Shown in pieces: positions 1 through 64,000 of a stretch of 64,000 nt of DNA. The notes under the pieces were generated by a model, which saw only the letters and a list, made by a program, of their open reading frames with translations, did not search any database and was not told the DNA's origin. Source of the DNA: Paraburkholderia sp. SOS3 (GTDB lineage: Bacteria > Pseudomonadota > Gammaproteobacteria > Burkholderiales > Burkholderiaceae); assembly GCF_001922345.1 (NCBI RefSeq), contig NZ_CP018811.1:2480001-2544000 (forward strand), in the 5' to 3' direction. The first letter of the stretch is position 1, and every line of letters begins with the position of its first letter. A program made the translations under genes and the position numbers.

Positions 1-300
1 CCGCTTTTCGGTGTCGTGTTGTCGTTGCTGCTATGGCCCGAGTGGCCGCATGTCGCATTCTGGGTCGCCGCCGTGCTGATGACGATCGGCATCGTTTTGC
101 ATATGCGCGAGCGGCACGAGCACGAGCATACGCACGACTGGATCGAGCATACGCATCGGCACGTGCACGACGAGCATCATCGGCATGAGCATGCGTTTCC
201 ATACGAAGGCAACGAACCGCATTCGCACAGGCACGTGCATGCGCCGCTCACGCATTCACACGCGCATTTTCCCGACGTGCATCACAGGCATCGGCACTGA
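1..300 (+). CDS. C-terminal end of a DMT/EamA-type membrane transporter with a His-rich tail (5' end outside window)
   Basis: The reading frame is open from the first base, so the gene starts upstream of the window. The visible part has one hydrophobic helix (about residues 10-33), then a charged turn and a roughly 60-residue tail in which His is the commonest residue, mixed with Glu, Asp and Arg (HEHEH, HRHVHDEHHRH, HHRHRH). A final helix followed by such a tail is known from EamA/drug-metabolite transporter permeases of Burkholderiales; a metal-handling membrane protein is the alternative. The tail could bind Zn, Ni or Cu in the cytoplasm. Assignment rests on the tail pattern only. Confidence 0.55.
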   Translation, partial: PLFGVVLSLLLWPEWPHVAFWVAAVLMTIGIVLHMRERHEHEHTHDWIEHTHRHVHDEHHRHEHAFPYEGNEPHSHRHVHAPLTHSHAHFPDVHHRHRH

Positions 301-354
301 AGCGCGCGAACGTTGCAAGCGCTCGTGCATGACGGCGCGTTCGGCGCCGCCCGC

Positions 355-858
355 TCAATTACGCTTCACCGCGCGCGACAGCAGATGATCGATCGAGATC
401 GCGCCGGGCCCCCATGCGGCAATGCCCAATGCCATCGCGGCCCACGTGATGTGAATGGGCCAGCCGTCGGGTACGGTCAGTTCGATAATGCAGGTCATGA
501 GCAGCAGGCCGAGCGCCGCGAAGCGGGTACCGAAGCCGAGCACCAGCAGCACCGGAAAGCCGACCTCGCCGCATGCCGACAGAAAGGCGAACACCGCGGG
601 CGCGGGAAACGGATACGGGCCGCCGGGCAGATGCAACTGGAACTCATCGGTGAAGAGGTCGATCGCCGTATCGTTCAGTTGCAGGAAGCCATGCCACTTG
701 AGAATGCCTGAGCGCCAGAACGGCACGGACAACGCGAGGCGCAATACGAGTTGCGTGAGCCAGGGCCGCGCCAGTTGCCGCACGAGGCCGCTCGCCTGGC
801 CGATCTTCGTTGCCACGCAAGCTGCAAACGCGGGCTTTGCGTTTTCCAGTTCGGACAT
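355..858 (-). CDS. bufD: DoxX-family membrane protein, last gene of the bufferin operon
   Basis: A 167-residue inner-membrane protein with about four hydrophobic segments and the DoxX pattern (LRLALSVPFWRSGILKWHGF near residue 45, then a central pair of helices). DoxX proteins close many BufA-BufB-BufC clusters, where they are thought to support electron transfer in the membrane; the exact role is unknown. The ATG at 858 is preferred because GAGGA lies just upstream, overlapping the TGA of the preceding gene; an in-frame TTG three codons earlier is less likely. Only 5 bases separate it from the upstream gene, so the two are co-transcribed. Confidence 0.82.
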   Translation of the reverse strand: MSELENAKPAFAACVATKIGQASGLVRQLARPWLTQLVLRLALSVPFWRSGILKWHGFLQLNDTAIDLFTDEFQLHLPGGPYPFPAPAVFAFLSACGEVGFPVLLVLGFGTRFAALGLLLMTCIIELTVPDGWPIHITWAAMALGIAAWGPGAISIDHLLSRAVKRN

Positions 859-863
859 CGTCC

Positions 864-1697
864 TCAATCTCCACGTTGAATGGCGCTCAATACGCCGGAT
901 GTGATCATCCCGTTCAGACTGGACGGGAGATCGAAAGATGGCGCTGCGTCGAAGGCCGCCGCGACCGCGGCGCCCAACGGTTCGCCTGCGATCAGCGCGT
1001 TCAGGAACACCGCGCCGCCGTCGGGCAGGCGCGACACGATCACGTCGTGTTCGGGCCGCGTCACGAGCGCATCCTCGCTTGTGCCCGCATCGAGCGGTTC
1101 AAGCAGTTCAAGCGGTTCGTCGGGGCCGTCGCGCCGGTTCATCGCGAAGATCGCAACCGCCGCGTAAGCGGAACGCACGACGCGCGCGGCCGGATGCGGC
1201 GTGAACCGCAGTTCGCCCAATTGCGTGGGGTCGATTCCTTCGAAGACGCGCATCGGCAGAACCGGCAGGTCGGCCGCATGATAGGCATCGAGCCACGCGC
1301 GTTCGATGCGCGCGACGTCCGCAAGCCACGGCATCGCTTTCGCGTATTCGTACTGTTCGATAAAGCCGGGAAAGTCGCGGCCGTATTCGAACAGCAGAGG
1401 CGAGACCGGAGGCGTCGCGCGAATGTGAAACCGCGCCATTGCCCTGAAAAATTCGATACCGGTAATGCGCTGCACGGCAGGATAGATTGCCGCAAGCGCG
1501 TCGATCAGGCTGACCGTGACGTTGTTGCGATAGACGTTGTAGCGCTTCACAACGCCTTTTTCTGCGTTTTTCCGCGTGTCTTTCTGCACGCAGCCCATGA
1601 CGTCCGGCGGCGCTTGCACGTCGGGGTTCGTCAGGCCGTGCGCGAAGGCCGCTGCAAACCCCGCTGTGCGCATGTTGCGGCAGTCTTCAGACGTCAT
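864..1697 (-). CDS. bufC: HvfC/BufC-family protein (DUF2063), partner of the MNIO enzyme
   Basis: A 277-residue protein of the DUF2063 (HvfC/BufC) family. The N-terminal half carries the typical segment with YRNNV and LIDALAAIYPAVQRITG, followed by FHIRATPPVSPLLFEYGRDF. Family members act with the DUF692 iron enzyme, probably presenting the precursor peptide to it; that role is known from homologues and not visible here. The start at 1697 overlaps the end of bufB by 11 bases, a translational-coupling arrangement. The frame stays open further upstream, but that would overlap bufB deeply and lacks family similarity. Confidence 0.85.
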   Translation of the reverse strand: MTSEDCRNMRTAGFAAAFAHGLTNPDVQAPPDVMGCVQKDTRKNAEKGVVKRYNVYRNNVTVSLIDALAAIYPAVQRITGIEFFRAMARFHIRATPPVSPLLFEYGRDFPGFIEQYEYAKAMPWLADVARIERAWLDAYHAADLPVLPMRVFEGIDPTQLGELRFTPHPAARVVRSAYAAVAIFAMNRRDGPDEPLELLEPLDAGTSEDALVTRPEHDVIVSRLPDGGAVFLNALIAGEPLGAAVAAAFDAAPSFDLPSSLNGMITSGVLSAIQRGD

Positions 1698-2610
1698 CGA
1701 AGCGATCCTGCGTAACCGGAATCCGACGCGGTTCCATGAGCTCCCTTGCTGCGAGTGCCTGCGCTCGTAGCACGGGCCACGCGGGGAGCTTGCTGTCCCA
1801 TTCGATAAGCGTGGCGGTGGGGCCGATGCGCTCGATGACGTTTTCATAGAGTGCCCACACAGAATCGGCGACAGGGCCGTCGTGACTGTCGATCAGCAGA
1901 CGCTCGTCTTCGTCGTCGAGCTGCGCGGCGTGACCGGCCAGATGGATCTCGTCGACATGGTCGAGCGGGAACGCATCGAGGTAAGCCGATGCGGAGTAAC
2001 CATGATTCGTTGCCGATACGAATACGTTGTTGACGTCGAGTAGCAGACGGCAGCCGGTACGGCGCACGATTGCCGCGATGAATTCGGTTTCGCTCATCGT
2101 CGCCGATCGAAAGGCGACATAAGTCGATGGGTTTTCGAGCAGGATTGGCCGCGCGATCGCCTGCTGCACTTCGTCGACATGCCGGCACACGCGCGCGAGC
2201 GTGTCCTCCGTGTACGGCAACGGAAGCAGGTCGTTGAAGAACTTGCCCGCATGCGTGGACCAGGCGAGATGTTCGGACACGAGCGCGGGTTCATAGCGTG
2301 CGACGAGGTCGCGAAAGCGCGCAAGATGCTCGCGGTTCAACGGCTCGCTGCCGCCGATCGACATGCATACACCATGAATCGAAAGCGGATAATGCTCGCG
2401 GATGGCCGCGAGCATGCGATGCGGAGGGCCGCCGGCGCCCATGTAATTCTCCGCGTGAACCTCGAAGAATCCATGTTTGACACCGTCGGCCAGAATCGCT
2501 GCGAGATGCTCGTGCTTGAAGCTCGTGCCGACCCATCCCGCAGTCTCCGACGTCGGGTGACGGGGCCGCATGTCTGCGCGCATGGCCTGGGTGCCAGTCG
2601 ATCCGCTCAT
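1687..2610 (-). CDS. bufB: Multinuclear non-heme iron oxidase (MNIO, DUF692), bufferin maturase
   Basis: A 307-residue TIM-barrel enzyme of the DUF692/MNIO family. Visible family motifs are EVHAENYM, SIHGV, SEHLAW, ENPSTY, LLLDVNNVFV and EIHLAGH, whose His, Glu, Asp and Asn residues supply the iron ligands. MNIO enzymes oxidise Cys residues of ribosomally made peptides; in bufferin operons they form thiooxazole rings that bind copper. The substrate gene bufA lies immediately upstream. The ATG at 2610 has GGGGA at good distance; an overlapping GTG at 2613 is less likely. Function is inferred from family and operon order. Confidence 0.9.
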   Translation of the reverse strand: MSGSTGTQAMRADMRPRHPTSETAGWVGTSFKHEHLAAILADGVKHGFFEVHAENYMGAGGPPHRMLAAIREHYPLSIHGVCMSIGGSEPLNREHLARFRDLVARYEPALVSEHLAWSTHAGKFFNDLLPLPYTEDTLARVCRHVDEVQQAIARPILLENPSTYVAFRSATMSETEFIAAIVRRTGCRLLLDVNNVFVSATNHGYSASAYLDAFPLDHVDEIHLAGHAAQLDDEDERLLIDSHDGPVADSVWALYENVIERIGPTATLIEWDSKLPAWPVLRAQALAARELMEPRRIPVTQDRFDDV

Positions 2611-2635
2611 CACAGTCCCCGTCCGATACCGTCGA

Positions 2636-2950
2636 TCAGGACTTGATCGGCGTCAGCGAGCCGTGATTGCCGGCCGGCGTCACGATGTCCGTGCACGTGC
2701 CCGCCGGCGTGAACTTCCACGAATTGCCCTGGAAGTCCATCGTCGACGTACCTTGACACGTCGTACCGGGACCTGCCGCGCAGTCGTTCTGTCCTTTCAG
2801 TGCGACGCCAAAGCACTTCTCCTTGTGAGCAGCCGTTGCCGCGCTGACTTCAGCCTTGGTGAGCGGCGCAGCGTGAGCAGCCGTTGCGAGCAGGGTGGCG
2901 ACTGCGCTTGCGAGCAGGGCGGAACTAACAGCGGTCTTCTTTGCAGACAT
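2636..2950 (-). CDS. bufA: Bufferin precursor (DUF2282), secreted four-cysteine metal-binding peptide
   Basis: A 104-residue small protein with a Sec signal peptide (Lys-Lys, then a hydrophobic Ala/Leu core ending in AHA-AP near residue 27) and a mature part with exactly four Cys: EKCFG, NDCAAG, TTCQG and GTCTD. This is the BufA1 layout, in which the central cysteines are modified by the neighbouring MNIO. The product should be a periplasmic copper-sequestering RiPP. Start 2950 is chosen because GGAGAG sits 8 bases upstream; the ATG at 2956 overlaps that ribosome-binding site. First gene of the bufABCD operon. Confidence 0.88.
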
Positions 2951-3289
2951 TGACATCTCTCCATTGAGTTGGACTGGCGTACCGCAACGGGTACGGTCGC
3001 CGATATTAACCAGGAGTTCATACGATTGCAGCGGGCCTGTGCGCAGGTCCGCCGAATCGGGCGCTCTCCTGATGAGGCCTTTAGCGAACTGCCCGAACGC
3101 ACGCGTTCATTACATGTTCGCCTCGCCACACCTTGCGCGCCGCCCGCTTTGAGCGGCGCGATGTTGTAACCGGTAACCGCCATTTATACAGACAGGCAAT
3201 AGGCCGGTTATTTTTGACATTCTTGTGAAAATTAATCAACAATATCCCGATGCGAAGTCGGAGATACTGGTGAACGAGGCATCCCGCGC
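2951..3289. other. Intergenic region upstream of bufA
   Basis: This 339-base stretch must hold the bufA promoter. A direct repeat GTAACCGGTAACC lies at about 3167-3179, and the DNA around 3180-3260 is AT-rich. No convincing gene or sigma-70 promoter was recognised. Confidence 0.5.
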
Positions 3290-3874
3290 TCAGGTTGAAC
3301 GGGGGATGAAATTCATCGCAAGCCCGTTCATGCAATAGCGCAGCCCCGTCGGTTGTGGCCCGTCGTCGAACACATGGCCCAGATGACCGCCGCACCGGCT
3401 GCAATGAACTTCGGTGCGTGTCATGTGAAACGAACGGTCGGTGTGAGTGGCTACGGCATGATCGAGCGGTGCATAGAAGCTCGGCCAGCCGGTATGGCTA
3501 TTGAACTTGGTGCGCGACGAAAACAGTTGTAAAGCACAACCGGCGCAGGCAAAAACGCCGGGCCGGTGTTCATCGTTGAGCGGGCTCGAATACGGTCGCT
3601 CGGTCGCCGCTTCGCGCAGCACCGCGAATTGTGCGGGCGTGAGCAGGTCGCGCCATTGCGCTTGCGTATGCACGACGTCGAAGTGTTCGGCGGCGGCGGC
3701 TTCGTCGGCTGCCGCAGGTTCGTTCGATACCGCCGGCGTGCCGCCGGCCGCACCAGGCAGCACACCAGGCAGCACACCAGGCAGCACACCGGCCAGCGCG
3801 CGCCACTGCGTGAGCGCGGCGAGCGCCGCAAGCGCGGTGGTTCCCGCCAGAAGAACGCGTCTACGGTATTTCAA
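3290..3874 (-). CDS. msrB: Exported peptide-methionine (R)-S-oxide reductase
   Basis: MsrB reduces the R form of methionine sulfoxide in oxidised proteins. The reductase domain fills the last ~135 residues, with zinc-binding CAGC and CSRCGG, the GHVFDDGP motif and catalytic Cys181 in RYCMN. The N-terminus has YRRRVLLAG plus a hydrophobic stretch, so it is probably exported, possibly by Tat. A TTG at 3874 is the likely start: GGAGG lies 5 bases upstream, and no ATG fits. Between signal and enzyme is a linker with a 12-base tandem repeat. It is divergent from a two-component system that may control it. Confidence 0.88.
   Translation of the reverse strand: MKYRRRVLLAGTTALAALAALTQWRALAGVLPGVLPGVLPGAAGGTPAVSNEPAAADEAAAAEHFDVVHTQAQWRDLLTPAQFAVLREAATERPYSSPLNDEHRPGVFACAGCALQLFSSRTKFNSHTGWPSFYAPLDHAVATHTDRSFHMTRTEVHCSRCGGHLGHVFDDGPQPTGLRYCMNGLAMNFIPRST
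3752..3787. repeat. Three tandem copies of a 12-base unit inside msrB
   Basis: The unit ACCAGGCAGCAC occurs three times without a mismatch. On the coding (minus) strand it encodes the repeated tetrapeptide VLPG in the linker between the MsrB signal sequence and the reductase domain. Being in frame, copy-number change would alter linker length without breaking the gene. Confidence 0.9.
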
Positions 3875-4057
3875 GGCAGCCTCCGTACAGATCGGGCCGT
3901 CGTCCGCGTGTGGAACGCCCGTGCCGTTTCGAACATGTGGTGAGACTAACGGCTGCCAGGTGTCGAAGTCCTCACGGAAAGTTAAATTTATCGTGATAAC
4001 TGCGCAGCCGAAAGCCTGCACAATATCGCCGGTCGTCACTGTTCCCGTTCAATCTCC

Positions 4058-4798
4058 ATGGCTCAAGCGAAGCGCGTTCTGATCGTCGAAGACGATGTCG
4101 ATATTGCCAACGTGCTGGGTCTGCATTTGCGCGACGAACAGTACGAGGTCGTGCACTGCGCGAACGGCGACGACGGACTGCGCATGTTGTCGCAAGGTGG
4201 CTGGGATGCGCTCGTGCTCGATCTGATGCTGCCGGGCGTGGACGGCCTCGAAATCTGCAAACGCGCGCGCGCGATGGCGAGCTATACGCCGATCATCATC
4301 ATCAGCGCGCGTTCGAGCGAAGTGCATCGCATCATCGGTCTCGAACTCGGCGCTGACGATTACCTTGCAAAGCCATTCTCGGTACTCGAACTGATCGCGC
4401 GGCTCAAAGCGCTGCTGCGCCGTGTCGACGCGATGGCGAAAGACTTGCGCACCCAGGCCGGCATCCGTACGTCGTTCGGGCTGTCGATCGATCCGTTGAC
4501 GCGCGAGGTCAGCATCGATGGCAGGCGTGTCGAACTCACGCCGCGCGAATTCGATCTGCTTTACCACTTCGCGAGCCACCCCGGAAAAGTGTTTTCGCGC
4601 ATGGATCTTCTCAATACGGTATGGGGCTACTCGCACGAAGGCTATGAGCACACGGTCAACACGCATATCAACCGGTTGCGCGCGAAGATCGAAGCCGACC
4701 CGACCGAACCGGTGCGCATCGTAACTGTCTGGGGGCGTGGATACCGGTTCGACGCGAACCCTGCATCGCAGGCCGGCAGCGGCCCGACCGGCGCCTGA
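4058..4798 (+). CDS. OmpR/PhoB-family response regulator
   Basis: A 246-residue DNA-binding response regulator. The receiver domain (residues 5-120) is complete: acidic pocket Glu11-Asp12-Asp13, phospho-acceptor Asp55 in VLDLMLPG, Ser83 and Lys105 in LAKPF. The C-terminal winged helix has LTPREFDLL, VNTHINRLRAKI and VWGRGYRF, typical of PhoB-type regulators. The sensor kinase starts 34 bases downstream, so they form one operon. It is transcribed away from msrB; control of msrB or of an envelope-stress response is plausible but unproven. Confidence 0.93.
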   Translation: MAQAKRVLIVEDDVDIANVLGLHLRDEQYEVVHCANGDDGLRMLSQGGWDALVLDLMLPGVDGLEICKRARAMASYTPIIIISARSSEVHRIIGLELGADDYLAKPFSVLELIARLKALLRRVDAMAKDLRTQAGIRTSFGLSIDPLTREVSIDGRRVELTPREFDLLYHFASHPGKVFSRMDLLNTVWGYSHEGYEHTVNTHINRLRAKIEADPTEPVRIVTVWGRGYRFDANPASQAGSGPTGA

Positions 4799-4832
4799 AC
4801 GCCCCAAACGTGCCGCGAAAAAGGACACGAAC

Positions 4833-6320
4833 GTGAATCTGTCGCAGCGCCTGTCACTGGTGTTTTCCGCATTGCTGCTCGCGTGCTGTGCGGTCTCGGC
4901 ATGGCTGCAGATTCGCGCGAGCGATCTGCACGACCAGCAGGTTATTCAGGGCGTGTCGCGCGATCTCGCATCGCATATCGCGCAAAACGGTCCGCTGATC
5001 GACCGGAGCGGACCGCGCGCCGACATGCTGCGCGCGCTGTTTAGCCAGTTGATGGCGGTGAACCCGAGCGTCGAGGTGTATCTGCTCGATGCAAATGGCG
5101 CGATCAGGGGCGACGATGCGCCGCCTGGCCATGTGAAGCGCAATCATGTCGACGTGCGCCCGATACGGCGCTTTCTTGCCGGCGATGCGCTGCCGATTTT
5201 CGGCGACGATCCGCGCAGCGTTTCCGGCCGCAAGGTGTTCAGTGCTGCCGCATTGCCCGGTGCGAACGGCGCGACGGCCGGTTACATCTATGTGGTGCTG
5301 CTTGGCGAAGCGCATGACAAATGGGCGGCGCGCATCGCAAGAAATGCCGTTTTGCGCACCACGCTATGGTCGATGACGCTCGTCGCGCTGGCCGGCCTGA
5401 TCGCCGGCCTGATTGCGTTTCGCCTGATCACGCGGCCGTTAGGCCGCCTGACGGAGGCGGTGCGCGATTTCGATGCCGGCGATGAAAGCGGCACCGCGGC
5501 CAAGCTGTCGTCGCTCGGCCTGTTGTCCGCGCAGGGCCGTGCGCACGGCGAGATCGCGATACTCGAACGCGCCTTCCAGCAGATGTCGAACCGGATTGCA
5601 CAGCAATGGCGGGAGCTGACCTACCGCGACCAGGAGCGTCGCGAACTGATCGCGAATATCTCGCACGACCTGCGCACGCCGCTGACGTCGCTGCATGGTT
5701 ATCTCGAAGCGCTGTCGTTGAAGTTCGAGCAGTTGCCGCAGCCCGAGCGCCGGCGCTATCTGAGCATTGCGCTGCTGCAAAGCGCGAAAGTAGGGCGCCT
5801 CGCGCAATCGCTATTCGAACTCGCGCGGCTCGAGCATGGCCAGATCCAGCCTGAGCCCGAAGCGTTTTCTCTTGCGGATCTGCTACAGGACGTGTTCGAG
5901 AAGTTCGAGCTCGCCGCCGAGGCCCGCCGCATCAGTCTGCGCGCGCAGATTTCGACGCGTTTGCCCGACGTTTGCGCAGACCTCGGCATGATCGAGCGCG
6001 TGATGACGAATCTGCTCGACAACGCGATCCGGCATACGCCGGAAGGTGGAACGATCGAAGTCGAACTCGCCTCCGCAAACGGCAAGGTCATGGTCACGGT
6101 TAGCGACACAGGCCGGGGTATTCCGCCAGAACTGCGCGACAGCCTGTTTCAGCGGCCCGTCAACGTGGGGGGCGCACAGCGCGTGGGCGGACTGGGCCTG
6201 CTGATCGTGCAGCAGATTCTGCACTTGCATGGCAGCGCCATTGCGCTCGTCGATCGCGAGGGGAAGGGCGGCACGTTCGCGTTCACGCTCGATACGGCGG
6301 TGGCGACTGCGGAGCGCTAG
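4833..6320 (+). CDS. Sensor histidine kinase, partner of the upstream regulator
   Basis: A 495-residue inner-membrane kinase. TM1 lies at residues 7-24, a periplasmic sensor follows to about 165, then TM2 (TLWSMTLVALAGLIAGLIAF) and a HAMP domain. The HisKA domain has NISHDLRTPL with phospho-acceptor His278. The ATPase domain has NLLDNAIRHTPEGG (N box), DTGRGIPP (G1) and GGLGLLIVQQI (G2). The GTG at 4833 is chosen because AAGGA lies 8 bases upstream and the frame begins with a clean membrane signal; longer forms would overlap the regulator gene. The stimulus is unknown. Confidence 0.9.
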   Translation: MNLSQRLSLVFSALLLACCAVSAWLQIRASDLHDQQVIQGVSRDLASHIAQNGPLIDRSGPRADMLRALFSQLMAVNPSVEVYLLDANGAIRGDDAPPGHVKRNHVDVRPIRRFLAGDALPIFGDDPRSVSGRKVFSAAALPGANGATAGYIYVVLLGEAHDKWAARIARNAVLRTTLWSMTLVALAGLIAGLIAFRLITRPLGRLTEAVRDFDAGDESGTAAKLSSLGLLSAQGRAHGEIAILERAFQQMSNRIAQQWRELTYRDQERRELIANISHDLRTPLTSLHGYLEALSLKFEQLPQPERRRYLSIALLQSAKVGRLAQSLFELARLEHGQIQPEPEAFSLADLLQDVFEKFELAAEARRISLRAQISTRLPDVCADLGMIERVMTNLLDNAIRHTPEGGTIEVELASANGKVMVTVSDTGRGIPPELRDSLFQRPVNVGGAQRVGGLGLLIVQQILHLHGSAIALVDREGKGGTFAFTLDTAVATAER

Positions 6321-6414
6321 CGCGATAGTCAGGTGTTCCAGGCGCCGTATGGATTCGGGTGTGCGCCCCTCAACCCTGGCGCAGCCTGCGACACGAGCGG
6401 AACATTGCCGGACT

Positions 6415-7005
6415 TCAGAAGAGCCGCTTCGATGCGGGCGCGCATTGCCATATCGGCGCGGAGGCGGAATAGATCGCGGCTTCGTCGTAGAAACGGTAGT
6501 CGCCGGTCAATCGGTTGAGCGTATGCGTTTCGCCGTTGAATGCCGTACCCGACTGGTCGCGCGACTGCGTGGTCCATTTGATTTCCGTGTCGGACACCTC
6601 GGCACGTGTGCCGTTGACCGTATCGGCGTCGAGGTCGATAGCGAGACTTTGCGATACGCGCTCGCCTTGCACGGTCGCATTGCACAGGAGTGAGAACTGA
6701 TGCCGCGCCCCTACCGGTTCGGGAATTCCGGCTTGCGCCGGCGCTTGCACAGGCTCGGGTGCTTGCTCCACTACCTGCTGCCGAGCCGGCGCGGGTGGGG
6801 AAGCGGCCACCGCCGCGGCGGCGGCAGCCGTCTCGTCGGGCCGCTTGACTTCGTAACCGGCAGCCTCGAGAACGGACATGGCCTGACCGACATCCATCGC
6901 CGGCTGCGCCTTTCCCGCGCTGCAGTCCTTCACATCTTCAGCGCGACGCTCGCAGCCGCTCAAAAGAACGGACGCAACGACGACGAAAAGCGCGACTCTG
7001 TGCAT
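6415..7005 (-). CDS. Uncharacterised lipoprotein
   Basis: A 196-residue protein with a lipoprotein signal ending in the lipobox VLLSGC, so it is anchored to a membrane through Cys18. The mature part starts with ERRAEDVKDC, then an Ala/Pro-rich linker (about residues 60-95), then a domain of about 95 residues with polar beta-like strands (SLLCNATVQGERVSQSLAIDL, DTEIKWTTQ, GDYRFYDEAAIY) and two further Cys. I do not recognise the family. It faces the sensor kinase gene tail to tail. Confidence 0.75.
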   Translation of the reverse strand: MHRVALFVVVASVLLSGCERRAEDVKDCSAGKAQPAMDVGQAMSVLEAAGYEVKRPDETAAAAAAVAASPPAPARQQVVEQAPEPVQAPAQAGIPEPVGARHQFSLLCNATVQGERVSQSLAIDLDADTVNGTRAEVSDTEIKWTTQSRDQSGTAFNGETHTLNRLTGDYRFYDEAAIYSASAPIWQCAPASKRLF

Positions 7006-7054
7006 GGCCTACCCCAAGGCTCGTTATACGTTGCCGGTCGAATCTGCGGTCGAC

Positions 7055-7564
7055 TCAGATCAGATACTGGCTGCGGTCCTTGACATTCCTGATCCATGCG
7101 GGAGGACGCGCATGGCCGCTCCAGGTGGCGCCCGTCTTCGGGTCGCGGTATTTCGGCGGCAGCTTGCCTTTTGCCTGAACGCTGACAGTCTGCTTGCGAG
7201 CAGCCTCGCCGCTGTCGATCAGAAAGCGCGTGCGGTCCTTCACTCCCGCAATCCATCGCGGCGGCCGCGCGTGGCCGCTCCATGTTTCACCGGTGGCGGG
7301 GTTCATATACTTGGGGGGCAGCTTGCCTTGGCCTTTGACTTTGCCTTGACCCGAGGCACGCGCAACATTGCCTGCGCGCCGCGCTTTGCGACCATCGCCA
7401 CGCGTTTCGCCAAGATGCGCAGCCACATCGGCGACGCTCAAATCGTGCTTCTCCATGATGCCGCGAATGCGCTCGATCACTGCCGAGAGCTGTTTTGCCG
7501 CGGCTTCTTCGGCCTGTGCCCGCAAACGTTCAATCTTTCTCTGGATTGTTTCCAGCGTGGCCAT
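7055..7564 (-). CDS. H-NS-family nucleoid protein with two C-terminal DNA-binding motifs
   Basis: A 169-residue H-NS/MvaT-like protein. The N-terminal part (about 1-60) is a coiled-coil oligomerisation region (LETIQRKIERLRAQAEEAAA). A Lys/Arg-rich linker follows. The typical H-NS C-terminal motif then appears twice: YMNPATGETWSGHARPPRWI near residue 97 and YRDPKTGATWSGHARPPAWI near residue 148, each followed by a VKDR segment. Usual H-NS-like proteins of this group are about 100 residues with one copy. The ATG at 7564 is preceded by GGAGA; upstream codons lack a ribosome site. Confidence 0.88.
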   Translation of the reverse strand: MATLETIQRKIERLRAQAEEAAAKQLSAVIERIRGIMEKHDLSVADVAAHLGETRGDGRKARRAGNVARASGQGKVKGQGKLPPKYMNPATGETWSGHARPPRWIAGVKDRTRFLIDSGEAARKQTVSVQAKGKLPPKYRDPKTGATWSGHARPPAWIRNVKDRSQYLI

Positions 7565-7660
7565 TGTCTTCTCCGTACGCAAATGGCCGCACTTTGCCAC
7601 AGAACATGCTCAAAGCGCCATCTTTTGTTGGCTGCTTCCGGTCAGTCACATGATCGAAAC

Positions 7661-8011
7661 TCAAAGCGCCTCGTGACAGAGCGTCATCATTCTTTGCACC
7701 ATCGTGCTCGCTTCGTTGAGCTCCATTTCTTCGGTGAAGAGGGCCGACACGCTAGAGAGGCGCACCGCGATTCCCGCGCTTTCGAGGTCGTCGCGCGCGA
7801 TCTTCAGCGCAAGCTGACCGATATGTACGCGCTCGAGCCAGCGCATTCTGGTGTCGTTCTTGCAAAGCCATTGGCGACAGCATTGCACCACATGGTCGAC
7901 GCGCCACTCCTGGGTCAGCGCGTACGAAGCCGCGGCGACTGCGACGAGGAAACACAATAGCTCCGCTCGCGCAGGGGTCGCCGGGGTCGATTCGGTGAAT
8001 TCGCGTTCCAT
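7661..8011 (-). CDS. Hypothetical protein
   Basis: A 116-residue reading frame upstream of the H-NS-like gene, same strand. It starts with a polar stretch (MEREFTESTPATPARAE), has a modest hydrophobic segment (LLCFLVAVAAASYAL) and continues as a mixed charged sequence with several Cys. No family was recognised. It may be a real small protein or a chance frame; nothing else occupies this stretch. Confidence 0.4.
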   Translation of the reverse strand: MEREFTESTPATPARAELLCFLVAVAAASYALTQEWRVDHVVQCCRQWLCKNDTRMRWLERVHIGQLALKIARDDLESAGIAVRLSSVSALFTEEMELNEASTMVQRMMTLCHEAL

Positions 8012-8405
8012 TTCAGTTGATGTCCCTATTTTCCGCTCCGCATTCGGGCTTCAAGCACGGATCAGCTTGCGCCCGGCACACGACACATGCGGACGTCGAT
8101 GCGAGATTCAATCGGCTAATGGTAGCAGCAAGTATTGAAGCGACACGCCAATTGCGGCTGACCGCATAATCAACCGAGTAATTTTTCCCGGCGCTCACAC
8201 GGTGTCTGCTTGCGGCGCATTCGCCTGACGGTCGCTGCGATCTCGCGAACGCATCACGTCAATTCCTGAAACATACCGTGTGGACTGCCGCGGCGCACCT
8301 AATCTGCAATGCGGCTTCGGAGGCACTACACTTGCTCAATCGACCTGGTTGCCCGCTGCGGCATCTGGTGTGCCGCAGCACACTCTGACAAGGGAGTCGT
8401 CGCTT
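8012..8405. other. Intergenic region upstream of tkt
   Basis: About 390 bases between the small hypothetical gene and tkt. It must contain the tkt promoter. No convincing gene, riboswitch or strong promoter match was seen. Confidence 0.5.
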
Positions 8406-10487
8406 ATGTCCTCTGCACCGAACCTCGATCGCCTCGCCATCGACACCATCCGCACGCTGTCGATGGATGCCGTCCAGAAGGCCAATTCAGGCCATCCCGG
8501 CACACCGATGGCGCTAGCCCCGGTCGCGTTTCATCTATGGCAGAACCATCTCAGGTATGACCCCGACGCACCGAACTGGCCGAATCGCGACCGCTTCGTG
8601 CTGTCGGTCGGGCACGCATCGATGCTGCTGTATTCGCTGCTGCATCTGTACGGCGTAAGAGAAGTCGATGCGCAGGGCAAGCCGACCGGCAAGCCCGCGG
8701 TGTCGCTCGACGACATCAAGCAGTTCCGGCAGCTCGACAGCAAAACACCGGGCCACCCGGAATACGGCATGACGACCGGCGTCGAGACGACGACAGGTCC
8801 GCTTGGCCAGGGACTCGGCAACAGCGTCGGCATGGCGATGGCCGCGCGCTGGAAAGAAGCGCACTTCAACCGGTCGGACGCGACGCTGTTCGATTACCGC
8901 GTCTATGCGCTATGCGGCGACGGCGACATGATGGAGGGCGTCTCGCACGAGGCCGCTTCGCTCGCGGGTCATTTGCAGCTCTCGAATCTGATCTGGATAT
9001 ACGACAGCAACCGCGTGACGATCGAAGGACATACCGATCTCGCGTATAGCGACGACGTCGAGGCGCGTTTTCGCGGCTACAACTGGAACACGCTGCACGT
9101 CGACGACGCGAACGATGCGGCCGCCTTCGAATCCGCACTGCAAAAAGCGAAAGCGACAACCGACCGGCCGACGCTGATCGTCGTGAAAAGCATTATCGGC
9201 TGGGGTGCGCCGCATAAGCAGGACACCTCGGGCGCACACGGCGAGCCGCTCGGCGAAGAAGAAATCAGGCTCGCGAAGCGTGCCTACGGCTGGCCCGAAG
9301 ATGCGCAATTCCTCGTGCCCGACGGCGTCATGGATCACCTCGCGAAGGGCATGGGCGCGCGCGGCAAGAGCGCACACAACGCGTGGCAAAAGCGTTTCGA
9401 TGCATACGGCAAGCAGTATCCTGAACTTGCGAAGGAATTGTCGCTGATGCTCGAATCGAAGCTGCCCGATAACTGGGACGCCGACATTCCGACCTTCGAA
9501 GCCGACACGAAAGGCATCGCGACGCGCGAATCGTCGGGCAAGGTGCTCAATGCGATCGCACAGCGTATTCCATGGATGATCGGCGGCGCGGCCGACCTCT
9601 CGCCGTCGACGAAAACGAATCTTAAGTTCGAAGGCGCAGGCAGCTTCGAGCACGGCAGCTATGCGGGCCGCAATCTGCACTTCGGCATACGCGAGCATGG
9701 CATGGGCGCAGTCGCGAATGGCCTCGCGCTGTCGGGCTTGCGGCCCTATGCATCGACGTTCCTGATTTTCAGCGACTATATGAAGCCGCCGATCCGCCTG
9801 TCGGCGATCATGGAAGTGCCGGTGGTCTATGTGTTCACGCACGATTCGATCGGCGTCGGCGAAGACGGTCCCACGCACCAGCCGATCGAGCAGCTCGCGT
9901 CGCTGCGCGGCGTGCCTGGGCTCACGACGCTGCGGCCGGCCGACGCGAATGAGGCCGCCGAAGCGTGGCGAGTCGCGCTCACGCATCCGCACGAGCCCGC
10001 GTGCATCGTCGTGACGCGCCAGCCGCTGCCGACACTCGATCGCAAGAAATACGCGCCGGCCGAAGGCGTGCGGCGCGGCGCTTATGTCCTCGCGGACGCC
10101 GAAGGCGGCAAGAAGCCCGAGGTGCTGTTGCTTGCAACCGGCAGCGAGGTGTCGTTGTGCGTCGAGGTTTACGAGAAACTGAAGGCCGAAGGTGTGGCGG
10201 CGCGCGTCGTGTCGATGCCGTCGTGGGACATCTTCGAAAAGCAGGATCTGGCCTATAAGGAGTCGGTGCTGCCGCCCGACGTGCATGCGCGCGTCGCGGT
10301 CGAGCAGGCCGCGACGCTCGGCTGGGACCGCTACGTCGGACGTCTCGGCTCGCAGATCGTTATGCATACGTTCGGCGCCTCGGCTCCGTTGAAGGCCTTG
10401 AAAACGAAGTTCGGCTTTACGCCGGAGCGCGTCTACGAAGCAGCGAAGAAACAGATCGAGCGAGTGAAATCCAACGGCAAGGAGTGA
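8406..10487 (+). CDS. tkt: Transketolase
   Basis: A 693-residue thiamine-diphosphate enzyme of the pentose phosphate pathway. It moves two-carbon units between sugar phosphates in the cytoplasm. Family motifs are clear: [14 protein letters not shown] near the start, the cofactor-binding [13 protein letters not shown], and the second-domain segments GIREHGMGA and [16 protein letters not shown]. The ATG at 8406 gives the normal N-terminus ([20 protein letters not shown]); the frame is open upstream but the extra residues do not match the family. gnd follows after 6 bases, so the two form a pentose phosphate operon. Confidence 0.97.
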
Positions 10488-10493
10488 CACATC

Positions 10494-11474
10494 ATGCAGA
10501 TCGGAATCGTGGGATTGGGGCGCATGGGCGGCAATATCGGACGCCGGCTCATGCGCGGAGGGCACCAGTGCGTCGTCTACGACCACAATCCTCAGGCGAC
10601 CGAAGCGCTTGCGAAGGAAGGGGCGACCGGTGCGAAGGATCTCGGCGATCTGGTCGCGAAGCTCACGGCGCCGCGCGTCGTGTGGCTGATGCTGCCGGCC
10701 GGCAAGATCACCGAAGACACGCTGGGCGATCTGCGCAAGATCCTCGGCAAGGACGACGTAATAATCGACGGCGGCAACACCTTCTACAAGGACGATATCC
10801 GCCGCGCCGCGCAGTTGCGCGAGCAAGGGCTGCACTATGTGGACGTCGGGACATCGGGCGGCATCTGGGGACTCGAGCGCGGCTACTGCATGATGATCGG
10901 CGGCGAGGACGACATCGTGAAGCGCATCGATCCGATCCTCTCGGTGCTCGCGCCGGGGGCCGGCGACATTCCCGCCACGCCGAACCGCGAGGGACGCGAC
11001 AAGCGTGTCGAGAATGGCTACATGCACGTGGGGCCGGTCGGCTCCGGGCATTTCGTGAAGATGGTGCACAACGGCATCGAATACGGACTGATGCAGGCGT
11101 ATGCCGAAGGGTTCCACATTCTCGAGCACAAGGGCATGGCGGAGCTGCCGGAAGGCCAGCGATACCAGATCGATCTCGCCGACGTCGCGGAAGTGTGGCG
11201 GCGCGGCAGCGTCGTGTCGTCATGGCTGCTCGACCTGACGGCGGGCGCGCTCGCGCAGGACAACACGCTCGAACATTTTTCGACCGAGGTCGCCGACAGC
11301 GGAGAAGGGCGCTGGACCATCGAAGCGGCCATCGAGGAGGCGGTGCCCGCGCAAGTGCTGTCGGCGGCCCTCTATACGCGGTTCCGGTCGCGCGATGCGG
11401 GGGCGTTTCCTGAACGGATGCTTTCAGCGATGCGGTTTGGATTCGGCGGGCATAAGGAGTTTCCGGTCAAGTAA
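10494..11474 (+). CDS. gnd: 6-phosphogluconate dehydrogenase, short YqeC-type
   Basis: A 326-residue decarboxylating dehydrogenase that makes ribulose 5-phosphate from 6-phosphogluconate. It has the N-terminal Rossmann motif [23 protein letters not shown], the substrate-binding GTSGGIWG and the catalytic block [20 protein letters not shown] with its conserved Lys and Asn. The length is that of the shorter, often NAD-linked bacterial form (about 300-330), not the roughly 470-residue enteric Gnd. It follows tkt after 6 bases and is surely co-transcribed. Confidence 0.95.
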
Positions 11475-11640
11475 CAAAGCGGGAGGGCGGTTCCTGCGGC
11501 AGTTTCCCGGCGGTTTCCCGGCGGTTTCGGATTGAAGATCGGCCTCAAGACGTTCGATGCGTGGCCGATATAGACGGTATCGACAATCCGGCGATGGAGG
11601 CAGGCCTGCGCTCCATCGCCTGCTCATCAGGACACCGCCC

Positions 11641-12315
11641 ATGAGACCGGCCCTACCGGCGATCGCCGCAGCTTGCGCTGCGCTTTGCTTTTGCACCTTC
11701 GTATTCCATGCGTGCTGGGCTGCCGCTCCGATCGGCTCGGTGTCGGTACAGGAAGGCAACATCGTTTACACGGCGCCCGGCGGCGCGACCGAAGTACTGA
11801 CTGAAACGGGCGCCGACGACGCGCCCGCAATCTCGCCGACCGGCGACGCGGTCGCCTTCACGAGGCAGACGCGAGGCGTCGACGAGGCGAACGACAGTCC
11901 GGCCGTGCGCGATCTGTGGGTCATCCATCTGAAAGATCACAAAGCAGTCCGGCTCGTAACCGGCAAGTCCAAGGGAAAAGAAAAGCCGGAACGCGTGCTT
12001 GCGGACATCGATCATCCGATTTTTTCGCCTGACGGCGCGACTGTTTATTTTCTGACCGCGGCAACCGATTCGACCGCGGCCATCCACGCCGTACCGACAT
12101 CGGGCGGGCCGCAACGGTTCGTCGCCGACGGCAATGCGCTGAGCGTGGTATCGCGCGGCAAGTATCTCGGGGCGCTGCTCATCGAGCAGCATCGGGAGAT
12201 GAGCGGGCATGGCTCGTGGGATCCGTCGGTGCTCGTCTCGTCGACCGGGAAGACGATCAAGGTGGTCGGCGAGGATCCGTACGCGCTGCGCAGCGTCGAA
12301 GCGGAGAAGAACTGA
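11641..12315 (+). CDS. Secreted TolB-like beta-propeller protein
   Basis: A 224-residue protein with a signal peptide (hydrophobic Ala/Cys-rich core, probable cleavage at CWA-AA near residue 28). The mature part carries WD40-like/PD40 strands of the TolB type: DAPAISPTGDAVAFTRQT, DLWVIHLKDHKAVRLVTG and HPIFSPDGATVYFLTA. At this length only part of a propeller would form, so it may be a small or incomplete member. It probably sits in the periplasm. The next gene in the same direction is an orphan regulator 290 bases away. Function is unknown. Confidence 0.72.
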   Translation: MRPALPAIAAACAALCFCTFVFHACWAAAPIGSVSVQEGNIVYTAPGGATEVLTETGADDAPAISPTGDAVAFTRQTRGVDEANDSPAVRDLWVIHLKDHKAVRLVTGKSKGKEKPERVLADIDHPIFSPDGATVYFLTAATDSTAAIHAVPTSGGPQRFVADGNALSVVSRGKYLGALLIEQHREMSGHGSWDPSVLVSSTGKTIKVVGEDPYALRSVEAEKN

Positions 12316-12606
12316 AGCCCCGTTCCGGATTGGTAGAGGTCGCCTCCTGTCGCGCGCTTTTTTCCACGCTTTTTTCCGCACTGCTTTCCGCGCCGGCGTT
12401 CGCGATCGCCGGCGATCAGTTCACCGGCCGTTGTCAGCTTGACGCAGCGCGCTGCCGGGATTTTCAGGCAACACAAAATTGCCTGCGGCAACTGATTGCG
12501 CTATCGACACCTGTTTTTCTCGCATAGATTCGACACGACCAGTCGAAGGCAAAGCTGCGGCTTGACGCCAGCATCGACGGCTTCGCTAACCTCCGGTTAA
12601 GTCAAC
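12316..12606. other. Intergenic region with a possible small secreted Cys-containing peptide
   Basis: A frame ending at 12527 encodes about 60 residues after the TolB-like stop, with a signal-peptide-like stretch (LFSTLFSALLSAPAFAIA) followed by a short Cys-containing tail. No ATG and no clear ribosome site precede it; a TTG at 12331 would be needed. It could be a small periplasmic protein or a chance frame. Confidence 0.25.
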
Positions 12607-13350
12607 ATGAGTCTTGAATTCGAATGCGAGCAGCGAGCAGGGCGGGCCGGGCGAATCATTGTGGTGGACGACGAAGTCAGGCGGCTCGATGCGTTGCAGG
12701 GCTTTCTGACTTCACAAGGTTTCGAGGTGCGGACGGTCGGCCACCGCGCGCGCCTGTATCGATGGATCGAACTCGAACCGTTCGATCTGCTGATACTGAA
12801 CACCACGATGCAAGCGGACGACGGGTTGTCGGTGTACGAACGCCTGCGCCTCGCGGGGCGAGCGATCCCGACCTTGATGCTCACTGCCGGCGACGGCCCG
12901 ATCGGCCGTGTGAACGGCTTTGCAAGCGGACCTGACGACCATCTCGCGTGGCCGTTCTTGCCCGATGAACTGATGGCGCGCATTCGCGCAATTTTCCGGC
13001 AGAGGTCCGTGCATGGCGACCGGCAAATCGATCGCAAGCGCGATCTCATCTTCGGACGGTTCTACTTCGACATGGCACTGCGCCAGCTGACGAGAGACGG
13101 CAGCGTAGTCGACCTCAACACCGCAGAGGCGCGGCTGCTCGCGGCACTCGCTGCCACACCGAATCAGGCCGTGAGCCGGGAAAATCTGCTGGTCCGGGCG
13201 CGAGGGCGCGACTACGGCGCATCCGGCCGCAGTATCGACGTGCGAATCCGGAGACTTCGCCAGCTACTCGAGGACGATCCGTCGAGGCCCAGATTAGTCA
13301 GGACGGTCCGGGGCCTCGGGTACATGTTGGTAGCCGAGGTTATGACTTGA
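12607..13350 (+). CDS. Atypical OmpR-family response regulator lacking the phospho-acceptor Asp
   Basis: A 247-residue protein with receiver and winged-helix domains (RSIDVRIRRLRQLLEDD, RTVRGLGYML). The receiver keeps an acidic pair (Asp21-Asp22) and Thr93, but the position of the phosphorylated Asp is Asn65 (LLILNTTM) and the invariant Lys is Trp115 (LAWPF). It therefore cannot be controlled by ordinary phosphotransfer. No kinase gene is adjacent. Such pseudo-receivers usually act constitutively or through ligands or protein partners. The target genes are not evident. Confidence 0.88.
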   Translation: MSLEFECEQRAGRAGRIIVVDDEVRRLDALQGFLTSQGFEVRTVGHRARLYRWIELEPFDLLILNTTMQADDGLSVYERLRLAGRAIPTLMLTAGDGPIGRVNGFASGPDDHLAWPFLPDELMARIRAIFRQRSVHGDRQIDRKRDLIFGRFYFDMALRQLTRDGSVVDLNTAEARLLAALAATPNQAVSRENLLVRARGRDYGASGRSIDVRIRRLRQLLEDDPSRPRLVRTVRGLGYMLVAEVMT

Positions 13351-13640
13351 TCGCTCGCGCAGGGGGCCTTGTTGACCTTCGCGTGATGACGCCCCACGCC
13401 ATTGTCCAGCCAGCCAATACGCACGCGTCGGGGAGCGGTTGCTTTGCACATCGCTTCCGCCGGCACAAGGATGATGCGCCGGCCACTGTAACCAAAGTGC
13501 TACTGGCGACGAACTGATCTGTATGCCGGCCTGCGCCGCGTACGGACGCGGGACGAACGCGCGGCTCAAGCGACGTAAGCGGCTTAAGCAACGTAAGCGG
13601 CGGCCTGTCGCGCCGTCGCCGCACACCAGACGACCCCAAC

Positions 13641-14873
13641 ATGACTTTAACCATCACACCGTTTCGCGTCGACATTCCCGACACGTTGCTTGACGACCTG
13701 CAACGACGCCTGCGTGCGACGCGCCTGCCCGACGATCCCGGCAACGACGACTGGCGTTACGGCGTTAATGCGCGCTACCTGTCGAAACTGCTCGATTACT
13801 GGCGCGATGAGTACGACTGGCGCGCAGTGGAACGTCGTATCAATGCGCTGCCTAATTTCCGCGCGGTGGTCGACGGCACACCGATCCACCTGCTGCACAT
13901 TCGCGGCCGCGGCCCCGCACCGATTCCGTTGATCATCACGCACGGCTGGCCGTGGTCGTTCTGGGACATGCACAAGGTGGTCGGCCCGCTGAGCGACCCG
14001 GCCGCGTTCGGCGGCGATCCAGCCGACGCGTTCGACGTGGTGGTGCCGTCGCTGCCTGGCTACGGATTTTCCGGGCCGCCGCCGCAGTCCGGCGTCAACT
14101 TCTGGGAGACTGCCGAGCTGTTGCACCAACTGATGACCGCTGGTCTCGGCTACTCGCGCTATGCGGCGAGCGGCGGCGACTGGGGTGCGCTGATCACGTC
14201 GCAGCTAGGCCATCGCTACGCGTCGAGCCTCTATGGCATCCACCTGATGCATGCAATGCTGCTCGATCAGTTCGGCACGGACCGACCCTGGGATGCGACC
14301 GCGCGTGCCTGGGACACGAACAGCGCCAACCGCGCGTCCGATCGGACGTCCGAGCAGCGCAACGCATTGCTGATGAGCCAGGCGAAGTTTGCCTCGCACT
14401 ATGCGGTGCATGTACTCGACCCGCAGACGCTCGCCTATGCGCTAAACGATTCGCCGGCCGGCCTGTTGGCGTGGCTGCTCGAGCGCTGGCGCAATTGGGG
14501 CGACAGCCAGGGCGACGTCGAACGCGTTTATACACGCGAGCACATGATCACCACCGCGATGATCTACTGGGCGAGCGGCACGGCCGGCTCGTCCATGCGC
14601 GCCTACGCGGATGCGGCACGCCGGCTTTGGCGGCCCGCACATTCGCGCATGCCGCCGGTCGAAGCCCCGACTGGCATCACGTTTCTCGGCGGGGAGAATC
14701 CACCGGGCGTGACGGTCGAGCAGCGAGCCGACGTGTTTCGCACCGGTCCGCGTGCGGCGTTTTTCAATCTTGCGTATCTGAACGCGCATGCACGCGGCGG
14801 GCACTTCGGCTATTACGAAAATCCGGACGCGGTCGTACACGACATCCGGATGATGTTTCGTGCGATGCGCTGA
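13641..14873 (+). CDS. Epoxide hydrolase, microsomal (EPHX1) type
   Basis: A 410-residue alpha/beta hydrolase. The N-terminal ~100 residues match the epoxide hydrolase N-terminal domain (PFRVDIPDTLLDDLQRRL, DDWRYGVN, YLSKLLDYW). The core has the oxyanion motif HGWPWSF, nucleophile Asp180 in GGDWG and catalytic His388 in RGGHFGYYE. It would open epoxides to diols; the natural substrate is unknown. It stands alone, with about 290 bases upstream and AT-rich intergenic DNA downstream. Confidence 0.9.
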   Translation: MTLTITPFRVDIPDTLLDDLQRRLRATRLPDDPGNDDWRYGVNARYLSKLLDYWRDEYDWRAVERRINALPNFRAVVDGTPIHLLHIRGRGPAPIPLIITHGWPWSFWDMHKVVGPLSDPAAFGGDPADAFDVVVPSLPGYGFSGPPPQSGVNFWETAELLHQLMTAGLGYSRYAASGGDWGALITSQLGHRYASSLYGIHLMHAMLLDQFGTDRPWDATARAWDTNSANRASDRTSEQRNALLMSQAKFASHYAVHVLDPQTLAYALNDSPAGLLAWLLERWRNWGDSQGDVERVYTREHMITTAMIYWASGTAGSSMRAYADAARRLWRPAHSRMPPVEAPTGITFLGGENPPGVTVEQRADVFRTGPRAAFFNLAYLNAHARGGHFGYYENPDAVVHDIRMMFRAMR

Positions 14874-15315
14874 TGTTTTCCGGCGAGATTCAGGTCTGCC
14901 GGTCAACACTCTTATTACCTGCCGGCTTGGGCGTGACACTATCCGCGCAAAACAAAACAAAACAGATGAAATATACAATGCGTGTAACCGGATAAATCAT
15001 CTTTCTCACGCCCGATTTTATTTAAATTTAATAATAAAACTGCGGTAAAACCCAGGAAAATGGTGCTTCGCTTTCGTGCCCGCTTGCGTCCCGTTCCAGC
15101 AGTTTCTTCGAAATTTCGAGTTGCCTGCCAAGCCTTCACTGGGTGCGTATAGACGCAATACAACATCTAAAGCGTGACGATTTCATATCGAGAATGCGAT
15201 GCGATCAATTTGAAGTGCCCCAGCAGATCATGGCGGCATGCCATGACGATCAGTGGCGGCGTAATAATTTCTGATTCTGCATTAGCAACTCAAGCCAAAC
15301 AGGGATGCATAAACC
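14874..15315. other. AT-rich intergenic region
   Basis: About 440 bases between the epoxide hydrolase and the acetyltransferase. Base composition drops sharply compared with the flanking genes (for example TTTATTTAAATTTAATAATA at about 15018). This marks the start of an accessory patch that runs past the insertion sequence. No credible gene was seen. Confidence 0.5.
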
Positions 15316-15864
15316 ATGAGTACTTTCGATATACGAAGAGCCAGACCCGGTGATGAAAGAAGCCTTTCGTTTTTAGGGCAGGCGACAATGCTGCAAACTT
15401 ACGCTGGCATAATCAGCTCTCGAAATCTCAATGACCTGATCGAAACGGAGCAGACACGGGAAGATTACAGGGCACTTCTGGACAACCCCAACGTCTCGAT
15501 CTGGCTGGCGGAAGTCGAGCGTGGCCAGGCCGCAGTGGGTTACCTCGCTCTCGCGCCCCGACCGGATGGCGAAGCGACCGGCGAGCCCGGGAAAGCGGTG
15601 CTTGAAATCAAGCGACTGCACGTTCTTCACCGATTCCATCGAAACGGCCTGGGCAAACGGCTCGTTGACGAGGCTACCAAGGAAGCCCGGCTACGCAAGG
15701 TCGATAAGCTGGTGCTGGTCGTGAATGCGCTGAATGATGAAGCGATCCAGTTCTATCGGACATACGGCTTTCTAAAAACCGGCGACACCAGCTATAGAGC
15801 CGGTGACATGGACTATCCGTGTTACCTTTTCGCACTCGATCTCGGCCCTCGTGCGATCGGCTAG
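15316..15864 (+). CDS. GNAT-family N-acetyltransferase
   Basis: A 182-residue acetyl-CoA-dependent acyltransferase. The N-terminal IRRARPGDE, the central strand EIKRLHVLHRFHRNGLGKRLVDEA (acetyl-CoA pyrophosphate loop, HRNGLGK) and the C-terminal NALNDEAIQFYRTYGF are typical of GNAT enzymes. The acceptor is unknown; the form resembles small-molecule or ribosomal-protein acetyltransferases. The start codon at 15316 follows an A-rich stretch with AGGGATG. It is a single gene in the low-GC patch next to the insertion sequence. Confidence 0.9.
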   Translation: MSTFDIRRARPGDERSLSFLGQATMLQTYAGIISSRNLNDLIETEQTREDYRALLDNPNVSIWLAEVERGQAAVGYLALAPRPDGEATGEPGKAVLEIKRLHVLHRFHRNGLGKRLVDEATKEARLRKVDKLVLVVNALNDEAIQFYRTYGFLKTGDTSYRAGDMDYPCYLFALDLGPRAIG

Positions 15865-16208
15865 CCGTCAAACGCCTGAATTCCGGTTCGAAGCGTTCTC
15901 TGAGATGAACGGGCTGCCACCACGCAAGCAGCGTATGACCTGTTGTCGATGGCAACAACTCTCGAAGCTTCGTTTTCACGTCATGCCAGATGAGTCGATT
16001 ACATATCCGAAGCAATGAAATTGAATGTGATTCCGGACTATCGATCAATGATCGCCTGATAACGCATCTTTTCACACTGCTTTTCAGGCTTTCGACGCCG
16101 GAACGAGTTGCTATTCTCATCCAGAATAAGCAGTGCCCCGAGAGTTTCGCACCACGACATTGCCCGCCCAGCGGTTCAAGAATTGCTCTTATCGACGGAG
16201 AAGTCGCC
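15865..16208. other. Intergenic region upstream of the EF-hand gene
   Basis: About 340 bases with lower GC than the neighbouring core genes. The EF-hand gene's frame remains open through part of it, but the residues encoded there look non-coding. No gene or clear promoter was recognised. Confidence 0.4.
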
Positions 16209-16871
16209 ATGGGACTTACGCCCCTCACTGAATTGTCCAATAGCGCATACACCGCCATTACCGAAAAGCATTCATCGAGATACGATGGCGATATGGCATT
16301 TGTGGTGCCAACGCACGTATCGTCCGGGCAACCTTCGACCGGCAGCGGTTCCGGCATCCCATCTGACGAGCAGCAGGCAGCTTCGCAGCCGATTACCTTC
16401 GATCCGAGCGCCATGGGGTTTGCGGAGCTTGCGGCGAAGGGGATTACCGCGTGGACGCTTTACTCCAATCCGCTGGACTCCGAGACTGCCGGGTCGGTCT
16501 CGACAGCGGCTGCCTCAGGCCCACTTGTTCGGCTCGATGGCAGCGTATCGAAGGCCGAGTTTGAAAAGCTGGTGCGTGACTACGGTGGCAGCAATGCACA
16601 AGCAGACCAGCTTTTCAACGCGTTCGATGCAAATGGCGACGGTTCTGTTTCCCATAGCGAATTTCTCGCGGGCCTCGCAAAGGTCGACGGCGACGGTGGC
16701 AGTTCCGGGTTTTCACAGAGCTTAGGGCAGTTGATGGATCATCATGGCAATCATGATGGCCGGGTCGACAACATGGAATTCGGCGATTTCGAAGCCGCGT
16801 TCGTGCAAGCCGAGAATTCCTCTGCCAAACCAGGCGTAGAGGCGGCGGGATTGTCCGACCTCAACACCTGA
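16209..16871 (+). CDS. EF-hand calcium-binding protein
   Basis: A 220-residue protein with Ser/Gly/Thr-rich N-terminal half and EF-hands in the C-terminal half. One loop is canonical (DANGDGSVSHSEF, near residue 140). A degenerate one precedes it (LDGSVSKAEF), and another follows (HGNHDGRVDNMEF, lacking the first acidic ligand). There is no signal peptide or membrane segment. The ATG at 16209 has GGAGA 8 bases upstream. Calcium binding is expected; the role is unknown. Some type III effectors and signalling proteins of plant-associated bacteria look like this. It lies beside an IS element in low-GC DNA. Confidence 0.75.
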   Translation: MGLTPLTELSNSAYTAITEKHSSRYDGDMAFVVPTHVSSGQPSTGSGSGIPSDEQQAASQPITFDPSAMGFAELAAKGITAWTLYSNPLDSETAGSVSTAAASGPLVRLDGSVSKAEFEKLVRDYGGSNAQADQLFNAFDANGDGSVSHSEFLAGLAKVDGDGGSSGFSQSLGQLMDHHGNHDGRVDNMEFGDFEAAFVQAENSSAKPGVEAAGLSDLNT

Positions 16872-16889
16872 GTTCACGCATCACGGGTT

Positions 16890-16925
16890 CGGGCGCCGGT
16901 GAACGTTGTCGTTCAACGGCGCCCG
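16890..16925. terminator. Strong hairpin after the EF-hand gene, without a T-tract
   Basis: The arms CGGGCGCCG and CGGCGCCCG are perfectly complementary, and an inner TGAAC/GTTCA pair extends the stem, closing on GTTGTC. It starts 18 bases after the stop codon. No run of T follows, so it may end transcription poorly, or protect the mRNA end. Confidence 0.5.
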
Positions 16926-17086
16926 TGGCCGAACGATGGGCAGGTCTGACGCGGCGACGGAGCGCTGTTGGTCGTGCAGGTTAAATGGATGCACGCAAGC
17001 TGGGTTCGATGTTCAATCGATGTAATTTGACATAATATAAATTAGCACCAGAACGCCTGTAACGGCCATTTAGTAATGTCTGGTTT

Positions 17087-17111
17087 GGGGGTGCGGCGGA
17101 ATTCTTGGACT
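17087..17111. repeat. Left inverted repeat of the IS3 element
   Basis: 25 bases identical to the reverse complement of 18670-18694. It ends 16 bases before the transposase start codon. Confidence 0.92.
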
Positions 17112-17127
17112 ATTTGGGAGCTAGTCC

Positions 17128-18666
17128 ATGTACTCGTACGAAGACCGCATCCGAGCGGTCAAGCTCTACCTGAAGCTTGGAAAGCGGCTTACAGCGACCG
17201 TTCGTCAATTAGGCTATCCGACAACGAAGTCTCTCGAACGTTGGTATCACACGTACGAGCGATGTCTGGATTTGCCGAAGGAACGTATTTGCCTGAGGCC
17301 GCGCTATTCGGAAGAACAAAAGAAGGCGGCCACAGACCACTATATGAGCCATGGCCAGTGTCTGGCTGCAACGACGAAAGCGTTGGGGTATCCGGGACGC
17401 GGGACGCTTGTCGCCTGGCTTGACGAGTTGCATCCCGAGCGAACGAAACGCGTTCTCGGGAAGGCTTCGGGTATTCGGCATACACCAGAGCGCAGGCGGA
17501 CAGCGGTCATCGATCTGTGCACTCGACGCGAAAGCGCAGAGGAAGTTGCTAAAAAGATTGGCGTGAGCCGCCCAACGCTGTACAACTGGAGAAATCGGTT
17601 ACTCGGTCAGGAGGTTGCTTCAATCATGATACGCCGCAACGATCCGCCGGAGAGCTCCGAGAAAGCGACGCTGGAGCAGCAGGTCGAATCACTCCGACGA
17701 GACATCCGGAAGCTCCAGATCGAACACGACATCCTGAAGAAGGCCAATGAAATAATAAAAAAAGGCCTGGGCGTCGACCCGCAACTCCTGACGAATCGGG
17801 AGAAGACAATGCTGGTTGATGCCCTGAAACAGACCTACACGCTGCCGGAGCTTTTTGCGGAATTGGGGCTCGCCCGTAGCTCCTACTTCTATCACCGGGC
17901 ACGGATACAGACTGCCGACAAGTACGCTCGTGTACGCCTTGCCATCGCAGATATCTTCGAGCTCAATCACCGCTGCTATGGATATCGCCGGGTGCGCGCG
18001 GCACTTGGCAGGCAGAAAGTCTTCATCTCGGAGAAGGTCGTTCGGCGCCTGATGAAGCAGGAGCAGCTAAGCGCGGCCACAACGAGGCGACGACGATACG
18101 GCTCCTACGCTGGAGAAATAGGTCCGGCTCCCGAGAACCTTATCAACCGCGATTTCCGGGCAGCAGCACCGAATGAAAAGTGGCTCACAGACATCACGGA
18201 GTTCCAGATTCCTGCCGGTAAAGTCTATCTGGCGCCGGTTATTGATTGCTTCGATGGGCTTGTGATCAGTTGGTCGATCAGTACGCGACCAGACGCCGAG
18301 CTTGTGAACACGATGCTCGATGCCGCCATCGACGCAATCGGTAGTAGCAGTAGCCGACCTGTTGTCCATTCAGATCGCGGTGCGCATTATCGCTGGCCAG
18401 GCTGGCTTACCCGGATACGTGAGGCCAATCTGATTCGCTCAATGTCGCGCAAGGGCTGCTCGCCCGATAACGCGGCGTGCGAAGGCTTCTTTGGACGACT
18501 GAAAACGGAACTGTTTTACTCCCGGGACTGGCAGACCGTCAGCACCGACCAGTTCATTGAGGTCGTCGACTCGTACATTCGCTGGTACAACGAGAAACGG
18601 ATCAAGATCTCGCTTGGCGCACTCAGTCCGATCGAATACCGGGAGAGCCTCGGGCTCACGACATAA
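17128..18666 (+). CDS. IS3-family transposase, OrfA and OrfB in one frame
   Basis: A 512-residue DDE transposase. The N-terminal part holds helix-turn-helix units (LTATVRQLGYPTTKSLERWY, SAEEVAKKIGVSRPTLYNWR) and a leucine-zipper-like stretch (LEQQVESLRRDIRKLQIEHDILKKA). The catalytic part has the three acidic residues in WLTDITEF, VVHSDRGAHY and ACEGFFGRLKTELF. IS3 elements normally join two frames by slippage; here they are fused. The usual slippery run of seven A remains at about 17757-17763, where slipping into either other frame would give a short OrfA-like product. Confidence 0.95.
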   Translation: MYSYEDRIRAVKLYLKLGKRLTATVRQLGYPTTKSLERWYHTYERCLDLPKERICLRPRYSEEQKKAATDHYMSHGQCLAATTKALGYPGRGTLVAWLDELHPERTKRVLGKASGIRHTPERRRTAVIDLCTRRESAEEVAKKIGVSRPTLYNWRNRLLGQEVASIMIRRNDPPESSEKATLEQQVESLRRDIRKLQIEHDILKKANEIIKKGLGVDPQLLTNREKTMLVDALKQTYTLPELFAELGLARSSYFYHRARIQTADKYARVRLAIADIFELNHRCYGYRRVRAALGRQKVFISEKVVRRLMKQEQLSAATTRRRRYGSYAGEIGPAPENLINRDFRAAAPNEKWLTDITEFQIPAGKVYLAPVIDCFDGLVISWSISTRPDAELVNTMLDAAIDAIGSSSSRPVVHSDRGAHYRWPGWLTRIREANLIRSMSRKGCSPDNAACEGFFGRLKTELFYSRDWQTVSTDQFIEVVDSYIRWYNEKRIKISLGALSPIEYRESLGLTT

Positions 18667-18669
18667 ACC

Positions 18670-18694
18670 AGTCCAAGAATTCCGCCGCACCCCC
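18670..18694. repeat. Right inverted repeat of the IS3 element
   Basis: 25 bases, the perfect inverted copy of the left end. It begins 3 bases after the transposase stop codon. Confidence 0.92.
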
Positions 18695-18952
18695 GACACG
18701 GCGGCCAACCGTCGCCTGATCCATGAGTATGTGGTCTGTCTTTGACATCGAACGATCGCGCAATTTTTCTTTCGATCGCGGCTTCGGCACGTGCCGTCGG
18801 ATCGCCGGCTGCATCTGCTTGAACGAAACGCCTGTGGTGTTGCCATGATCGGAACGATCGTGTCAGTTTTTCTAAAGAAAGGCGTTAATTTAAGTGGTTT
18901 GTCCGCATGGTTTAGAGAACTGTATCCTTCGCGTGACAGAAAGGATAAAAGA

Positions 18953-19849
18953 ATGACAAGGCTCAAATGCTCACGCATCGCACTCATTGGCCCAGGGGCA
19001 ATCGGCACCACCGTGGCTGCCGCACTGCATGAGGTTGGACGCACACCCGCACTCTTCGGCCGCACCGCTCACGAACGGCTGGTATTGCATTTCGAAGGCG
19101 GTTCCATCAGCGTGCCGGGACCGGTGAAAACCGACCCCGCCGATGTCGCGCATGAGTTCGATCTCGTTTTCGTGGCGGTCAAGTCGACCCAGATCGAAAC
19201 CGCCGCACCATGGCTTGCCGCATTGTGCAGCGAGAAAACGGTTGTCTGTGTGCTGCAAAACGGCGTCGAACAGCAAGCCCTGTTTGCGCCTCACGTGCCA
19301 GGCTGCCCGGTGCTGCCATCGGTGGTGTGGTTTCCCGCCCAGCGCGAGCCGGACGCATCGGTGTGGCTGCGCGCCGAACCGCGCATCACCCTACCCGACA
19401 CCCCTCACACCGGCCTCGTGCTGGCGGCGTTGCGCGACACGCGCTGCGCGGTCGATGTAGCGGCGGACTTCACTTCCCTGACATGGCGAAAGCTTTTGCA
19501 AAACGCGGTCGCTGGACTGATGGTGCTCACGGGCCGCCGCTCCGGCATGTTTTCCCGCGCCGATATTACCGCGCTATCGCTTGCCTATCTCCGCGAATGT
19601 CTCGCGGTCGCACGCGCGCAAGGAGCTACCCTCGATGACGACGTTGCGCAGCAGATTGTCGACGCGTTTCATCGTTCGCCCGCCGATCTCGGCACCTCGA
19701 TTCTCGCCGACCGCAAAGCGGGCCGACCGCTCGAATGGGACAGCCGTAACGCGGTCGTGCAGCGACGTGCGCGCTTGCACGGCATTGCCACTCCGATCAG
19801 CGATTTCGTGGTGCCGCTTCTCGCGGCGGCGAGCGACGGTCCTGGCTAA
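18953..19849 (+). CDS. Ketopantoate reductase family protein (2-dehydropantoate 2-reductase-like)
   Basis: A 298-residue NADP-linked reductase of the PanE/ApbA type. It has the N-terminal RIALIGPGAIGTTVAAAL nucleotide fold, VAVKSTQ, LQNGVEQ and the C-terminal helical domain with WRKLLQNAVAGLMVLTG and SILADRKAGRPLEWDSRNAVV (catalytic Lys in the first, substrate-binding Asp and Asn in the second). The ATG at 18953 has AAAGGA upstream. Many bacteria carry several such paralogues with unknown 2-oxo acid substrates. It lies just downstream of the insertion sequence, so pantothenate synthesis is not certain. Confidence 0.85.
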   Translation: MTRLKCSRIALIGPGAIGTTVAAALHEVGRTPALFGRTAHERLVLHFEGGSISVPGPVKTDPADVAHEFDLVFVAVKSTQIETAAPWLAALCSEKTVVCVLQNGVEQQALFAPHVPGCPVLPSVVWFPAQREPDASVWLRAEPRITLPDTPHTGLVLAALRDTRCAVDVAADFTSLTWRKLLQNAVAGLMVLTGRRSGMFSRADITALSLAYLRECLAVARAQGATLDDDVAQQIVDAFHRSPADLGTSILADRKAGRPLEWDSRNAVVQRRARLHGIATPISDFVVPLLAAASDGPG

Positions 19850-20556
19850 GATACCGCCGTGCCCCTAAACGGCGTGCTTCATGTGCAACGGCGCAGAGCT
19901 CTTCGAATTCCGGCAGTCGGGCAATGTCTGCACACCTGAGCACGTGGCCGCTATTCGGTTTCATCACGGTTGTCCTTCACTCCAGTTCCTGCAACTGCTG
20001 ATGCAATACCTCGACGCGTTGCAGATGCGCGCTGCCGCGCTCGCGCAGACGTTCCGCCACCAGCGAGCAGATCAGATTGACGATGGCGGCGATCCGCTCA
20101 CTTCAAGGGCAACTTCGCAGATCGCTGTTCGCTGCAGGGCGCGAGCGTGACAGGCGGGACGGACGAATCGCTGGTCACACAGTCGATGTTCTGGCCGGCG
20201 CTCCTCGGCGAACGGTGCTTGCAGATGGATCGTGCGCACACGTTCGAGCCGGACGCAGCGCCGCTCGTCACGCATACGTTTCAACATATTCCCGGATGGC
20301 GGCGTCTCGCGCCTGCGACTCTTCGGCCACGCGGAACAATGATGCGACGCGATCGGGCCGAGCGCTCGATCGCGGTGCCACCATCACGCACCGAACGCGT
20401 ACGTTGGTCACCGGAATCGGCCATTCCGTGATGTCTGGTTCGGGCCAGGTCAGGATGTCCGTCCTTTCAGGCTTGGCAGCGTCCCGCTGCCGATCGCGCT
20501 ATGCTTCGTCGACATCAGACACCTTCCCCATCGAATGCATACGCACCAAGATTGAA
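19850..20556. other. Long intergenic region containing decayed coding sequence
   Basis: About 700 bases between the reductase and the luciferase-like gene. No intact gene was found. The minus strand carries broken protein-like segments (see the separate pseudogene entry). The rest, 20390-20556, should hold the promoter of the downstream gene. Confidence 0.5.
19977..20363 (-). pseudogene. Possible remnant of an unrecognised regulator-like gene
   Basis: Read on the minus strand, two protein-like stretches sit in different frames. The upstream one contains [18 protein letters not shown] and ends at a stop near 20276. The downstream one begins [18 protein letters not shown] and ends with QRVEVLHQQLQELE at the stop at 19977. 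Helical, Leu/Arg/Glu-rich composition and repeated frame breaks suggest a decayed gene, perhaps a transcriptional regulator. I cannot name a family, and chance is possible. Confidence 0.3.
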
Positions 20557-21579
20557 ATGAAAAAGATCGGCTTTCTCTCATTCGGCCACTGGGCCAATTC
20601 CCCGCACTCGAACGCACGTTCGGCATCGGATGTCCTGCTGCAATCCATCGAACTCGCGGTGGCCGCCGAGGAACTCGGCGCGGATGGCGCGTATTTTCGC
20701 GTTCATCATTTCGCCCGCCAGCTCGCGTCGCCGTTTCCGCTGCTTGCTGCCGTCGGCGCCAGAACCAGCAGGATCGAGATCGGCACTGCTGTAATCGACA
20801 TGCGCTACGAAAACCCGCTCTATATGGCCGAAGACGCCGGCGCAGCCGATCTGATCGCGGGCGGACGGCTGCAGCTTGGCATCAGTCGAGGCTCCGGCGA
20901 ACAGGTGATCGACGGCTGGCGCTATTTCGGTTACGCGCCGCAGGAAGGCGAAACGCATGCCGATCTGGCGCGGCGCCATACCGAGGTGTTTTACGAGGTG
21001 TTGCGCGGCGAAGGTTTTGCTCAACCGAATCCGCGGCCGATGTTTGCGAATCCGCCGGGCCTGCTGCGCGTAGAGCCGCATTCCGAAGGCCTGCGCGAAC
21101 GGATCTGGTGGGGCTCGGGCTCCGACGCCACGGCGGTCTGGGCGGCCACGATGGGGATGAACCTGCAATGTTCGACACTGAAGAACGACGAGTCAGGCCG
21201 CCCTCTGCACATTCAGCAGGCAGAGCAGATCCACGCTTACCGGCAGGCGTGGAAGGAAGCTGGCCATCATCGGGAACCGCGCGTGTCAGTCAGCCGCAGT
21301 ATTTTCGCTTTGATGAACGATCAGGATCGCATGTATTTTGGGCGCGATTCCCATAGCGAGGACACCGTGGGTCTGCTGGACGAGAACATCCGCGCAATTT
21401 TCGGCCGCACCTACGCGGCAGAGCCCGACAGGCTCGTCGAGCTGCTTGCAAAGGACGAGGCGATTGCGCAAGCCGATACGTTGCTTCTGACCGTGCCCAA
21501 TCAGTTGGGTGTCGAGTATTGCGCCCATGTGATCGGCTCGATTTTGACGCATGTCGCGCCAGCGCTCGGATGGCGATAG
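20557..21579 (+). CDS. Luciferase-like (LLM class) FMN-dependent monooxygenase
   Basis: A 340-residue TIM-barrel flavin monooxygenase. LLM-family signs are the N-terminal IGFLSFGHWA, the SIELAVAAEELGADGAYFRVHHFARQ segment, IEIGTAVIDMRYENPLYMAEDA and GRLQLGISRGSGEQ. These enzymes use reduced FMN supplied by a reductase to oxygenate small substrates; none is identifiable here. The ATG at 20557 begins the conserved strand; the frame is open upstream but the residues there do not fit. No partner reductase is adjacent. Confidence 0.87.
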   Translation: MKKIGFLSFGHWANSPHSNARSASDVLLQSIELAVAAEELGADGAYFRVHHFARQLASPFPLLAAVGARTSRIEIGTAVIDMRYENPLYMAEDAGAADLIAGGRLQLGISRGSGEQVIDGWRYFGYAPQEGETHADLARRHTEVFYEVLRGEGFAQPNPRPMFANPPGLLRVEPHSEGLRERIWWGSGSDATAVWAATMGMNLQCSTLKNDESGRPLHIQQAEQIHAYRQAWKEAGHHREPRVSVSRSIFALMNDQDRMYFGRDSHSEDTVGLLDENIRAIFGRTYAAEPDRLVELLAKDEAIAQADTLLLTVPNQLGVEYCAHVIGSILTHVAPALGWR

Positions 21580-22052
21580 ATGCGGATGTTGCGGCTTGGC
21601 TGGTAGGTCTTGCATTCGCTCGTATGCGTCCTCAAGCCCCCGTACCAAACTCCCCCCTAACCCCGCCGTCTCGGCGGCGGCCGCCGCGTTTTCCAGAAGA
21701 TTAACGGATATGTTAAACATGGCGAAAATTCGCTAATTTAGGCTGTCATCTGATTGGAAATGGCCCGCGTCGGTCATGGCCGTTTATGGAAAGAAGCCGC
21801 TAACTCGAAGCCTGAGATTCCGCTGTTGGTCGCGCGAAGCCTCATATGGAGTGCAGATACGACACTTCTCAATGTGGCGTCACTGCGCGCATGGTGACTT
21901 CTGGTTACTATCGGCAGCCGTACCCGTTGCAGCACCGGCGCGGCCGGCGGCACGCCAGTCGTCTTCACTCTTCACACGAGACTTCGGCCTGTCGGCGGCC
22001 GATCTCGCGTCGTTGACGCGCGCATTGGCTCGTCCATCTCCGGAGGGATCGT
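21580..22052. other. Intergenic region upstream of the DoxX-NDH-2 fusion
   Basis: About 470 bases. A 98-residue frame (21776-22072) runs through it and into the next gene, but its sequence is unlike any family I know and its ribosome site is poor. GGAGGG at 22039-22044 is the ribosome-binding site of the following gene. Confidence 0.45.
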
Positions 22053-24137
22053 ATGCTTCGAAAGCTTCGTAGCCGCATGCTTCAGTCAGCCGCGACCATC
22101 GAGCGTCTCGGCACCCCGTGGTTCCTGCTCGCGACGCGCCTCTGGATCGGCCAGGTCGTATTCGCGCATCAGATCATGGGCATGGTCGAGAGCGAATCGC
22201 ACGGACTGTTGCATGCCGTGCTTCCCGTTCCTTCGAGCCTCGATGTGGCCCTGCGCGCAGCCGTGCCTTTATTGCTTTCGCTTGGACTGCTGACGCGCCC
22301 TCTCGCGCTGGCCTTACTGGCGGGCGCATTGACGACGGTCATGGGAAACGCGCAAGGCATCGTGTCGCCGTTGCTGATCTGGCTTGTCGTCGCGGGTCCG
22401 GGTACGTTTTCGCTCGACGCGCTGCTAGGCCGTGGCACGCCTTTCGCGCCGCTCGGTCCGCTCGCCTCGCTGCGGATGGTCAGGGCAGGCTATCAGGCAT
22501 TCAGCCTCTATCTGACACCGGTGTTGCTGTTCGCTGCACGAATCGGCCTGGCCGTTGCGCTCGCCCTTCCCTTCCGCCAAGTCCTTGTCCCGGCCGATAT
22601 GCCGATGCCGGCGTCCTTCACGATGCCGTTCGACATTCCCGCGTGGGCCGCGATCGCGCTTGCGGGCGCGTTGGCGCTCGGTTGCGCGACACGCCTTGCC
22701 GCGGCGATCTGTGCGGGGCTGATCCCGCTCGCGGGTATCGCGATGGCCCTCGACGAACGGCTTGCCGTGCTGCTCCTGCTGCTCGGCCTCATGTGCGGCG
22801 GCGCCGGCATGCTGTCGGTCGACGGACTGCTCGCCAAATGGACGATCCTTGACACCGATGATCAGGATCGCGATGGCGGGCATCGTCCGCGCGTGGTCGT
22901 GGTGGGCGGCGGCTTTGCCGGCGTATCGACCGTTTATGGCTTACGCAATTCGCGCTGCGACATCACGCTGATCGACCAGCGCAACTATCACCTGTTCCAG
23001 CCGTTGCTTTATCAGACCGCAACGGCCGCGCTCTCCGCAACCGAAATCGCGACGCCGATCCGCAGCCTCTTCAGGGGACAACGCAACGTGCGCATCCTGC
23101 TCGGTAAAGTGAACGGCATCGATACGGCGGCAAGAGAAGTCGTGATCGGCGAGAACAGGGAAAGGTACGACTATCTGGTGCTGGCCACGGGCGCACGCCA
23201 TAGCTATTTCGGCAAGGATGCATGGGCGCCCTACGCGCCCGGACTCAAGACCGTCGAAGATGCCACTTCGATCAGAAGCCGCCTTCTGAAAGCGTTCGAA
23301 GCAGCGGAGAGCACGGCGGACGAAACCGCGCGTACTGCGTGGCTGACTTTCGTGATCGTGGGCGGCGGACCGACTGGAATCGAACTCGCAGGCGCAATCG
23401 CCGAACTTGCGCGGCATGGCATGGACCAGGAATATCACGCGATCGATCCTTCCACCTCGCGCGTGATCCTGCTGCATGCCGGGCCACGCGTGCTGCCGAC
23501 GTTTCACGCATCGCTGTCGGCAGTCGCCGAGCGTTCGCTGCGCAGCCTCGGCGTGGACGTGCGCCTCGAAACCAGGGTGCTCGGCGTGGACGAAACAGGC
23601 GTCGACGTGGGGCCATACCGGATCGCATCGCGTACCGTGCTGTGGGCCGCCGGTGTGGCGGCGTCCCCCGCGGCGAAGTGGCTCGGCCAGGCGGAAGACG
23701 GTGCCGGCCGGGTCAAGGTCGGCGACGATCTTTCCGTGCCGTCGCACGACAGGATCTATGCAATCGGCGACACGGCATCGAGCACGGGATGGCGAGGCGC
23801 GCCTGTCCCTGGCCTTGCGCCCGCGGCCAAGCAGCAGGGCCAATACGTGGCCCGCGTGATCGACGCGCATCTCTCGGGGCGCGCCGCACCGCCAGCATTC
23901 CAGTACCGTCACTTCGGCAGCCTAGCGACGATAGGCAGGCAAGCAGCAGTCGTCGAAATCGGCAGACTGCGGCTATCGGGCGGGCTTGCGTGGTGGCTCT
24001 GGGGCGTCGCACACATCATGTTTCTGGCGGGCGGACGAAACCGCACGGCGGTCGCGGTCGACTGGCTTTGGGCTTATCTTACGTACCGCCGCAGCACCCG
24101 GCTCATCACGGAGGCGGTTCAATCCAGCAGCAATTAA
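22053..24137 (+). CDS. Fusion of a DoxX-like membrane domain to a type II NADH dehydrogenase
   Basis: A 694-residue protein. Residues 1-265 form a membrane domain with many hydrophobic segments in two DoxX-like halves (LLATRLWIGQVVFAHQIMG; LLFAARIGLAVALALPF). Residues 275-694 are a two-dinucleotide flavoprotein like NDH-2: VVVVGGGFAGVSTVYGL (FAD), HLFQPLLYQTATAALS, VIVGGGPTGIELAGAIAELA (NADH), YAIGDTA and the C-terminal FQYRHFGSLATIGR. Usual NDH-2 enzymes are about 430 residues without a DoxX part. It probably passes electrons from NADH to quinone at the inner membrane. GGAGGG supports the start. Confidence 0.9.
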   Translation: MLRKLRSRMLQSAATIERLGTPWFLLATRLWIGQVVFAHQIMGMVESESHGLLHAVLPVPSSLDVALRAAVPLLLSLGLLTRPLALALLAGALTTVMGNAQGIVSPLLIWLVVAGPGTFSLDALLGRGTPFAPLGPLASLRMVRAGYQAFSLYLTPVLLFAARIGLAVALALPFRQVLVPADMPMPASFTMPFDIPAWAAIALAGALALGCATRLAAAICAGLIPLAGIAMALDERLAVLLLLLGLMCGGAGMLSVDGLLAKWTILDTDDQDRDGGHRPRVVVVGGGFAGVSTVYGLRNSRCDITLIDQRNYHLFQPLLYQTATAALSATEIATPIRSLFRGQRNVRILLGKVNGIDTAAREVVIGENRERYDYLVLATGARHSYFGKDAWAPYAPGLKTVEDATSIRSRLLKAFEAAESTADETARTAWLTFVIVGGGPTGIELAGAIAELARHGMDQEYHAIDPSTSRVILLHAGPRVLPTFHASLSAVAERSLRSLGVDVRLETRVLGVDETGVDVGPYRIASRTVLWAAGVAASPAAKWLGQAEDGAGRVKVGDDLSVPSHDRIYAIGDTASSTGWRGAPVPGLAPAAKQQGQYVARVIDAHLSGRAAPPAFQYRHFGSLATIGRQAAVVEIGRLRLSGGLAWWLWGVAHIMFLAGGRNRTAVAVDWLWAYLTYRRSTRLITEAVQSSSN

Positions 24138-24490
24138 TGCGCGCCATGCTTTCCGTGAGGAACGGCGCAAGCTCTATAACCGGTTGCAGCCGCGGAAAAC
24201 CGGCATTCGACTCGCTGTCGGTTTTCGCATCGATCCCGCACGCGCGCGCCCGACAAACTCGCGCCCGCCGGCATCACGTCCGACGCTGACGCGATGACCA
24301 CGCTTTAGAAGCCTTTCTGGCCAATACAAAAGGCGGCTCTCGTGCACGCATCATGCGCCTCTCATGAACACGCGCTCACGTCGCGGACCCTATCATGGGT
24401 TGAAACCGAACCTGCCTGAACCGGACCGATGCCACGCTCGGCAAGCGCTGCATCGCGTTCTCCCGAAACACATCTTCGATGGAAGTGTGC
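24138..24490. other. Intergenic region
   Basis: About 350 bases between two flavoprotein genes. No gene, terminator with T-tract or promoter was convincingly seen. Confidence 0.45.
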
Positions 24491-26317
24491 ATGAACAACA
24501 TCGTCACATCGAGCGCGTGGCGCGTTAACTATCCATATCCTGCCGACTTCAATTTCGACTACTCGCGGCTTTTGAGCGATACGCAGCACGCCGGTATCGC
24601 GAAGAACACGCAACCTGGCTTGCGCGTCGCGATCATCGGCGCGGGCATCGCCGGACTGACCGCTGCGCACGAACTGTTCCGCTGCGGAGTGACGAACCTC
24701 GATATTTACGAGGCATCCGAACGCGTCGGCGGACGGTTGCGCTCACAACCGGTTGATGGACAGCACACGGTATTCGAACTCGGTGCGATGCGCATTCCGA
24801 TGTTCACACAACCAACAGGCCCGGCGGCAGCCTCTGCGCAATATATGCAGCGCTTCGACCTGAGCTCGCAGCCTTTTCCAACCGCCGACGCCGCCGATGT
24901 ATCGTTTGGCGTCTTCTCGGAACAAACATCGTCGTTCAGTCTCAAGCCGCGCAGCGAGGCATTACCGCTCGCGCCTGAAGTCGAAGCCCTGCAACAAAAA
25001 TGGCTGGCGTTCGCATCGCGCGTCGTGACGGCAGTGCGGGCCTCGTTCGGCACACCTCAGTGGCCGGCCCTGTGGCACGCGATCGAGCAACGCTACTGGC
25101 GCGACAGCTTTCGCAACGTCCTGTTGACGCCGGCGCGCGTCGAAGATAATCGAGGCGCCAACGGCGACTTCGGCGGCGCGGGCATGAACGAACAGGAGCT
25201 TTGCGTGATCGAGCGAGCCGGCATCGGCAATGGCCCGTGGGCCGCCTATCTCGACTTTTCGTCGATGCTCATCTTCCGCATGATCTTCTTCGGTTTCTTC
25301 GACGACCTGCGATTGATTCAGGGCCGCTTCGACGCCGATGGCGATTACGCCGGCGGACCTCATGCCGGCGACACGTCGCTCACCGATAGCCTCGGTCATC
25401 CGCTGGCCGCGCCGCGGTATCTTGGCGTGCAGTCGATCGCCGAAGCGATGCTGTACTGTCCCGTGCAAAGCGCGCACGCCGCTGCGATCTCCCTTTACGA
25501 TGCATCGCGCGACAGCCGGTACCACGTCAGGCTCTACACGCGCAGTCCGGTCGAATCGGTGCTGCGTATCGATGACGAAGTGCATATCGATTGCGGATCG
25601 CATCGGCGCGGTTACGACGCCGTGCTCATCACTGCGCCGATGGCCGGCAACCGCTGCGCGATCCGGATGACCGGCTTCACCGACGCGGACTTGCCGCCCG
25701 AAGTCGTTGGCGCCGATCGCATGTCCGAATGGCTCGCGAGTTCAAAAGTATTTGTCGCTTTGAAAGCACGGTATTGGGAGCAATCCGCCATTCCTCAACT
25801 GATCGCGTCCGACAATTTTCTGGAGACGACTTACGGGTATGCCGTCGATACGCCACGCCTTTCGGATCCGGGTGTACTTCTGTTGAGCTACACGTGGGAC
25901 AAGTTGTCTGAAGGTCTGTTAAGCGAGACCAATGACAGCGCGCTTGTATCGCATTGCATCGCCACGCTTGACCGCATGCTTGCGCAAAGCGGCGTCGCCG
26001 GGAAAATTTCCGACTATGTCGATGAAACGCAGACGGCGGTAATTCACTGGAGTAGACGGCCGACAATACGCGGCGCGGCACGCGTGTATCGGGCGGGAAT
26101 TGCGCAGCCGAATCGCGCCCTCCTGCGCTATAACGAGACGCATAGCGCGAAGTCGAAGCTATATCTCGCGGGGGAAGCGTATGCGAGCGACGGAGGCTGG
26201 GTCGAGTCCGCGATGCGAATGTCGCTCGATGCGGTATTGCACCTGCTGAACAATCACGGCGCCACCTTCTCCGGCGGTTTCGCATTCGATTCGGCGTATC
26301 CGCGTCGAACAACATAG
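24491..26317 (+). CDS. Flavin monoamine oxidase / tryptophan 2-monooxygenase-like enzyme
   Basis: A 608-residue FAD enzyme of the amine oxidase family. The FAD fold is at residues 41-75 (VAIIGAGIAGLTAAHELF, then YEASERVGGRLRS), followed by FELGAMRIP, which is typical of L-amino-acid oxidases and IaaM-like monooxygenases. The C-terminus has the second FAD segment LYLAGEAYASDGGWVESAMRM. The substrate is unknown; an aromatic amino acid is likely by resemblance. The ATG at 24491 has GGAAG upstream; one at 24479 would add four residues. No accessory genes lie beside it. Confidence 0.8.
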   Translation: MNNIVTSSAWRVNYPYPADFNFDYSRLLSDTQHAGIAKNTQPGLRVAIIGAGIAGLTAAHELFRCGVTNLDIYEASERVGGRLRSQPVDGQHTVFELGAMRIPMFTQPTGPAAASAQYMQRFDLSSQPFPTADAADVSFGVFSEQTSSFSLKPRSEALPLAPEVEALQQKWLAFASRVVTAVRASFGTPQWPALWHAIEQRYWRDSFRNVLLTPARVEDNRGANGDFGGAGMNEQELCVIERAGIGNGPWAAYLDFSSMLIFRMIFFGFFDDLRLIQGRFDADGDYAGGPHAGDTSLTDSLGHPLAAPRYLGVQSIAEAMLYCPVQSAHAAAISLYDASRDSRYHVRLYTRSPVESVLRIDDEVHIDCGSHRRGYDAVLITAPMAGNRCAIRMTGFTDADLPPEVVGADRMSEWLASSKVFVALKARYWEQSAIPQLIASDNFLETTYGYAVDTPRLSDPGVLLLSYTWDKLSEGLLSETNDSALVSHCIATLDRMLAQSGVAGKISDYVDETQTAVIHWSRRPTIRGAARVYRAGIAQPNRALLRYNETHSAKSKLYLAGEAYASDGGWVESAMRMSLDAVLHLLNNHGATFSGGFAFDSAYPRRTT

Positions 26318-26460
26318 CACGGGGCTTGCGCGTAATGTCGACCTCCTCGGGAGAATGAGCGCATTGCTCCATGCGCCATCCGCCTGTCGCGCCGACCCGG
26401 CAGTCACGGCCAGAATCGAACAGGTCGTAGCGGTCCCTGTTCCATCCCGCCGTACATTCA

Positions 26461-26512
26461 AACAAAAAGGCCCTGGTTTCGCGCGCGAGAAGCTCACGCA
26501 GAACCCAGGGCC
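26461..26512 (-). terminator. Rho-independent terminator after icd
   Basis: On the minus strand a GC-rich stem (GGCCCTGGGTT with AACCAGGGCC) closes on a loop of about 25 bases and is followed by TTTTTGTTT. It lies about 55 bases past the icd stop codon. Confidence 0.8.
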
Positions 26513-26568
26513 CGCATCACACCGTGCCAGGTCGCAGGGAGCGGCATCGAGAGCCGCCCCGAGGTGCA

Positions 26569-28803
<2,235 letters not shown>

Positions 28804-29004
28804 TCAGCGTTTACACAAAAGGGTGAAACCGGCGATATTAGTTGATCTGGGCGGATCCTGCAGCGTTATCTCCGCCCGCAACTGCGCGATGCACCGCCGT
28901 GGTGAATCGCGCCCCGGTTTGTTTCCCGTGCCGAAATACCCCGAAAATGTCCAGAAATGCCGTCGAAAATGCGCGTGCAAATACTGCCGATTGATACGTG
29001 CGCG

Positions 29005-30048
29005 CTAGGCCAGTTCTTCGGTCACCACCGGCGTCTTCACCGGCGAGAGCTTGATGCCCTTGGCTAGCCGATGCGACGGCGCTTCGACCAGCAGATAAAA
29101 GATGTACGCGTAGACCAGCGTCAGGATCGCGGTGAATAGCCATCCTGAACGCGTGTATTCGTCGACCGCGGGCACGTAACGCTTCACGGCTTCGAGCACG
29201 CTCGGGTGGACCAGATACAGCGAGTAGCTGAATGCGCCGGCCGCCACGAGCAATGGCGAAGCGGCGCGGTTCTTGTGATAAGCGATCTCTGCGCGAATCC
29301 AGAAATACGCCACGCCGCCGACGTACATCATGCTGACGACTTTCGAAACACCCATATGAAACAGCAGGAATTCGCTGATCCACATCGTGAGCCACGCGCT
29401 GATGCGCCACGCCCAGATCGCCCACGTACTTGCCAACGGTTCTAATGCCGGCGCCTTTTCAGCGAGCATGCATCCGCTGATCCAGACGGGAAACAGGATC
29501 AACGCCGTTGCGATCGGACCGATGTCGGACCATTCAGCCGCGCGGCGAAATATATCGGAAAGCACGATGCTCGTCGCAATCGTGACGCCCATTACGGGCC
29601 ACCAGCCCACCTTGAAACGAATCACGCGAAGCGCCGGATAGACGGCGTAATAGATTTCCTCGCAGACGAGGCTCCACAGCATGCTTCTCCACAAAATCGA
29701 ATCGCTGCCGAAGATATGCATCTCAGGAAACAGATGCGACATCAGCGTAACGGTGACCACGACCGGCGCGAGCACGCGGATATAGCGCCGCAGGTAAAAC
29801 TTCAGGATTGGAATTTTGCCGGGCCGCCGGAATGGCGAGTGAATACAAAAACCCGATATCACGAAAAATGCCATGACCGCTGGTAAACCCCATATCAGCG
29901 AATGGATGAATCGATCCATCGAGTGAATCGCGCCGGCCGCGCCGATCGCCTGCTTGCCGAAGATCGGGAAATGGCCCAGGTGCCCTATTGCGACCCATGA
30001 AGCGAGAACAAAGCGCAATGCATCAATTACTTCGTATCGGTTTTTCAT
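29005..30048 (-). CDS. Acyltransferase family 3 (OafA/YrhL-like) membrane protein
   Basis: A 347-residue inner-membrane O-acyltransferase with about ten hydrophobic helices. Family signs are YEVIDALRFVLASWVAIGHLG with the catalytic-type His, FFVISGF, FYLRRYIRVLAP and SLVCEEIYYAVYP. Such enzymes acetylate surface sugars (O antigen, exopolysaccharide or capsule). The start at 30048 gives the standard N-terminus; in-frame starts 4 and 9 codons upstream are possible. No polysaccharide genes lie beside it, so the substrate cannot be named. Confidence 0.87.
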   Translation of the reverse strand: MKNRYEVIDALRFVLASWVAIGHLGHFPIFGKQAIGAAGAIHSMDRFIHSLIWGLPAVMAFFVISGFCIHSPFRRPGKIPILKFYLRRYIRVLAPVVVTVTLMSHLFPEMHIFGSDSILWRSMLWSLVCEEIYYAVYPALRVIRFKVGWWPVMGVTIATSIVLSDIFRRAAEWSDIGPIATALILFPVWISGCMLAEKAPALEPLASTWAIWAWRISAWLTMWISEFLLFHMGVSKVVSMMYVGGVAYFWIRAEIAYHKNRAASPLLVAAGAFSYSLYLVHPSVLEAVKRYVPAVDEYTRSGWLFTAILTLVYAYIFYLLVEAPSHRLAKGIKLSPVKTPVVTEELA

Positions 30049-30476
30049 GCCAGTTCCCATATGAGTTCTTGGCACTACTGATGTGGCGCGTCAAATCATC
30101 AGACTAATCATTAACCTCGGCTCGAAACGGACTTCCTGAATCTCACTCGAACACTACAAAACCTGCCCGCTCAAAAAAAGAAAATTAAATGCCTTTAAAA
30201 AATCGATCGCCAGTTAACGATGCCGAATATCCGAATGGAATATGAATAGGCGTCTGGCGGAGTCGCCGCTTTAAAGAAGAACTTAAAAACCTTCATGGCA
30301 AAAAGGTGGATCGGAAGCGGACCCGCTCGCCGCCTTTTAACCAGACCTAGTTGGCGACGGCTCCAGCACGGGTGGCCGGGGCCCGTTCGGTCGGCGCAAG
30401 CGCGGGCGCTCGACAGCATGCGCCCCACCGAACCTCTCGCCTGCGCGCGCCCGTCGCATCGCCGCGTAGACGGTCA
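30049..30476. other. Intergenic region between the acyltransferase and the xsc promoter
   Basis: AT-rich near 30160-30300 (runs such as AAAAAAAGAAAATTAAAT), becoming GC-rich towards 30470. It should carry the acyltransferase promoter on the minus strand. No gene was recognised. Confidence 0.45.
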
Positions 30477-30507
30477 ATTTTTAGAGACAATACGTACCGT
30501 TTATTTT
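30477..30507 (+). promoter_or_regulatory. Conserved upstream element of the xsc promoter
   Basis: 31 bases ending in CGTACCGTTTATTTT, matched at 28 positions by 36380-36410 upstream of the IclR gene. It includes a GTAC-centred partial palindrome and ends 10 bases before the -35 box. This is the place expected for an activator site, or an operator shared by both promoters. Confidence 0.7.
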
Positions 30508-30517
30508 ACAAAACAGG

Positions 30518-30546
30518 TTGACGACGAAGTCCTCATGACCTACATT
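30518..30546 (+). promoter_or_regulatory. Sigma-70 promoter of xsc
   Basis: The -35 box TTGACG (30518-30523) and the -10 box TACATT (30541-30546) are 17 bases apart. Transcription should start near 30553, giving a leader of about 54 bases before the xsc ATG. Confidence 0.7.
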
Positions 30547-30567
30547 CGTCTCATGCACAAATATTCA

Positions 30568-30582
30568 GGAACATTTCGTTCC
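30568..30582 (+). promoter_or_regulatory. GGAAC-N5-GTTCC operator in the xsc leader
   Basis: The inverted repeat GGAACATTTCGTTCC lies about 15 bases after the predicted start of transcription. The same palindrome type is at 36469-36483. IclR-family regulators often bind such 15-base palindromes, so repression by one of the three IclR proteins in this region is likely. Confidence 0.65.
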
Positions 30583-30606
30583 ATTTAATGCAAGCACGGA
30601 GACACC

Positions 30607-32436
30607 ATGAGCGAACACGATCACGCGCATTCGAACCCCGGCACGGCCGCCGTCACCGGTCCGCAGGCGATGACGCCTTCCGAGGCCTTCGTTGAAACCC
30701 TCGCCGCCAACGGCGTGACGGACATGTTCGGCATCATGGGGTCCGCCTTCATGGATGCGATGGATATCTTCGCGCCCGCGGGCATCCGCCTCATTCCCGT
30801 GGTCCACGAACAGGGCGCGGGCCATATGGCAGATGGCTATTCGCGCGTGTCGGGGCGCCACGGCGTCGTGATCGGCCAGAACGGTCCGGGCATCAGCAAC
30901 TGCGTCACCGCGATCGCGGCCGCTTATTGGGCGCATAGTCCCGTCGTCGTCGTCACGCCCGAAGCGGGCACGATGGGCATCGGTCTCGGCGGCTTCCAGG
31001 AAGCCAGGCAGTTGCCGATGTTCCAGGAGTTCACCAAGTACCAGGGGCACGTCACGCACCCCGCTCGCATGGCCGAATTCACGGCGCGCTGTTTCGACCG
31101 CGCGATGTCCGAGATGGGACCGACGCAACTGAACATTCCGCGCGACTACTTCTACGGCCAGATCAAGGCCGAGATTCCGCAGCCGCAGCGTCTCGACCGC
31201 GGCGCCGGCGGCGACCAGCGCCTCAACGAGGCCGCCGATCTGATCGCGCAGGCGAAATTCCCCGTCATCATCTCGGGCGGCGGCGTCGTCATGGCCGATG
31301 CGATCGAAGAATGCAAAGCGCTGGCCGAACGGCTTGGCGCGCCCGTCGTCAACAGCTACCTGCACAACGACTCGTTCCCCGCGCGTCACCCGTTGTGGTG
31401 CGGCCCGCTCGGCTACCAGGGTTCGAAGGCGGCGATGAAACTGCTTGCGCAGGCCGACCTCGTCATTGCGCTCGGATCGCGTCTCGGGCCGTTCGGCACG
31501 CTGCCGCAGCACGGCCTCGAATACTGGCCGCAAAACGCGAAAATCATCCAGATCGACGCCGACCACAAAATGCTCGGCCTCGTCAAAAAGATTTCGGTCG
31601 GCATCTGCGGCGACGCAAAAGCGACGGCCGTCGCGCTGACCGAGCGCCTGAAGACGCGCACGCTGACCTGCGACGCGACGCGCGAAGCACGCGCGAGCCA
31701 GATCGCCGCCGAAAAGGCCGCGTGGGAAAAAGAGCTCGACGAGTGGACGCACGAGCGCGATCCGTTCAGCCTCGACATGATCGAGGAACAGAAAAAGGAA
31801 CGCACGCCGACCGGCGGCCAGTATCTGCATCCGCGCCAGGTGCTGCGCGAGCTCGAGAAAGCGATGCCCGAAGACGTGATGGTGTCGACCGACATCGGCA
31901 ACATCAATTCGATCGCCAACAGCTACCTGCGCTTCAACCGGCCGCGCAGCTTCTTCGCCGCGATGAGCTGGGGCAACTGCGGCTACGCGTTCCCGACCAT
32001 CATCGGCGCCAAGGTGGCGGCGCCGCACCGTCCCGCAGTTTCGTATGCGGGCGACGGCGCGTGGGGCATGAGCCTGATGGAGACGCTGACCTGCGTGCGC
32101 CACAACATCCCCGTCACCGCGGTCGTGTTCCATAACCGCCAGTGGGGCGCGGAAAAGAAGAATCAGGTCGACTTCTACAACCGGCGCTTCGTGGCAGGCG
32201 AACTCGACAGCCCGAGCTTCGCGGGCATCGCGAAGGCCATGGGCGCCGAAGGCATCGTCGTCGACAAGCTCGAGGACGTCGGCCCTGCGCTCAAGAAGGC
32301 GATCGACATGCAGATGAATCACGGCAAGACCACGATCGTCGAAATCATGTGCACGCGCGAACTCGGCGACCCGTTCCGCCGCGATGCGCTCTCGAAGCCC
32401 GTACGCCTGCTCGACAAGTACAAGGACTACGTCTGA
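30607..32436 (+). CDS. xsc: Sulfoacetaldehyde acetyltransferase
   Basis: A 609-residue thiamine-diphosphate enzyme. Xsc splits sulfoacetaldehyde with phosphate into sulfite and acetyl phosphate, the point where C2-sulfonate pathways meet. It matches the family closely: EAFVETLAANGVTDMFGIMGSAFMDAMDIF, the cofactor-activating Glu in VVHEQGAGHMADGYSRV, the cofactor-binding stretch from GDGAWGMSLMETL to NRQWGAEKKNQVDFY, and the C-terminal CTRELGDPFRRDAL. The short N-terminal His/Ser extension is variable. pta follows 132 bases downstream. The promoter region is shared in design with that of the nearby IclR gene. Confidence 0.96.
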   Translation: MSEHDHAHSNPGTAAVTGPQAMTPSEAFVETLAANGVTDMFGIMGSAFMDAMDIFAPAGIRLIPVVHEQGAGHMADGYSRVSGRHGVVIGQNGPGISNCVTAIAAAYWAHSPVVVVTPEAGTMGIGLGGFQEARQLPMFQEFTKYQGHVTHPARMAEFTARCFDRAMSEMGPTQLNIPRDYFYGQIKAEIPQPQRLDRGAGGDQRLNEAADLIAQAKFPVIISGGGVVMADAIEECKALAERLGAPVVNSYLHNDSFPARHPLWCGPLGYQGSKAAMKLLAQADLVIALGSRLGPFGTLPQHGLEYWPQNAKIIQIDADHKMLGLVKKISVGICGDAKATAVALTERLKTRTLTCDATREARASQIAAEKAAWEKELDEWTHERDPFSLDMIEEQKKERTPTGGQYLHPRQVLRELEKAMPEDVMVSTDIGNINSIANSYLRFNRPRSFFAAMSWGNCGYAFPTIIGAKVAAPHRPAVSYAGDGAWGMSLMETLTCVRHNIPVTAVVFHNRQWGAEKKNQVDFYNRRFVAGELDSPSFAGIAKAMGAEGIVVDKLEDVGPALKKAIDMQMNHGKTTIVEIMCTRELGDPFRRDALSKPVRLLDKYKDYV

Positions 32437-32568
32437 GCCTCGTGGGACGAGCCCGGCATTTCCGGTCGCGAGCACGCCAGCCGCGCACGCCGGCAATGCC
32501 GTCTTGATCACGAAGAACCCGGGGACGGTCGCGAGACCGGACCCGAGGTCGAACCGCACCGCACAGCC

Positions 32569-33651
32569 ATGAAAGCGATCAACCGGATCATCGAGCAGGC
32601 GCGTGAGCACCCGATGCGCATCGTGATGTGCGAGAGCGGCGACGCGCGGATTCTGGAGGCCGCGCAACGCGCGACCGTGGCGGGTATTGCGCGCATCGTG
32701 CTGGTCGGCGAACCGGACAGCACGCGGCGTGCGGCGCAACGTGCGAACGTCGATCTGAGCGGCATCGACATCGTGGACCCGGCCACGTCCGCGCTCACGC
32801 GCGCCTGCGCCGACGAACTGTTCGCACTGCGCAGCAGGAAGGGCATGACGCGCGAGCAGGCGCAGCAAGAGGTGCTGCAGCCGCTGTGCTTTGCGAACCT
32901 CATGGTACGGCTCGGTCACGCCGACGGATCGATCGCCGGCGCGGTCAACACGACAGCGGATGTCGTGCGCACGGCGATCCAGCTGATCGGCATCCGCCCG
33001 TCGTTCAAGCTCGTCTCGAGCTTCTTTCTGATGATGTTGTGCGAGCCGTTCCACACGATGAAGGGCGGGCTGATTTTTTCCGACTGCGCGCTCGTCGTCG
33101 ATCCGGATGCGGAGCAGTTGTCCGAGATCGCGATGGCCGCGGCCGACAGCGCGCGCAGTCTGCTGATGGAAGAGCCGCGCGTGGCGATGCTGTCGTTTTC
33201 CACCAGCGGCAGCGCGAAGCATGCAGCCGTCGACAAGGTCGTTGCGGCGACGCGCCTCGTGCAGGCCGCACGACCGGGCCTCGCGATCGACGGCGACGTG
33301 CAGCTCGATGCGGCGATCGTCGCCGAAATCGCGCTGCGCAAGGTGCATCACTCGCAAGTCGAAGGTCATGCGAACACGCTGATTTTTCCGAGTCTCGATG
33401 CGGGCAATATCGGCTACAAGCTCGCCGAACGGATCGGCGGCGCGAAGGCGATCGGCCCGCTGCTGCAAGGTCTGCAGAAGCCCGCCAACGATTTATCGCG
33501 GGGCTGCAGCGCCGACGACATCTTCTATGTGATCGCGGTGACCTGCGTGCAGGCTCAGGCCGCCGCCGGTTTGCCGATCCAGCGCACTACTTCCGAGCAC
33601 AGCGCCATATCGGGCGCGACAGACAGATCGACAGCGAGCGAATACCGGTAG
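32569..33651 (+). CDS. pta: Phosphate acetyltransferase
   Basis: A 360-residue short-type Pta (PTA_PTB domain only). It turns acetyl phosphate from Xsc into acetyl-CoA. Family motifs are RIVMCESGDARILEAA, GSIAGAVNTTADVVRTAIQLIG, GLIFSDCALVVDPDAEQLSEIA, MLSFSTSGSAKH and NTLIFPSLDAGNIGYKLAERIGGAKAIGPLLQGL. The C-terminal ~25 residues (from about PIQRTTSEHS) are extra and overlap the opposite-strand VWA gene by 97 bases. It is typical for pta to follow xsc in sulfonate-degrading bacteria. Confidence 0.95.
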   Translation: MKAINRIIEQAREHPMRIVMCESGDARILEAAQRATVAGIARIVLVGEPDSTRRAAQRANVDLSGIDIVDPATSALTRACADELFALRSRKGMTREQAQQEVLQPLCFANLMVRLGHADGSIAGAVNTTADVVRTAIQLIGIRPSFKLVSSFFLMMLCEPFHTMKGGLIFSDCALVVDPDAEQLSEIAMAAADSARSLLMEEPRVAMLSFSTSGSAKHAAVDKVVAATRLVQAARPGLAIDGDVQLDAAIVAEIALRKVHHSQVEGHANTLIFPSLDAGNIGYKLAERIGGAKAIGPLLQGLQKPANDLSRGCSADDIFYVIAVTCVQAQAAAGLPIQRTTSEHSAISGATDRSTASEYR

Positions 33652-35339
33652 TACGGGCTCAGATCGAGCCCGACGCCGAGACCGAGCACATCGACGTCGC
33701 CATACGCGCGCTGCTCGGCGACCACCTGCTTCAGATGGTTGTCGAGGTAGTACGCATCGTTCGCGTGATGCGTCGCGGCATCCATCGGACTGCCATCCGA
33801 AATGACGATCAGCACCCGGCGATTCGCCGCATGCGCGCGCATTCTGTCGCATGCCCATTCGACCGCCTCCCCGTCCACGCCTTCGCGGAACAGGTCGCCT
33901 TTGAGCAACGCGGCGATATCGGCGCGCGCACGCCGCCAGCTCGTGTCGGCGTCCTTGAAAACGAGATTCAACACCTCGTTGAGCCGTCCCGGATGTTCGG
34001 GGCGCCCGTGCGCAAGCCAGTCGGAGCGCGCACGACCGCCGTTCCACGCGCCGGTCGTAAAACCGAGAATTTCGTTGGCGATACCCGCGCCGTCGAGCGC
34101 GCGCGCCAGCACGTCGACCAGCATCGCCACGGGCTCGATCCGCGCTCTCATCGAACCCGAGCAATCGATCAGAAAGCCGACGATCGATCCGGAGATCGGC
34201 GTGTGCCGCTCGAGGCGAAACAAACGCCGCTCGGCCGGCGAACTGACCAGTTGCGCAAGCCGCCGGCCATCGATGCGCCCGCTTTCCTCGCCGAACGACC
34301 AGTCGTCGCGTTCCGGCACGGCAAGCGCCGCCTTCAGCATACGCGCGAGCCTTGCGACATTGATCGGCTGCGCGCGGATCCGTTCGTCGAGACGCTCGCG
34401 ATATTCGGCCAGCAGCGCCTTGCGGACGAAGCTCGCCGCATAGGCCTCGCGATCGTAGCGGTTCGTGAACACGCGATAGCCGTGCTCCGACGCGCGCAAC
34501 ACCCTGCTCTCGCCCGTATCGGCAAGCGCGATGCCCTCGTCGTCGCCGTCTTCGAATTCGAGAAACAGCGAAAACGCGTTTCGCGTTGCCTCTTCTTTCT
34601 GCCGGTTCTGCGTGTCGTCGTCGTCAAGTCCGGCGGCGGCGCGTTGCGCGTCCATCACCGCGCTCACCTGCCGCGCAAGTTCGAGCGCGTGCACCGCGAA
34701 GGCCTGTTGATCGTGACGCGTGCGGCGCATGTTCGCGAGCGGCACGCCGATCACGGGCGCGACAAACGCACGGGTCGCCTCGATCAGCCCTTCCGTTTCC
34801 TCGAGCACCGGCCAGCCCGACAGCCGCGACCAGCACATTTGCGCGACGGTATAGAGCAGCAAGCCCGCCTCGCCATCGATCAGGCCCGACAGATGGACGC
34901 CATGCGACCATGTGTCGAAACGCACGCGCAGATTGCGCGCAAGGCCCGGCATGCCCGGCGGCAACAACGATTCGCAGCGCAACTGTTCGAGCGATTCGAA
35001 AAGCAGCCGTTCGACCGCATCGACAGGCATGTGCTGCCTATGCCATTCGGTATCCGAATGAAGCGCGCGCAACGCGGCGCCATCGGCTGCGCCGCGGAGG
35101 GACGCAACTGAAGACCCAACTGAAGAAGCAGTTGAAGACGCAACTGAAGACGCCGCCGCCTGCTCATCGCGTGTGATCCGCAAATGCGGCGCATGAAACG
35201 GCAACGGCGTCATATTCCGGCATAGCCGGCCACCGCTGTAGTGCAAGGCCGCATCGCCGGTAATCGCGCGCACGGTGGTCGCGCGCAATGCGTCCGCGCG
35301 CGCGGCGCGCTGCAAGGCGGCGCGTTCGGGCTCGCTCAT
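33555..35339 (-). CDS. CobT-like VWA-domain protein, partner of the MoxR ATPase
   Basis: A 594-residue cytoplasmic protein. The C-terminal third is a von Willebrand A domain with the metal-binding motif DCSGSM (Asp392) and VLIVISDGSP. The middle resembles the CobT subunit of cobaltochelatase (acidic GLDDDDTQNRQKEEATRNAFSLFLEFEDGDDEG). Between residues 55 and 80 is a low-complexity Ala/Ser/Val stretch. Its start overlaps the ATPase stop (ATGA), so the two are translated together. No cobalamin genes are near, so it more likely remodels or activates an enzyme of the sulfonate pathway; this is inference. Confidence 0.8.
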   Translation of the reverse strand: MSEPERAALQRAARADALRATTVRAITGDAALHYSGGRLCRNMTPLPFHAPHLRITRDEQAAASSVASSTASSVGSSVASLRGAADGAALRALHSDTEWHRQHMPVDAVERLLFESLEQLRCESLLPPGMPGLARNLRVRFDTWSHGVHLSGLIDGEAGLLLYTVAQMCWSRLSGWPVLEETEGLIEATRAFVAPVIGVPLANMRRTRHDQQAFAVHALELARQVSAVMDAQRAAAGLDDDDTQNRQKEEATRNAFSLFLEFEDGDDEGIALADTGESRVLRASEHGYRVFTNRYDREAYAASFVRKALLAEYRERLDERIRAQPINVARLARMLKAALAVPERDDWSFGEESGRIDGRRLAQLVSSPAERRLFRLERHTPISGSIVGFLIDCSGSMRARIEPVAMLVDVLARALDGAGIANEILGFTTGAWNGGRARSDWLAHGRPEHPGRLNEVLNLVFKDADTSWRRARADIAALLKGDLFREGVDGEAVEWACDRMRAHAANRRVLIVISDGSPMDAATHHANDAYYLDNHLKQVVAEQRAYGDVDVLGLGVGLDLSPYYRYSLAVDLSVAPDMALCSEVVRWIGKPAAA

Positions 35340-36325
35340 CGCGTTTCCAGCGGGAGCGCGCCGGCGCCTTCGAACGATGCAAGCTCCGCATCGAACGCGC
35401 GCTGAAAATACTCCGCGACGATCGGCCGCTCCGCTTCGTCGCATTTATTGAGGAACGTGAGGCAAAACGCGAGCCCCGCGTCGCGAAAGATGCCGATATT
35501 CTCGGCCCAGTTGATCACCGTTCTCGGCGACATCAGCGTCGACAGATCGCCGGTCGCGAAACCTTTGCGCGTGAGTTCGGCCACGCTCACCATCGATTCG
35601 ACGAGCGCGCGGCTACGCTCGTCGGCCAGTGCCGGCACGCGCGCCAATACGATGCGAATCTCGTCGTTGCGCGACAGGTAATCGAGGTTGGCCACGACAT
35701 TCCAGCGGTCGAGCTGCGCATGATTGAGCGCCTGCGTGCCGTGATAAAGGCCGTTCAGGTTGCCGAGTCCTACCGTGTTTGCGGTGGCGAACAGCCGGAA
35801 CGACGGGTGCGGATGAATCACGCGGTTCTGATCGAGCAGCGTGAATTTGCCGTCCGTTTCGAGAATGCGCTGGATCACGAACATCACGTCGGGGCGCCCG
35901 GCATCGTATTCGTCGAAGACGAGCGCAACGGGGCGCTGCAGCGCCCACGGCACGATGCCCTCCTGAAATTCGGTTACCTGGGCGCCGTCGCGCACGACGA
36001 TCGCGTCCTTGCCGACCAGGTCGAGCCGGCTGATATGCCCATCGAGATTGATGCGCACGCACGGCCAGTTCAGGCGCGCCGCGACCTGCTCGATATGCGA
36101 CGACTTTCCGGTGCCGTGCAGGCCCTGAACCATGACGCGCCGGTTGCACATAAAGCCGGCAAGAATCGCCAGCGTGACTTGCGGGTTGAACAGGTAGACG
36201 TCGTCGATTTCGGGCACGTGGTCGTCCCGCTCGCTGAAAGCGGGCACCTTCAGATCAACGTCGATGCCGAATACGCTGCGCGCATCGACGATGCGGTCCG
36301 GCTTGCCGGTCTCGATCTCGGTCAC
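35336..36325 (-). CDS. MoxR-family AAA+ ATPase (CobS/CbbQ/NorQ-like)
   Basis: A 329-residue ATPase. Walker A is at residues 68-75 (GLHGTGKS), Walker B at 134-140 (ALVFDEYD), and the sensor region has LFATANT. The N-terminus (PEIDDVYLFNPQVTLAILAGF) and RINLDGHISRLDLVGKDAIV are close to CobS of cobaltochelatase. Such ATPases work with a VWA partner to load metal into or activate enzymes; the partner is the next gene, overlapping by 4 bases. A divergent promoter at 36365-36393 drives the pair, opposite the IclR gene. Confidence 0.87.
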   Translation of the reverse strand: MTEIETGKPDRIVDARSVFGIDVDLKVPAFSERDDHVPEIDDVYLFNPQVTLAILAGFMCNRRVMVQGLHGTGKSSHIEQVAARLNWPCVRINLDGHISRLDLVGKDAIVVRDGAQVTEFQEGIVPWALQRPVALVFDEYDAGRPDVMFVIQRILETDGKFTLLDQNRVIHPHPSFRLFATANTVGLGNLNGLYHGTQALNHAQLDRWNVVANLDYLSRNDEIRIVLARVPALADERSRALVESMVSVAELTRKGFATGDLSTLMSPRTVINWAENIGIFRDAGLAFCLTFLNKCDEAERPIVAEYFQRAFDAELASFEGAGALPLETR

Positions 36326-36364
36326 ATCGCTCTCCTCACACGTTCCATTCGGCCGCCTGAGGAC

Positions 36365-36393
36365 ATCATAAACCGATTCATTTTTAGATACAA
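36365..36393 (-). promoter_or_regulatory. Promoter of the MoxR-VWA operon
   Basis: On the minus strand, -35 TTGTAT (36393-36388) and -10 TATGAT (36370-36365) are 17 bases apart. The -35 box lies inside the 31-base conserved element, so a protein bound there should affect both divergent promoters. Confidence 0.6.
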
Positions 36394-36410
36394 ATCGTAC
36401 CGTTTATTTT
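36380..36410 (+). promoter_or_regulatory. Conserved element, second copy
   Basis: 31 bases that match the element upstream of xsc (30477-30507) at 28 positions, including the 15 identical bases CGTACCGTTTATTTT. It sits between the divergent moxR and iclR promoters. Confidence 0.7.
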
Positions 36411-36419
36411 TATATAGAA

Positions 36420-36448
36420 TTGACCACGACCGATTGGTGGCCTACATT
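36420..36448 (+). promoter_or_regulatory. Sigma-70 promoter of the IclR gene
   Basis: The -35 box TTGACC (36420-36425) and -10 box TACATT (36443-36448) are 17 bases apart, the same design as the xsc promoter. Transcription should start near 36455. Confidence 0.68.
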
Positions 36449-36468
36449 TGAACCATATCCTACTGCTG

Positions 36469-36483
36469 GGAACAAATTGTTCC
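36469..36483 (+). promoter_or_regulatory. Perfect palindrome GGAACAAATTGTTCC, likely IclR operator
   Basis: Seven-base arms around a central A, about 14 bases after the predicted start of transcription of the IclR gene. It equals the xsc operator in its outer five bases on each side. Its place suggests autorepression. Confidence 0.7.
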
Positions 36484-36527
36484 GGTAAATGCATTCGGCA
36501 ATGCGGCACCTCGGGAGGGAGCCACCC

Positions 36528-37484
36528 GTGTCATCGATCGATTCCACCGCACACGCAGCACCGCCGGCAGCACCGGCAAGCGACGCACGCGCCGCCGACG
36601 GCACGCGTTCCGAAAAGCGCAGCGGCGCCGTGCCGCCGATCGCCGGCGCGCAGCCGGGCGACCACTGCGCTGCACGGCACGCCAAGGCATTTCAGTACAA
36701 TACGGCCGATCCATTTTCCGGAACGGCGGACATGAACAAGGCGGATACCCCGACACTGCGCGCGTTTTCGCTGCTCGAACATCTGATCGCGGCGAACGGC
36801 CCGGTTTCGCTTGCCGATATCGCTCACGACATCGACCTGCCGAAGGCTTCGCTGCACCGCATGCTGGCATCGCTCGAAGCAGGCGGCCTCGTGATTCGCG
36901 AGCCGGGGCAAAAGAACACGTACGTGATCGGCCCGCGCCTGTCGCAACTCGGGCTTGGCGTGATGATGCACTCGGGCGCGCGGCGTCTGCGTCACGCGAT
37001 TCTCGGGCGGCTCGTGGCGGACCTCGGCGAGACCTGCAACCTGACCATGCTCCACGAGACGGAGGTGCTGTATCTCGACCGGATGGAAGCGCCCTGGCCG
37101 TTGCGTCTCGATCTGAAGCCCGGTTCGCACGTGCCGGCCTACTGCAGCGCAAGCGGCAAGCTGCTGCTCGCGATGCTGCCGCGCGACGAGCGTGCGGCGC
37201 TGATTCGCGCGATGCACTTTCATCGCTTCACGGCGAACACGCTGACTGACCCGCAACTGCTCGAAAGCGAACTCGATCGCATCGCGCACAAAGGCATCGC
37301 CGTCGACAACGAGGAATTCGTAATCGGCATTGCATGCGTGGCTGCGCCCGTTATCGACGAGCAGGGCCAATGCATCGCCGCGGTCGCCGTGCACGCGCCC
37401 GTGTCGCGCACGCCGCTGCCGCGCGCGCTCGAATTCGTGCCGCGCCTGCAGGAAGCGGCCAAAGAACTGGCTGCGACGTTCTGA
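36528..37484 (+). CDS. IclR-family regulator, probable controller of xsc and of the MoxR-VWA pair
   Basis: The conserved IclR core begins at the ATG at 36732 (250 residues): winged helix LRAFSLLEHLIAANGPVSLADIAHDIDLPKASLHRML, then the effector domain with GETCNLTMLHETEVLYLDRMEA, GSHVPAYCSASGKLLLA and GIAVDNEEFVIGIACVAAPV. However, the GTG at 36528 has a strong GGGAGGG 8 bases upstream and lies 73 bases from the predicted transcript start. It would add 68 Ala/Pro-rich residues (318 total). I annotate the GTG; the ATG remains possible. Two operators and a duplicated promoter module link this gene to xsc. Confidence 0.88.
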   Translation: MSSIDSTAHAAPPAAPASDARAADGTRSEKRSGAVPPIAGAQPGDHCAARHAKAFQYNTADPFSGTADMNKADTPTLRAFSLLEHLIAANGPVSLADIAHDIDLPKASLHRMLASLEAGGLVIREPGQKNTYVIGPRLSQLGLGVMMHSGARRLRHAILGRLVADLGETCNLTMLHETEVLYLDRMEAPWPLRLDLKPGSHVPAYCSASGKLLLAMLPRDERAALIRAMHFHRFTANTLTDPQLLESELDRIAHKGIAVDNEEFVIGIACVAAPVIDEQGQCIAAVAVHAPVSRTPLPRALEFVPRLQEAAKELAATF

Positions 37485-37669
37485 CGCAAAGAGCCTCGCG
37501 GCGGCGAGCTTTCGGCCGCCTTTCCGTCACCGCACCGCCGCGGCGACCGGCCGCCCTTCTCGCGATATCGCCGCGCCGCGCGGCCGATGCGCTTTGCTCC
37601 TTCCTGCGATAATCGCCGTTCCCTGCCCCACGCAGTCACACAGTCACACAGTCACTCGAAGGAGTCGTC

Positions 37670-38602
37670 GTGAGCGTTACCCATTCGTCGTCGTCACATT
37701 CCGCCGGCGCACAGCCGCACGTCGCCAACGTCACGTTTCTCGGGCTCGGCGTCATGGGCTACCCGATGGCCGGACATCTCGCGAAAGCCGGCCTCAACGT
37801 CACCGTCTACAACCGCACTGCGAAGAAAGCGCAGCAATGGGTGTCCGAATATGGCGGACGTGCGGCCGCGACGCCGCGCGAAGCGGTGCAAGGCGCGGAC
37901 CTCGTGCTGTCGTGCGTCGGAAACGACAACGACCTGCGCAGCATCATGCTCGGCGACGACGGCGCCTATGCCGGCATGACCAAAGACGCGGTGTTCGTCG
38001 ATCACACGACCGCGTCGGCCGACGTCGCGCGCGAACTCGCCGCGCGCGCCTCCGAACAGGGCCTGCACTTTATCGACGCGCCCGTCTCGGGCGGCGAAGC
38101 CGGCGCGCAGAACGGCACGCTGACCATCATGTGCGGCGGCCAAACGCAGGCATTCGAGCGCGCCGCGGACACGCTGCGGCATTACGCATCGGCCGTCACG
38201 CTGCTCGGGCCGGCCGGTTCGGGTCAGCTTGCCAAGATGGTCAACCAGATCTGCATCGCGGGCATGGTGCAAGGCCTGTCCGAAGCACTGCATTTCGGCC
38301 AGCGTGCGGGCCTCGACATGGCGCGCGTGCTCGAAGTGATCGGCAAAGGCGCGGCCGCCAGCTGGCAGATGAGCAACCGCGGCACCACGATGCTCGACGG
38401 CAAGTTCGATTTCGGCTTCGCGGTCGACTGGATGCGCAAGGATCTCGGCATCTGTCTCGATGAAGCGAAGCGCAACGGCGCGTCGCTACCGGTTACCGCA
38501 CTCGTCGACCAGTTCTACGGCGATGTGCAAGCGCTCGGCGGCAACCGCTACGATACGTCGAGCCTGATCTGGCGTTTGCGCAAGGTGAATCCCGCGCGCT
38601 AG
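37670..38602 (+). CDS. Beta-hydroxyacid dehydrogenase (3-hydroxyisobutyrate dehydrogenase family)
   Basis: A 310-residue NAD(P)-linked dehydrogenase. It has the N-terminal FLGLGVMGYPMAGHLAKAG fold with NRT after the second strand (suggesting NADP), the substrate motif FIDAPVSGGEAGAQNGTL and the catalytic segment GSGQLAKMVNQ with its Lys. Relatives reduce tartronate semialdehyde, succinate semialdehyde or sulfolactaldehyde. In this setting reduction of sulfoacetaldehyde or a related sulfonate aldehyde is a fair guess, not shown. The GTG at 37670 follows AAGGAG. It lies 185 bases after the IclR gene on the same strand. Confidence 0.85.
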   Translation: MSVTHSSSSHSAGAQPHVANVTFLGLGVMGYPMAGHLAKAGLNVTVYNRTAKKAQQWVSEYGGRAAATPREAVQGADLVLSCVGNDNDLRSIMLGDDGAYAGMTKDAVFVDHTTASADVARELAARASEQGLHFIDAPVSGGEAGAQNGTLTIMCGGQTQAFERAADTLRHYASAVTLLGPAGSGQLAKMVNQICIAGMVQGLSEALHFGQRAGLDMARVLEVIGKGAAASWQMSNRGTTMLDGKFDFGFAVDWMRKDLGICLDEAKRNGASLPVTALVDQFYGDVQALGGNRYDTSSLIWRLRKVNPAR

Positions 38603-38678
38603 ACCGAAGCGGTTCGGCAACGCTCATGGCGCGGGCACACGCAGCCCGCGCCACACGATCCCTCCGCTACGCTGCCTG

Positions 38679-40061
38679 TTACTTGCGCCACCGCAACGGC
38701 CGCCGCAAATGAGGCCGGTCGAGCCGCAGCGCCGGCGTCGCATGCGCGAAGGCCGGCATGCCCGACACGTCTTCGAGGCCTTGCCGTTCGCGCTCCTCGT
38801 CCGCTTCGACCGTCTTGCTCGTATCGATGAAACAGGCGGCGACGATGCCGATCCCAAGCAGTGCCGCGGAAATCGTGAACGGCACGTTGTAGCTGCCCGT
38901 CGTCTGGATCAGATAGCCGAACACGACCGGCGACACCATCCCGGCCACGCCGAAGCCCGTGTTCATCATGCCGCCGGCCGTGCCCGCGTATTTGCCCGCG
39001 ATGTCGAGCGGCAGCGTCCACAGCACCGGGTTCGTGATCTCGAGGAAGAAGAACGACCCCGACAGGAACAGCACGGCCATCAGCGGACTCGTCGCCGAGA
39101 TCATCGGCAGCAGGAACGCGAGCGAGCCGCCCATGCCGACCACGAGCACCGCGCAACGCGCAAGACGCAGGCGTCCGGTACGCTTGTACAGCTTGTCCGA
39201 CACGACACCGCCGAGCGTATCGCCGATCACGCCCGCGAGCAGCGGCAGCGCGGTAAACAGCGCGAGGTGCTTGAGATCGAAGCCGCGCGACTCTTTCAGA
39301 TACGACGGCAGCCAGGTCAGATACACCCACAACAGCCAGCCATAGCAGAAGTCGACGAAGGTCACGAGCCACATGCGGCGAATCAGCCTGCGCCACGGCG
39401 TCGCCGCATGTTTCGCGCGTTCGCAGTCGCCCTGACGGTAGCCGATCTCGGCCGTTTCCTCGGGCGTGATGCGCTTGTTCTGCTCCGGCGAGTTCGTGAA
39501 TACGCGCAGATAGAGCACGGTCCACGCAAGGCTCACGATACCGAGCAGAATGAACGATTCGCGCCAGCCGCCGGCCGCCACCACCGCGAGTACGAGCGGC
39601 GGCGTGACCGCACCGCCGAGACGCGCGAAGCTATGCGTGATGCCCTGCGCGAAGCCGCGCTCGGACACCGGCATCCAGTACGTGAACGCGCGCGTGGCCG
39701 TTGGGAATGCGCCGCCTTCGCCGATACCGAGGATGAAACGCAACACGACGAGCATCATGACGCTGCCGGCGAAACCCGTGAGCAGCGTGGCGACGCCCCA
39801 GATCAGAGACAACACGGTGAGCACGAGCTTGGGCCCGAACTTATCCGACAGCCATCCGCCGATGATCTGCATCATCGCGTACGGATAGGCGAACGCGGAA
39901 AAGACAAGGCCCAGTTCGGTCGACGTCAGCCCCATTTCATGGCGGATCAACGGGCCCGCCACTGCGATATTCACACGGTCGATGTACGAAATGAAATACA
40001 TCACACACATGACCGCCAGAATGATGTGACGCGTCTTCACGCGCCGCTTAGGCATTTCCAT
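38679..40061 (-). CDS. sauU: MFS transporter, probable sulfoacetate uptake permease
   Basis: A 460-residue major facilitator with 12 expected helices, of the anion:cation symporter (ACS) type: VMYFISYIDRVNIAVAGPLI, then GWLSDKFGPK and RFILGIGEGGAFPTATRAFTYW. In Cupriavidus necator the sulfoacetate genes are sauR (IclR), sauS, sauT and sauU (MFS); the same set and order is found here. The start ATG at 40061 follows GGAG. It is the last gene of a minus-strand operon and faces the dehydrogenase gene tail to tail. The name rests on order and family. Confidence 0.8.
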   Translation of the reverse strand: MEMPKRRVKTRHIILAVMCVMYFISYIDRVNIAVAGPLIRHEMGLTSTELGLVFSAFAYPYAMMQIIGGWLSDKFGPKLVLTVLSLIWGVATLLTGFAGSVMMLVVLRFILGIGEGGAFPTATRAFTYWMPVSERGFAQGITHSFARLGGAVTPPLVLAVVAAGGWRESFILLGIVSLAWTVLYLRVFTNSPEQNKRITPEETAEIGYRQGDCERAKHAATPWRRLIRRMWLVTFVDFCYGWLLWVYLTWLPSYLKESRGFDLKHLALFTALPLLAGVIGDTLGGVVSDKLYKRTGRLRLARCAVLVVGMGGSLAFLLPMISATSPLMAVLFLSGSFFFLEITNPVLWTLPLDIAGKYAGTAGGMMNTGFGVAGMVSPVVFGYLIQTTGSYNVPFTISAALLGIGIVAACFIDTSKTVEADEERERQGLEDVSGMPAFAHATPALRLDRPHLRRPLRWRK

Positions 40062-40189
40062 GTTGTCTCCAATGTATTTTATGAGGCGTTTGCGACGCCG
40101 ATTGCTCGTTTGCCCTGCGTTGGGCGGATCGTGTCCGCCTCTTGATGAGTCTCCTCGTCCCGAATCGATTCTGCGCGTACGACCGGGCG

Positions 40190-41920
40190 TCAGCTCTGCG
40201 ACTGCAACAACTTCAACCGCTGTACCTTGCCGGACGGCCCGCGCGGCAGCTCGGCGACGAAGCGGAATTCCTTCGGCGTCTTGTACCGGCCCAGTTCGCG
40301 CAGGCAATGCGCGCGCAGATCGGCAACGTCGACGCCTCCACATCCGTTCGTCTGCGCCTCGCCATCCGTCGCGCGCGGCACGATATACGCCACGATCTCC
40401 TGCCCGTACGCGCTATCGGGCACGCCCACCGCAGCCGCGTCGAGCACGCCCGGGTGCTTCAGCAGCGCCTCGTCGATTTCGCGCGGGGCGATGTTCTCGC
40501 CGCCCTTGATGATCAGTTCTTTCGCGCGGCCGTTGATGTAGAAATAGCCTTCCTCGTCGCGATACCCGAGGTCGCCGGTACGCAGCCAGCCGTCCGCCGT
40601 AAACGCAGCGACCGTTTCTTCCGGCCGCTTGTAGTAGCCGCGCATCACCTGCTCGCCGCGCAACACGATTTCGCCGCATTCGTGCGGCGCGCACTCGCGG
40701 CCTTCGCGGTCGATCACCTTCGCTTCGGCGCCCGACGGCAATCCGATGCTGCCGACCTTGCGCCGCGCCGCGTCATACGGATTGCTGAAGATCGGCGCAG
40801 CCGTTTCCGTCATGCCCATTGTTTCGATGATACCGATGCCGAAGCGCGCTTCGAACGCGCGATGATGTTCGGCCGGCAGAGCGGCGGACGCGCTGCGGCA
40901 AAACTTCAACGCCGACAGATCGAACGCGCACCCCTCGTCGCAATTGAGCAGATAGGCGACGATGGTCGGCACGACGTTGATCCATGTGCAGCCGTGGAAT
41001 GCCGCATCGCGCCAGAACGTGCGCGCCGAGAAGCGTGGCGTCATCACGACCGAGCCCGCATGAAACAGCGGCGTCAACAGCGTCACGACGAGACCGTTGA
41101 TGTGATAAAGCGGCAATGAGGCGAGCACGCGGTCGTCGTCGGCCAGCCGATGTTCGCCGGTGATGCGCGCCGCGTTCGCGAGCAGGTTGCGATGCGTGAG
41201 CAGCACGCCTTTGGGCAGGCCGGTCGTGCCCGACGTGTACATCAGAAGCGCCACGTCGGTTTCGCACGGCTCGCCATGAAGCGCGAGCGGCGTCTCGCTC
41301 ATCGTCGCGGCAAGCGCCTCCTCGTCTCGCGATGCCGCGGCGCGCCGCGCTTCCGCGCGCTGCGCTTCCGCGCGCTGCGTCACGGCTCCCGCTAGCGCAG
41401 GCTCGGCATGCGGCAGCACCGGCAGCGCCCGTGCGTCCGGTTCCGTCTCGATCACGAGCACATCGCGCACGAGCTTTTTCCCCTGAGATTCCGTGTGCGA
41501 CTCCGCCAGCGCCGATTCGATCGTCGCGCGCGTCTGCCTCTCGACGAAAATCGCGCGCGTATCCGAATGCTCGACGATATAGCGCAGCTGCGACGGCTGG
41601 CACAGCAGATTGAGCGGATTCGCGACGAGCCCGCTATACATCGCGGCAAGCAGAATCCGGCCCGTCTGGATGCCGTTGCTCATCAACACCGATACGGTGT
41701 CGCCGGGCCGCAACCCCGCGTCGAGAAAACGCGCTTCCAGTTCGCGGCAGTCGTTGCGCAGCTCGGCATACGTCAATGCAGCCAGCGCGGCGGCACGGCG
41801 GGTGCCGCCGCCGGCAGACTGAGCCTCCGGTTCACCCATCGATTCGAGCAGAAACGGTTTGTCCGGATATTGCGCGGCGCGCTCGTCGATCAGCGCGCGA
41901 AGCGTAACAGGCGTGCTCAT
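40190..41920 (-). CDS. sauT: AMP-forming acyl-CoA ligase, probable sulfoacetate-CoA ligase
   Basis: A 576-residue adenylate-forming enzyme. The ATP-binding motif is YTSGTTGLPKG, followed by ASLPLYHINGL, the adenylate-binding ETMGMTETA, the hinge GWLRTGDLGYRDEEGYFYINGRAKELIIKGGENI and a C-terminal catalytic Lys in PSGKVQRL. It would activate sulfoacetate to sulfoacetyl-CoA for reduction by the next enzyme. An Ala/Arg/Glu-rich insert lies near residues 175-210. Its ATG overlaps the sauS stop (ATGA), so sauS-sauT are translationally coupled. Substrate inferred from neighbours. Confidence 0.82.
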   Translation of the reverse strand: MSTPVTLRALIDERAAQYPDKPFLLESMGEPEAQSAGGGTRRAAALAALTYAELRNDCRELEARFLDAGLRPGDTVSVLMSNGIQTGRILLAAMYSGLVANPLNLLCQPSQLRYIVEHSDTRAIFVERQTRATIESALAESHTESQGKKLVRDVLVIETEPDARALPVLPHAEPALAGAVTQRAEAQRAEARRAAASRDEEALAATMSETPLALHGEPCETDVALLMYTSGTTGLPKGVLLTHRNLLANAARITGEHRLADDDRVLASLPLYHINGLVVTLLTPLFHAGSVVMTPRFSARTFWRDAAFHGCTWINVVPTIVAYLLNCDEGCAFDLSALKFCRSASAALPAEHHRAFEARFGIGIIETMGMTETAAPIFSNPYDAARRKVGSIGLPSGAEAKVIDREGRECAPHECGEIVLRGEQVMRGYYKRPEETVAAFTADGWLRTGDLGYRDEEGYFYINGRAKELIIKGGENIAPREIDEALLKHPGVLDAAAVGVPDSAYGQEIVAYIVPRATDGEAQTNGCGGVDVADLRAHCLRELGRYKTPKEFRFVAELPRGPSGKVQRLKLLQSQS

Positions 41921-43392
41921 CGTCCGGCCCTCCGGAAAAATTCGCCGAGCAGGTCGTCCGCATCGGGCACGTGCTCTTCGATCGGATACGCCACGCGCGT
42001 GATGTTCAGGTACTGGTGGAAATTCAGGTTAGTGGAGAAGTTGTTGCGTCCCCACGTGCCGCAGCCCATCGACAGCGAGAACGGCAGGCCGTTATCGAAG
42101 TTGCCGCCTGTTGCGAGGCAATGCGCCTGGTTGACGATCACGCGCGCCACCGGCAAGGTCTCGCCGAGTTCAACGGCCCGCGCGGGATCGGCCGCATCGA
42201 GGCCCGCATCGAGGCCCGTATGCAGACCCACCGAATGGCCCGCGCCCATATACGAATAGATGTCGCCGACAATCCCGGCCGCATGTTCGAAGTCGCGCGC
42301 GCGATACACGGTCAGCACCGGTGCGAGCTTTTCGCCCGAGAACGGATAGCGTTCGCCGAAGCCGGTTTCCTTCACCATCAGGAACGCGGGCCCGCGCTCG
42401 GCAATCTCGTCGAGGCCCGCGACGCGCGCGATGACCGCGGCCGAACGCGCCGTGCATTGCGGCGAAAGCTTGCCGTCGCGCCACATCGCGGACTGCAATC
42501 TGGCCTTCTGTTCGTTGTCGAGCAGCACGCCTCCGCATGCGGCGAGTGCATCGAGCATCGGCTGATACACGGCGTCTTCGATCACGACGCTGTTTTCCGA
42601 CGAACAGCTGGTCGCGTTATCGAAGGTCTTGGAAAGCGCGATCTTGCGCGCCGCCTCGTGCAAATCGGCCGAAGCCGTGACGATCGACGCGACATTGCCC
42701 GCGCCCACCCCGAACGCCGGCGTGCCGCTCGCGTATGCCATGCGTACGTTGGCCTGCGAGCCCGTCGCCACGACAAGGTCGGCCTGCCGCATCAATTCGG
42801 CCGTAGCCGCCTTGCTGATCGGCGCGGGCAGCATTTGCACGAGATCGGGCGAAAGGCTGGCCTTCGCGAGTTGCGCGTGAATGAAACCGATCAGCAGCGC
42901 GCACGACGAATAGCCCTTCGGCGAAGGCGCGACGATTACCGCATTGCCGCATTTGAGCGCGTTGACGATCTTGTTCGCGGGCGTCGCGGCCGGATTCGTC
43001 GAAGGCGTGATCGCGGCGACCACGCCAACCGCGCGTGCGATTTCAACAATGCCGTTTGCTGCATCGCGTGCGATGACGCCCGTGGTTTTCTGGCCGTGCA
43101 GATCGCGCAGCAGGCCGAGCGTCTTGCGATAGTTCTTGCGGAACTTGTCGTCGACATTGCCAAGGCCCGTGTCCCTCACCGACAGCTCGGCGAGTTGCCG
43201 GTTGCGCGCCGGCTCCATGATGGCCCATGCGGCGGCGGCGGCGGCCATGTCGAGCGCCGCCTGCCCCGCCCGCTCGAATTCGCGTTGCGCGACGCGAGCC
43301 CGGCCGACCAGCGCGGCGACATCGTCCGCGACGCTACTGTCCGTGCTTGCCCCCTGCGCGCCCACTTCGGCGTGACTTGCCCTCACATTCAT
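41917..43392 (-). CDS. sauS: CoA-acylating aldehyde dehydrogenase, probable sulfoacetaldehyde dehydrogenase
   Basis: A 491-residue enzyme of the EutE/AdhE type. It has VVAAITPSTNPAATPANKIVNALKCGNAVIVAPSPKG, GSQANVRMAYASGTPAFGVGAGNV and the catalytic Cys263 in KTFDNATSCSSENS, then ATGGNFDNGLPFSLSMGCGTWG. CoA-acylating dehydrogenases interconvert acyl-CoA and aldehyde; here sulfoacetyl-CoA would be reduced to sulfoacetaldehyde for Xsc. The ATG at 43392 has GGAGA upstream. It is the first gene of the sauSTU operon and is divergent from sauR across a palindrome-rich region. Confidence 0.85.
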   Translation of the reverse strand: MNVRASHAEVGAQGASTDSSVADDVAALVGRARVAQREFERAGQAALDMAAAAAAWAIMEPARNRQLAELSVRDTGLGNVDDKFRKNYRKTLGLLRDLHGQKTTGVIARDAANGIVEIARAVGVVAAITPSTNPAATPANKIVNALKCGNAVIVAPSPKGYSSCALLIGFIHAQLAKASLSPDLVQMLPAPISKAATAELMRQADLVVATGSQANVRMAYASGTPAFGVGAGNVASIVTASADLHEAARKIALSKTFDNATSCSSENSVVIEDAVYQPMLDALAACGGVLLDNEQKARLQSAMWRDGKLSPQCTARSAAVIARVAGLDEIAERGPAFLMVKETGFGERYPFSGEKLAPVLTVYRARDFEHAAGIVGDIYSYMGAGHSVGLHTGLDAGLDAADPARAVELGETLPVARVIVNQAHCLATGGNFDNGLPFSLSMGCGTWGRNNFSTNLNFHQYLNITRVAYPIEEHVPDADDLLGEFFRRAGR

Positions 43393-43461
43393 CTGATTGT
43401 CTCCAACGGTTATGTCTGTTCGTGCGAATAAATCTAGCGGGCGCGAAGACCGACGAAGTCC

Positions 43462-43538
43462 CGTTTTCCGCGGCTTTCCGTGCTGGGCGATGCAGTGAAT
43501 CGGAAAACGCGAAATTCGGGACTTTCCGGAGTCCCGAA
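43462..43538. promoter_or_regulatory. Inverted-repeat operators between sauS and sauR
   Basis: Two perfect inverted repeats lie in the divergent promoter region. TTCGGGACT/AGTCCCGAA (43515-43523 and 43530-43538) has a 6-base spacer. CGTTTTCCG/CGGAAAACG (43462-43470 and 43501-43509) is 30 bases apart. They are the likely SauR binding sites. They differ from the GGAAC palindromes near xsc. Confidence 0.65.
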
Positions 43539-43619
43539 AACCGTGCATTCCGATGCAAAATCACTTCTATAAATTTGACGACGGCGCGCGGTTGCAGCGA
43601 CGCGTCCGGAGGAGACTCG

Positions 43620-44384
43620 ATGTCGTTCTCGAACCAGTCGAACGCCGCGGCCGTCCGCGCGTTCCGCGTACTCGAAACGCTTGCCGAAGCCGGCCATCCG
43701 CTATCGATGACGGACCTCGTGCATGCGCTCGGCTTGCCGAAGCAGACCGTGCACCGGATCCTCGTGCAATTGATGGATGCGTGGCTCGTCACGCGCGTCG
43801 CGGGCAATCGCCTCTACGAATGCTCGCCGCGCGTACGCATGCTCGCCGTCAACGTTCTTATGCATGCCGGGCCTGCCGCAGCGCGCCACGTGCTGCTCGA
43901 ACAACTGGTGTCGAAGATCGGCGAAACCTGCAATCTGACGATGCTGGCCGGCAACGACGTCGTCTATGTCGACCGCGTCGAAACCGAATGGCCGCTGCGC
44001 ATGCATCTGCAGCCCGGCTCGCACGTGCCGCTGCACTGCTCGGCGAGCGGCAAGCTGCTGCTCAGCTTCCTGCCTAAAGAAAGACGCGAACGCGTCATCG
44101 ACGCGCTGCCGCTGCGTGCGTATTCGGAAAAAACCATCACGGACCGTGATGCACTGCGCAAGGAGTTGACGGAAACGCGCAGACGCCTGCTTGCGATCAA
44201 CAACCAGGAGCACCTGCAAGGGCTCATCGCGATCGCCGTGCCGGTGATGCTCGACCGTAACCGCGCCTGCGCGGCCATCGCGGTTCAGGCGCCGGTCGGC
44301 CGCGTCACGCTCGACGACCTGCTCACCTTCGTGCCCGACCTGCGCTTTGCGGCCGACGAAACCGCTAAAACGTTCCGCGAATAA
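43620..44384 (+). CDS. sauR: IclR-family regulator, probable sulfoacetate regulator
   Basis: A 254-residue IclR protein: winged helix AVRAFRVLETLAEAGHPLSMTDLVHALGLPKQTVHRIL, then the effector-binding domain with GETCNLTMLAGNDVVYVDRVETEWPLRMHLQPGSHVPLHCSASGKLLLSFL. The ATG at 43620 has GGAGGAGA upstream. It is divergent from sauS, with 227 bases between them holding two inverted repeats. In Cupriavidus necator sauR is the IclR-type gene of the sulfoacetate cluster. It is about as similar to the two other IclR proteins in this region as paralogues are. Confidence 0.83.
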   Translation: MSFSNQSNAAAVRAFRVLETLAEAGHPLSMTDLVHALGLPKQTVHRILVQLMDAWLVTRVAGNRLYECSPRVRMLAVNVLMHAGPAAARHVLLEQLVSKIGETCNLTMLAGNDVVYVDRVETEWPLRMHLQPGSHVPLHCSASGKLLLSFLPKERRERVIDALPLRAYSEKTITDRDALRKELTETRRRLLAINNQEHLQGLIAIAVPVMLDRNRACAAIAVQAPVGRVTLDDLLTFVPDLRFAADETAKTFRE

Positions 44385-44435
44385 AAGCGTTCGCTGCGCG
44401 CCTTCGATGCGCGCAGCGACGGCACGTTATGAGCG

Positions 44436-45758
44436 TTACGAATGCTGCGCGCTCGCCACCGCGCCATACGTGCTCGCCCTTCGCTCGATCGCACGCGCGG
44501 ACCATGCCGATATCAGCGCGGACAGCATGACGTAGGCGCAGACCATCCACGGCTTGCCCTGATTGACGCGCATCAGCGCGGTCGCAATGATCGGCGTGAG
44601 GCCGCTCGCGAAGATGCCCGAGAACTGATACACAAACGAGATGCCCGTGTAGCGCACGTTCGCATCGAACAGTTCGGCAAAGAGCGCCGCTTCGGGGCCA
44701 TACACCATCGCGTAGAAGATGCCGAACGGCACGACGATCGCGGCCCAGATCAGGATCGTGTTGGTCGGCTGGCTCTCGATCAGCCAGAACGCAGGCAGCA
44801 CCGAGAGTCCGCAAATCAGCGATCCCCAGCGATAAACGCGAGCCCGGCCCATCTGGTCCGACATCCTGCCGAACAGCGGAATGAAAAAGCACATCACGAT
44901 GGCCGCGATCATCACGCCAAGCAGCGCATCGGTGCGGCTCATCGAGAGATGCTGCGTCAGATAGCCGATCGAAAACACCGCGAACACGTTGAAGAACACG
45001 CCGTCGATATAGCGCGCGCCCATGCCGAGCACGACCGCGCCGCGATAACGCGTGATCATGTCGACAAACGGAATCTTCGCTTCGCGCCGATTGCGTTTGA
45101 GCGCAAGAAACTCGGGCGTTTCCATCACTTTCAGGCGGATATACAAGCCGATCAGCACGAGCAGCAACGACGCACCGAACGCGATGCGCCAGCCCCACGA
45201 AAGGAAGTCCGCATCGGGCAGGACGCGCGAGATGGCGGCCACCACGCCGGCCGCGAGGCAAAGCCCGATCGAGAGCCCGATTTGCGGCAGACTCGCATAG
45301 AGTCCGCGTCGATGCGGCGGCGCATATTCGTAAGCCATCAGCACCGCGCCGCCCCATTCGCCGCCAAGGCCGATGCCTTGCAGCACGCGCAGCGTCAGCA
45401 GCAGAATCGGCGCCCAGACGCCGATCTGCGCGTAAGTCGGCACAAAGGCCACGCCCGCCGTCGAAATGCCCATGATGATCAGCGTCAGAATCAGTGCCGA
45501 CTTGCGCCCCACGCGATCGCCGAAATGGCCGAACAGCACGCCGCCGAGCGGCCGCGTGACGAAGCCGACCGCGAACGTCGAATAGGCAAGCATCGTCGAC
45601 ACCAGCGGATCGTTCGCCGGGAAATACAGCTTGTTGAACACGATGCCGGCCACGACGCCGTACAGAAAGAAGTCGTACCACTCGACGGTCGCGCCGATCA
45701 CGCTGGCAAATGCGACACGGCGGACGACGCGTTGATCGACGCGTTGATCGGATGACAT
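44436..45758 (-). CDS. iseU: MFS transporter of the metabolite:H+ symporter type, probable isethionate permease
   Basis: A 440-residue permease with 12 helices. MHS-family signs are GATVEWYDFFLYG, GGVLFGHFGDRVGRKSALI and RVLQGIGLGGEWGGAVLMAYEYAP. In Cupriavidus necator isethionate growth uses a transporter, IseU, and the dehydrogenase IseJ encoded together; here the transporter lies 166 bases downstream of the IseJ-like gene on the same strand. The ATG at 45758 has GGAGGAG upstream. Substrate is inferred from the neighbour; other hydroxylated or betaine-type acids are possible. Confidence 0.72.
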   Translation of the reverse strand: MSSDQRVDQRVVRRVAFASVIGATVEWYDFFLYGVVAGIVFNKLYFPANDPLVSTMLAYSTFAVGFVTRPLGGVLFGHFGDRVGRKSALILTLIIMGISTAGVAFVPTYAQIGVWAPILLLTLRVLQGIGLGGEWGGAVLMAYEYAPPHRRGLYASLPQIGLSIGLCLAAGVVAAISRVLPDADFLSWGWRIAFGASLLLVLIGLYIRLKVMETPEFLALKRNRREAKIPFVDMITRYRGAVVLGMGARYIDGVFFNVFAVFSIGYLTQHLSMSRTDALLGVMIAAIVMCFFIPLFGRMSDQMGRARVYRWGSLICGLSVLPAFWLIESQPTNTILIWAAIVVPFGIFYAMVYGPEAALFAELFDANVRYTGISFVYQFSGIFASGLTPIIATALMRVNQGKPWMVCAYVMLSALISAWSARAIERRASTYGAVASAQHS

Positions 45759-45872
45759 AGGTGCTCCTCCATTGGAATGGCCGTACCGTTCGTTCGGCAC
45801 GGCGCCTTATGCAAAGCCGTCCTGCTCGGTTCTCTGTGCCTGCTGATGCGTGTTTGCTGCTCAGGGCGTGTT

Positions 45873-45904
45873 GCTCAGTGCCTGCTGCTCAGTGCCTGCT
45901 GCTC
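45873..45904. repeat. Short tandem repeat between iseJ and iseU
   Basis: A 14-base unit GCTCAGTGCCTGCT occurs twice in a row and starts a third time. It lies in the gap between the two genes. No function is evident. Confidence 0.6.
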
Positions 45905-45924
45905 ATGCGCGCATTGCCCGACGC

Positions 45925-47586
45925 TCAGGCCTCTGCCGCCGCGGCCGCCGGCACAGGCTCGCGGTGTGCCGCATCGGCCGCGCGCGCATCGTCGAGAATC
46001 ATGTCCGACGCCTTTTCCGCCACCATCACGATCGGCACGTTCGTATTGCCGGATACGAGCGTCGGCATGATCGAACAGTCGACCACGCGCAAGCCGCGCG
46101 TTCCGTACACACGAAGCCGTTCATCGACCACGGCGAGCGGATCGCCGGCCGTCCCCATCTTCGCCGTGCCCGACGGATGGAAAATCGTCTGTCCGTACTC
46201 GCGGCAGAAATGCAGCAGTTCGTCGTCGGTCTGCGCATCGGCGCCCGGCCGCACTTCGCGCTTCATCAGCGCGGCCATCGGCTGCGTGGCCGCGACGCGG
46301 CGTGCGAAGCGCACGCCGGCGACAGTCGTGCGGCGGTCGAGATCGGTCGCGAGGTAATTCGGCACGATCGACGGCGCATCGCGTACATCGGTCGACGCGA
46401 TGCGCACAACGCCGCGCGACTCGGGCCGCAACTGGCAGATCGAATACGTGCAGCCCGGGAACGCATGCACTTCGCCGCCCGCGGAGTCGGCGGAAAGCGT
46501 CGAGAAATGAAACTGGATATCGGGGGTTGCCGCTTCATCGGGCAAGGCGCGGCAAAACATGCCGCCCTGATTGATGCCGACCGCGAGCGGACCGCTGCGA
46601 AACAGCGCCCATTCGAGGCCCATCTTCGCGCGGCCCGCCCATGAACGCAGCAGATCGTTGGTCGTGATCGGCTTCGTTACTTCGTAGATCAAACGGACCT
46701 GCAAATGGTCCTGCAGGTTTTCGCCGACGCCGGCACGATCCGCGACCACCGGAATGCCACGCTCGCGCAACAGCTCCGCAGGCCCGACACCCGACAGTTG
46801 CAGCAATTGCGGCGATTGCAGCGCGCCCGCGGTCAGGATCACTTCGCGCCGTGCACTGACCACGCGCGTTTCGCCATGCTGCAGGAACTGCACGCCGGTC
46901 GCGCGCGTGCCGTCGAAGCGGATGCGCGAAGCGAGTGCGTTGGTCTCCACGTGCAAATTCGTGCGCTGCCGCGCGGGCTTCAGATAGGCGACGGCCGTCG
47001 AACAGCGCCAGCCGTGACGCGTCGTCAGCTGGTAGTAGCCGACGCCTTCCTGGTCACCGGTGTTGAAGTCCTCGGCGGTGCGCACGCCGAGCCGGTTCGA
47101 CGCCGCGATAAACGCATCGACGAGCGCATGCGGCTGCCGGATCGTCGAGGCCCACAGCGGGCCGTCGACGCCGCGCGTCGGACCCGCGCCCAGTTCGTTG
47201 TGCTCGAGCCGCCGGAAGTACGGCAGACAGTCGTTCCAGCTCCAGCCGCGATTGCCGAGCGAGGCCCAATGGTCGTAGTCCTCTTTCTGGCCGCGCACGT
47301 AAATGAGGCCATTGATCGAACTGCTTCCGCCCAGTGTGCGGCCGCGCGGCCAGTACAGCCGCCGATTGTTCATATTCGGATCGGGCTCGGTATGAAAGCC
47401 CCAGTTGTAGACCGGATGGAACATCGTCTTGCCGTAGCCGATCGGAATATGAATCCAGAGATAGCGATCGGCGGGGCCCGCTTCGAGCAGGCAGACCGAA
47501 TAGCGGCCGCCTTCCGAGAGCCGGTTGGCAAGGACGCAGCCGGCCGAGCCTGCGCCGACCACGACATAGTCGAAAGTACCTGGCAT
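45925..47586 (-). CDS. iseJ: GMC-family FAD dehydrogenase, probable isethionate dehydrogenase
   Basis: A 553-residue choline-dehydrogenase-like flavoprotein. It has the FAD fold YVVVGAGSAGCVLANRL, both GMC signatures (YWPRGRTLGGSSSINGLIYV; LTAGALQSPQLLQLSGVGP), and the active-site FHPSGTAKMG plus VSGNTNVPIVMVAEKASD near the end. Isethionate dehydrogenase IseJ of Cupriavidus necator is a membrane-associated enzyme of this kind that oxidises isethionate to sulfoacetaldehyde. No signal or membrane helix is seen, and no cytochrome c gene follows. The C-terminal Ala-rich tail is variable. Divergent from an IclR gene. Confidence 0.78.
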   Translation of the reverse strand: MPGTFDYVVVGAGSAGCVLANRLSEGGRYSVCLLEAGPADRYLWIHIPIGYGKTMFHPVYNWGFHTEPDPNMNNRRLYWPRGRTLGGSSSINGLIYVRGQKEDYDHWASLGNRGWSWNDCLPYFRRLEHNELGAGPTRGVDGPLWASTIRQPHALVDAFIAASNRLGVRTAEDFNTGDQEGVGYYQLTTRHGWRCSTAVAYLKPARQRTNLHVETNALASRIRFDGTRATGVQFLQHGETRVVSARREVILTAGALQSPQLLQLSGVGPAELLRERGIPVVADRAGVGENLQDHLQVRLIYEVTKPITTNDLLRSWAGRAKMGLEWALFRSGPLAVGINQGGMFCRALPDEAATPDIQFHFSTLSADSAGGEVHAFPGCTYSICQLRPESRGVVRIASTDVRDAPSIVPNYLATDLDRRTTVAGVRFARRVAATQPMAALMKREVRPGADAQTDDELLHFCREYGQTIFHPSGTAKMGTAGDPLAVVDERLRVYGTRGLRVVDCSIMPTLVSGNTNVPIVMVAEKASDMILDDARAADAAHREPVPAAAAAEA

Positions 47587-47712
47587 TACATGTGTCTCCT
47601 GCTTCTTATCGTTCGACCTGGTGGTTCAACGGTCTTAAAAAGCGGTATGTTTCGTTTGAATTTATTGAGCTAGCGAGACCGCCGCAACCTCTTTCACCGG
47701 CAAAGGCACCAA

Positions 47713-47723
47713 TCCGGACCGGA
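47713..47723. promoter_or_regulatory. Possible operator between iseJ and iseR
   Basis: A perfect 11-base palindrome TCCGGACCGGA in the divergent promoter region, partly extended by AA/TT. A site of this size can occur by chance in GC-rich DNA; its position between an IclR gene and its probable target is the main argument. Confidence 0.35.
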
Positions 47724-47798
47724 ATTTGATCTTTCTGTTTCAGTTTGGCCTGCTTGAGGGTTGCGTCGAGGCTGCGGCCATCGACTTCGAGGAACCGA

Positions 47799-48647
47799 AT
47801 GAGAGATTCGATCCAATCCGCGCGCATCGACTGTCTGTCGGATAACACACGCGTGCTGCGCGCGCTTGCCGTGCTCGAAGAGCTGGCCGCGGCGGGCCAG
47901 CCGTTCTCGCTGTCGCAACTGTCCGCGCGGCTGCATATTCCGAAAGCGACGCTGATGCGGCTCATCGAGTCGCTCGAACAGCAGGGCTATGTCACGCACA
48001 TGCCGGATTCGCGCGGTGCCGACCGCGCGATCGCGCTCGGCCCCCGCGCCGCACAACTCGCGCTCACCACACTCGCGAACAATACGTTCACGCGCGCCTG
48101 CCGTTCGCTGCTGCGCACGCTCGTCGATTCGCTTGGCGAAACCTGCAATCTCACCGCGCTCGACGGCGACACCGTGCTCTATATCGAACGTGTCGAGACC
48201 ACCGAACCGCTGCGTCTGCAGATGCAGCCGGGCACGCGCGTGCCGCTGCATTGCACGGCGAGCGGCAAGCTGTTCCTGTCGCAGATGCCGCCGTCCGAAC
48301 GCCGGCTCGTGCTGTCGCGCCTCACGCTCAAGCGCATGACGTATCGCACGCTGACCGACACGACCCTGCTCGAAGCGGAACTGGACCGCCTGGCGGCGCG
48401 CGGCATCGGCATCGACAACGAAGAATTCGTCAGGGGGATGGTGGCGGTTGCCGTGCCTGTCAAAGATGCGGGGAACGGTCACGTACTCGCGTCGCTGGCG
48501 ATTCACGCGCCGACCGCGCGCGCCAATCTCAACGATCTGCTCGCGACTGTGCCGAGACTCAAGGAAACGGCACAAGCGCTTGCGCCGCTACTGCAGCATG
48601 GGGAAACGCTGCCGGGCCGCGGCGTACGCGAAGCCAACGCACGATAA
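47799..48647 (+). CDS. iseR: IclR-family regulator, probable isethionate regulator
   Basis: A 282-residue IclR protein: winged helix TRVLRALAVLEELAAAGQPFSLSQLSARLHIPKATLMRL, then effector domain with GETCNLTALDGDTVLYIERVETTEPLRLQMQPGTRVPLHCTASGKLFLSQM and GIGIDNEEFVRGMVAVAVPV. The ATG at 47799 has AGGAA upstream; a start 18 codons earlier is less likely. It is divergent from the IseJ-like gene, the usual position of the isethionate regulator. It might also influence the oxalate operon that follows on the same strand. Confidence 0.78.
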   Translation: MRDSIQSARIDCLSDNTRVLRALAVLEELAAAGQPFSLSQLSARLHIPKATLMRLIESLEQQGYVTHMPDSRGADRAIALGPRAAQLALTTLANNTFTRACRSLLRTLVDSLGETCNLTALDGDTVLYIERVETTEPLRLQMQPGTRVPLHCTASGKLFLSQMPPSERRLVLSRLTLKRMTYRTLTDTTLLEAELDRLAARGIGIDNEEFVRGMVAVAVPVKDAGNGHVLASLAIHAPTARANLNDLLATVPRLKETAQALAPLLQHGETLPGRGVREANAR

Positions 48648-48852
48648 GAGCGAGTTCGCTACACCGCTGTGGCCTCTCAGACTTGAGGCATCCTCACGCC
48701 AGATTCGCTCGCCCCATCCTTCCTTACATCGACCCTTCGAAGACGAGCGGACAAACGGACGCGCGGCAACACGCGCGCTCGGCATCGAGCCTCAAGCAAC
48801 GACATCGGGCGATTTACACATCGAACTGCCTGAACAGTGTCAGCGCGAACGA

Positions 48853-48894
48853 TTGATTTATATCAATCACCGAGTGGGGGGAACCGCACACTAT
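48853..48894 (+). promoter_or_regulatory. FNR/Anr-type class II promoter of the oxalate operon
   Basis: TTGATTTATATCAA (48853-48866) is a perfect FNR/Anr/Crp-family box. Its centre is 41.5 bases before the start predicted from the -10 box CACTAT (48889-48894), the standard class II activator spacing. No -35 box is needed in such promoters. It lies about 60 bases upstream of the frc ATG. Confidence 0.75.
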
Positions 48895-48925
48895 GTAGAC
48901 GTTCCCAACATTCGAGGCTTTCCAA

Positions 48926-50176
48926 ATGGACCTCCCGCTCAGCGGTATCAAAGTGATCGATTTCACCGGCGTACAGTCCGGTCCCGCGTGCACGCAGATG
49001 ATGGCCTGGTACGGAGCCGACGTCATCAAGGTGGAGCGCCCCGGCGTCGGCGACGTGACGCGCAATCAGTTGCGCGACATCCCCGATCTCGATGCACTGT
49101 ATTTCACGATGCTCAACAGCAACAAGCGTTCGCTCGAACTCGACACGAAGACGCCCGAAGGCAAGCGGATCATGGAGCAATTGATCCGCGAGGCGGACGT
49201 GCTGGTCGAAAACTTTCACCCAGGTGCGATGGACCACATGGGCTTCACGTGGGAGCACCTGCAGGAGCTGAATCCGCGGCTGATCTTCGGGTCGGTGAAA
49301 GGCTTTAACGACGATTCGCCGTACGCGCACATCAAGGCCTACGAGAACGTCGCGCAATGCGCCGGCGGCTCGGCGTCGACAACCGGCTTCTGGGACGGCC
49401 CGCCCATCATCAGTGCGGCCGCGCTCGGCGACAGCAATACCGGCATGCACCTGTTGATCGGCCTGCTCACCGCCCTGCTTGGCCGCGAAAGAACGGGCAA
49501 AGGCCAACGCGTGACGATCTCGATGCAGGACAGCGTGCTGAATCTTTGCCGCGTGAAGCTGCGCGACCAGCAGCGCCTCGATCGCGTCGGTTATCTCGAG
49601 GAGTATCCGCAGTATCCGAACGGCACCTTTACCGACGTCGTACCACGCGGCGGCAACGCGGGCGGCGGTGGCCAGCCTGGCTGGATCCTGAAATGCAAGG
49701 GTTGGGAAACCGATCCGAACGCGTATATCTATTTCACGATTCAGGAGCAGAACTGGCCCGAGACCTGCGACGCAATCGGCAGGCCGGAATGGATCGACGA
49801 TCCCGCGTACGCAACGGCAAAAGCGAGACAGCCGCACATCTTCGACATCTTTGCCGAGATCGAAAAAGTGCTCGCGGATAAAACGAAGTTCGAGGCCGTC
49901 GACTATCTGAGCAAGTTCGACATTCCTTGCGCGCCGGTGCTGACCATGAAGGAGATCGCCAACGATGCGTCGTTGCGAACTAGCGGCACCATCGTCGAAG
50001 TGGAGCAGGAGAAGCGCGGCAAGTATCTGACGGTAGGCAGTCCCATCAAATTCTCGGGATTCACGCCGGTCATCAAGGGCGCGCCGCTGCTTGGCGAGCA
50101 CAACGAGGAGATTCTCGCAGCGCTCGGTTATTCGAAGCAGCAGATCGACACGCTGCGCGAAACCAGAGTGATTTGA
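48926..50176 (+). CDS. frc: Formyl-CoA:oxalate CoA-transferase
   Basis: A 416-residue class III CoA-transferase. It moves CoA from formyl-CoA to oxalate. The start [37 protein letters not shown] and the catalytic Asp in [14 protein letters not shown] match formyl-CoA transferases. The glycine loop [19 protein letters not shown], which protects the reaction intermediate, is intact. oxc follows 46 bases later. The pair degrades oxalate to formate and CO2 in the cytoplasm. A preceding FNR-type promoter suggests induction under low oxygen. Confidence 0.96.
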
Positions 50177-50222
50177 CGCGCCTACCCTTCACCGCCGCTC
50201 ACTGACCCGAACGAGATGCAAA

Positions 50223-51935
50223 ATGGCCGATTCTCCGACTCAAGATACGATGACGGATGGTTTTCATCTCGTCGTGCAGTCGCTCAAACTCAATGGCATT
50301 GACACGATCTACGGTGTCGCCGGCATTCCCATCACCGATCTCGCGCGCCTTGCGCAGGCCGAAGGCATACGCTACCTCGGATTCCGGCACGAGCAGTCCG
50401 CCGGCAACGCCGCGGCGATTTCCGGCTACCTGAAGCAATGGCCGGGCGTCAGTCTGACCGTGTCGGCGCCGGGCTTCCTCAATGGGCTCGTGGCCCTCGC
50501 GAACGCGACGACCAACTGCTTCCCGATGATTCAGATCAGCGGCTCCAGCGACCGCTCGATTATCGATCTGCAGCAAGGCGACTACGAGGAGCTCGACCAG
50601 CTCAACGCAGCGAGGCCATTTGCGAAGGCGGCGTTCCGGATCAACCGGCCCGAAGACGTCGGTATCGGCGTCGCCCGCGCGATTCGCGCGGCAGTCTCGG
50701 GCCGTCCGGGCGGCGTGTATCTCGACCTCACCGCCGCCTCCCTCGCCGCGACGATCGATGCCGATGCCGCCCGACGCTCGCTCGTGAAAGTGGTGGACGC
50801 AGCACCGCCGAGACTTCCGTCGCCGGCCTCCGTCGCGCGGGCGTTGACGCTGCTCGCGGGCGCAAGACGTCCACTTGTCGTTCTTGGCAAAGGGGCCGCT
50901 TACGCGCAAGCCGATGCTGGACTTCGCGCGTTTCTCGAGGAAACGGGTATTCCCTATTTGCCGATGTCGATGGCTAAAGGGCTTTTGCCGGACGACCACC
51001 CTCAGTGCGCGGCGGCCGCACGCTCTTTCGTGCTGAGTCAGGCCGATGTCGTGATGTTGATCGGCGCGCGTCTGAACTGGTTGCTCGGCCACGGCAAAGC
51101 GCCGCAATGGTCGCCTGATGCGAAGCTGATCCAGATCGACATCGAACCCAACGAATTCGACAGCAATCGCGCCACTGCCGCCCCCGTTGCCGGCGATATC
51201 GCGACGACGATAGCGGCATTCGGCGCGGCGCTCGCGGCGACGCCGGTGCGCGCGCCGGCCGCGTGGACCGATGCCATTGCGCAACGGCGCAAGCACAACG
51301 AAGAACGCATGGCCGCGAGTCTGAACAGCAACCCCGAGCCGATGACATTCCAGAGCGCATTGCGCGCGGTGCGCGACGTCCTGGCGGCACACCCCGAGGT
51401 CTATCTCGTCAACGAAGGCGCGAATACGCTCGACTTCGCGCGCAACATCATCGACATGAAGCAACCGCGCAAGCGGCTCGATGCCGGCACCTGGGGCGTC
51501 ATGGGCATCGGCATGGGCTATGCCATCGGCGCCGCGGTAACAAGCGGCAAGCCCGTGGTGGCGATCGAAGGCGATAGCGCGTTCGGTTTCAGCGCGATGG
51601 AGATCGAAACCATTTGCCGCTACGGCCTTCCGGTGGTTGTCGTGGTTTTCAACAACGGCGGCATCTATCACGGCGACGACATCAATCGCAGCGGCGGGGC
51701 GGATCCTGGCCCGACGGCGCTGATGAGCTCGGCGCGCTACGACCGGATGATCGAAGCGTTCGGCGGCAAGGGGCTGCATGTCACGCGGCCCGAGCAGTTG
51801 GCGACGGCACTGTCCGCGGCGCTGGCGGCCGGTACGCCCGCGCTGATCAACTGCGTGATCGATCCGCACGCAGGTACGGAAAGCGGGCATCTCAAGAACC
51901 TGAATCCGAAAAGTGGACTCGCCGCCGCGCATTGA
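50223..51935 (+). CDS. oxc: Oxalyl-CoA decarboxylase
   Basis: A 570-residue thiamine-diphosphate enzyme that turns oxalyl-CoA into formyl-CoA and CO2. The cofactor-activating Glu is in GFRHEQSAGNAA, the cofactor-binding stretch is GDSAFGFSAMEIETICRYGLPVVVVVFNNGGIY, and the C-terminal GTPALINCVIDPHAGTESGHLKNLNP is typical of oxalyl-CoA decarboxylases. ASGSSDRS-type residues near 100 (IQISGSSDRSIIDLQQGDYEELDQ) also match. It lies between two CoA-transferase genes in one operon. Confidence 0.97.
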   Translation: MADSPTQDTMTDGFHLVVQSLKLNGIDTIYGVAGIPITDLARLAQAEGIRYLGFRHEQSAGNAAAISGYLKQWPGVSLTVSAPGFLNGLVALANATTNCFPMIQISGSSDRSIIDLQQGDYEELDQLNAARPFAKAAFRINRPEDVGIGVARAIRAAVSGRPGGVYLDLTAASLAATIDADAARRSLVKVVDAAPPRLPSPASVARALTLLAGARRPLVVLGKGAAYAQADAGLRAFLEETGIPYLPMSMAKGLLPDDHPQCAAAARSFVLSQADVVMLIGARLNWLLGHGKAPQWSPDAKLIQIDIEPNEFDSNRATAAPVAGDIATTIAAFGAALAATPVRAPAAWTDAIAQRRKHNEERMAASLNSNPEPMTFQSALRAVRDVLAAHPEVYLVNEGANTLDFARNIIDMKQPRKRLDAGTWGVMGIGMGYAIGAAVTSGKPVVAIEGDSAFGFSAMEIETICRYGLPVVVVVFNNGGIYHGDDINRSGGADPGPTALMSSARYDRMIEAFGGKGLHVTRPEQLATALSAALAAGTPALINCVIDPHAGTESGHLKNLNPKSGLAAAH

Positions 51936-51978
51936 CGATCGGCGCACGCATACGCTTTTCCTTTACGGAGCAACATCC

Positions 51979-53169
51979 ATGGACACGTCGTCAGTCGCCG
52001 CGGCGCGACCCGCCGGGCCGTTTTCGGACCTGCTGGTCATCGATCTCACTCATGTGCTGAACGGGCCGTTCGGAACCAATATCCTCGCCGACCTCGGCGC
52101 CCGCGTGATCAAGGTGGAGCAGCCCGGGCACGGGGACGATACGCGGCTGTACGGCCCGTTCGTGAACGGACAGTCGCTCTACTTCAGTTTCGTGAACCGG
52201 GGCAAGGAAAGCATCGTGCTCGATCTGAAAGCCGATGCCGACCGCAAAGTATTCCTGAATATCGTGCGCAAGGCCGATGTGCTCGCCGAGAACTTCCGGC
52301 CCGGTACGATGCAGCGGCTTGGCTTCTCATACGAGGCGCTCTCTGCGATCAACCCCCGGCTGATCTATGCGTCGTCTTCGGGCTTCGGCCAGACCGGGCC
52401 GATGGCCAGCTATCCCGCCTACGACACGATTGTTCAGGCCATGAGCGGCATTCTCGACGCCACCGGCTTTCCGGATGGACCGCCGACGCGCGTAGGCACG
52501 TCGCTGTCGGATCTGTGCGGCGGCGTCTTCATGTTCAGCGGCATTGCGAGCGCGTTATACGACCGTCAGAAGACCGGCAAAGGCGCGCATGTCGACGTTG
52601 CGATGTTCGATGCGACGCTCGCGTTCCTCGAGCACGGGTTTATGTCGTACGTGGCAACCGGACGCGCGCCGGGGCGAATCGGCAACCGGCACCCGTATAT
52701 GGCGCCTTTTGACGTTTTCGAGGCGCGCGACCGGCAGTTCGTGATCTGTTGCGGCAACGATTCGTTGTTCCAGAAACTGTGCCATGCCGTTGCACGGCCC
52801 GAGCTCGCGACGGACGCGCGCTTTGCGGACAATCTCGGCCGGATGGAAAACAGCGCCGCCCTGAAGGCCGAACTCGAGCGCACGCTGCGCGGCCAGGACG
52901 CATCGCACTGGTTACAGGTCATTCACGAGGCCGGTGTGCCGGTCGGGCCATTGCTCGATATCGCGGAGGCGGCGGCCTTGCCGCAAACGGCCGCGCGCAA
53001 CATGGTGATCGAAGCGGGAGGCGTGCGGATGCCGGGCAACCCGATCAAGATCAGCACTTATGCCGATCCGGCCGTGCGGCCGGGTGCGCCGTCGCTCGAC
53101 GAACATGGCGCATCGTTGCGACACGAGTTCGCGGCCGTCACCGCGGTTCCCGACTGTGCGGGGCGGTAA
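51979..53169 (+). CDS. CaiB/BaiF-type CoA-transferase, possibly acetyl-CoA:oxalate CoA-transferase
   Basis: A 396-residue class III CoA-transferase, clearly different from frc: LLVIDLTHVLNGPFGTNILADLGARVIKVEQPGHGDDTR, then ASSSGFGQTGP and the likely catalytic Asp in GTSLSDLCGGVFMFSGIASALYDR. It lacks the glycine loop of formyl-CoA transferases. Some bacteria pair frc-oxc with YfdE, an acetyl-CoA:oxalate CoA-transferase that starts the cycle; that is the best guess. The ATG at 51979 has CGGAG upstream. It follows oxc by 43 bases and touches the next gene. Confidence 0.83.
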   Translation: MDTSSVAAARPAGPFSDLLVIDLTHVLNGPFGTNILADLGARVIKVEQPGHGDDTRLYGPFVNGQSLYFSFVNRGKESIVLDLKADADRKVFLNIVRKADVLAENFRPGTMQRLGFSYEALSAINPRLIYASSSGFGQTGPMASYPAYDTIVQAMSGILDATGFPDGPPTRVGTSLSDLCGGVFMFSGIASALYDRQKTGKGAHVDVAMFDATLAFLEHGFMSYVATGRAPGRIGNRHPYMAPFDVFEARDRQFVICCGNDSLFQKLCHAVARPELATDARFADNLGRMENSAALKAELERTLRGQDASHWLQVIHEAGVPVGPLLDIAEAAALPQTAARNMVIEAGGVRMPGNPIKISTYADPAVRPGAPSLDEHGASLRHEFAAVTAVPDCAGR

Positions 53170-53856
53170 ATGGATATCTCCGTCTCGCGGAGCGGCGCAA
53201 TTCCGCTGCATGTCAGCGTGCGCCGCGTGGTTGCGCTCACCACGGTGTGCGGATTCGTAGAAGTGATCGGCTATAAGGACGCTGGCGGCATCTATCCGGC
53301 GATCATGACCGGCAACACGGTGCAACTGGGCTGGAGCCTCGCGCAAGGTGAGTGGGCGCGCTTCTCGCTGCTTGCGTTCGCCGTCGGGGCGTTCTTCGTC
53401 GGCTGCATGATCGCGAGCGCGATCAAACGCCGTCTGAAACGGCCCGCGCTGGAACTTTGCATCATGTCAGCCGTGCTCGTGGCGACCGGTATCGTGCGCG
53501 AGCATACGGCGTTGCGCGTCTCCGTCGAGTTGCCGTTGCTCGCGCTGGCGCTCGCGATGCAGGGTGAAACCGTCAGCCGGTTCGGCGCCGTGTCGTTGCA
53601 AACGCTGGTGGTGACCAACAACATGGTCAAGTTTTCAGATGCATTCGTTGGGCGCTATTTTGGCGGCCATAGCCCAACGCACGACAAACGTCCCACGCTG
53701 GATGAAGTATTGCTGCCGGGCCTTGCGTGGCTGACGTACAGCCTCGCTGCGGCCGCGGGCGCCCTCGCCGCGGGCCTGATGTCGGAGCCGCTGATCATTC
53801 CGGCGCTGCTGCTCGTTCTGATTACGCTCGATCTGGTCAGGCTTCCGGAGCACTGA
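53170..53856 (+). CDS. DUF1275 (YoaK-type) membrane protein
   Basis: A 228-residue inner-membrane protein with about six hydrophobic helices. The DUF1275 signature is seen in TTVCGFVEVIGYKDAGGIYPAIMTGNTVQLG and VSLQTLVVTNNMVKFSDA. The function of the family is not known; membership of an oxalate operon suggests transport or homeostasis of oxalate, formate or CO2. The ATG follows the stop codon of the CoA-transferase with no gap, so translation is coupled. Confidence 0.83.
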   Translation: MDISVSRSGAIPLHVSVRRVVALTTVCGFVEVIGYKDAGGIYPAIMTGNTVQLGWSLAQGEWARFSLLAFAVGAFFVGCMIASAIKRRLKRPALELCIMSAVLVATGIVREHTALRVSVELPLLALALAMQGETVSRFGAVSLQTLVVTNNMVKFSDAFVGRYFGGHSPTHDKRPTLDEVLLPGLAWLTYSLAAAAGALAAGLMSEPLIIPALLLVLITLDLVRLPEH

Positions 53857-53907
53857 CGGATTGCGCCGAACAGGTTCGATCTGCATGTCCGATAAGGATT
53901 CGATGAA

Positions 53908-55023
53908 ATGAAAAATTCTTCGCACGCAAAGCACACCATTCCTGTGTTGCCGTTCCTGTGGCCGTTGGCGGCCGGCCTTGCGATGTTCGAAGCGGGCTCG
54001 GCGCTATCCGCCAGAAATCTCGCGTTTCTGGTCGAAGAGGAAAAGCTCCATTTCGGGCTGCATCCTGCACTCGCGAGCGCGAACCGCCCGCTACTCGACC
54101 TGCGCACGATGGTCTTGCGCGACTATTCGGCCGACGCGGCGCAAGGTCTGCCGACCATTGTCGATGCCCCTTATGCGGGCCACAGTGCGATGATCGCAGA
54201 CTTCCATCCGGGACAGAGCCTGATGGAGACGCTCAAGACCCATGGCGTCGGACGACTGTTCCTCACCGACTGGAAATCGGCGACGAGCGACATGAAGGAT
54301 CTCGAGATCGATCAGTACCTGGCGGAACTGAACGTATGCGTCGACGAACTCGGTGGTCGCGCCAACCTCGTCGGCTTATGCCAGGGAGGCTGGATGGCGG
54401 CGATGTACGCCGCCCGCTTTCCCGGCAAGGTTGCAAGCCTCGTGCTGGCAGGCTCGCCGATCGACACCGACGCGGGCGACGGGCCGATCAAGCGCATGGT
54501 GCACACGTATCCCGAGTCGTTTTACGAGGAGCTGGTCGAGCTTGGCGGAGGATTGATGCGAGGACGGATGATGCTGCGCGGCTGGAAGAACATGCATCCG
54601 GACCAGCATTACATCTCCGGGTACGTTGATCTGTATGAGCACATCGACGACCCTGCCTATGTGAAAAAGGAAGAGGCATTCGAAAGCTGGTACGAGAATC
54701 CGCTCGATCTGCCGGGACGCTGGTATCTGCAGGCGATCCGGCAGATCTTCAGGGAAAACCGCCTCGCGAAGGGGACATTTGTCGCACTGGGGCGCACGTT
54801 GAACCTGAGCGCGATCACGTGTCCCGTCTATCTCCTTGCGGGTGAATCGGACGACATCACGACGCGGGAACAGGTATTCGACGCCGCAAAATATCTGGGC
54901 ACCCCGCCCGAGCGTGTCGCGAAGCAACTCGTGCCCGGCGGACACATCGGACTATTCATGGGAGCGCGCACGCTAAAGGAAACATGGCCGCGAATTGCTG
55001 CCTGGATTTCGACAGCCGCGTAA
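53908..55023 (+). CDS. PHA-synthase/depolymerase-like alpha/beta hydrolase
   Basis: A 371-residue alpha/beta-fold protein. Its nucleophile motif is GLCQGG with Cys158, as in PHA synthases (G-x-C-x-G) rather than the usual Ser of lipases. Asp in GESDDITTREQVF and His in PGGHIGLFMG complete a Cys-Asp-His triad. It is shorter than PhaC (about 560-600) and lacks the PhaC N-terminal domain, so it may be a PhaC-like thiolase/hydrolase of unknown use. Start chosen with AAGGA upstream. It is the last gene of the oxalate operon on this strand. Confidence 0.7.
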   Translation: MKNSSHAKHTIPVLPFLWPLAAGLAMFEAGSALSARNLAFLVEEEKLHFGLHPALASANRPLLDLRTMVLRDYSADAAQGLPTIVDAPYAGHSAMIADFHPGQSLMETLKTHGVGRLFLTDWKSATSDMKDLEIDQYLAELNVCVDELGGRANLVGLCQGGWMAAMYAARFPGKVASLVLAGSPIDTDAGDGPIKRMVHTYPESFYEELVELGGGLMRGRMMLRGWKNMHPDQHYISGYVDLYEHIDDPAYVKKEEAFESWYENPLDLPGRWYLQAIRQIFRENRLAKGTFVALGRTLNLSAITCPVYLLAGESDDITTREQVFDAAKYLGTPPERVAKQLVPGGHIGLFMGARTLKETWPRIAAWISTAA

Positions 55024-55105
55024 AGCGCCGAGCACGATACGACTGCGCGCACCCGGAGCAGATTCTGCCTTCGCACTACTGCCGGTCGAGCGACGCAGCG
55101 TTTCG

Positions 55106-55393
55106 TCACACACCTTCGACGAGAACGGCGCGATAACGCGCACCCTTGAACCGGTGCTGCGCGGCTTCCTGGTACGCCGGACTGTCGTACCAGGCACGCG
55201 CGGCGGCTGTCGACGGAAACTCCACGATCACGACGCCCTCGGGCGCTTCGCCCTCGAGAACCTGCTGAGGACCGTACGCAGCGAGGATCTTGACAGGATG
55301 ACCCTTGAACGTCTCGCCGACCTTGCTCTGGTAGATGTCGAGTTCAGCCTGATCCTGCGTGCTTTCCTTCGTGAAGACAATGTAAGTGGCCAT
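55106..55393 (-). CDS. DUF1330 family protein
   Basis: A 95-residue ferredoxin-like-fold protein: YIVFTKESTQDQAELDIYQSKV, then HPVKILAAYGPQQVLEGEAPEGVVIVEFPS and AARAWYDSPAYQEAAQHR, all typical of DUF1330. Members are small dimeric cytoplasmic proteins without a settled function, often near catabolic genes. The ATG at 55393 has AGGAG 10 bases upstream. It faces the PhaC-like gene tail to tail. Confidence 0.88.
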   Translation of the reverse strand: MATYIVFTKESTQDQAELDIYQSKVGETFKGHPVKILAAYGPQQVLEGEAPEGVVIVEFPSTAAARAWYDSPAYQEAAQHRFKGARYRAVLVEGV

Positions 55394-55677
55394 GGGCGTA
55401 GGCTCCTGCGATGGTGTGAGGAGCGACGATGATGCCATGAAACTACGCCGGGCTTCGATCCGCCGCGCCGGCGCAGATGTGGACAGCTCATCCCGGCGCG
55501 AGAACAACCCCAATCCGGGCAAGCGGTCGTTTAGCGACGTGGCATTGCAAAGCACCGGCCCTGCGCTTCGTCATTTTTTTGTAATAACCAGGTAACCGCC
55601 AGGTTCGAACCGCGCCCTTAGACTTTCCTCATGTTGTTTCAACACCATCGCAGCAACATCAACGAAAGGAGATCGGC

Positions 55678-56457
55678 ATGAAACTCAGCATGATCGGCGC
55701 TACCCTCACTGCGCTCTCTTTGACCTTCGCAGCTCACGCGGCGTTGGCCGAAACGAATGCACCTGCCACCCCGGTTCACAATATCGTGCTCGTGCACGGC
55801 CTGTTCGCCGACGGGTCCAGTTGGGAAAAGGTCATTCCGCTGTTGCAGGCAAAGGGATTCCATGTGACCTCGGTTCAGAACCCGACGACATCGCTGGACG
55901 CGGACGTCGATGCGGTCAAGCGCGCACTCGCCCAGCAGGACGGGCCGACGCTGCTGGTTGCCCACTCGTACGGGGGCATGGTCATCAGTCAGGCAGGCGA
56001 CGACCCGAAGGTCACAGGCCTCGTCTATATCGCAGCACGCGCGCCCGAAGCCGGCGAAGACTATCCGGCGCTGACGCGCAAGTTCCCGGCTGCCCCGGCA
56101 TCGGCAGGACTGCAATGGTCCGCGGACGGCTATGGCAAGCTTTCCGAAAATGCATTCGTCAAGGACTTCGCAGGCGACCTGCCGACTGCGGAGGCCGAAA
56201 AGTACTACGCGGTGCAGCAGCCCATCGGCAAGGCCATCACCATGGCCAAAACAACCGTCGCGGCATGGCACGACAAACCGACATGGTATGCCGTCTCGAC
56301 CGAAGACCGCACGATCAACCCGGATCTCGAACGATTCATGGCGAATCGGATGAAGGCGCACACGATCGAGATTCCTTCGTCGCACGTATCGCTGATCTCG
56401 CATCCGCAGGAAGTCGCTAATCTGATTCTGGAAGCGGCGGGCCAGCCGGCGAAGTGA
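55678..56457 (+). CDS. Secreted alpha/beta hydrolase
   Basis: A 259-residue hydrolase with a Sec signal peptide (cleavage near ALA-ET at residue 24). The mature part has VLVHGLFADGSSWEKVI, nucleophile Ser97 in VAHSYGGMV, VYIAARAPEAGED and a C-terminal His in SSHVSLISHP. It resembles salicylate-esterase/EstC-like serine hydrolases; the substrate is unknown. GGAGA precedes the ATG. It stands alone, with about 280 bases upstream (55394-55677) that hold only its promoter. Confidence 0.88.
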   Translation: MKLSMIGATLTALSLTFAAHAALAETNAPATPVHNIVLVHGLFADGSSWEKVIPLLQAKGFHVTSVQNPTTSLDADVDAVKRALAQQDGPTLLVAHSYGGMVISQAGDDPKVTGLVYIAARAPEAGEDYPALTRKFPAAPASAGLQWSADGYGKLSENAFVKDFAGDLPTAEAEKYYAVQQPIGKAITMAKTTVAAWHDKPTWYAVSTEDRTINPDLERFMANRMKAHTIEIPSSHVSLISHPQEVANLILEAAGQPAK

Positions 56458-56576
56458 CGAATGACCGAGGGGGCGGCTTTCGCAATGAGGAGTGGTTATG
56501 CTCCTGTTGCGAAGCGCCCTGTTTGAACGGATTGCACCCGGTAACGCGATATTCCGCCGCCGCCTGATGCGCGGGC

Positions 56577-57443
56577 TTATCGCGCCTGTGAGACGAGCGC
56601 GCGCAAAACAGTCTCCAGTTCCACTTCGCCCTTCACAATGTCGGCCTCGTCGCCTTCGAAGGTGATCCAGCCTTCGTTGAACCCATCGAGCATGCGGATA
56701 CGCGGCATGGGCTCCTTCATGCCTTGCGAGCGGAACAGCGCCTCCCACGTGTCACGCTGGACGACTTCCGCGACGACTGCGTGGCCGAAAATTCTCGCGA
56801 ACGTGTCCGCGATTTCGATTGGGGTGACACGCCGTGGTCCTTCCAGCTCGACGACACGCATACCGCTCCAGGTCCGCTGAAGGAGTTGCGCGGCGACTCG
56901 CCCTACGTCCGCGGTAGCAACCATGGGCACGGCCTTGTCGAGCGGCTGCAGGAAGCTCGCGATCACCCCGTTGTCCCGGGCAGTCGCGACGTCCCATGCG
57001 GCGTTCTCCATAAACCAGCCCGGCCGCAGAAATGTCACGGGCATCGGCAAGTGGCGAAGTGCCTGCTCCATCAGCGTGCGCTGCGTCAGTAGATTGGTCT
57101 CGGTGGCCTGCGCGCCAATCGTAGAGAGGCAGACGACTTTTTCCGGCCGTGCGGCCTGAAGCGCCGTGCTCACGGCATTGATGACGACGCGCGCTTCGGG
57201 AAAGCCTGGCATCGGGTCAAATTCGGACGGCGGCAGAATGAACACACCCTTCGTACCTTTAAATGCATCCGTAAGCGACGCCGCGTCGTCCATGTTGGCG
57301 GTCACCACTTCACACCCGCGCTCGGCCCACTCACGTGCCCGAGCGGGATCGCGCACAACGGCGCGCAGCGCCTCGCCCGCGGCGAGCAACGTGCGCGCCA
57401 TCGTCCCGCCAACTTTTCCTGTTATCCCTGTGATTGCGTACAT
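56577..57443 (-). CDS. NmrA-like NAD(P)-binding protein
   Basis: A 288-residue short-chain-type protein. It starts with the Rossmann motif YAITGITGKVGGTMARTLL and has VRDPARAREWAERGCEVVTANMDDAASLTDAF, KGVFILPP, CLSTIGAQA and FLRPGWFMENAAW, typical of NmrA/QOR2-like proteins that sense or use NADP. The ATG at 57443 follows AAGGAGAA. It ends a two-gene run with the serine hydrolase gene upstream, 47 bases away on the same strand. Confidence 0.87.
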   Translation of the reverse strand: MYAITGITGKVGGTMARTLLAAGEALRAVVRDPARAREWAERGCEVVTANMDDAASLTDAFKGTKGVFILPPSEFDPMPGFPEARVVINAVSTALQAARPEKVVCLSTIGAQATETNLLTQRTLMEQALRHLPMPVTFLRPGWFMENAAWDVATARDNGVIASFLQPLDKAVPMVATADVGRVAAQLLQRTWSGMRVVELEGPRRVTPIEIADTFARIFGHAVVAEVVQRDTWEALFRSQGMKEPMPRIRMLDGFNEGWITFEGDEADIVKGEVELETVLRALVSQAR

Positions 57444-57490
57444 TGCTGTTCTCCTTGTGCAGATAGATGTGGGCACCCTGCGAGCGGCGC

Positions 57491-58804
57491 TCAGGCGTGT
57501 TTCAGGCCGCGATACAGCCCCTGCTCGAACTGCCCATACAGATCGACTACACGAGGATCGTAGAAGGGCACTATCTGCGTGAACAGCGTGCCGGCCACTT
57601 TCCTGACCGGGTCGACCCAAAAATAGCAGTTCAGCAGTCCCGCCCAGCTGATGCTGCCGGCGCTTCGGCCATGAGGCCCCGGCTGTGTGTTGATATCGAA
57701 GGAAAGCCCCCACTTGTGAGGCATCCCGGGAAACTGATCAAAGCTATTCGACCATGCCGGCTGCGCCGTCTTCATTTCGGTTACCTGAAGATTACCGATG
57801 TGATTCTGGAACATTGTCGAAACCGTGTCGGCACGCAGGATCCGCTCTCCGCGGTACGTTCCTCCGTTTACCAGCATCTGTAGCAGCGCCATGTAATCGC
57901 GTGGCGTGCTGAACGCACCGCCTCCGCCCATAAAGAACTCTGGACGTTGATTCATCTCGAACGGTGCAGGCTTGAGCGACCCGTCGATCTGACGCTCGTG
58001 CATCGTTGCCACGTGCTCCTTCTGTGCACTGCCGATAAGAAATCCGGAGTTGTTCATACCGAGCGGCGCGAAAATGTGTTCGCGGAAATAGACTTCCAGC
58101 GACTGATCGGTCACGGCCTCAACAAGCTTGCCCACCCAGTCCATGCTGATGCCGTATTGCCAGCGCTCTCCGGGCTCAAATTCCAGCGGTGCCTTGAACG
58201 CGCCGTTCATCGAGTAGGCGATATCCGGCATGCCGGTCACCTTTTCGTAACGGGTCAAGTTTTCGCTCCAGATGCTATAGGTAAAACCCGACGTGTGAGT
58301 CAACAGATGACGCACGGTTATCGTGTTTCGTGCTGGACGCAGTCGGGGCTGCCCAGAAGCATCGAAGCCGTCCAGCACCTGAGGTGACTTCAGATCCGGA
58401 AGGATTTCGCCAGCGGGCTGGTCGAGCTGGATCTTGCCCTGCTCGATGAGCTGCATGCAGGCGGTTGCGGTGATCGCCTTGGTCATCGACAGCAGCCAGA
58501 ACACCGTATCGGGGGTCATAGCCGTGCCAGCCGCGGGGTTGGCATGACCCGATGCGCCTTCGTAAATAAGGCCGCGCTGCGTGGCGCCCATCGCCACCAC
58601 ACCCGCTACGGTGCCGCTCTCGACTGCGTTCCGCAGGGCAAGATCAATGGGGGCAAACGCCTGGTCGTGTGCCAGAACGCGATTATGCGTTCGAGGCGCC
58701 TCTTCCGCCCCTGCTTCGATGGTGCTCAATCCGCCTATGGCGGTGAGGGCCAGGGCGCCCGATGCTCGCTTCAACAGATCGCGGCGGGTGAATCGATCCG
58801 TCAT
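57491..58804 (-). CDS. Exported serine hydrolase of the beta-lactamase/class C family
   Basis: A 437-residue protein with a Tat signal (FTRRDLLKRASGALALTAIGG). The catalytic SxxK is SMTK at residues 106-109, followed by the conserved RHLLTHTSGFTYSIW and the Tyr motif QYGIS. It belongs to the EstB/AmpC-like esterase group. Activity may be an esterase or peptidase rather than a true beta-lactamase. The ATG at 58804 begins the Tat signal; longer frames would add a run of unrelated residues. The NmrA-like gene follows. Confidence 0.88.
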   Translation of the reverse strand: MTDRFTRRDLLKRASGALALTAIGGLSTIEAGAEEAPRTHNRVLAHDQAFAPIDLALRNAVESGTVAGVVAMGATQRGLIYEGASGHANPAAGTAMTPDTVFWLLSMTKAITATACMQLIEQGKIQLDQPAGEILPDLKSPQVLDGFDASGQPRLRPARNTITVRHLLTHTSGFTYSIWSENLTRYEKVTGMPDIAYSMNGAFKAPLEFEPGERWQYGISMDWVGKLVEAVTDQSLEVYFREHIFAPLGMNNSGFLIGSAQKEHVATMHERQIDGSLKPAPFEMNQRPEFFMGGGGAFSTPRDYMALLQMLVNGGTYRGERILRADTVSTMFQNHIGNLQVTEMKTAQPAWSNSFDQFPGMPHKWGLSFDINTQPGPHGRSAGSISWAGLLNCYFWVDPVRKVAGTLFTQIVPFYDPRVVDLYGQFEQGLYRGLKHA

Positions 58805-59145
58805 TTCATACTCTCCGGGAATGGGAATGCAATGATGAGCGTGACGTGCCCAGCGGACGCGCTTGATGCCTGAAGGCCCAAGATGGGAACGTGACGTGGA
58901 CTGCATTGTGGGAAAGTACGATAAGAAACAAAATGACACGAATGACACTTATGAAGTGACCAACTGTCACTAATCGATGGCACCGCTGGTGGGTATCAGA
59001 GGCGATGCTTCGCGATCGCCAGGCGAACGCGTCGTGTTGAGGTGCCATGCGCCGACATCGAGCGGAACGCTCACGGGTGCGCCCTATTCCTCGTCGATTG
59101 CGAAACAAAAGGCACGCATGAATACGTTGTGCTTGCAACGATCTT
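58805..59145. other. Intergenic region upstream of the serine hydrolase
   Basis: About 340 bases without a gene. It holds repeats of TGACA and the inverted repeat at 58955-58971 and should contain the promoter of the hydrolase-NmrA operon. Confidence 0.5.
58955..58971. promoter_or_regulatory. AGTGAC-N5-GTCACT inverted repeat, possible operator
   Basis: Perfect six-base arms with a five-base spacer, next to two direct copies of ATGACAC (58933-58939 and 58942-58948). The LysR gene immediately upstream on the same strand could be the regulator. About 150 bases lie between this site and the hydrolase start. Confidence 0.45.
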
Positions 59146-60069
59146 TCAACGTTCACCCTCGTGTTTAGCCGGAGAACCTAACCATGAGACGACATGGTCG
59201 ACAAACACGCTCGCAATGCGCCTGTTCCGCTTTCTACTCTGGTAGACCACGCAGATATCGACACCGTAATTCTGTAAGCGATAGCCCGGCAACACCTCGA
59301 CGAGCGCGCTGTCGTCGAGCGCGGCCTGAACGAACTGACGTGGAAGCACCGCATACCCGCAGCCCGAGAATGTCAGCTCCTGCAACAATTTGGCGTTGTT
59401 GCAGACGACACTTGCGGTCGGTTCGATGACCTCGTCCTCGTCGCTATCGGGCGCTCTCAAGCGAAGTGTCGCGCCCCGCAAATCCGCCGGCCGGCCCAGA
59501 TAGCACAGCCGTTCCAGATCGGCGGGGGTCTTTACCGATGGCATACCGGAGAGATAGCGTGGCGCGGCGACGATCGCGTACGAATGCGTGATCAAGCGGC
59601 GCGCGACAACCGAATCCGAAGGAATCAGGTAGTCGGCCAGAATAGCGACGTCAACCGCCTCGTCGATCAGGCTGAACGCGTCGTCCATCGTGAAGAACTC
59701 GATGCGGATCGCGGGATATTGACGGACGAAGTCGGAAATTACCGGAACCATGTGGGAGAACGCGACCGCACTCCCCGCCACCACCCTCAGGCGCCCTCGC
59801 AGCTCGCGGGTTAGCGAGACCACCTGACTTTCCGTTTCGTCGATCAGTTCGAGCGCCCGCTGGCATCCGTCAAGATAAGTAATGCCGGCGTCGGTTAGCG
59901 AAATGCGGCGTGTGGTTCGCTCGAACAGGCGAACGTTTAGCCGTGCTTCGAGTTGAGAAATCGCCCGCGTGATGGTCGGCACGGACGAACCGAGATGCTC
60001 GGCGGCGCGAGTGAAACTCCCCGCTTCGGCAACCTGAACGAACACCCGCATCGCGTTGGTTACATCCAT
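59146..60069 (-). CDS. LysR-family transcriptional regulator
   Basis: A 307-residue regulator. The N-terminal winged helix (MRVFVQVAEAGSFTRAAEHLGSSVPTITRAISQLEARLNVRLFERTTRRISLTDAG, residues 7-62) is standard. The effector domain has GRLRVVAGSAVAFSHMVPVISDF, VAILADYLIPSD and a C-terminal YAVLPRQFVQAAL. It is of the DsdC/AaeR-like type. Its likely target is the serine hydrolase-NmrA operon downstream, whose upstream region holds an inverted repeat. Confidence 0.92.
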   Translation of the reverse strand: MDVTNAMRVFVQVAEAGSFTRAAEHLGSSVPTITRAISQLEARLNVRLFERTTRRISLTDAGITYLDGCQRALELIDETESQVVSLTRELRGRLRVVAGSAVAFSHMVPVISDFVRQYPAIRIEFFTMDDAFSLIDEAVDVAILADYLIPSDSVVARRLITHSYAIVAAPRYLSGMPSVKTPADLERLCYLGRPADLRGATLRLRAPDSDEDEVIEPTASVVCNNAKLLQELTFSGCGYAVLPRQFVQAALDDSALVEVLPGYRLQNYGVDICVVYQSRKRNRRIASVFVDHVVSWLGSPAKHEGER

Positions 60070-60167
60070 GGAGCGTGCTCACAAAAACGATAAATGTTAG
60101 ATGATCGACCGGGCGCAGTCTCGAGCGCGTCGCACATTTGCACCGTCAACCTGCCCGCCTTCCAGAT

Positions 60168-60834
60168 TCAGGAGGCGTTGCCCGAAAGCGTGGCGACGCC
60201 GCCGGAGCCGAGGTCGTCACGGCGCCAGCCGCCTCGCGACGCGCGAATCAAGTCGACGTTCGCGTCGAGCTGCCGGGTCCGGTTTTCGATTACGCAGCGC
60301 TGCGCCGTGAGCGCTGCCGTCTGGGCGTCAACGACGTCCAGATAACTGGCCAAACCCTGACGATAGCGCGAAAGCGCGAGATCGACAGCAAGCCCGGCCG
60401 CGTCCGCCGCCTGTTGCAACTGTGTGACTGCGGTGGATAGTTGCGCGCGCAACGTCAGATCGTCTTCAGCCTGTCTGGACGATGCGAGCACGACGCTGCG
60501 GTAGCGTTTGCCTGATTCCTCGGTCGCCGCCCTCGCGGCGTGCTTCTGGAAAAAGATCTACACCACGCCCAATCCGGCGGCCGGTCGGCCTTCGATGTGC
60601 TGCATGTCGGTGGCCGTGGTCGGCAACACGCGCACGAACGGCGCCATGACGCGACCTTTCATCTGATCGGGCGGCAGACCTGTGTACTGCCACACAACAG
60701 CGATGACCGGCACGTCGATAGAGGGGAAGATGTAGGCATCCTCAACGCAGACAGGAAGCCGACGACAAGAACGATGATGGCCAACACGACAAACGTATAA
60801 GGCTCTTCAATGCGATACGAACGATACCGACCAT
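60168..60834 (-). pseudogene. Fused remnant of an RND efflux operon (permease N-terminus joined to outer-membrane channel C-terminus)
   Basis: Read on the minus strand from 60834: the N-terminus of an RND permease (MVGIVRIALKS, then after a frame break EPYTFVVLAIIVLVVGFLSA, after another IFPSIDVPVIAVVWQYTGLP). An in-frame TAG stands where the family has Lys (GVV-K-IFFQ). The frame then passes without a break into the C-terminal part of a NodT-type outer-membrane channel (ERYR-like KRYRSVVLASSRQAEDDL, then YRQGLASYLDVVDAQTAAL), stopping at 60168. About 900 codons of permease and the first part of the channel gene are missing. Confidence 0.85.
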
Positions 60835-61354
60835 GCAGTCTCCAACGTGCTGGCAGTTACGTGAGGCAAAGGGGGAAGTGACGGCACGAAAGAATGCTTG
60901 TGTTGCAATGAGGGAACAACCATGCTTTCTCTAAAAATCATTTTCAGAAACTCTAAAAATCGAAGCGATCAGACAGTTCCCAACTTGGGTAGGCACGCCG
61001 AACGATACTTGGCATGGTTATATGCCCGGAAATAAGGTCTTATGTGTGAATCCTTAGCCCATGCTTCATTCGTCGTGTGTGCGCATGGCCCCCGTTCAGC
61101 CTGTCCATTCCTGGCTGGAATTCCGCAATCTCCCGTGATGCCCTCAAAGAGGCTGACAAGATACTCCAAAGATCACCTCAATTTGAGTATCTGAGTCTTT
61201 ACAACGTGCATATGCATGAATAGCATTTGTCTGGTCTGGAGTCGATGAAGAAGCCGCCAATCTGCGCACTGCCCTGCAGGCTTTGGGTACGACTTTTACA
61301 GCGACGGTCAAGGTTGCTCCAGATCCTTTTCACAAACGCAGAATCGCGTTCACC
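60835..61354. other. Intergenic region
   Basis: About 520 bases, AT-rich around 60930-61050. No gene, tRNA or clear promoter was recognised. It may contain further remains of the efflux operon's upstream region. Confidence 0.45.
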
Positions 61355-61744
61355 ATGCCGTTTCGCACATCACTTATCTTTGCCGGCGCGTTTGCGATGT
61401 TCAACCTTTGGCTCGCCTATCGTTGCGTTCGGATTCGCCTGACCGGCCCTGGCGGAGTCGGAGACCTGGGCATCCCCCAACTGCGGGCTCGCATGCGCGC
61501 CCATGCGAACTTCGTCGAATACACCCCTTTTGTGCTGATTCTCATGGCGCTGCTTGAGCATTCCGGCGGATCGCAGGCGTGGCTCCGGGGACTCGGCATT
61601 CTCTACTTAGTGGGACGCGTCCTGCACGCACCAGGCATGGAACGTCCGAAATTCGCCATGCAGTTCATCGGCGCATTGATTACGTGGCTGGTTCTGCTTG
61701 CGCTGGCGATTTGGGCTATCGGGCATGCCGCTGGCGCTCGCTAA
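61355..61744 (+). CDS. MAPEG family membrane protein
   Basis: A 129-residue membrane protein with about four helices. The MAPEG pattern is clear: RTSLIFAGAFAMFNLWLAYRCVRIR, then LGIPQLRARMRAHANFVEYTPFVLILMALLE and GILYLVGRVLHAPGM. Relatives include microsomal glutathione transferases; bacterial members may detoxify peroxides or electrophiles. The ATG at 61355 starts the first helix; a start 24 codons earlier lacks support. Single gene. Confidence 0.9.
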   Translation: MPFRTSLIFAGAFAMFNLWLAYRCVRIRLTGPGGVGDLGIPQLRARMRAHANFVEYTPFVLILMALLEHSGGSQAWLRGLGILYLVGRVLHAPGMERPKFAMQFIGALITWLVLLALAIWAIGHAAGAR

Positions 61745-62059
61745 AGCGGCTAGGCAGAGGTGCGTGACGCTCAGAGAGCGACGTTCCCGGTGTCAACGCG
61801 TTCGTGTTCAACTTTAAGAACTTCTTTGGGATTGAATGTCATGCGCGCCACACAGATATTGGCATATTTTCAGGTGTCCAATATGCATTTTTCTTAGCTA
61901 CATGAATGTCTCGCCCTGGCAGCGGATATTTATTACCGTGTCAAAACCCTCAGATATTTGCCATTGTTATGAATCGGCAAACCAATGGCGTTGATTCATA
62001 GATGACATGAAGTCGTCTGCGCCGAAACACCAATAATTTCACCTGGAAAGGAGTTTAAA
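61745..62059. other. Intergenic region upstream of the HbpS/GlcG-like gene
   Basis: About 315 bases of lower GC. AAAGGAG at 62046-62052 is the ribosome-binding site of the next gene. No gene was recognised. Confidence 0.45.
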
Positions 62060-62464
62060 ATGTATACGAAAGACGTCCTGACAACTTTGGAAATTGGCCA
62101 GATAATGGCCTCTGCGCGCGCTGAGGCCGCGCTAAACAAATTACCAGTCAGCATTGCGGTAGTTGACGACGGCGGTCACCCACTCGCGCTCGAAAGAACC
62201 GATGATGCCGCCCCGCTCAGCGTCTATGTCGCGATGGAAAAAGCCCGTACTGCTGCCCTTGCCCGCAGAGAGTCGAAGACATTTGAAGACATGATCAACG
62301 GCGGCCGCACCGCGTTTCTCTCGGCACCTTCCGTTTGCAGCCTGGAAGGGGCCGTACCGGTGATCGTCAACGGTCGCGTGTTGGGGGCCGTGGGAGTATC
62401 CGGAGCGACCGCATCCGATGACGCAAGCGTTGCACGTGCGGGGGCAAAAGGTGTGGTCCCTTGA
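62060..62464 (+). CDS. HbpS/GlcG-family heme-binding-type protein (DUF336)
   Basis: A 134-residue protein of the GlcG/HbpS family: LTLEIGQIMASARAEA-type start, VSIAVVDDGGHPLALERTDDA, EKARTAALARRESKTFED, then LEGAVPVIVNGRVLGAVGVSG and the C-terminal DDASVARAGA. Members bind small ligands or heme and often sit near glycolate, diol or propanediol genes. Here no partner is next to it; an AraC regulator lies 330 bases downstream on the same strand. AAAGGAG precedes the ATG. No signal peptide. Confidence 0.9.
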   Translation: MYTKDVLTTLEIGQIMASARAEAALNKLPVSIAVVDDGGHPLALERTDDAAPLSVYVAMEKARTAALARRESKTFEDMINGGRTAFLSAPSVCSLEGAVPVIVNGRVLGAVGVSGATASDDASVARAGAKGVVP

Positions 62465-62796
62465 TACTGTGTTTGGTAAGACCTGTAGTGCCTGAGCATA
62501 GACGTCGAAGGACGACCGCCTTGATAGAGTTCGATTGCTATCGGGATAGCGCCGGTTCAATCGCAGCTTCGCGCCTTTTCGGAGAATCGGATGTACGCTT
62601 CCGTCCACTGTAGTCCGACCAGCTTCGACGGGTTCGGCCGGTTGCGGATTTCGTGCTCTGAAGCATCGTCTCCGTGCTTCCGATCACGCCATCTGCGATG
62701 AGCGGCCCCGGTAAGCAGTGCCATGACGTAAGCGGATCTTCGTTTCAATCCATGAATCGGCTATCCGCTTGCTTTCAATGCCACTTCGTCGCCTGA
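62465..62796. other. Intergenic region
   Basis: About 330 bases between the HbpS-like gene and the AraC gene. Short minus-strand frames exist, but none resembles a family I know. Confidence 0.4.
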
Positions 62797-63870
62797 ATGA
62801 GCCATCGACATGATGCATCGGCGGATCTTTTATTTAATGACAGAATTGCCGTACGCCAGAAGCAACGTATGAATACTGATGACAGGTTTTACACGTGGAA
62901 TGGCATGCCAGTAGATCATCGCGAATGGGTTAACGAGCTATCGATTCACGGCTGGAAATGCCGCCTCGATACTTCGCAGTTCGGCCCATCGCGCTTGAAT
63001 ATTGCACGTGCAGGTCAGGCTCTCATCTCGAGCGTAGAGGCAGCGTGGTTCGCAGTTTCGCCGGGATCGCCCCATCCCAGTGCAGCCTGGAATGAGGAGC
63101 GTCTAATCGTGCAGGTGGTGAAAAGCGGCGTGCTGTTCATCGAACAACTCGGACAAACGTCGGAGGTCGGACCGGGAGATGTTGTGGTGCTGGACCCGCA
63201 ACGTAGGTTCACTGAGGCGTTTCGCGAAACGACACGCATGTCAGTGCTAAGCATTCCAAAATCCTCCTTACGCGAGCGAGGATTACCCGATAGATTGCCA
63301 ATGCTTTTGCGCCCAAACCCCGCTTTGGCAGACGTCGATGCAGTGCGCGGCCTGGTGCTCTATCTGGCCTCTTTATCGGACAGGGCCAGCGAGTCGATAC
63401 TCTCGCGGCTAGGGGAACAGTGTATCGACCTGATGGAAGTCCTTGTCGATGACCGTGCCGATCCAGCCATGCATCGATCGGTCGCGGCTAACACATTGCT
63501 CGCGAAACGACACATCGCGCGACATCTCGCCGACCCTGATCTGAACGCCGAGCGAATCGCGGCCGAACTGAATATGTCCAGAAGCACTCTCGAACGGGTA
63601 TTGCGGGCCAGCGGCCTGTCGGTAATGAGCTATGTGTGGTCGTTACGGCTCGAGCGGGCAGCGCAGCGATTAGTTAGCGATACGTCGCATGGCGCGATAA
63701 AAAAAATCCTGTTTCAATGCGGCTTCTCGAACCATGCTCACTTTAGCCGTGCGTTCAAAGCTCATTACGGCATGACACCACGCGAGTATGCGGCAGAACA
63801 TAAAGAGGCGCGCAGCGCAACGATGCAACAAACGCCGAGACACAATGTGGCAGGCATGGGGCCGTCGTGA
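62797..63870 (+). CDS. AraC-family transcriptional regulator
   Basis: A 357-residue regulator. The N-terminal part resembles an AraC-binding-like domain (LIVQVVKSGVLFIEQLGQTSEVGPGDVVVLDP, a cupin-like strand run). The C-terminal double helix-turn-helix has LNAERIAAELNMSRSTLERVLRASGLSVMSYVWSLRLERA and KKILFQCGFSNHAHFSRAFKAHYGMTPREY. The start is uncertain: 62797 or the Met at 62869, and neither has a strong ribosome site. Possible target: the HbpS-like gene upstream or a gene beyond the window. Confidence 0.9.
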   Translation: MSHRHDASADLLFNDRIAVRQKQRMNTDDRFYTWNGMPVDHREWVNELSIHGWKCRLDTSQFGPSRLNIARAGQALISSVEAAWFAVSPGSPHPSAAWNEERLIVQVVKSGVLFIEQLGQTSEVGPGDVVVLDPQRRFTEAFRETTRMSVLSIPKSSLRERGLPDRLPMLLRPNPALADVDAVRGLVLYLASLSDRASESILSRLGEQCIDLMEVLVDDRADPAMHRSVAANTLLAKRHIARHLADPDLNAERIAAELNMSRSTLERVLRASGLSVMSYVWSLRLERAAQRLVSDTSHGAIKKILFQCGFSNHAHFSRAFKAHYGMTPREYAAEHKEARSATMQQTPRHNVAGMGPS

Positions 63871-64000
63871 GCTGACTCGTTGTCGCCAACGCCACGAAAG
63901 CTTTCTGCCATTCCATTTCTTTTGCGGACTGTACTCCTGCGTCGTGCTTGAACGGCATGGCGCCAGGACCATAACGAACAGAGGCCGCACAGCGCCATCA

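Follow-up and report, generated by a model that had tools for sequence, protein, structure and literature searches.

The window analysed here, i.e. the whole 64-kb stretch of Paraburkholderia sp. SOS3 DNA, carries two predicted operator-promoter-operator modules, one in front of the sulfoacetaldehyde acetyltransferase gene xsc and the other in front of an IclR-family regulator gene (iclR, encoding IclR-A). Each module consists of a core promoter (P) located between an upstream site (O1) and a downstream site (O2). The features involved are listed below.

30484..30498, plus strand: O1 of xsc, GAGAC-AATAC-GTACC, centre at about -62, core of a 31-base element, ranked third of distinct sites by the operator matrix
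30518..30546, plus strand: xsc core promoter TTGACG-N17-TACATT, from sequence and from the TTGAC position in relatives
30568..30582, plus strand: O2 of xsc, GGAACATTTCGTTCC, centre at about +23, 24 nt 5' of the start codon
30607..32436, plus strand: xsc (NCBIfam TIGR03457, 1077 bits, cut-off 676)
32569..33651, plus strand: pta-type phosphate acetyltransferase (NCBIfam TIGR00651, over cut-off)
33555..35444, minus strand: CobT-like VWA partner (Pfam CobT, CobT_C), whose true start may lie inside
35336..36325, minus strand: CobS-like MoxR-type AAA protein (Pfam CobS_N, AAA_5)
36365..36393, minus strand: predicted divergent cobS promoter, -10 TATGAT at 36370-36365 and -35 TTGTAT at 36393-36388
36387..36401, plus strand: O1 in the cobS-like/iclR gap, GATAC-AAATC-GTACC, centre at about -61 for iclR, ranked second of distinct sites by the matrix
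36420..36448, plus strand: iclR core promoter TTGACC-N17-TACATT, from sequence
36469..36483, plus strand: O2 of iclR, GGAACAAATTGTTCC, centre at about +22, from sequence and matrix
36528..37484, plus strand: IclR-A, IclR-family regulator (Pfam PF09339 and PF01614, over cut-off), conserved part from 36732, no NCBIfam equivalog cut-off reached
47636..47666, minus strand: weaker candidate site in the GMC oxidoreductase/IclR-3 gap, matrix score 7.6
47832..48584, plus strand: IclR-3, third IclR-family gene, 45-46% identical to IclR-A, rival binder

A pta-type gene follows xsc in many related loci, and the one found here is probably part of the xsc operon.

Re-reading the sequence bore out what a preliminary description had reported on the parts of the module: the 31-base elements (30477-30507 and 36380-36410) share 28 of 31 bases, and both core promoters and both GGAAC-N5-GTTCC palindromes read as claimed. 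Spacing indeed differs by at most one base per gap, with 10 and 9 nt from the element to the -35 hexamer and 21 and 20 nt from the -10 hexamer to the palindrome, for xsc and iclR respectively. Because each gap differs by one base, the O1 and O2 cores are 84 bp apart at xsc and 82 bp apart at iclR. The order of element, promoter and palindrome places O1 near -61 and O2 near +22, a predicted operator-promoter-operator arrangement.

The upstream element had been presented as a distinct part, a view that we abandon: it contains a degraded copy of the palindrome (O1, GA[GT]AC-N5-GTACC), and the module holds two copies of one operator. When the window was scanned with an operator matrix built from 60 O2 sites, all of other species, the two O2 and the two O1 were the best four sites (scores of 37.6, 20.1, 19.4 and 16.3). 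The maxima of ten simulated windows ranged from -0.1 to 16.7, and one of the ten beat the fourth module site. The next intergenic site is the one at 47636-47666, yet its score lies within the simulated maxima and below that of a coding site at 37823 (7.8).

One could see in the 31-base element an A+T-rich UP element, or the site of an unrelated activator, and not a second operator. The element is A+T-rich and lies upstream of the -35 hexamer, and the 15-mer core of O1 is a poor strict palindrome, scoring near 0 versus about 24 for O2; the matrix score of O1 comes from its flanks and right half. We nevertheless consider this explanation distinctly unlikely, as a matrix derived solely from O2 sites finds O1 at 80-84 bp from O2, and as O1 takes plain operator forms in other genomes (GATACAAATCGTTCC in sister species, GAAACAATTCGTTCC or GGAACAAATCATTTC elsewhere). 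Late duplication, which would make the modules two recent copies of one promoter, similar merely for that reason, is extremely unlikely. Copying does happen, as indicated by some relatives (L008 and L022) which carry two O1-P-O2-xsc copies that are identical from O1 onward. However, high identity in spacers and flanks was looked for and was absent, most window stretches outside the functional parts showing low identity: 8/31 in the upstream flank, 3/9 before the -35 hexamer and 3/20 between the -10 hexamer and the palindrome, with 9/17 in the promoter spacer and 11/24 after the palindrome. In addition, the 5' part of the window xsc groups with Caballeronia catudaia/arvi and not with the cobS-adjacent xsc of nearer relatives (support of 81/92 only).

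That neutral DNA would not keep such a module, as had been argued, agrees with our results: the similarity is beyond chance, the parts outlast most spacers and related species have kept the module. Searching the window for direct 31-mer pairs with 28 or more matches gives two places, the module itself and the coding regions of two IclR paralogues (44020/48235); three simulated windows gave none. The promoter-plus-palindrome pattern detects only the xsc and iclR copies in the 7.5-Mb genome, and the strict pattern (element end plus promoter) occurs in one of the 398 genomes of the family sample, the one studied here, relatives carrying diverged forms. The bare palindrome is found at six places in this genome, as many as its backward control, and alone is therefore not significant genome-wide; the case for the module rests on position, pairing and conservation. 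A mobile or repeated element was also considered and rejected. An extended operator pattern (up to three mismatches) retrieves three of the four module sites from the whole genome (0-1 mismatch) and otherwise four scattered matches, each with three mismatches, the backward control also giving four.

Conservation was assessed in 128 related xsc promoters with an O2, a set in which many entries stem from closely related species or from species that both samples contain. In 94 of these promoters, O2 is preceded at 80-84 bp by the best upstream site (exactly 82 bp in 61), versus 180 of 2560 shuffled stretches (7%). This upstream site is above the shuffled 95% level in 86 of the 128 promoters, and 75 have a single TTGAC beginning 48-51 nt 5' of O2. 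Some variation exists: the 25 genomes of genus g3 with an exact xsc operator have mostly lost the left half of O1, and O2 is weak (GGTATTTTTTGTTCC) in Paraburkholderia loci such as L016, L026 and L029. At homologous loci of related species, where its absence would have spoken against it, the module is present in diverged forms, with the operator pair conserved at xsc. As far as sequence comparison goes, it establishes a conserved two-site architecture, a shared operator and the gene order.

In the cobS-like/iclR gap, O1 overlaps the -35 hexamer of the predicted divergent cobS promoter, and binding there should therefore shut off the MoxR-VWA pair. Of 47 gaps, 31 have the cobS -10 hexamer at a distance of 22-23 nt from O1. 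An operator exceeds its own shuffled 95% level in all 32 cobS-iclR gaps (window included) and in all nine cobS-xsc gaps. In P. diazotrophica, P. piptadeniae and P. franconis, cobS is followed by O1-P-O2 and the xsc start, and an xsc 3' end lies directly before iclR. Because close relatives have xsc and then iclR at this position, the iclR promoter was probably inherited as an xsc-type promoter. The iclR copy of the module would then be a former xsc promoter, an xsc copy having probably been lost.

The protein most likely to bind O1 and O2 is IclR-A. A regulator with an IclR helix-turn-helix and an IclR C-terminal domain adjoins the sites, and relatives keep the operator both in front of the regulator gene itself and at the pathway gene xsc. 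Among 398 genomes, 99 carry xsc and IclR-A, 55 xsc only, seven IclR-A only and 237 neither (hand tally). The preliminary description had gone further, making the IclR protein encoded at 36528 probably the one regulator of xsc, iclR and the MoxR-VWA pair. What stands is one signal common to all three, which reaches the MoxR-VWA pair through O1, and the presence of IclR-A tracking that of xsc. The operator is not restricted to genomes with an IclR-A orthologue: it precedes xsc with 0-1 mismatch in 45 of the 51 sampled genomes devoid of one (the match being the upstream site in ten of the 45), and another protein must therefore bind there. Within a single promoter class, an exact O2 was counted by hand in 17 of the 19 genomes that have IclR-A, those 17 all belonging to one genus, and in none of the 18 that lack it. 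Genus g3 contradicts such a tie, as the xsc operator is exact in 25 of 25 genomes without IclR-A, so that no conclusion can be drawn from O2 decay.

The operator may instead be read by IclR-3, encoded at 47832 beside the GMC oxidoreductase gene, or by both paralogues, IclR-A being just one target among others or a competitor. This explanation is unlikely in our view. IclR-3 is present in 132 of the 398 genomes, including many with xsc and without IclR-A (7/7 such genomes in genus g25, 10/11 in g1 and 16/27 in g3, hand tally). A related site in the gmc/iclR-3 gap beats the 95% level of its own shuffles in 34 of 36 cases and scores above 0 in 29, with an exact GGAAC-N5-GTTCC in four. Yet these sites vary (GAAAC-N5-GTTTC in 11 of the 36, others less regular). 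Moreover, 11 of the 25 g3 genomes with an exact xsc operator reach the threshold for neither protein, and IclR-3 alone therefore does not explain the g3 operators. In the 300 nt upstream of a negative control, sauS/IclR-2, 12 of 24 sites exceeded their own shuffled 95% level, which makes this threshold a loose one, and three scored above 0. In the same test, scores above 0 were obtained for 28 of 47 sequences upstream of IclR-3 and for 45 of 82 upstream of IclR-A (54 above the shuffled level), IclR-A directly following another gene in several loci. In the window itself, no operator-type site exceeds the shuffled level upstream of IclR-2, beside sauS. Finally, xsc might be controlled by a MocR-type TauR as in other proteobacteria, the palindromes serving something else. 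According to the available text of PMC5320631, betaproteobacterial TauR regulons are mostly similar to alphaproteobacterial ones, xsc included. We hold this to be very unlikely, as the palindrome is found with 0-1 mismatch in 83 of the 95 xsc upstreams of the family sample. The half-site CTGGAC, part of a TauR site, is absent from 30001-30620, the search having covered this one half-site.

Our model, which we rate as rather probable, is that the xsc and iclR promoters lie between paired IclR-family operators with IclR-A as their most likely binder; of this, the identity of the binder, its ligand, whether control is positive or negative, and any O1-O2 bridging are what we infer. Each gene would have a sigma-70-type promoter between O1 (about -61) and O2 (about +22), some eight helical turns apart, both bound by an IclR-family protein, most likely IclR-A. 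Without a pathway signal, occupancy of O2, a strong site in the first transcribed bases, possibly together with an O1-O2 bridge, would keep xsc and iclR low. A C2-sulfonate intermediate, sulfoacetaldehyde being the natural guess, would free O2. O1, at a classical upstream activator position, may then assist RNA polymerase. Upstream activation and downstream repression, as originally suggested, fit the positions -61 and +22. In the cobS/iclR gap, occupancy of the same O1 should silence the CobS/CobT-like pair. A bolder version, which seems to us quite unlikely, has a dedicated IclR-family xsc regulator bridging operators eight turns apart, repressing at rest and activating when induced, while O1 occludes a MoxR-VWA pair that would be a maturation or activating chaperone of Xsc. 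When taurine, isethionate or sulfoacetate is degraded, Xsc is the enzyme that yields acetyl phosphate and sulfite from sulfoacetaldehyde (available text of PMC5320631, among others). The conserved and exactly placed operator pair provides a model, open to testing, of how this step is controlled in Burkholderiaceae, and would link the so far uncharacterised MoxR-VWA pair to sulfonate metabolism.

A literature search with little coverage of subscription journals returned no paper in which xsc is controlled by an IclR protein. In the parts of the relevant papers available to us, TauR regulons include xsc and pta, the same targets as here, but TauR is of the MocR/GntR type and not an IclR protein (PMC5320631). 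SauR of Cupriavidus necator H16 is sulfoacetate-responsive, is reported to be involved in activation and is classed among activators or dual-function regulators (PMC7057948); it likewise regulates a C2-sulfonate pathway, but serves sulfoacetate genes and not xsc. The main text of PMC8222616, as available, contains no words beginning with sulfo or taurine. It describes IclR-family group 2 operators, TGRAACA-N1-2-TGTTYCA, which resemble ours in their half-sites (GRAAC and GTTYC, in the same order) and in the family of the linked gene. Half-sites are separated by five bases here versus three to four in that group, i.e. one base beyond the longest spacing published there. Published tandem IclR sites are mainly 18-22 nt apart in the same text, whereas the two sites described here are 82-84 bp apart, around a promoter. 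If an IclR-family protein is indeed the binder, a straddling two-site geometry would be a further arrangement in a family of regulators known chiefly from closely spaced tandem sites.

The three shared parts claimed in the preliminary description, with their coordinates and spacing, are present in the sequence, once before xsc and once before iclR, and together they form a genuine, conserved regulatory module whose geometry and target are partly new. The relevant features are as follows.

30477-30507 and 36380-36410: 31-base element containing O1, the putative degraded operator copy
30484-30582: module before xsc (O1, promoter, and O2, the GGAAC-N5-GTTCC palindrome)
36387-36483: module between the cobS-like gene and iclR
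33555-36325, minus strand: cobS/cobT (cobST), a CobS/CobT-like MoxR-VWA pair divergent from iclR
36528: first IclR gene (IclR-A)

The 31-base elements of the two copies share 28/31 positions, against 8/31 in the flank, 3/9 and 3/20 in the gaps and 9/17 in the promoter spacer, which argues that the parts were retained while most of the remaining sequence drifted.

The carrying genome comprises 7.5 Mb in three contigs, and the named IclR loci closest to that of the window belong to Paraburkholderia (89% identity). The genes around the module (xsc, called by TIGR03457 above cut-off, pta, the VWA-MoxR pair, iclR, a hydroxyisobutyrate-type dehydrogenase, a transporter, an acyl-CoA ligase) and further neighbours (sauS, called by NF047625 above cut-off, a second IclR gene, another transporter, a GMC oxidoreductase, a third IclR gene) look like a C2-sulfonate cluster; for the ligase, both transporters and the GMC enzyme, the part played in it is read from the neighbourhood. 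The annotated start of sauS (41917-43548) is probably too early: as its family match starts at residue 75, the true gap to the second IclR gene exceeds 72 nt.

Among 53 related xsc genes from named loci, 25 (Caballeronia, Trinickia, Cupriavidus and one Paraburkholderia) carry the exact palindrome upstream, mostly 20-40 nt ahead of the start. Another 17, all Pandoraea, carry GGAAT-N5-GTTCC; in the remaining 11 the best match is weaker or displaced, five of them being Paraburkholderia whose better match is the upstream site. When a matrix was made from 60 exact sites, the window left out, the four distinct window sites that it scored highest were xsc O2, iclR O1, xsc O1 and iclR O2, although one of ten simulated windows reached 16.7, above the fourth-ranked site (16.3). 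Next came position 37823, inside a coding region (7.8), and 47636-47666, in the gap preceding the third IclR gene (7.6). Thus, the element and the palindrome, previously described as separate parts, are both present, but the former contains a second, degraded copy of the latter's operator. The module was also found conserved in xsc-bearing relatives: O2 lies close to the gene in 128 of 149 xsc upstreams, a set that includes the window, combines the named loci with further genomes and holds near-duplicate species. The best upstream site is 80-84 bp from O2 in 94 of these 128 (exactly 82 in 61; 7% of shuffled sequences fall at 80-84 bp), and exceeds the shuffled 95% level in 86.

In a sample of 398 genomes of the family, xsc occurs in 154; 106 have an orthologue of IclR-A (E up to 1e-75), 99 of them together with xsc (overlap taken by hand) and seven without it. 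We compared 95 xsc upstreams: of the 55 xsc genomes that lack IclR-A, 51 are represented, and the 99 that carry it supply the other 44 regions, from 42 genomes. The palindrome, with at most one mismatch, precedes xsc in 45/51 and 38/44, respectively, and is exact in all 25 genomes of one genus (g3) without IclR-A; in ten genomes of another (g1), also without IclR-A, the match is the upstream site and O2 is degenerate. The operator therefore predates, or extends beyond, the IclR-A orthologue alone. The main rival as its reader is the third IclR protein, found in 132/398 genomes. The three paralogues in the window differ little in how far apart their helix-turn-helix regions are (24, 24 and 22 of 60 columns), so that sequence alone cannot pick the regulator. 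An IclR-family regulator, most likely IclR-A, is probable, not proven. The third IclR gene (47832-48584) adjoins the GMC oxidoreductase gene, with the weaker candidate site of the same type (47636-47666) between them. Upstream of the second IclR gene, beside sauS, we noticed by eye a palindrome, GGGACT-TTCCGG-AGTCCC (43518-43535), unlike O1 and O2 and possibly the operator of the second IclR protein.

Four loci (L008, L022, L034, L043) show the order cobS, module, xsc, iclR; L008 and L022 have two xsc genes each, with promoters identical from O1 on. In Paraburkholderia diazotrophica, P. piptadeniae and P. franconis, the module following cobS runs into an xsc start, and an xsc 3' end opens the iclR contig. 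Some draft assemblies break within xsc, as expected for a duplicated gene. Two partial xsc 5' ends occur in one genome (G400); a search in five further genomes gave no match at the set threshold. Duplication of xsc is seen in some Caballeronia and Paraburkholderia, and in two cases the copies are identical between O1 and base 700 of the gene. Pandoraea, with cobS, O1 and iclR but no intervening xsc, makes the reverse order of events conceivable. The arrangements in the relatives suggest, most simply, that the window iclR promoter is an xsc-type promoter having lost its xsc.

On the divergent side, the ATSATA hexamer (the cobS -10 seen from the other strand) is located 22-23 nt ahead of O1 in 31 of 47 cobS-iclR and cobS-xsc gaps. 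Among the other 16, AGCATA or AGGATA was seen by eye there in 13, and in two the wrong site was taken as O1. As the predicted cobS promoter of the window, TTGTAT-N17-TATGAT, has its -35 within O1, a protein bound at O1 should act directly on cobST. The pair lies near xsc in 12 of 19 fetched xsc neighbourhoods (L194-L202, L204, L205, L208), some others ending short of its place; in two 2-Mb genomes among the 12, cobS is directly divergent from xsc. CobST may be an Xsc helper rather than part of a cobalt chelatase.

By position, O2 (at +22) would fit repression, and O1 (at -61) both activation of xsc or iclR and occlusion of the cobS promoter, while their separation of about eight turns would permit bridging by a tetramer. 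These roles rest on analogies: in PMC7057948, SauR of the Cupriavidus necator sulfoacetate pathway is classed among activators or dual-function regulators. Compared with the IclR sites described in PMC8222616, the half-sites of the module operator are alike, whereas the five-base gap and the wide spacing between sites are its own.
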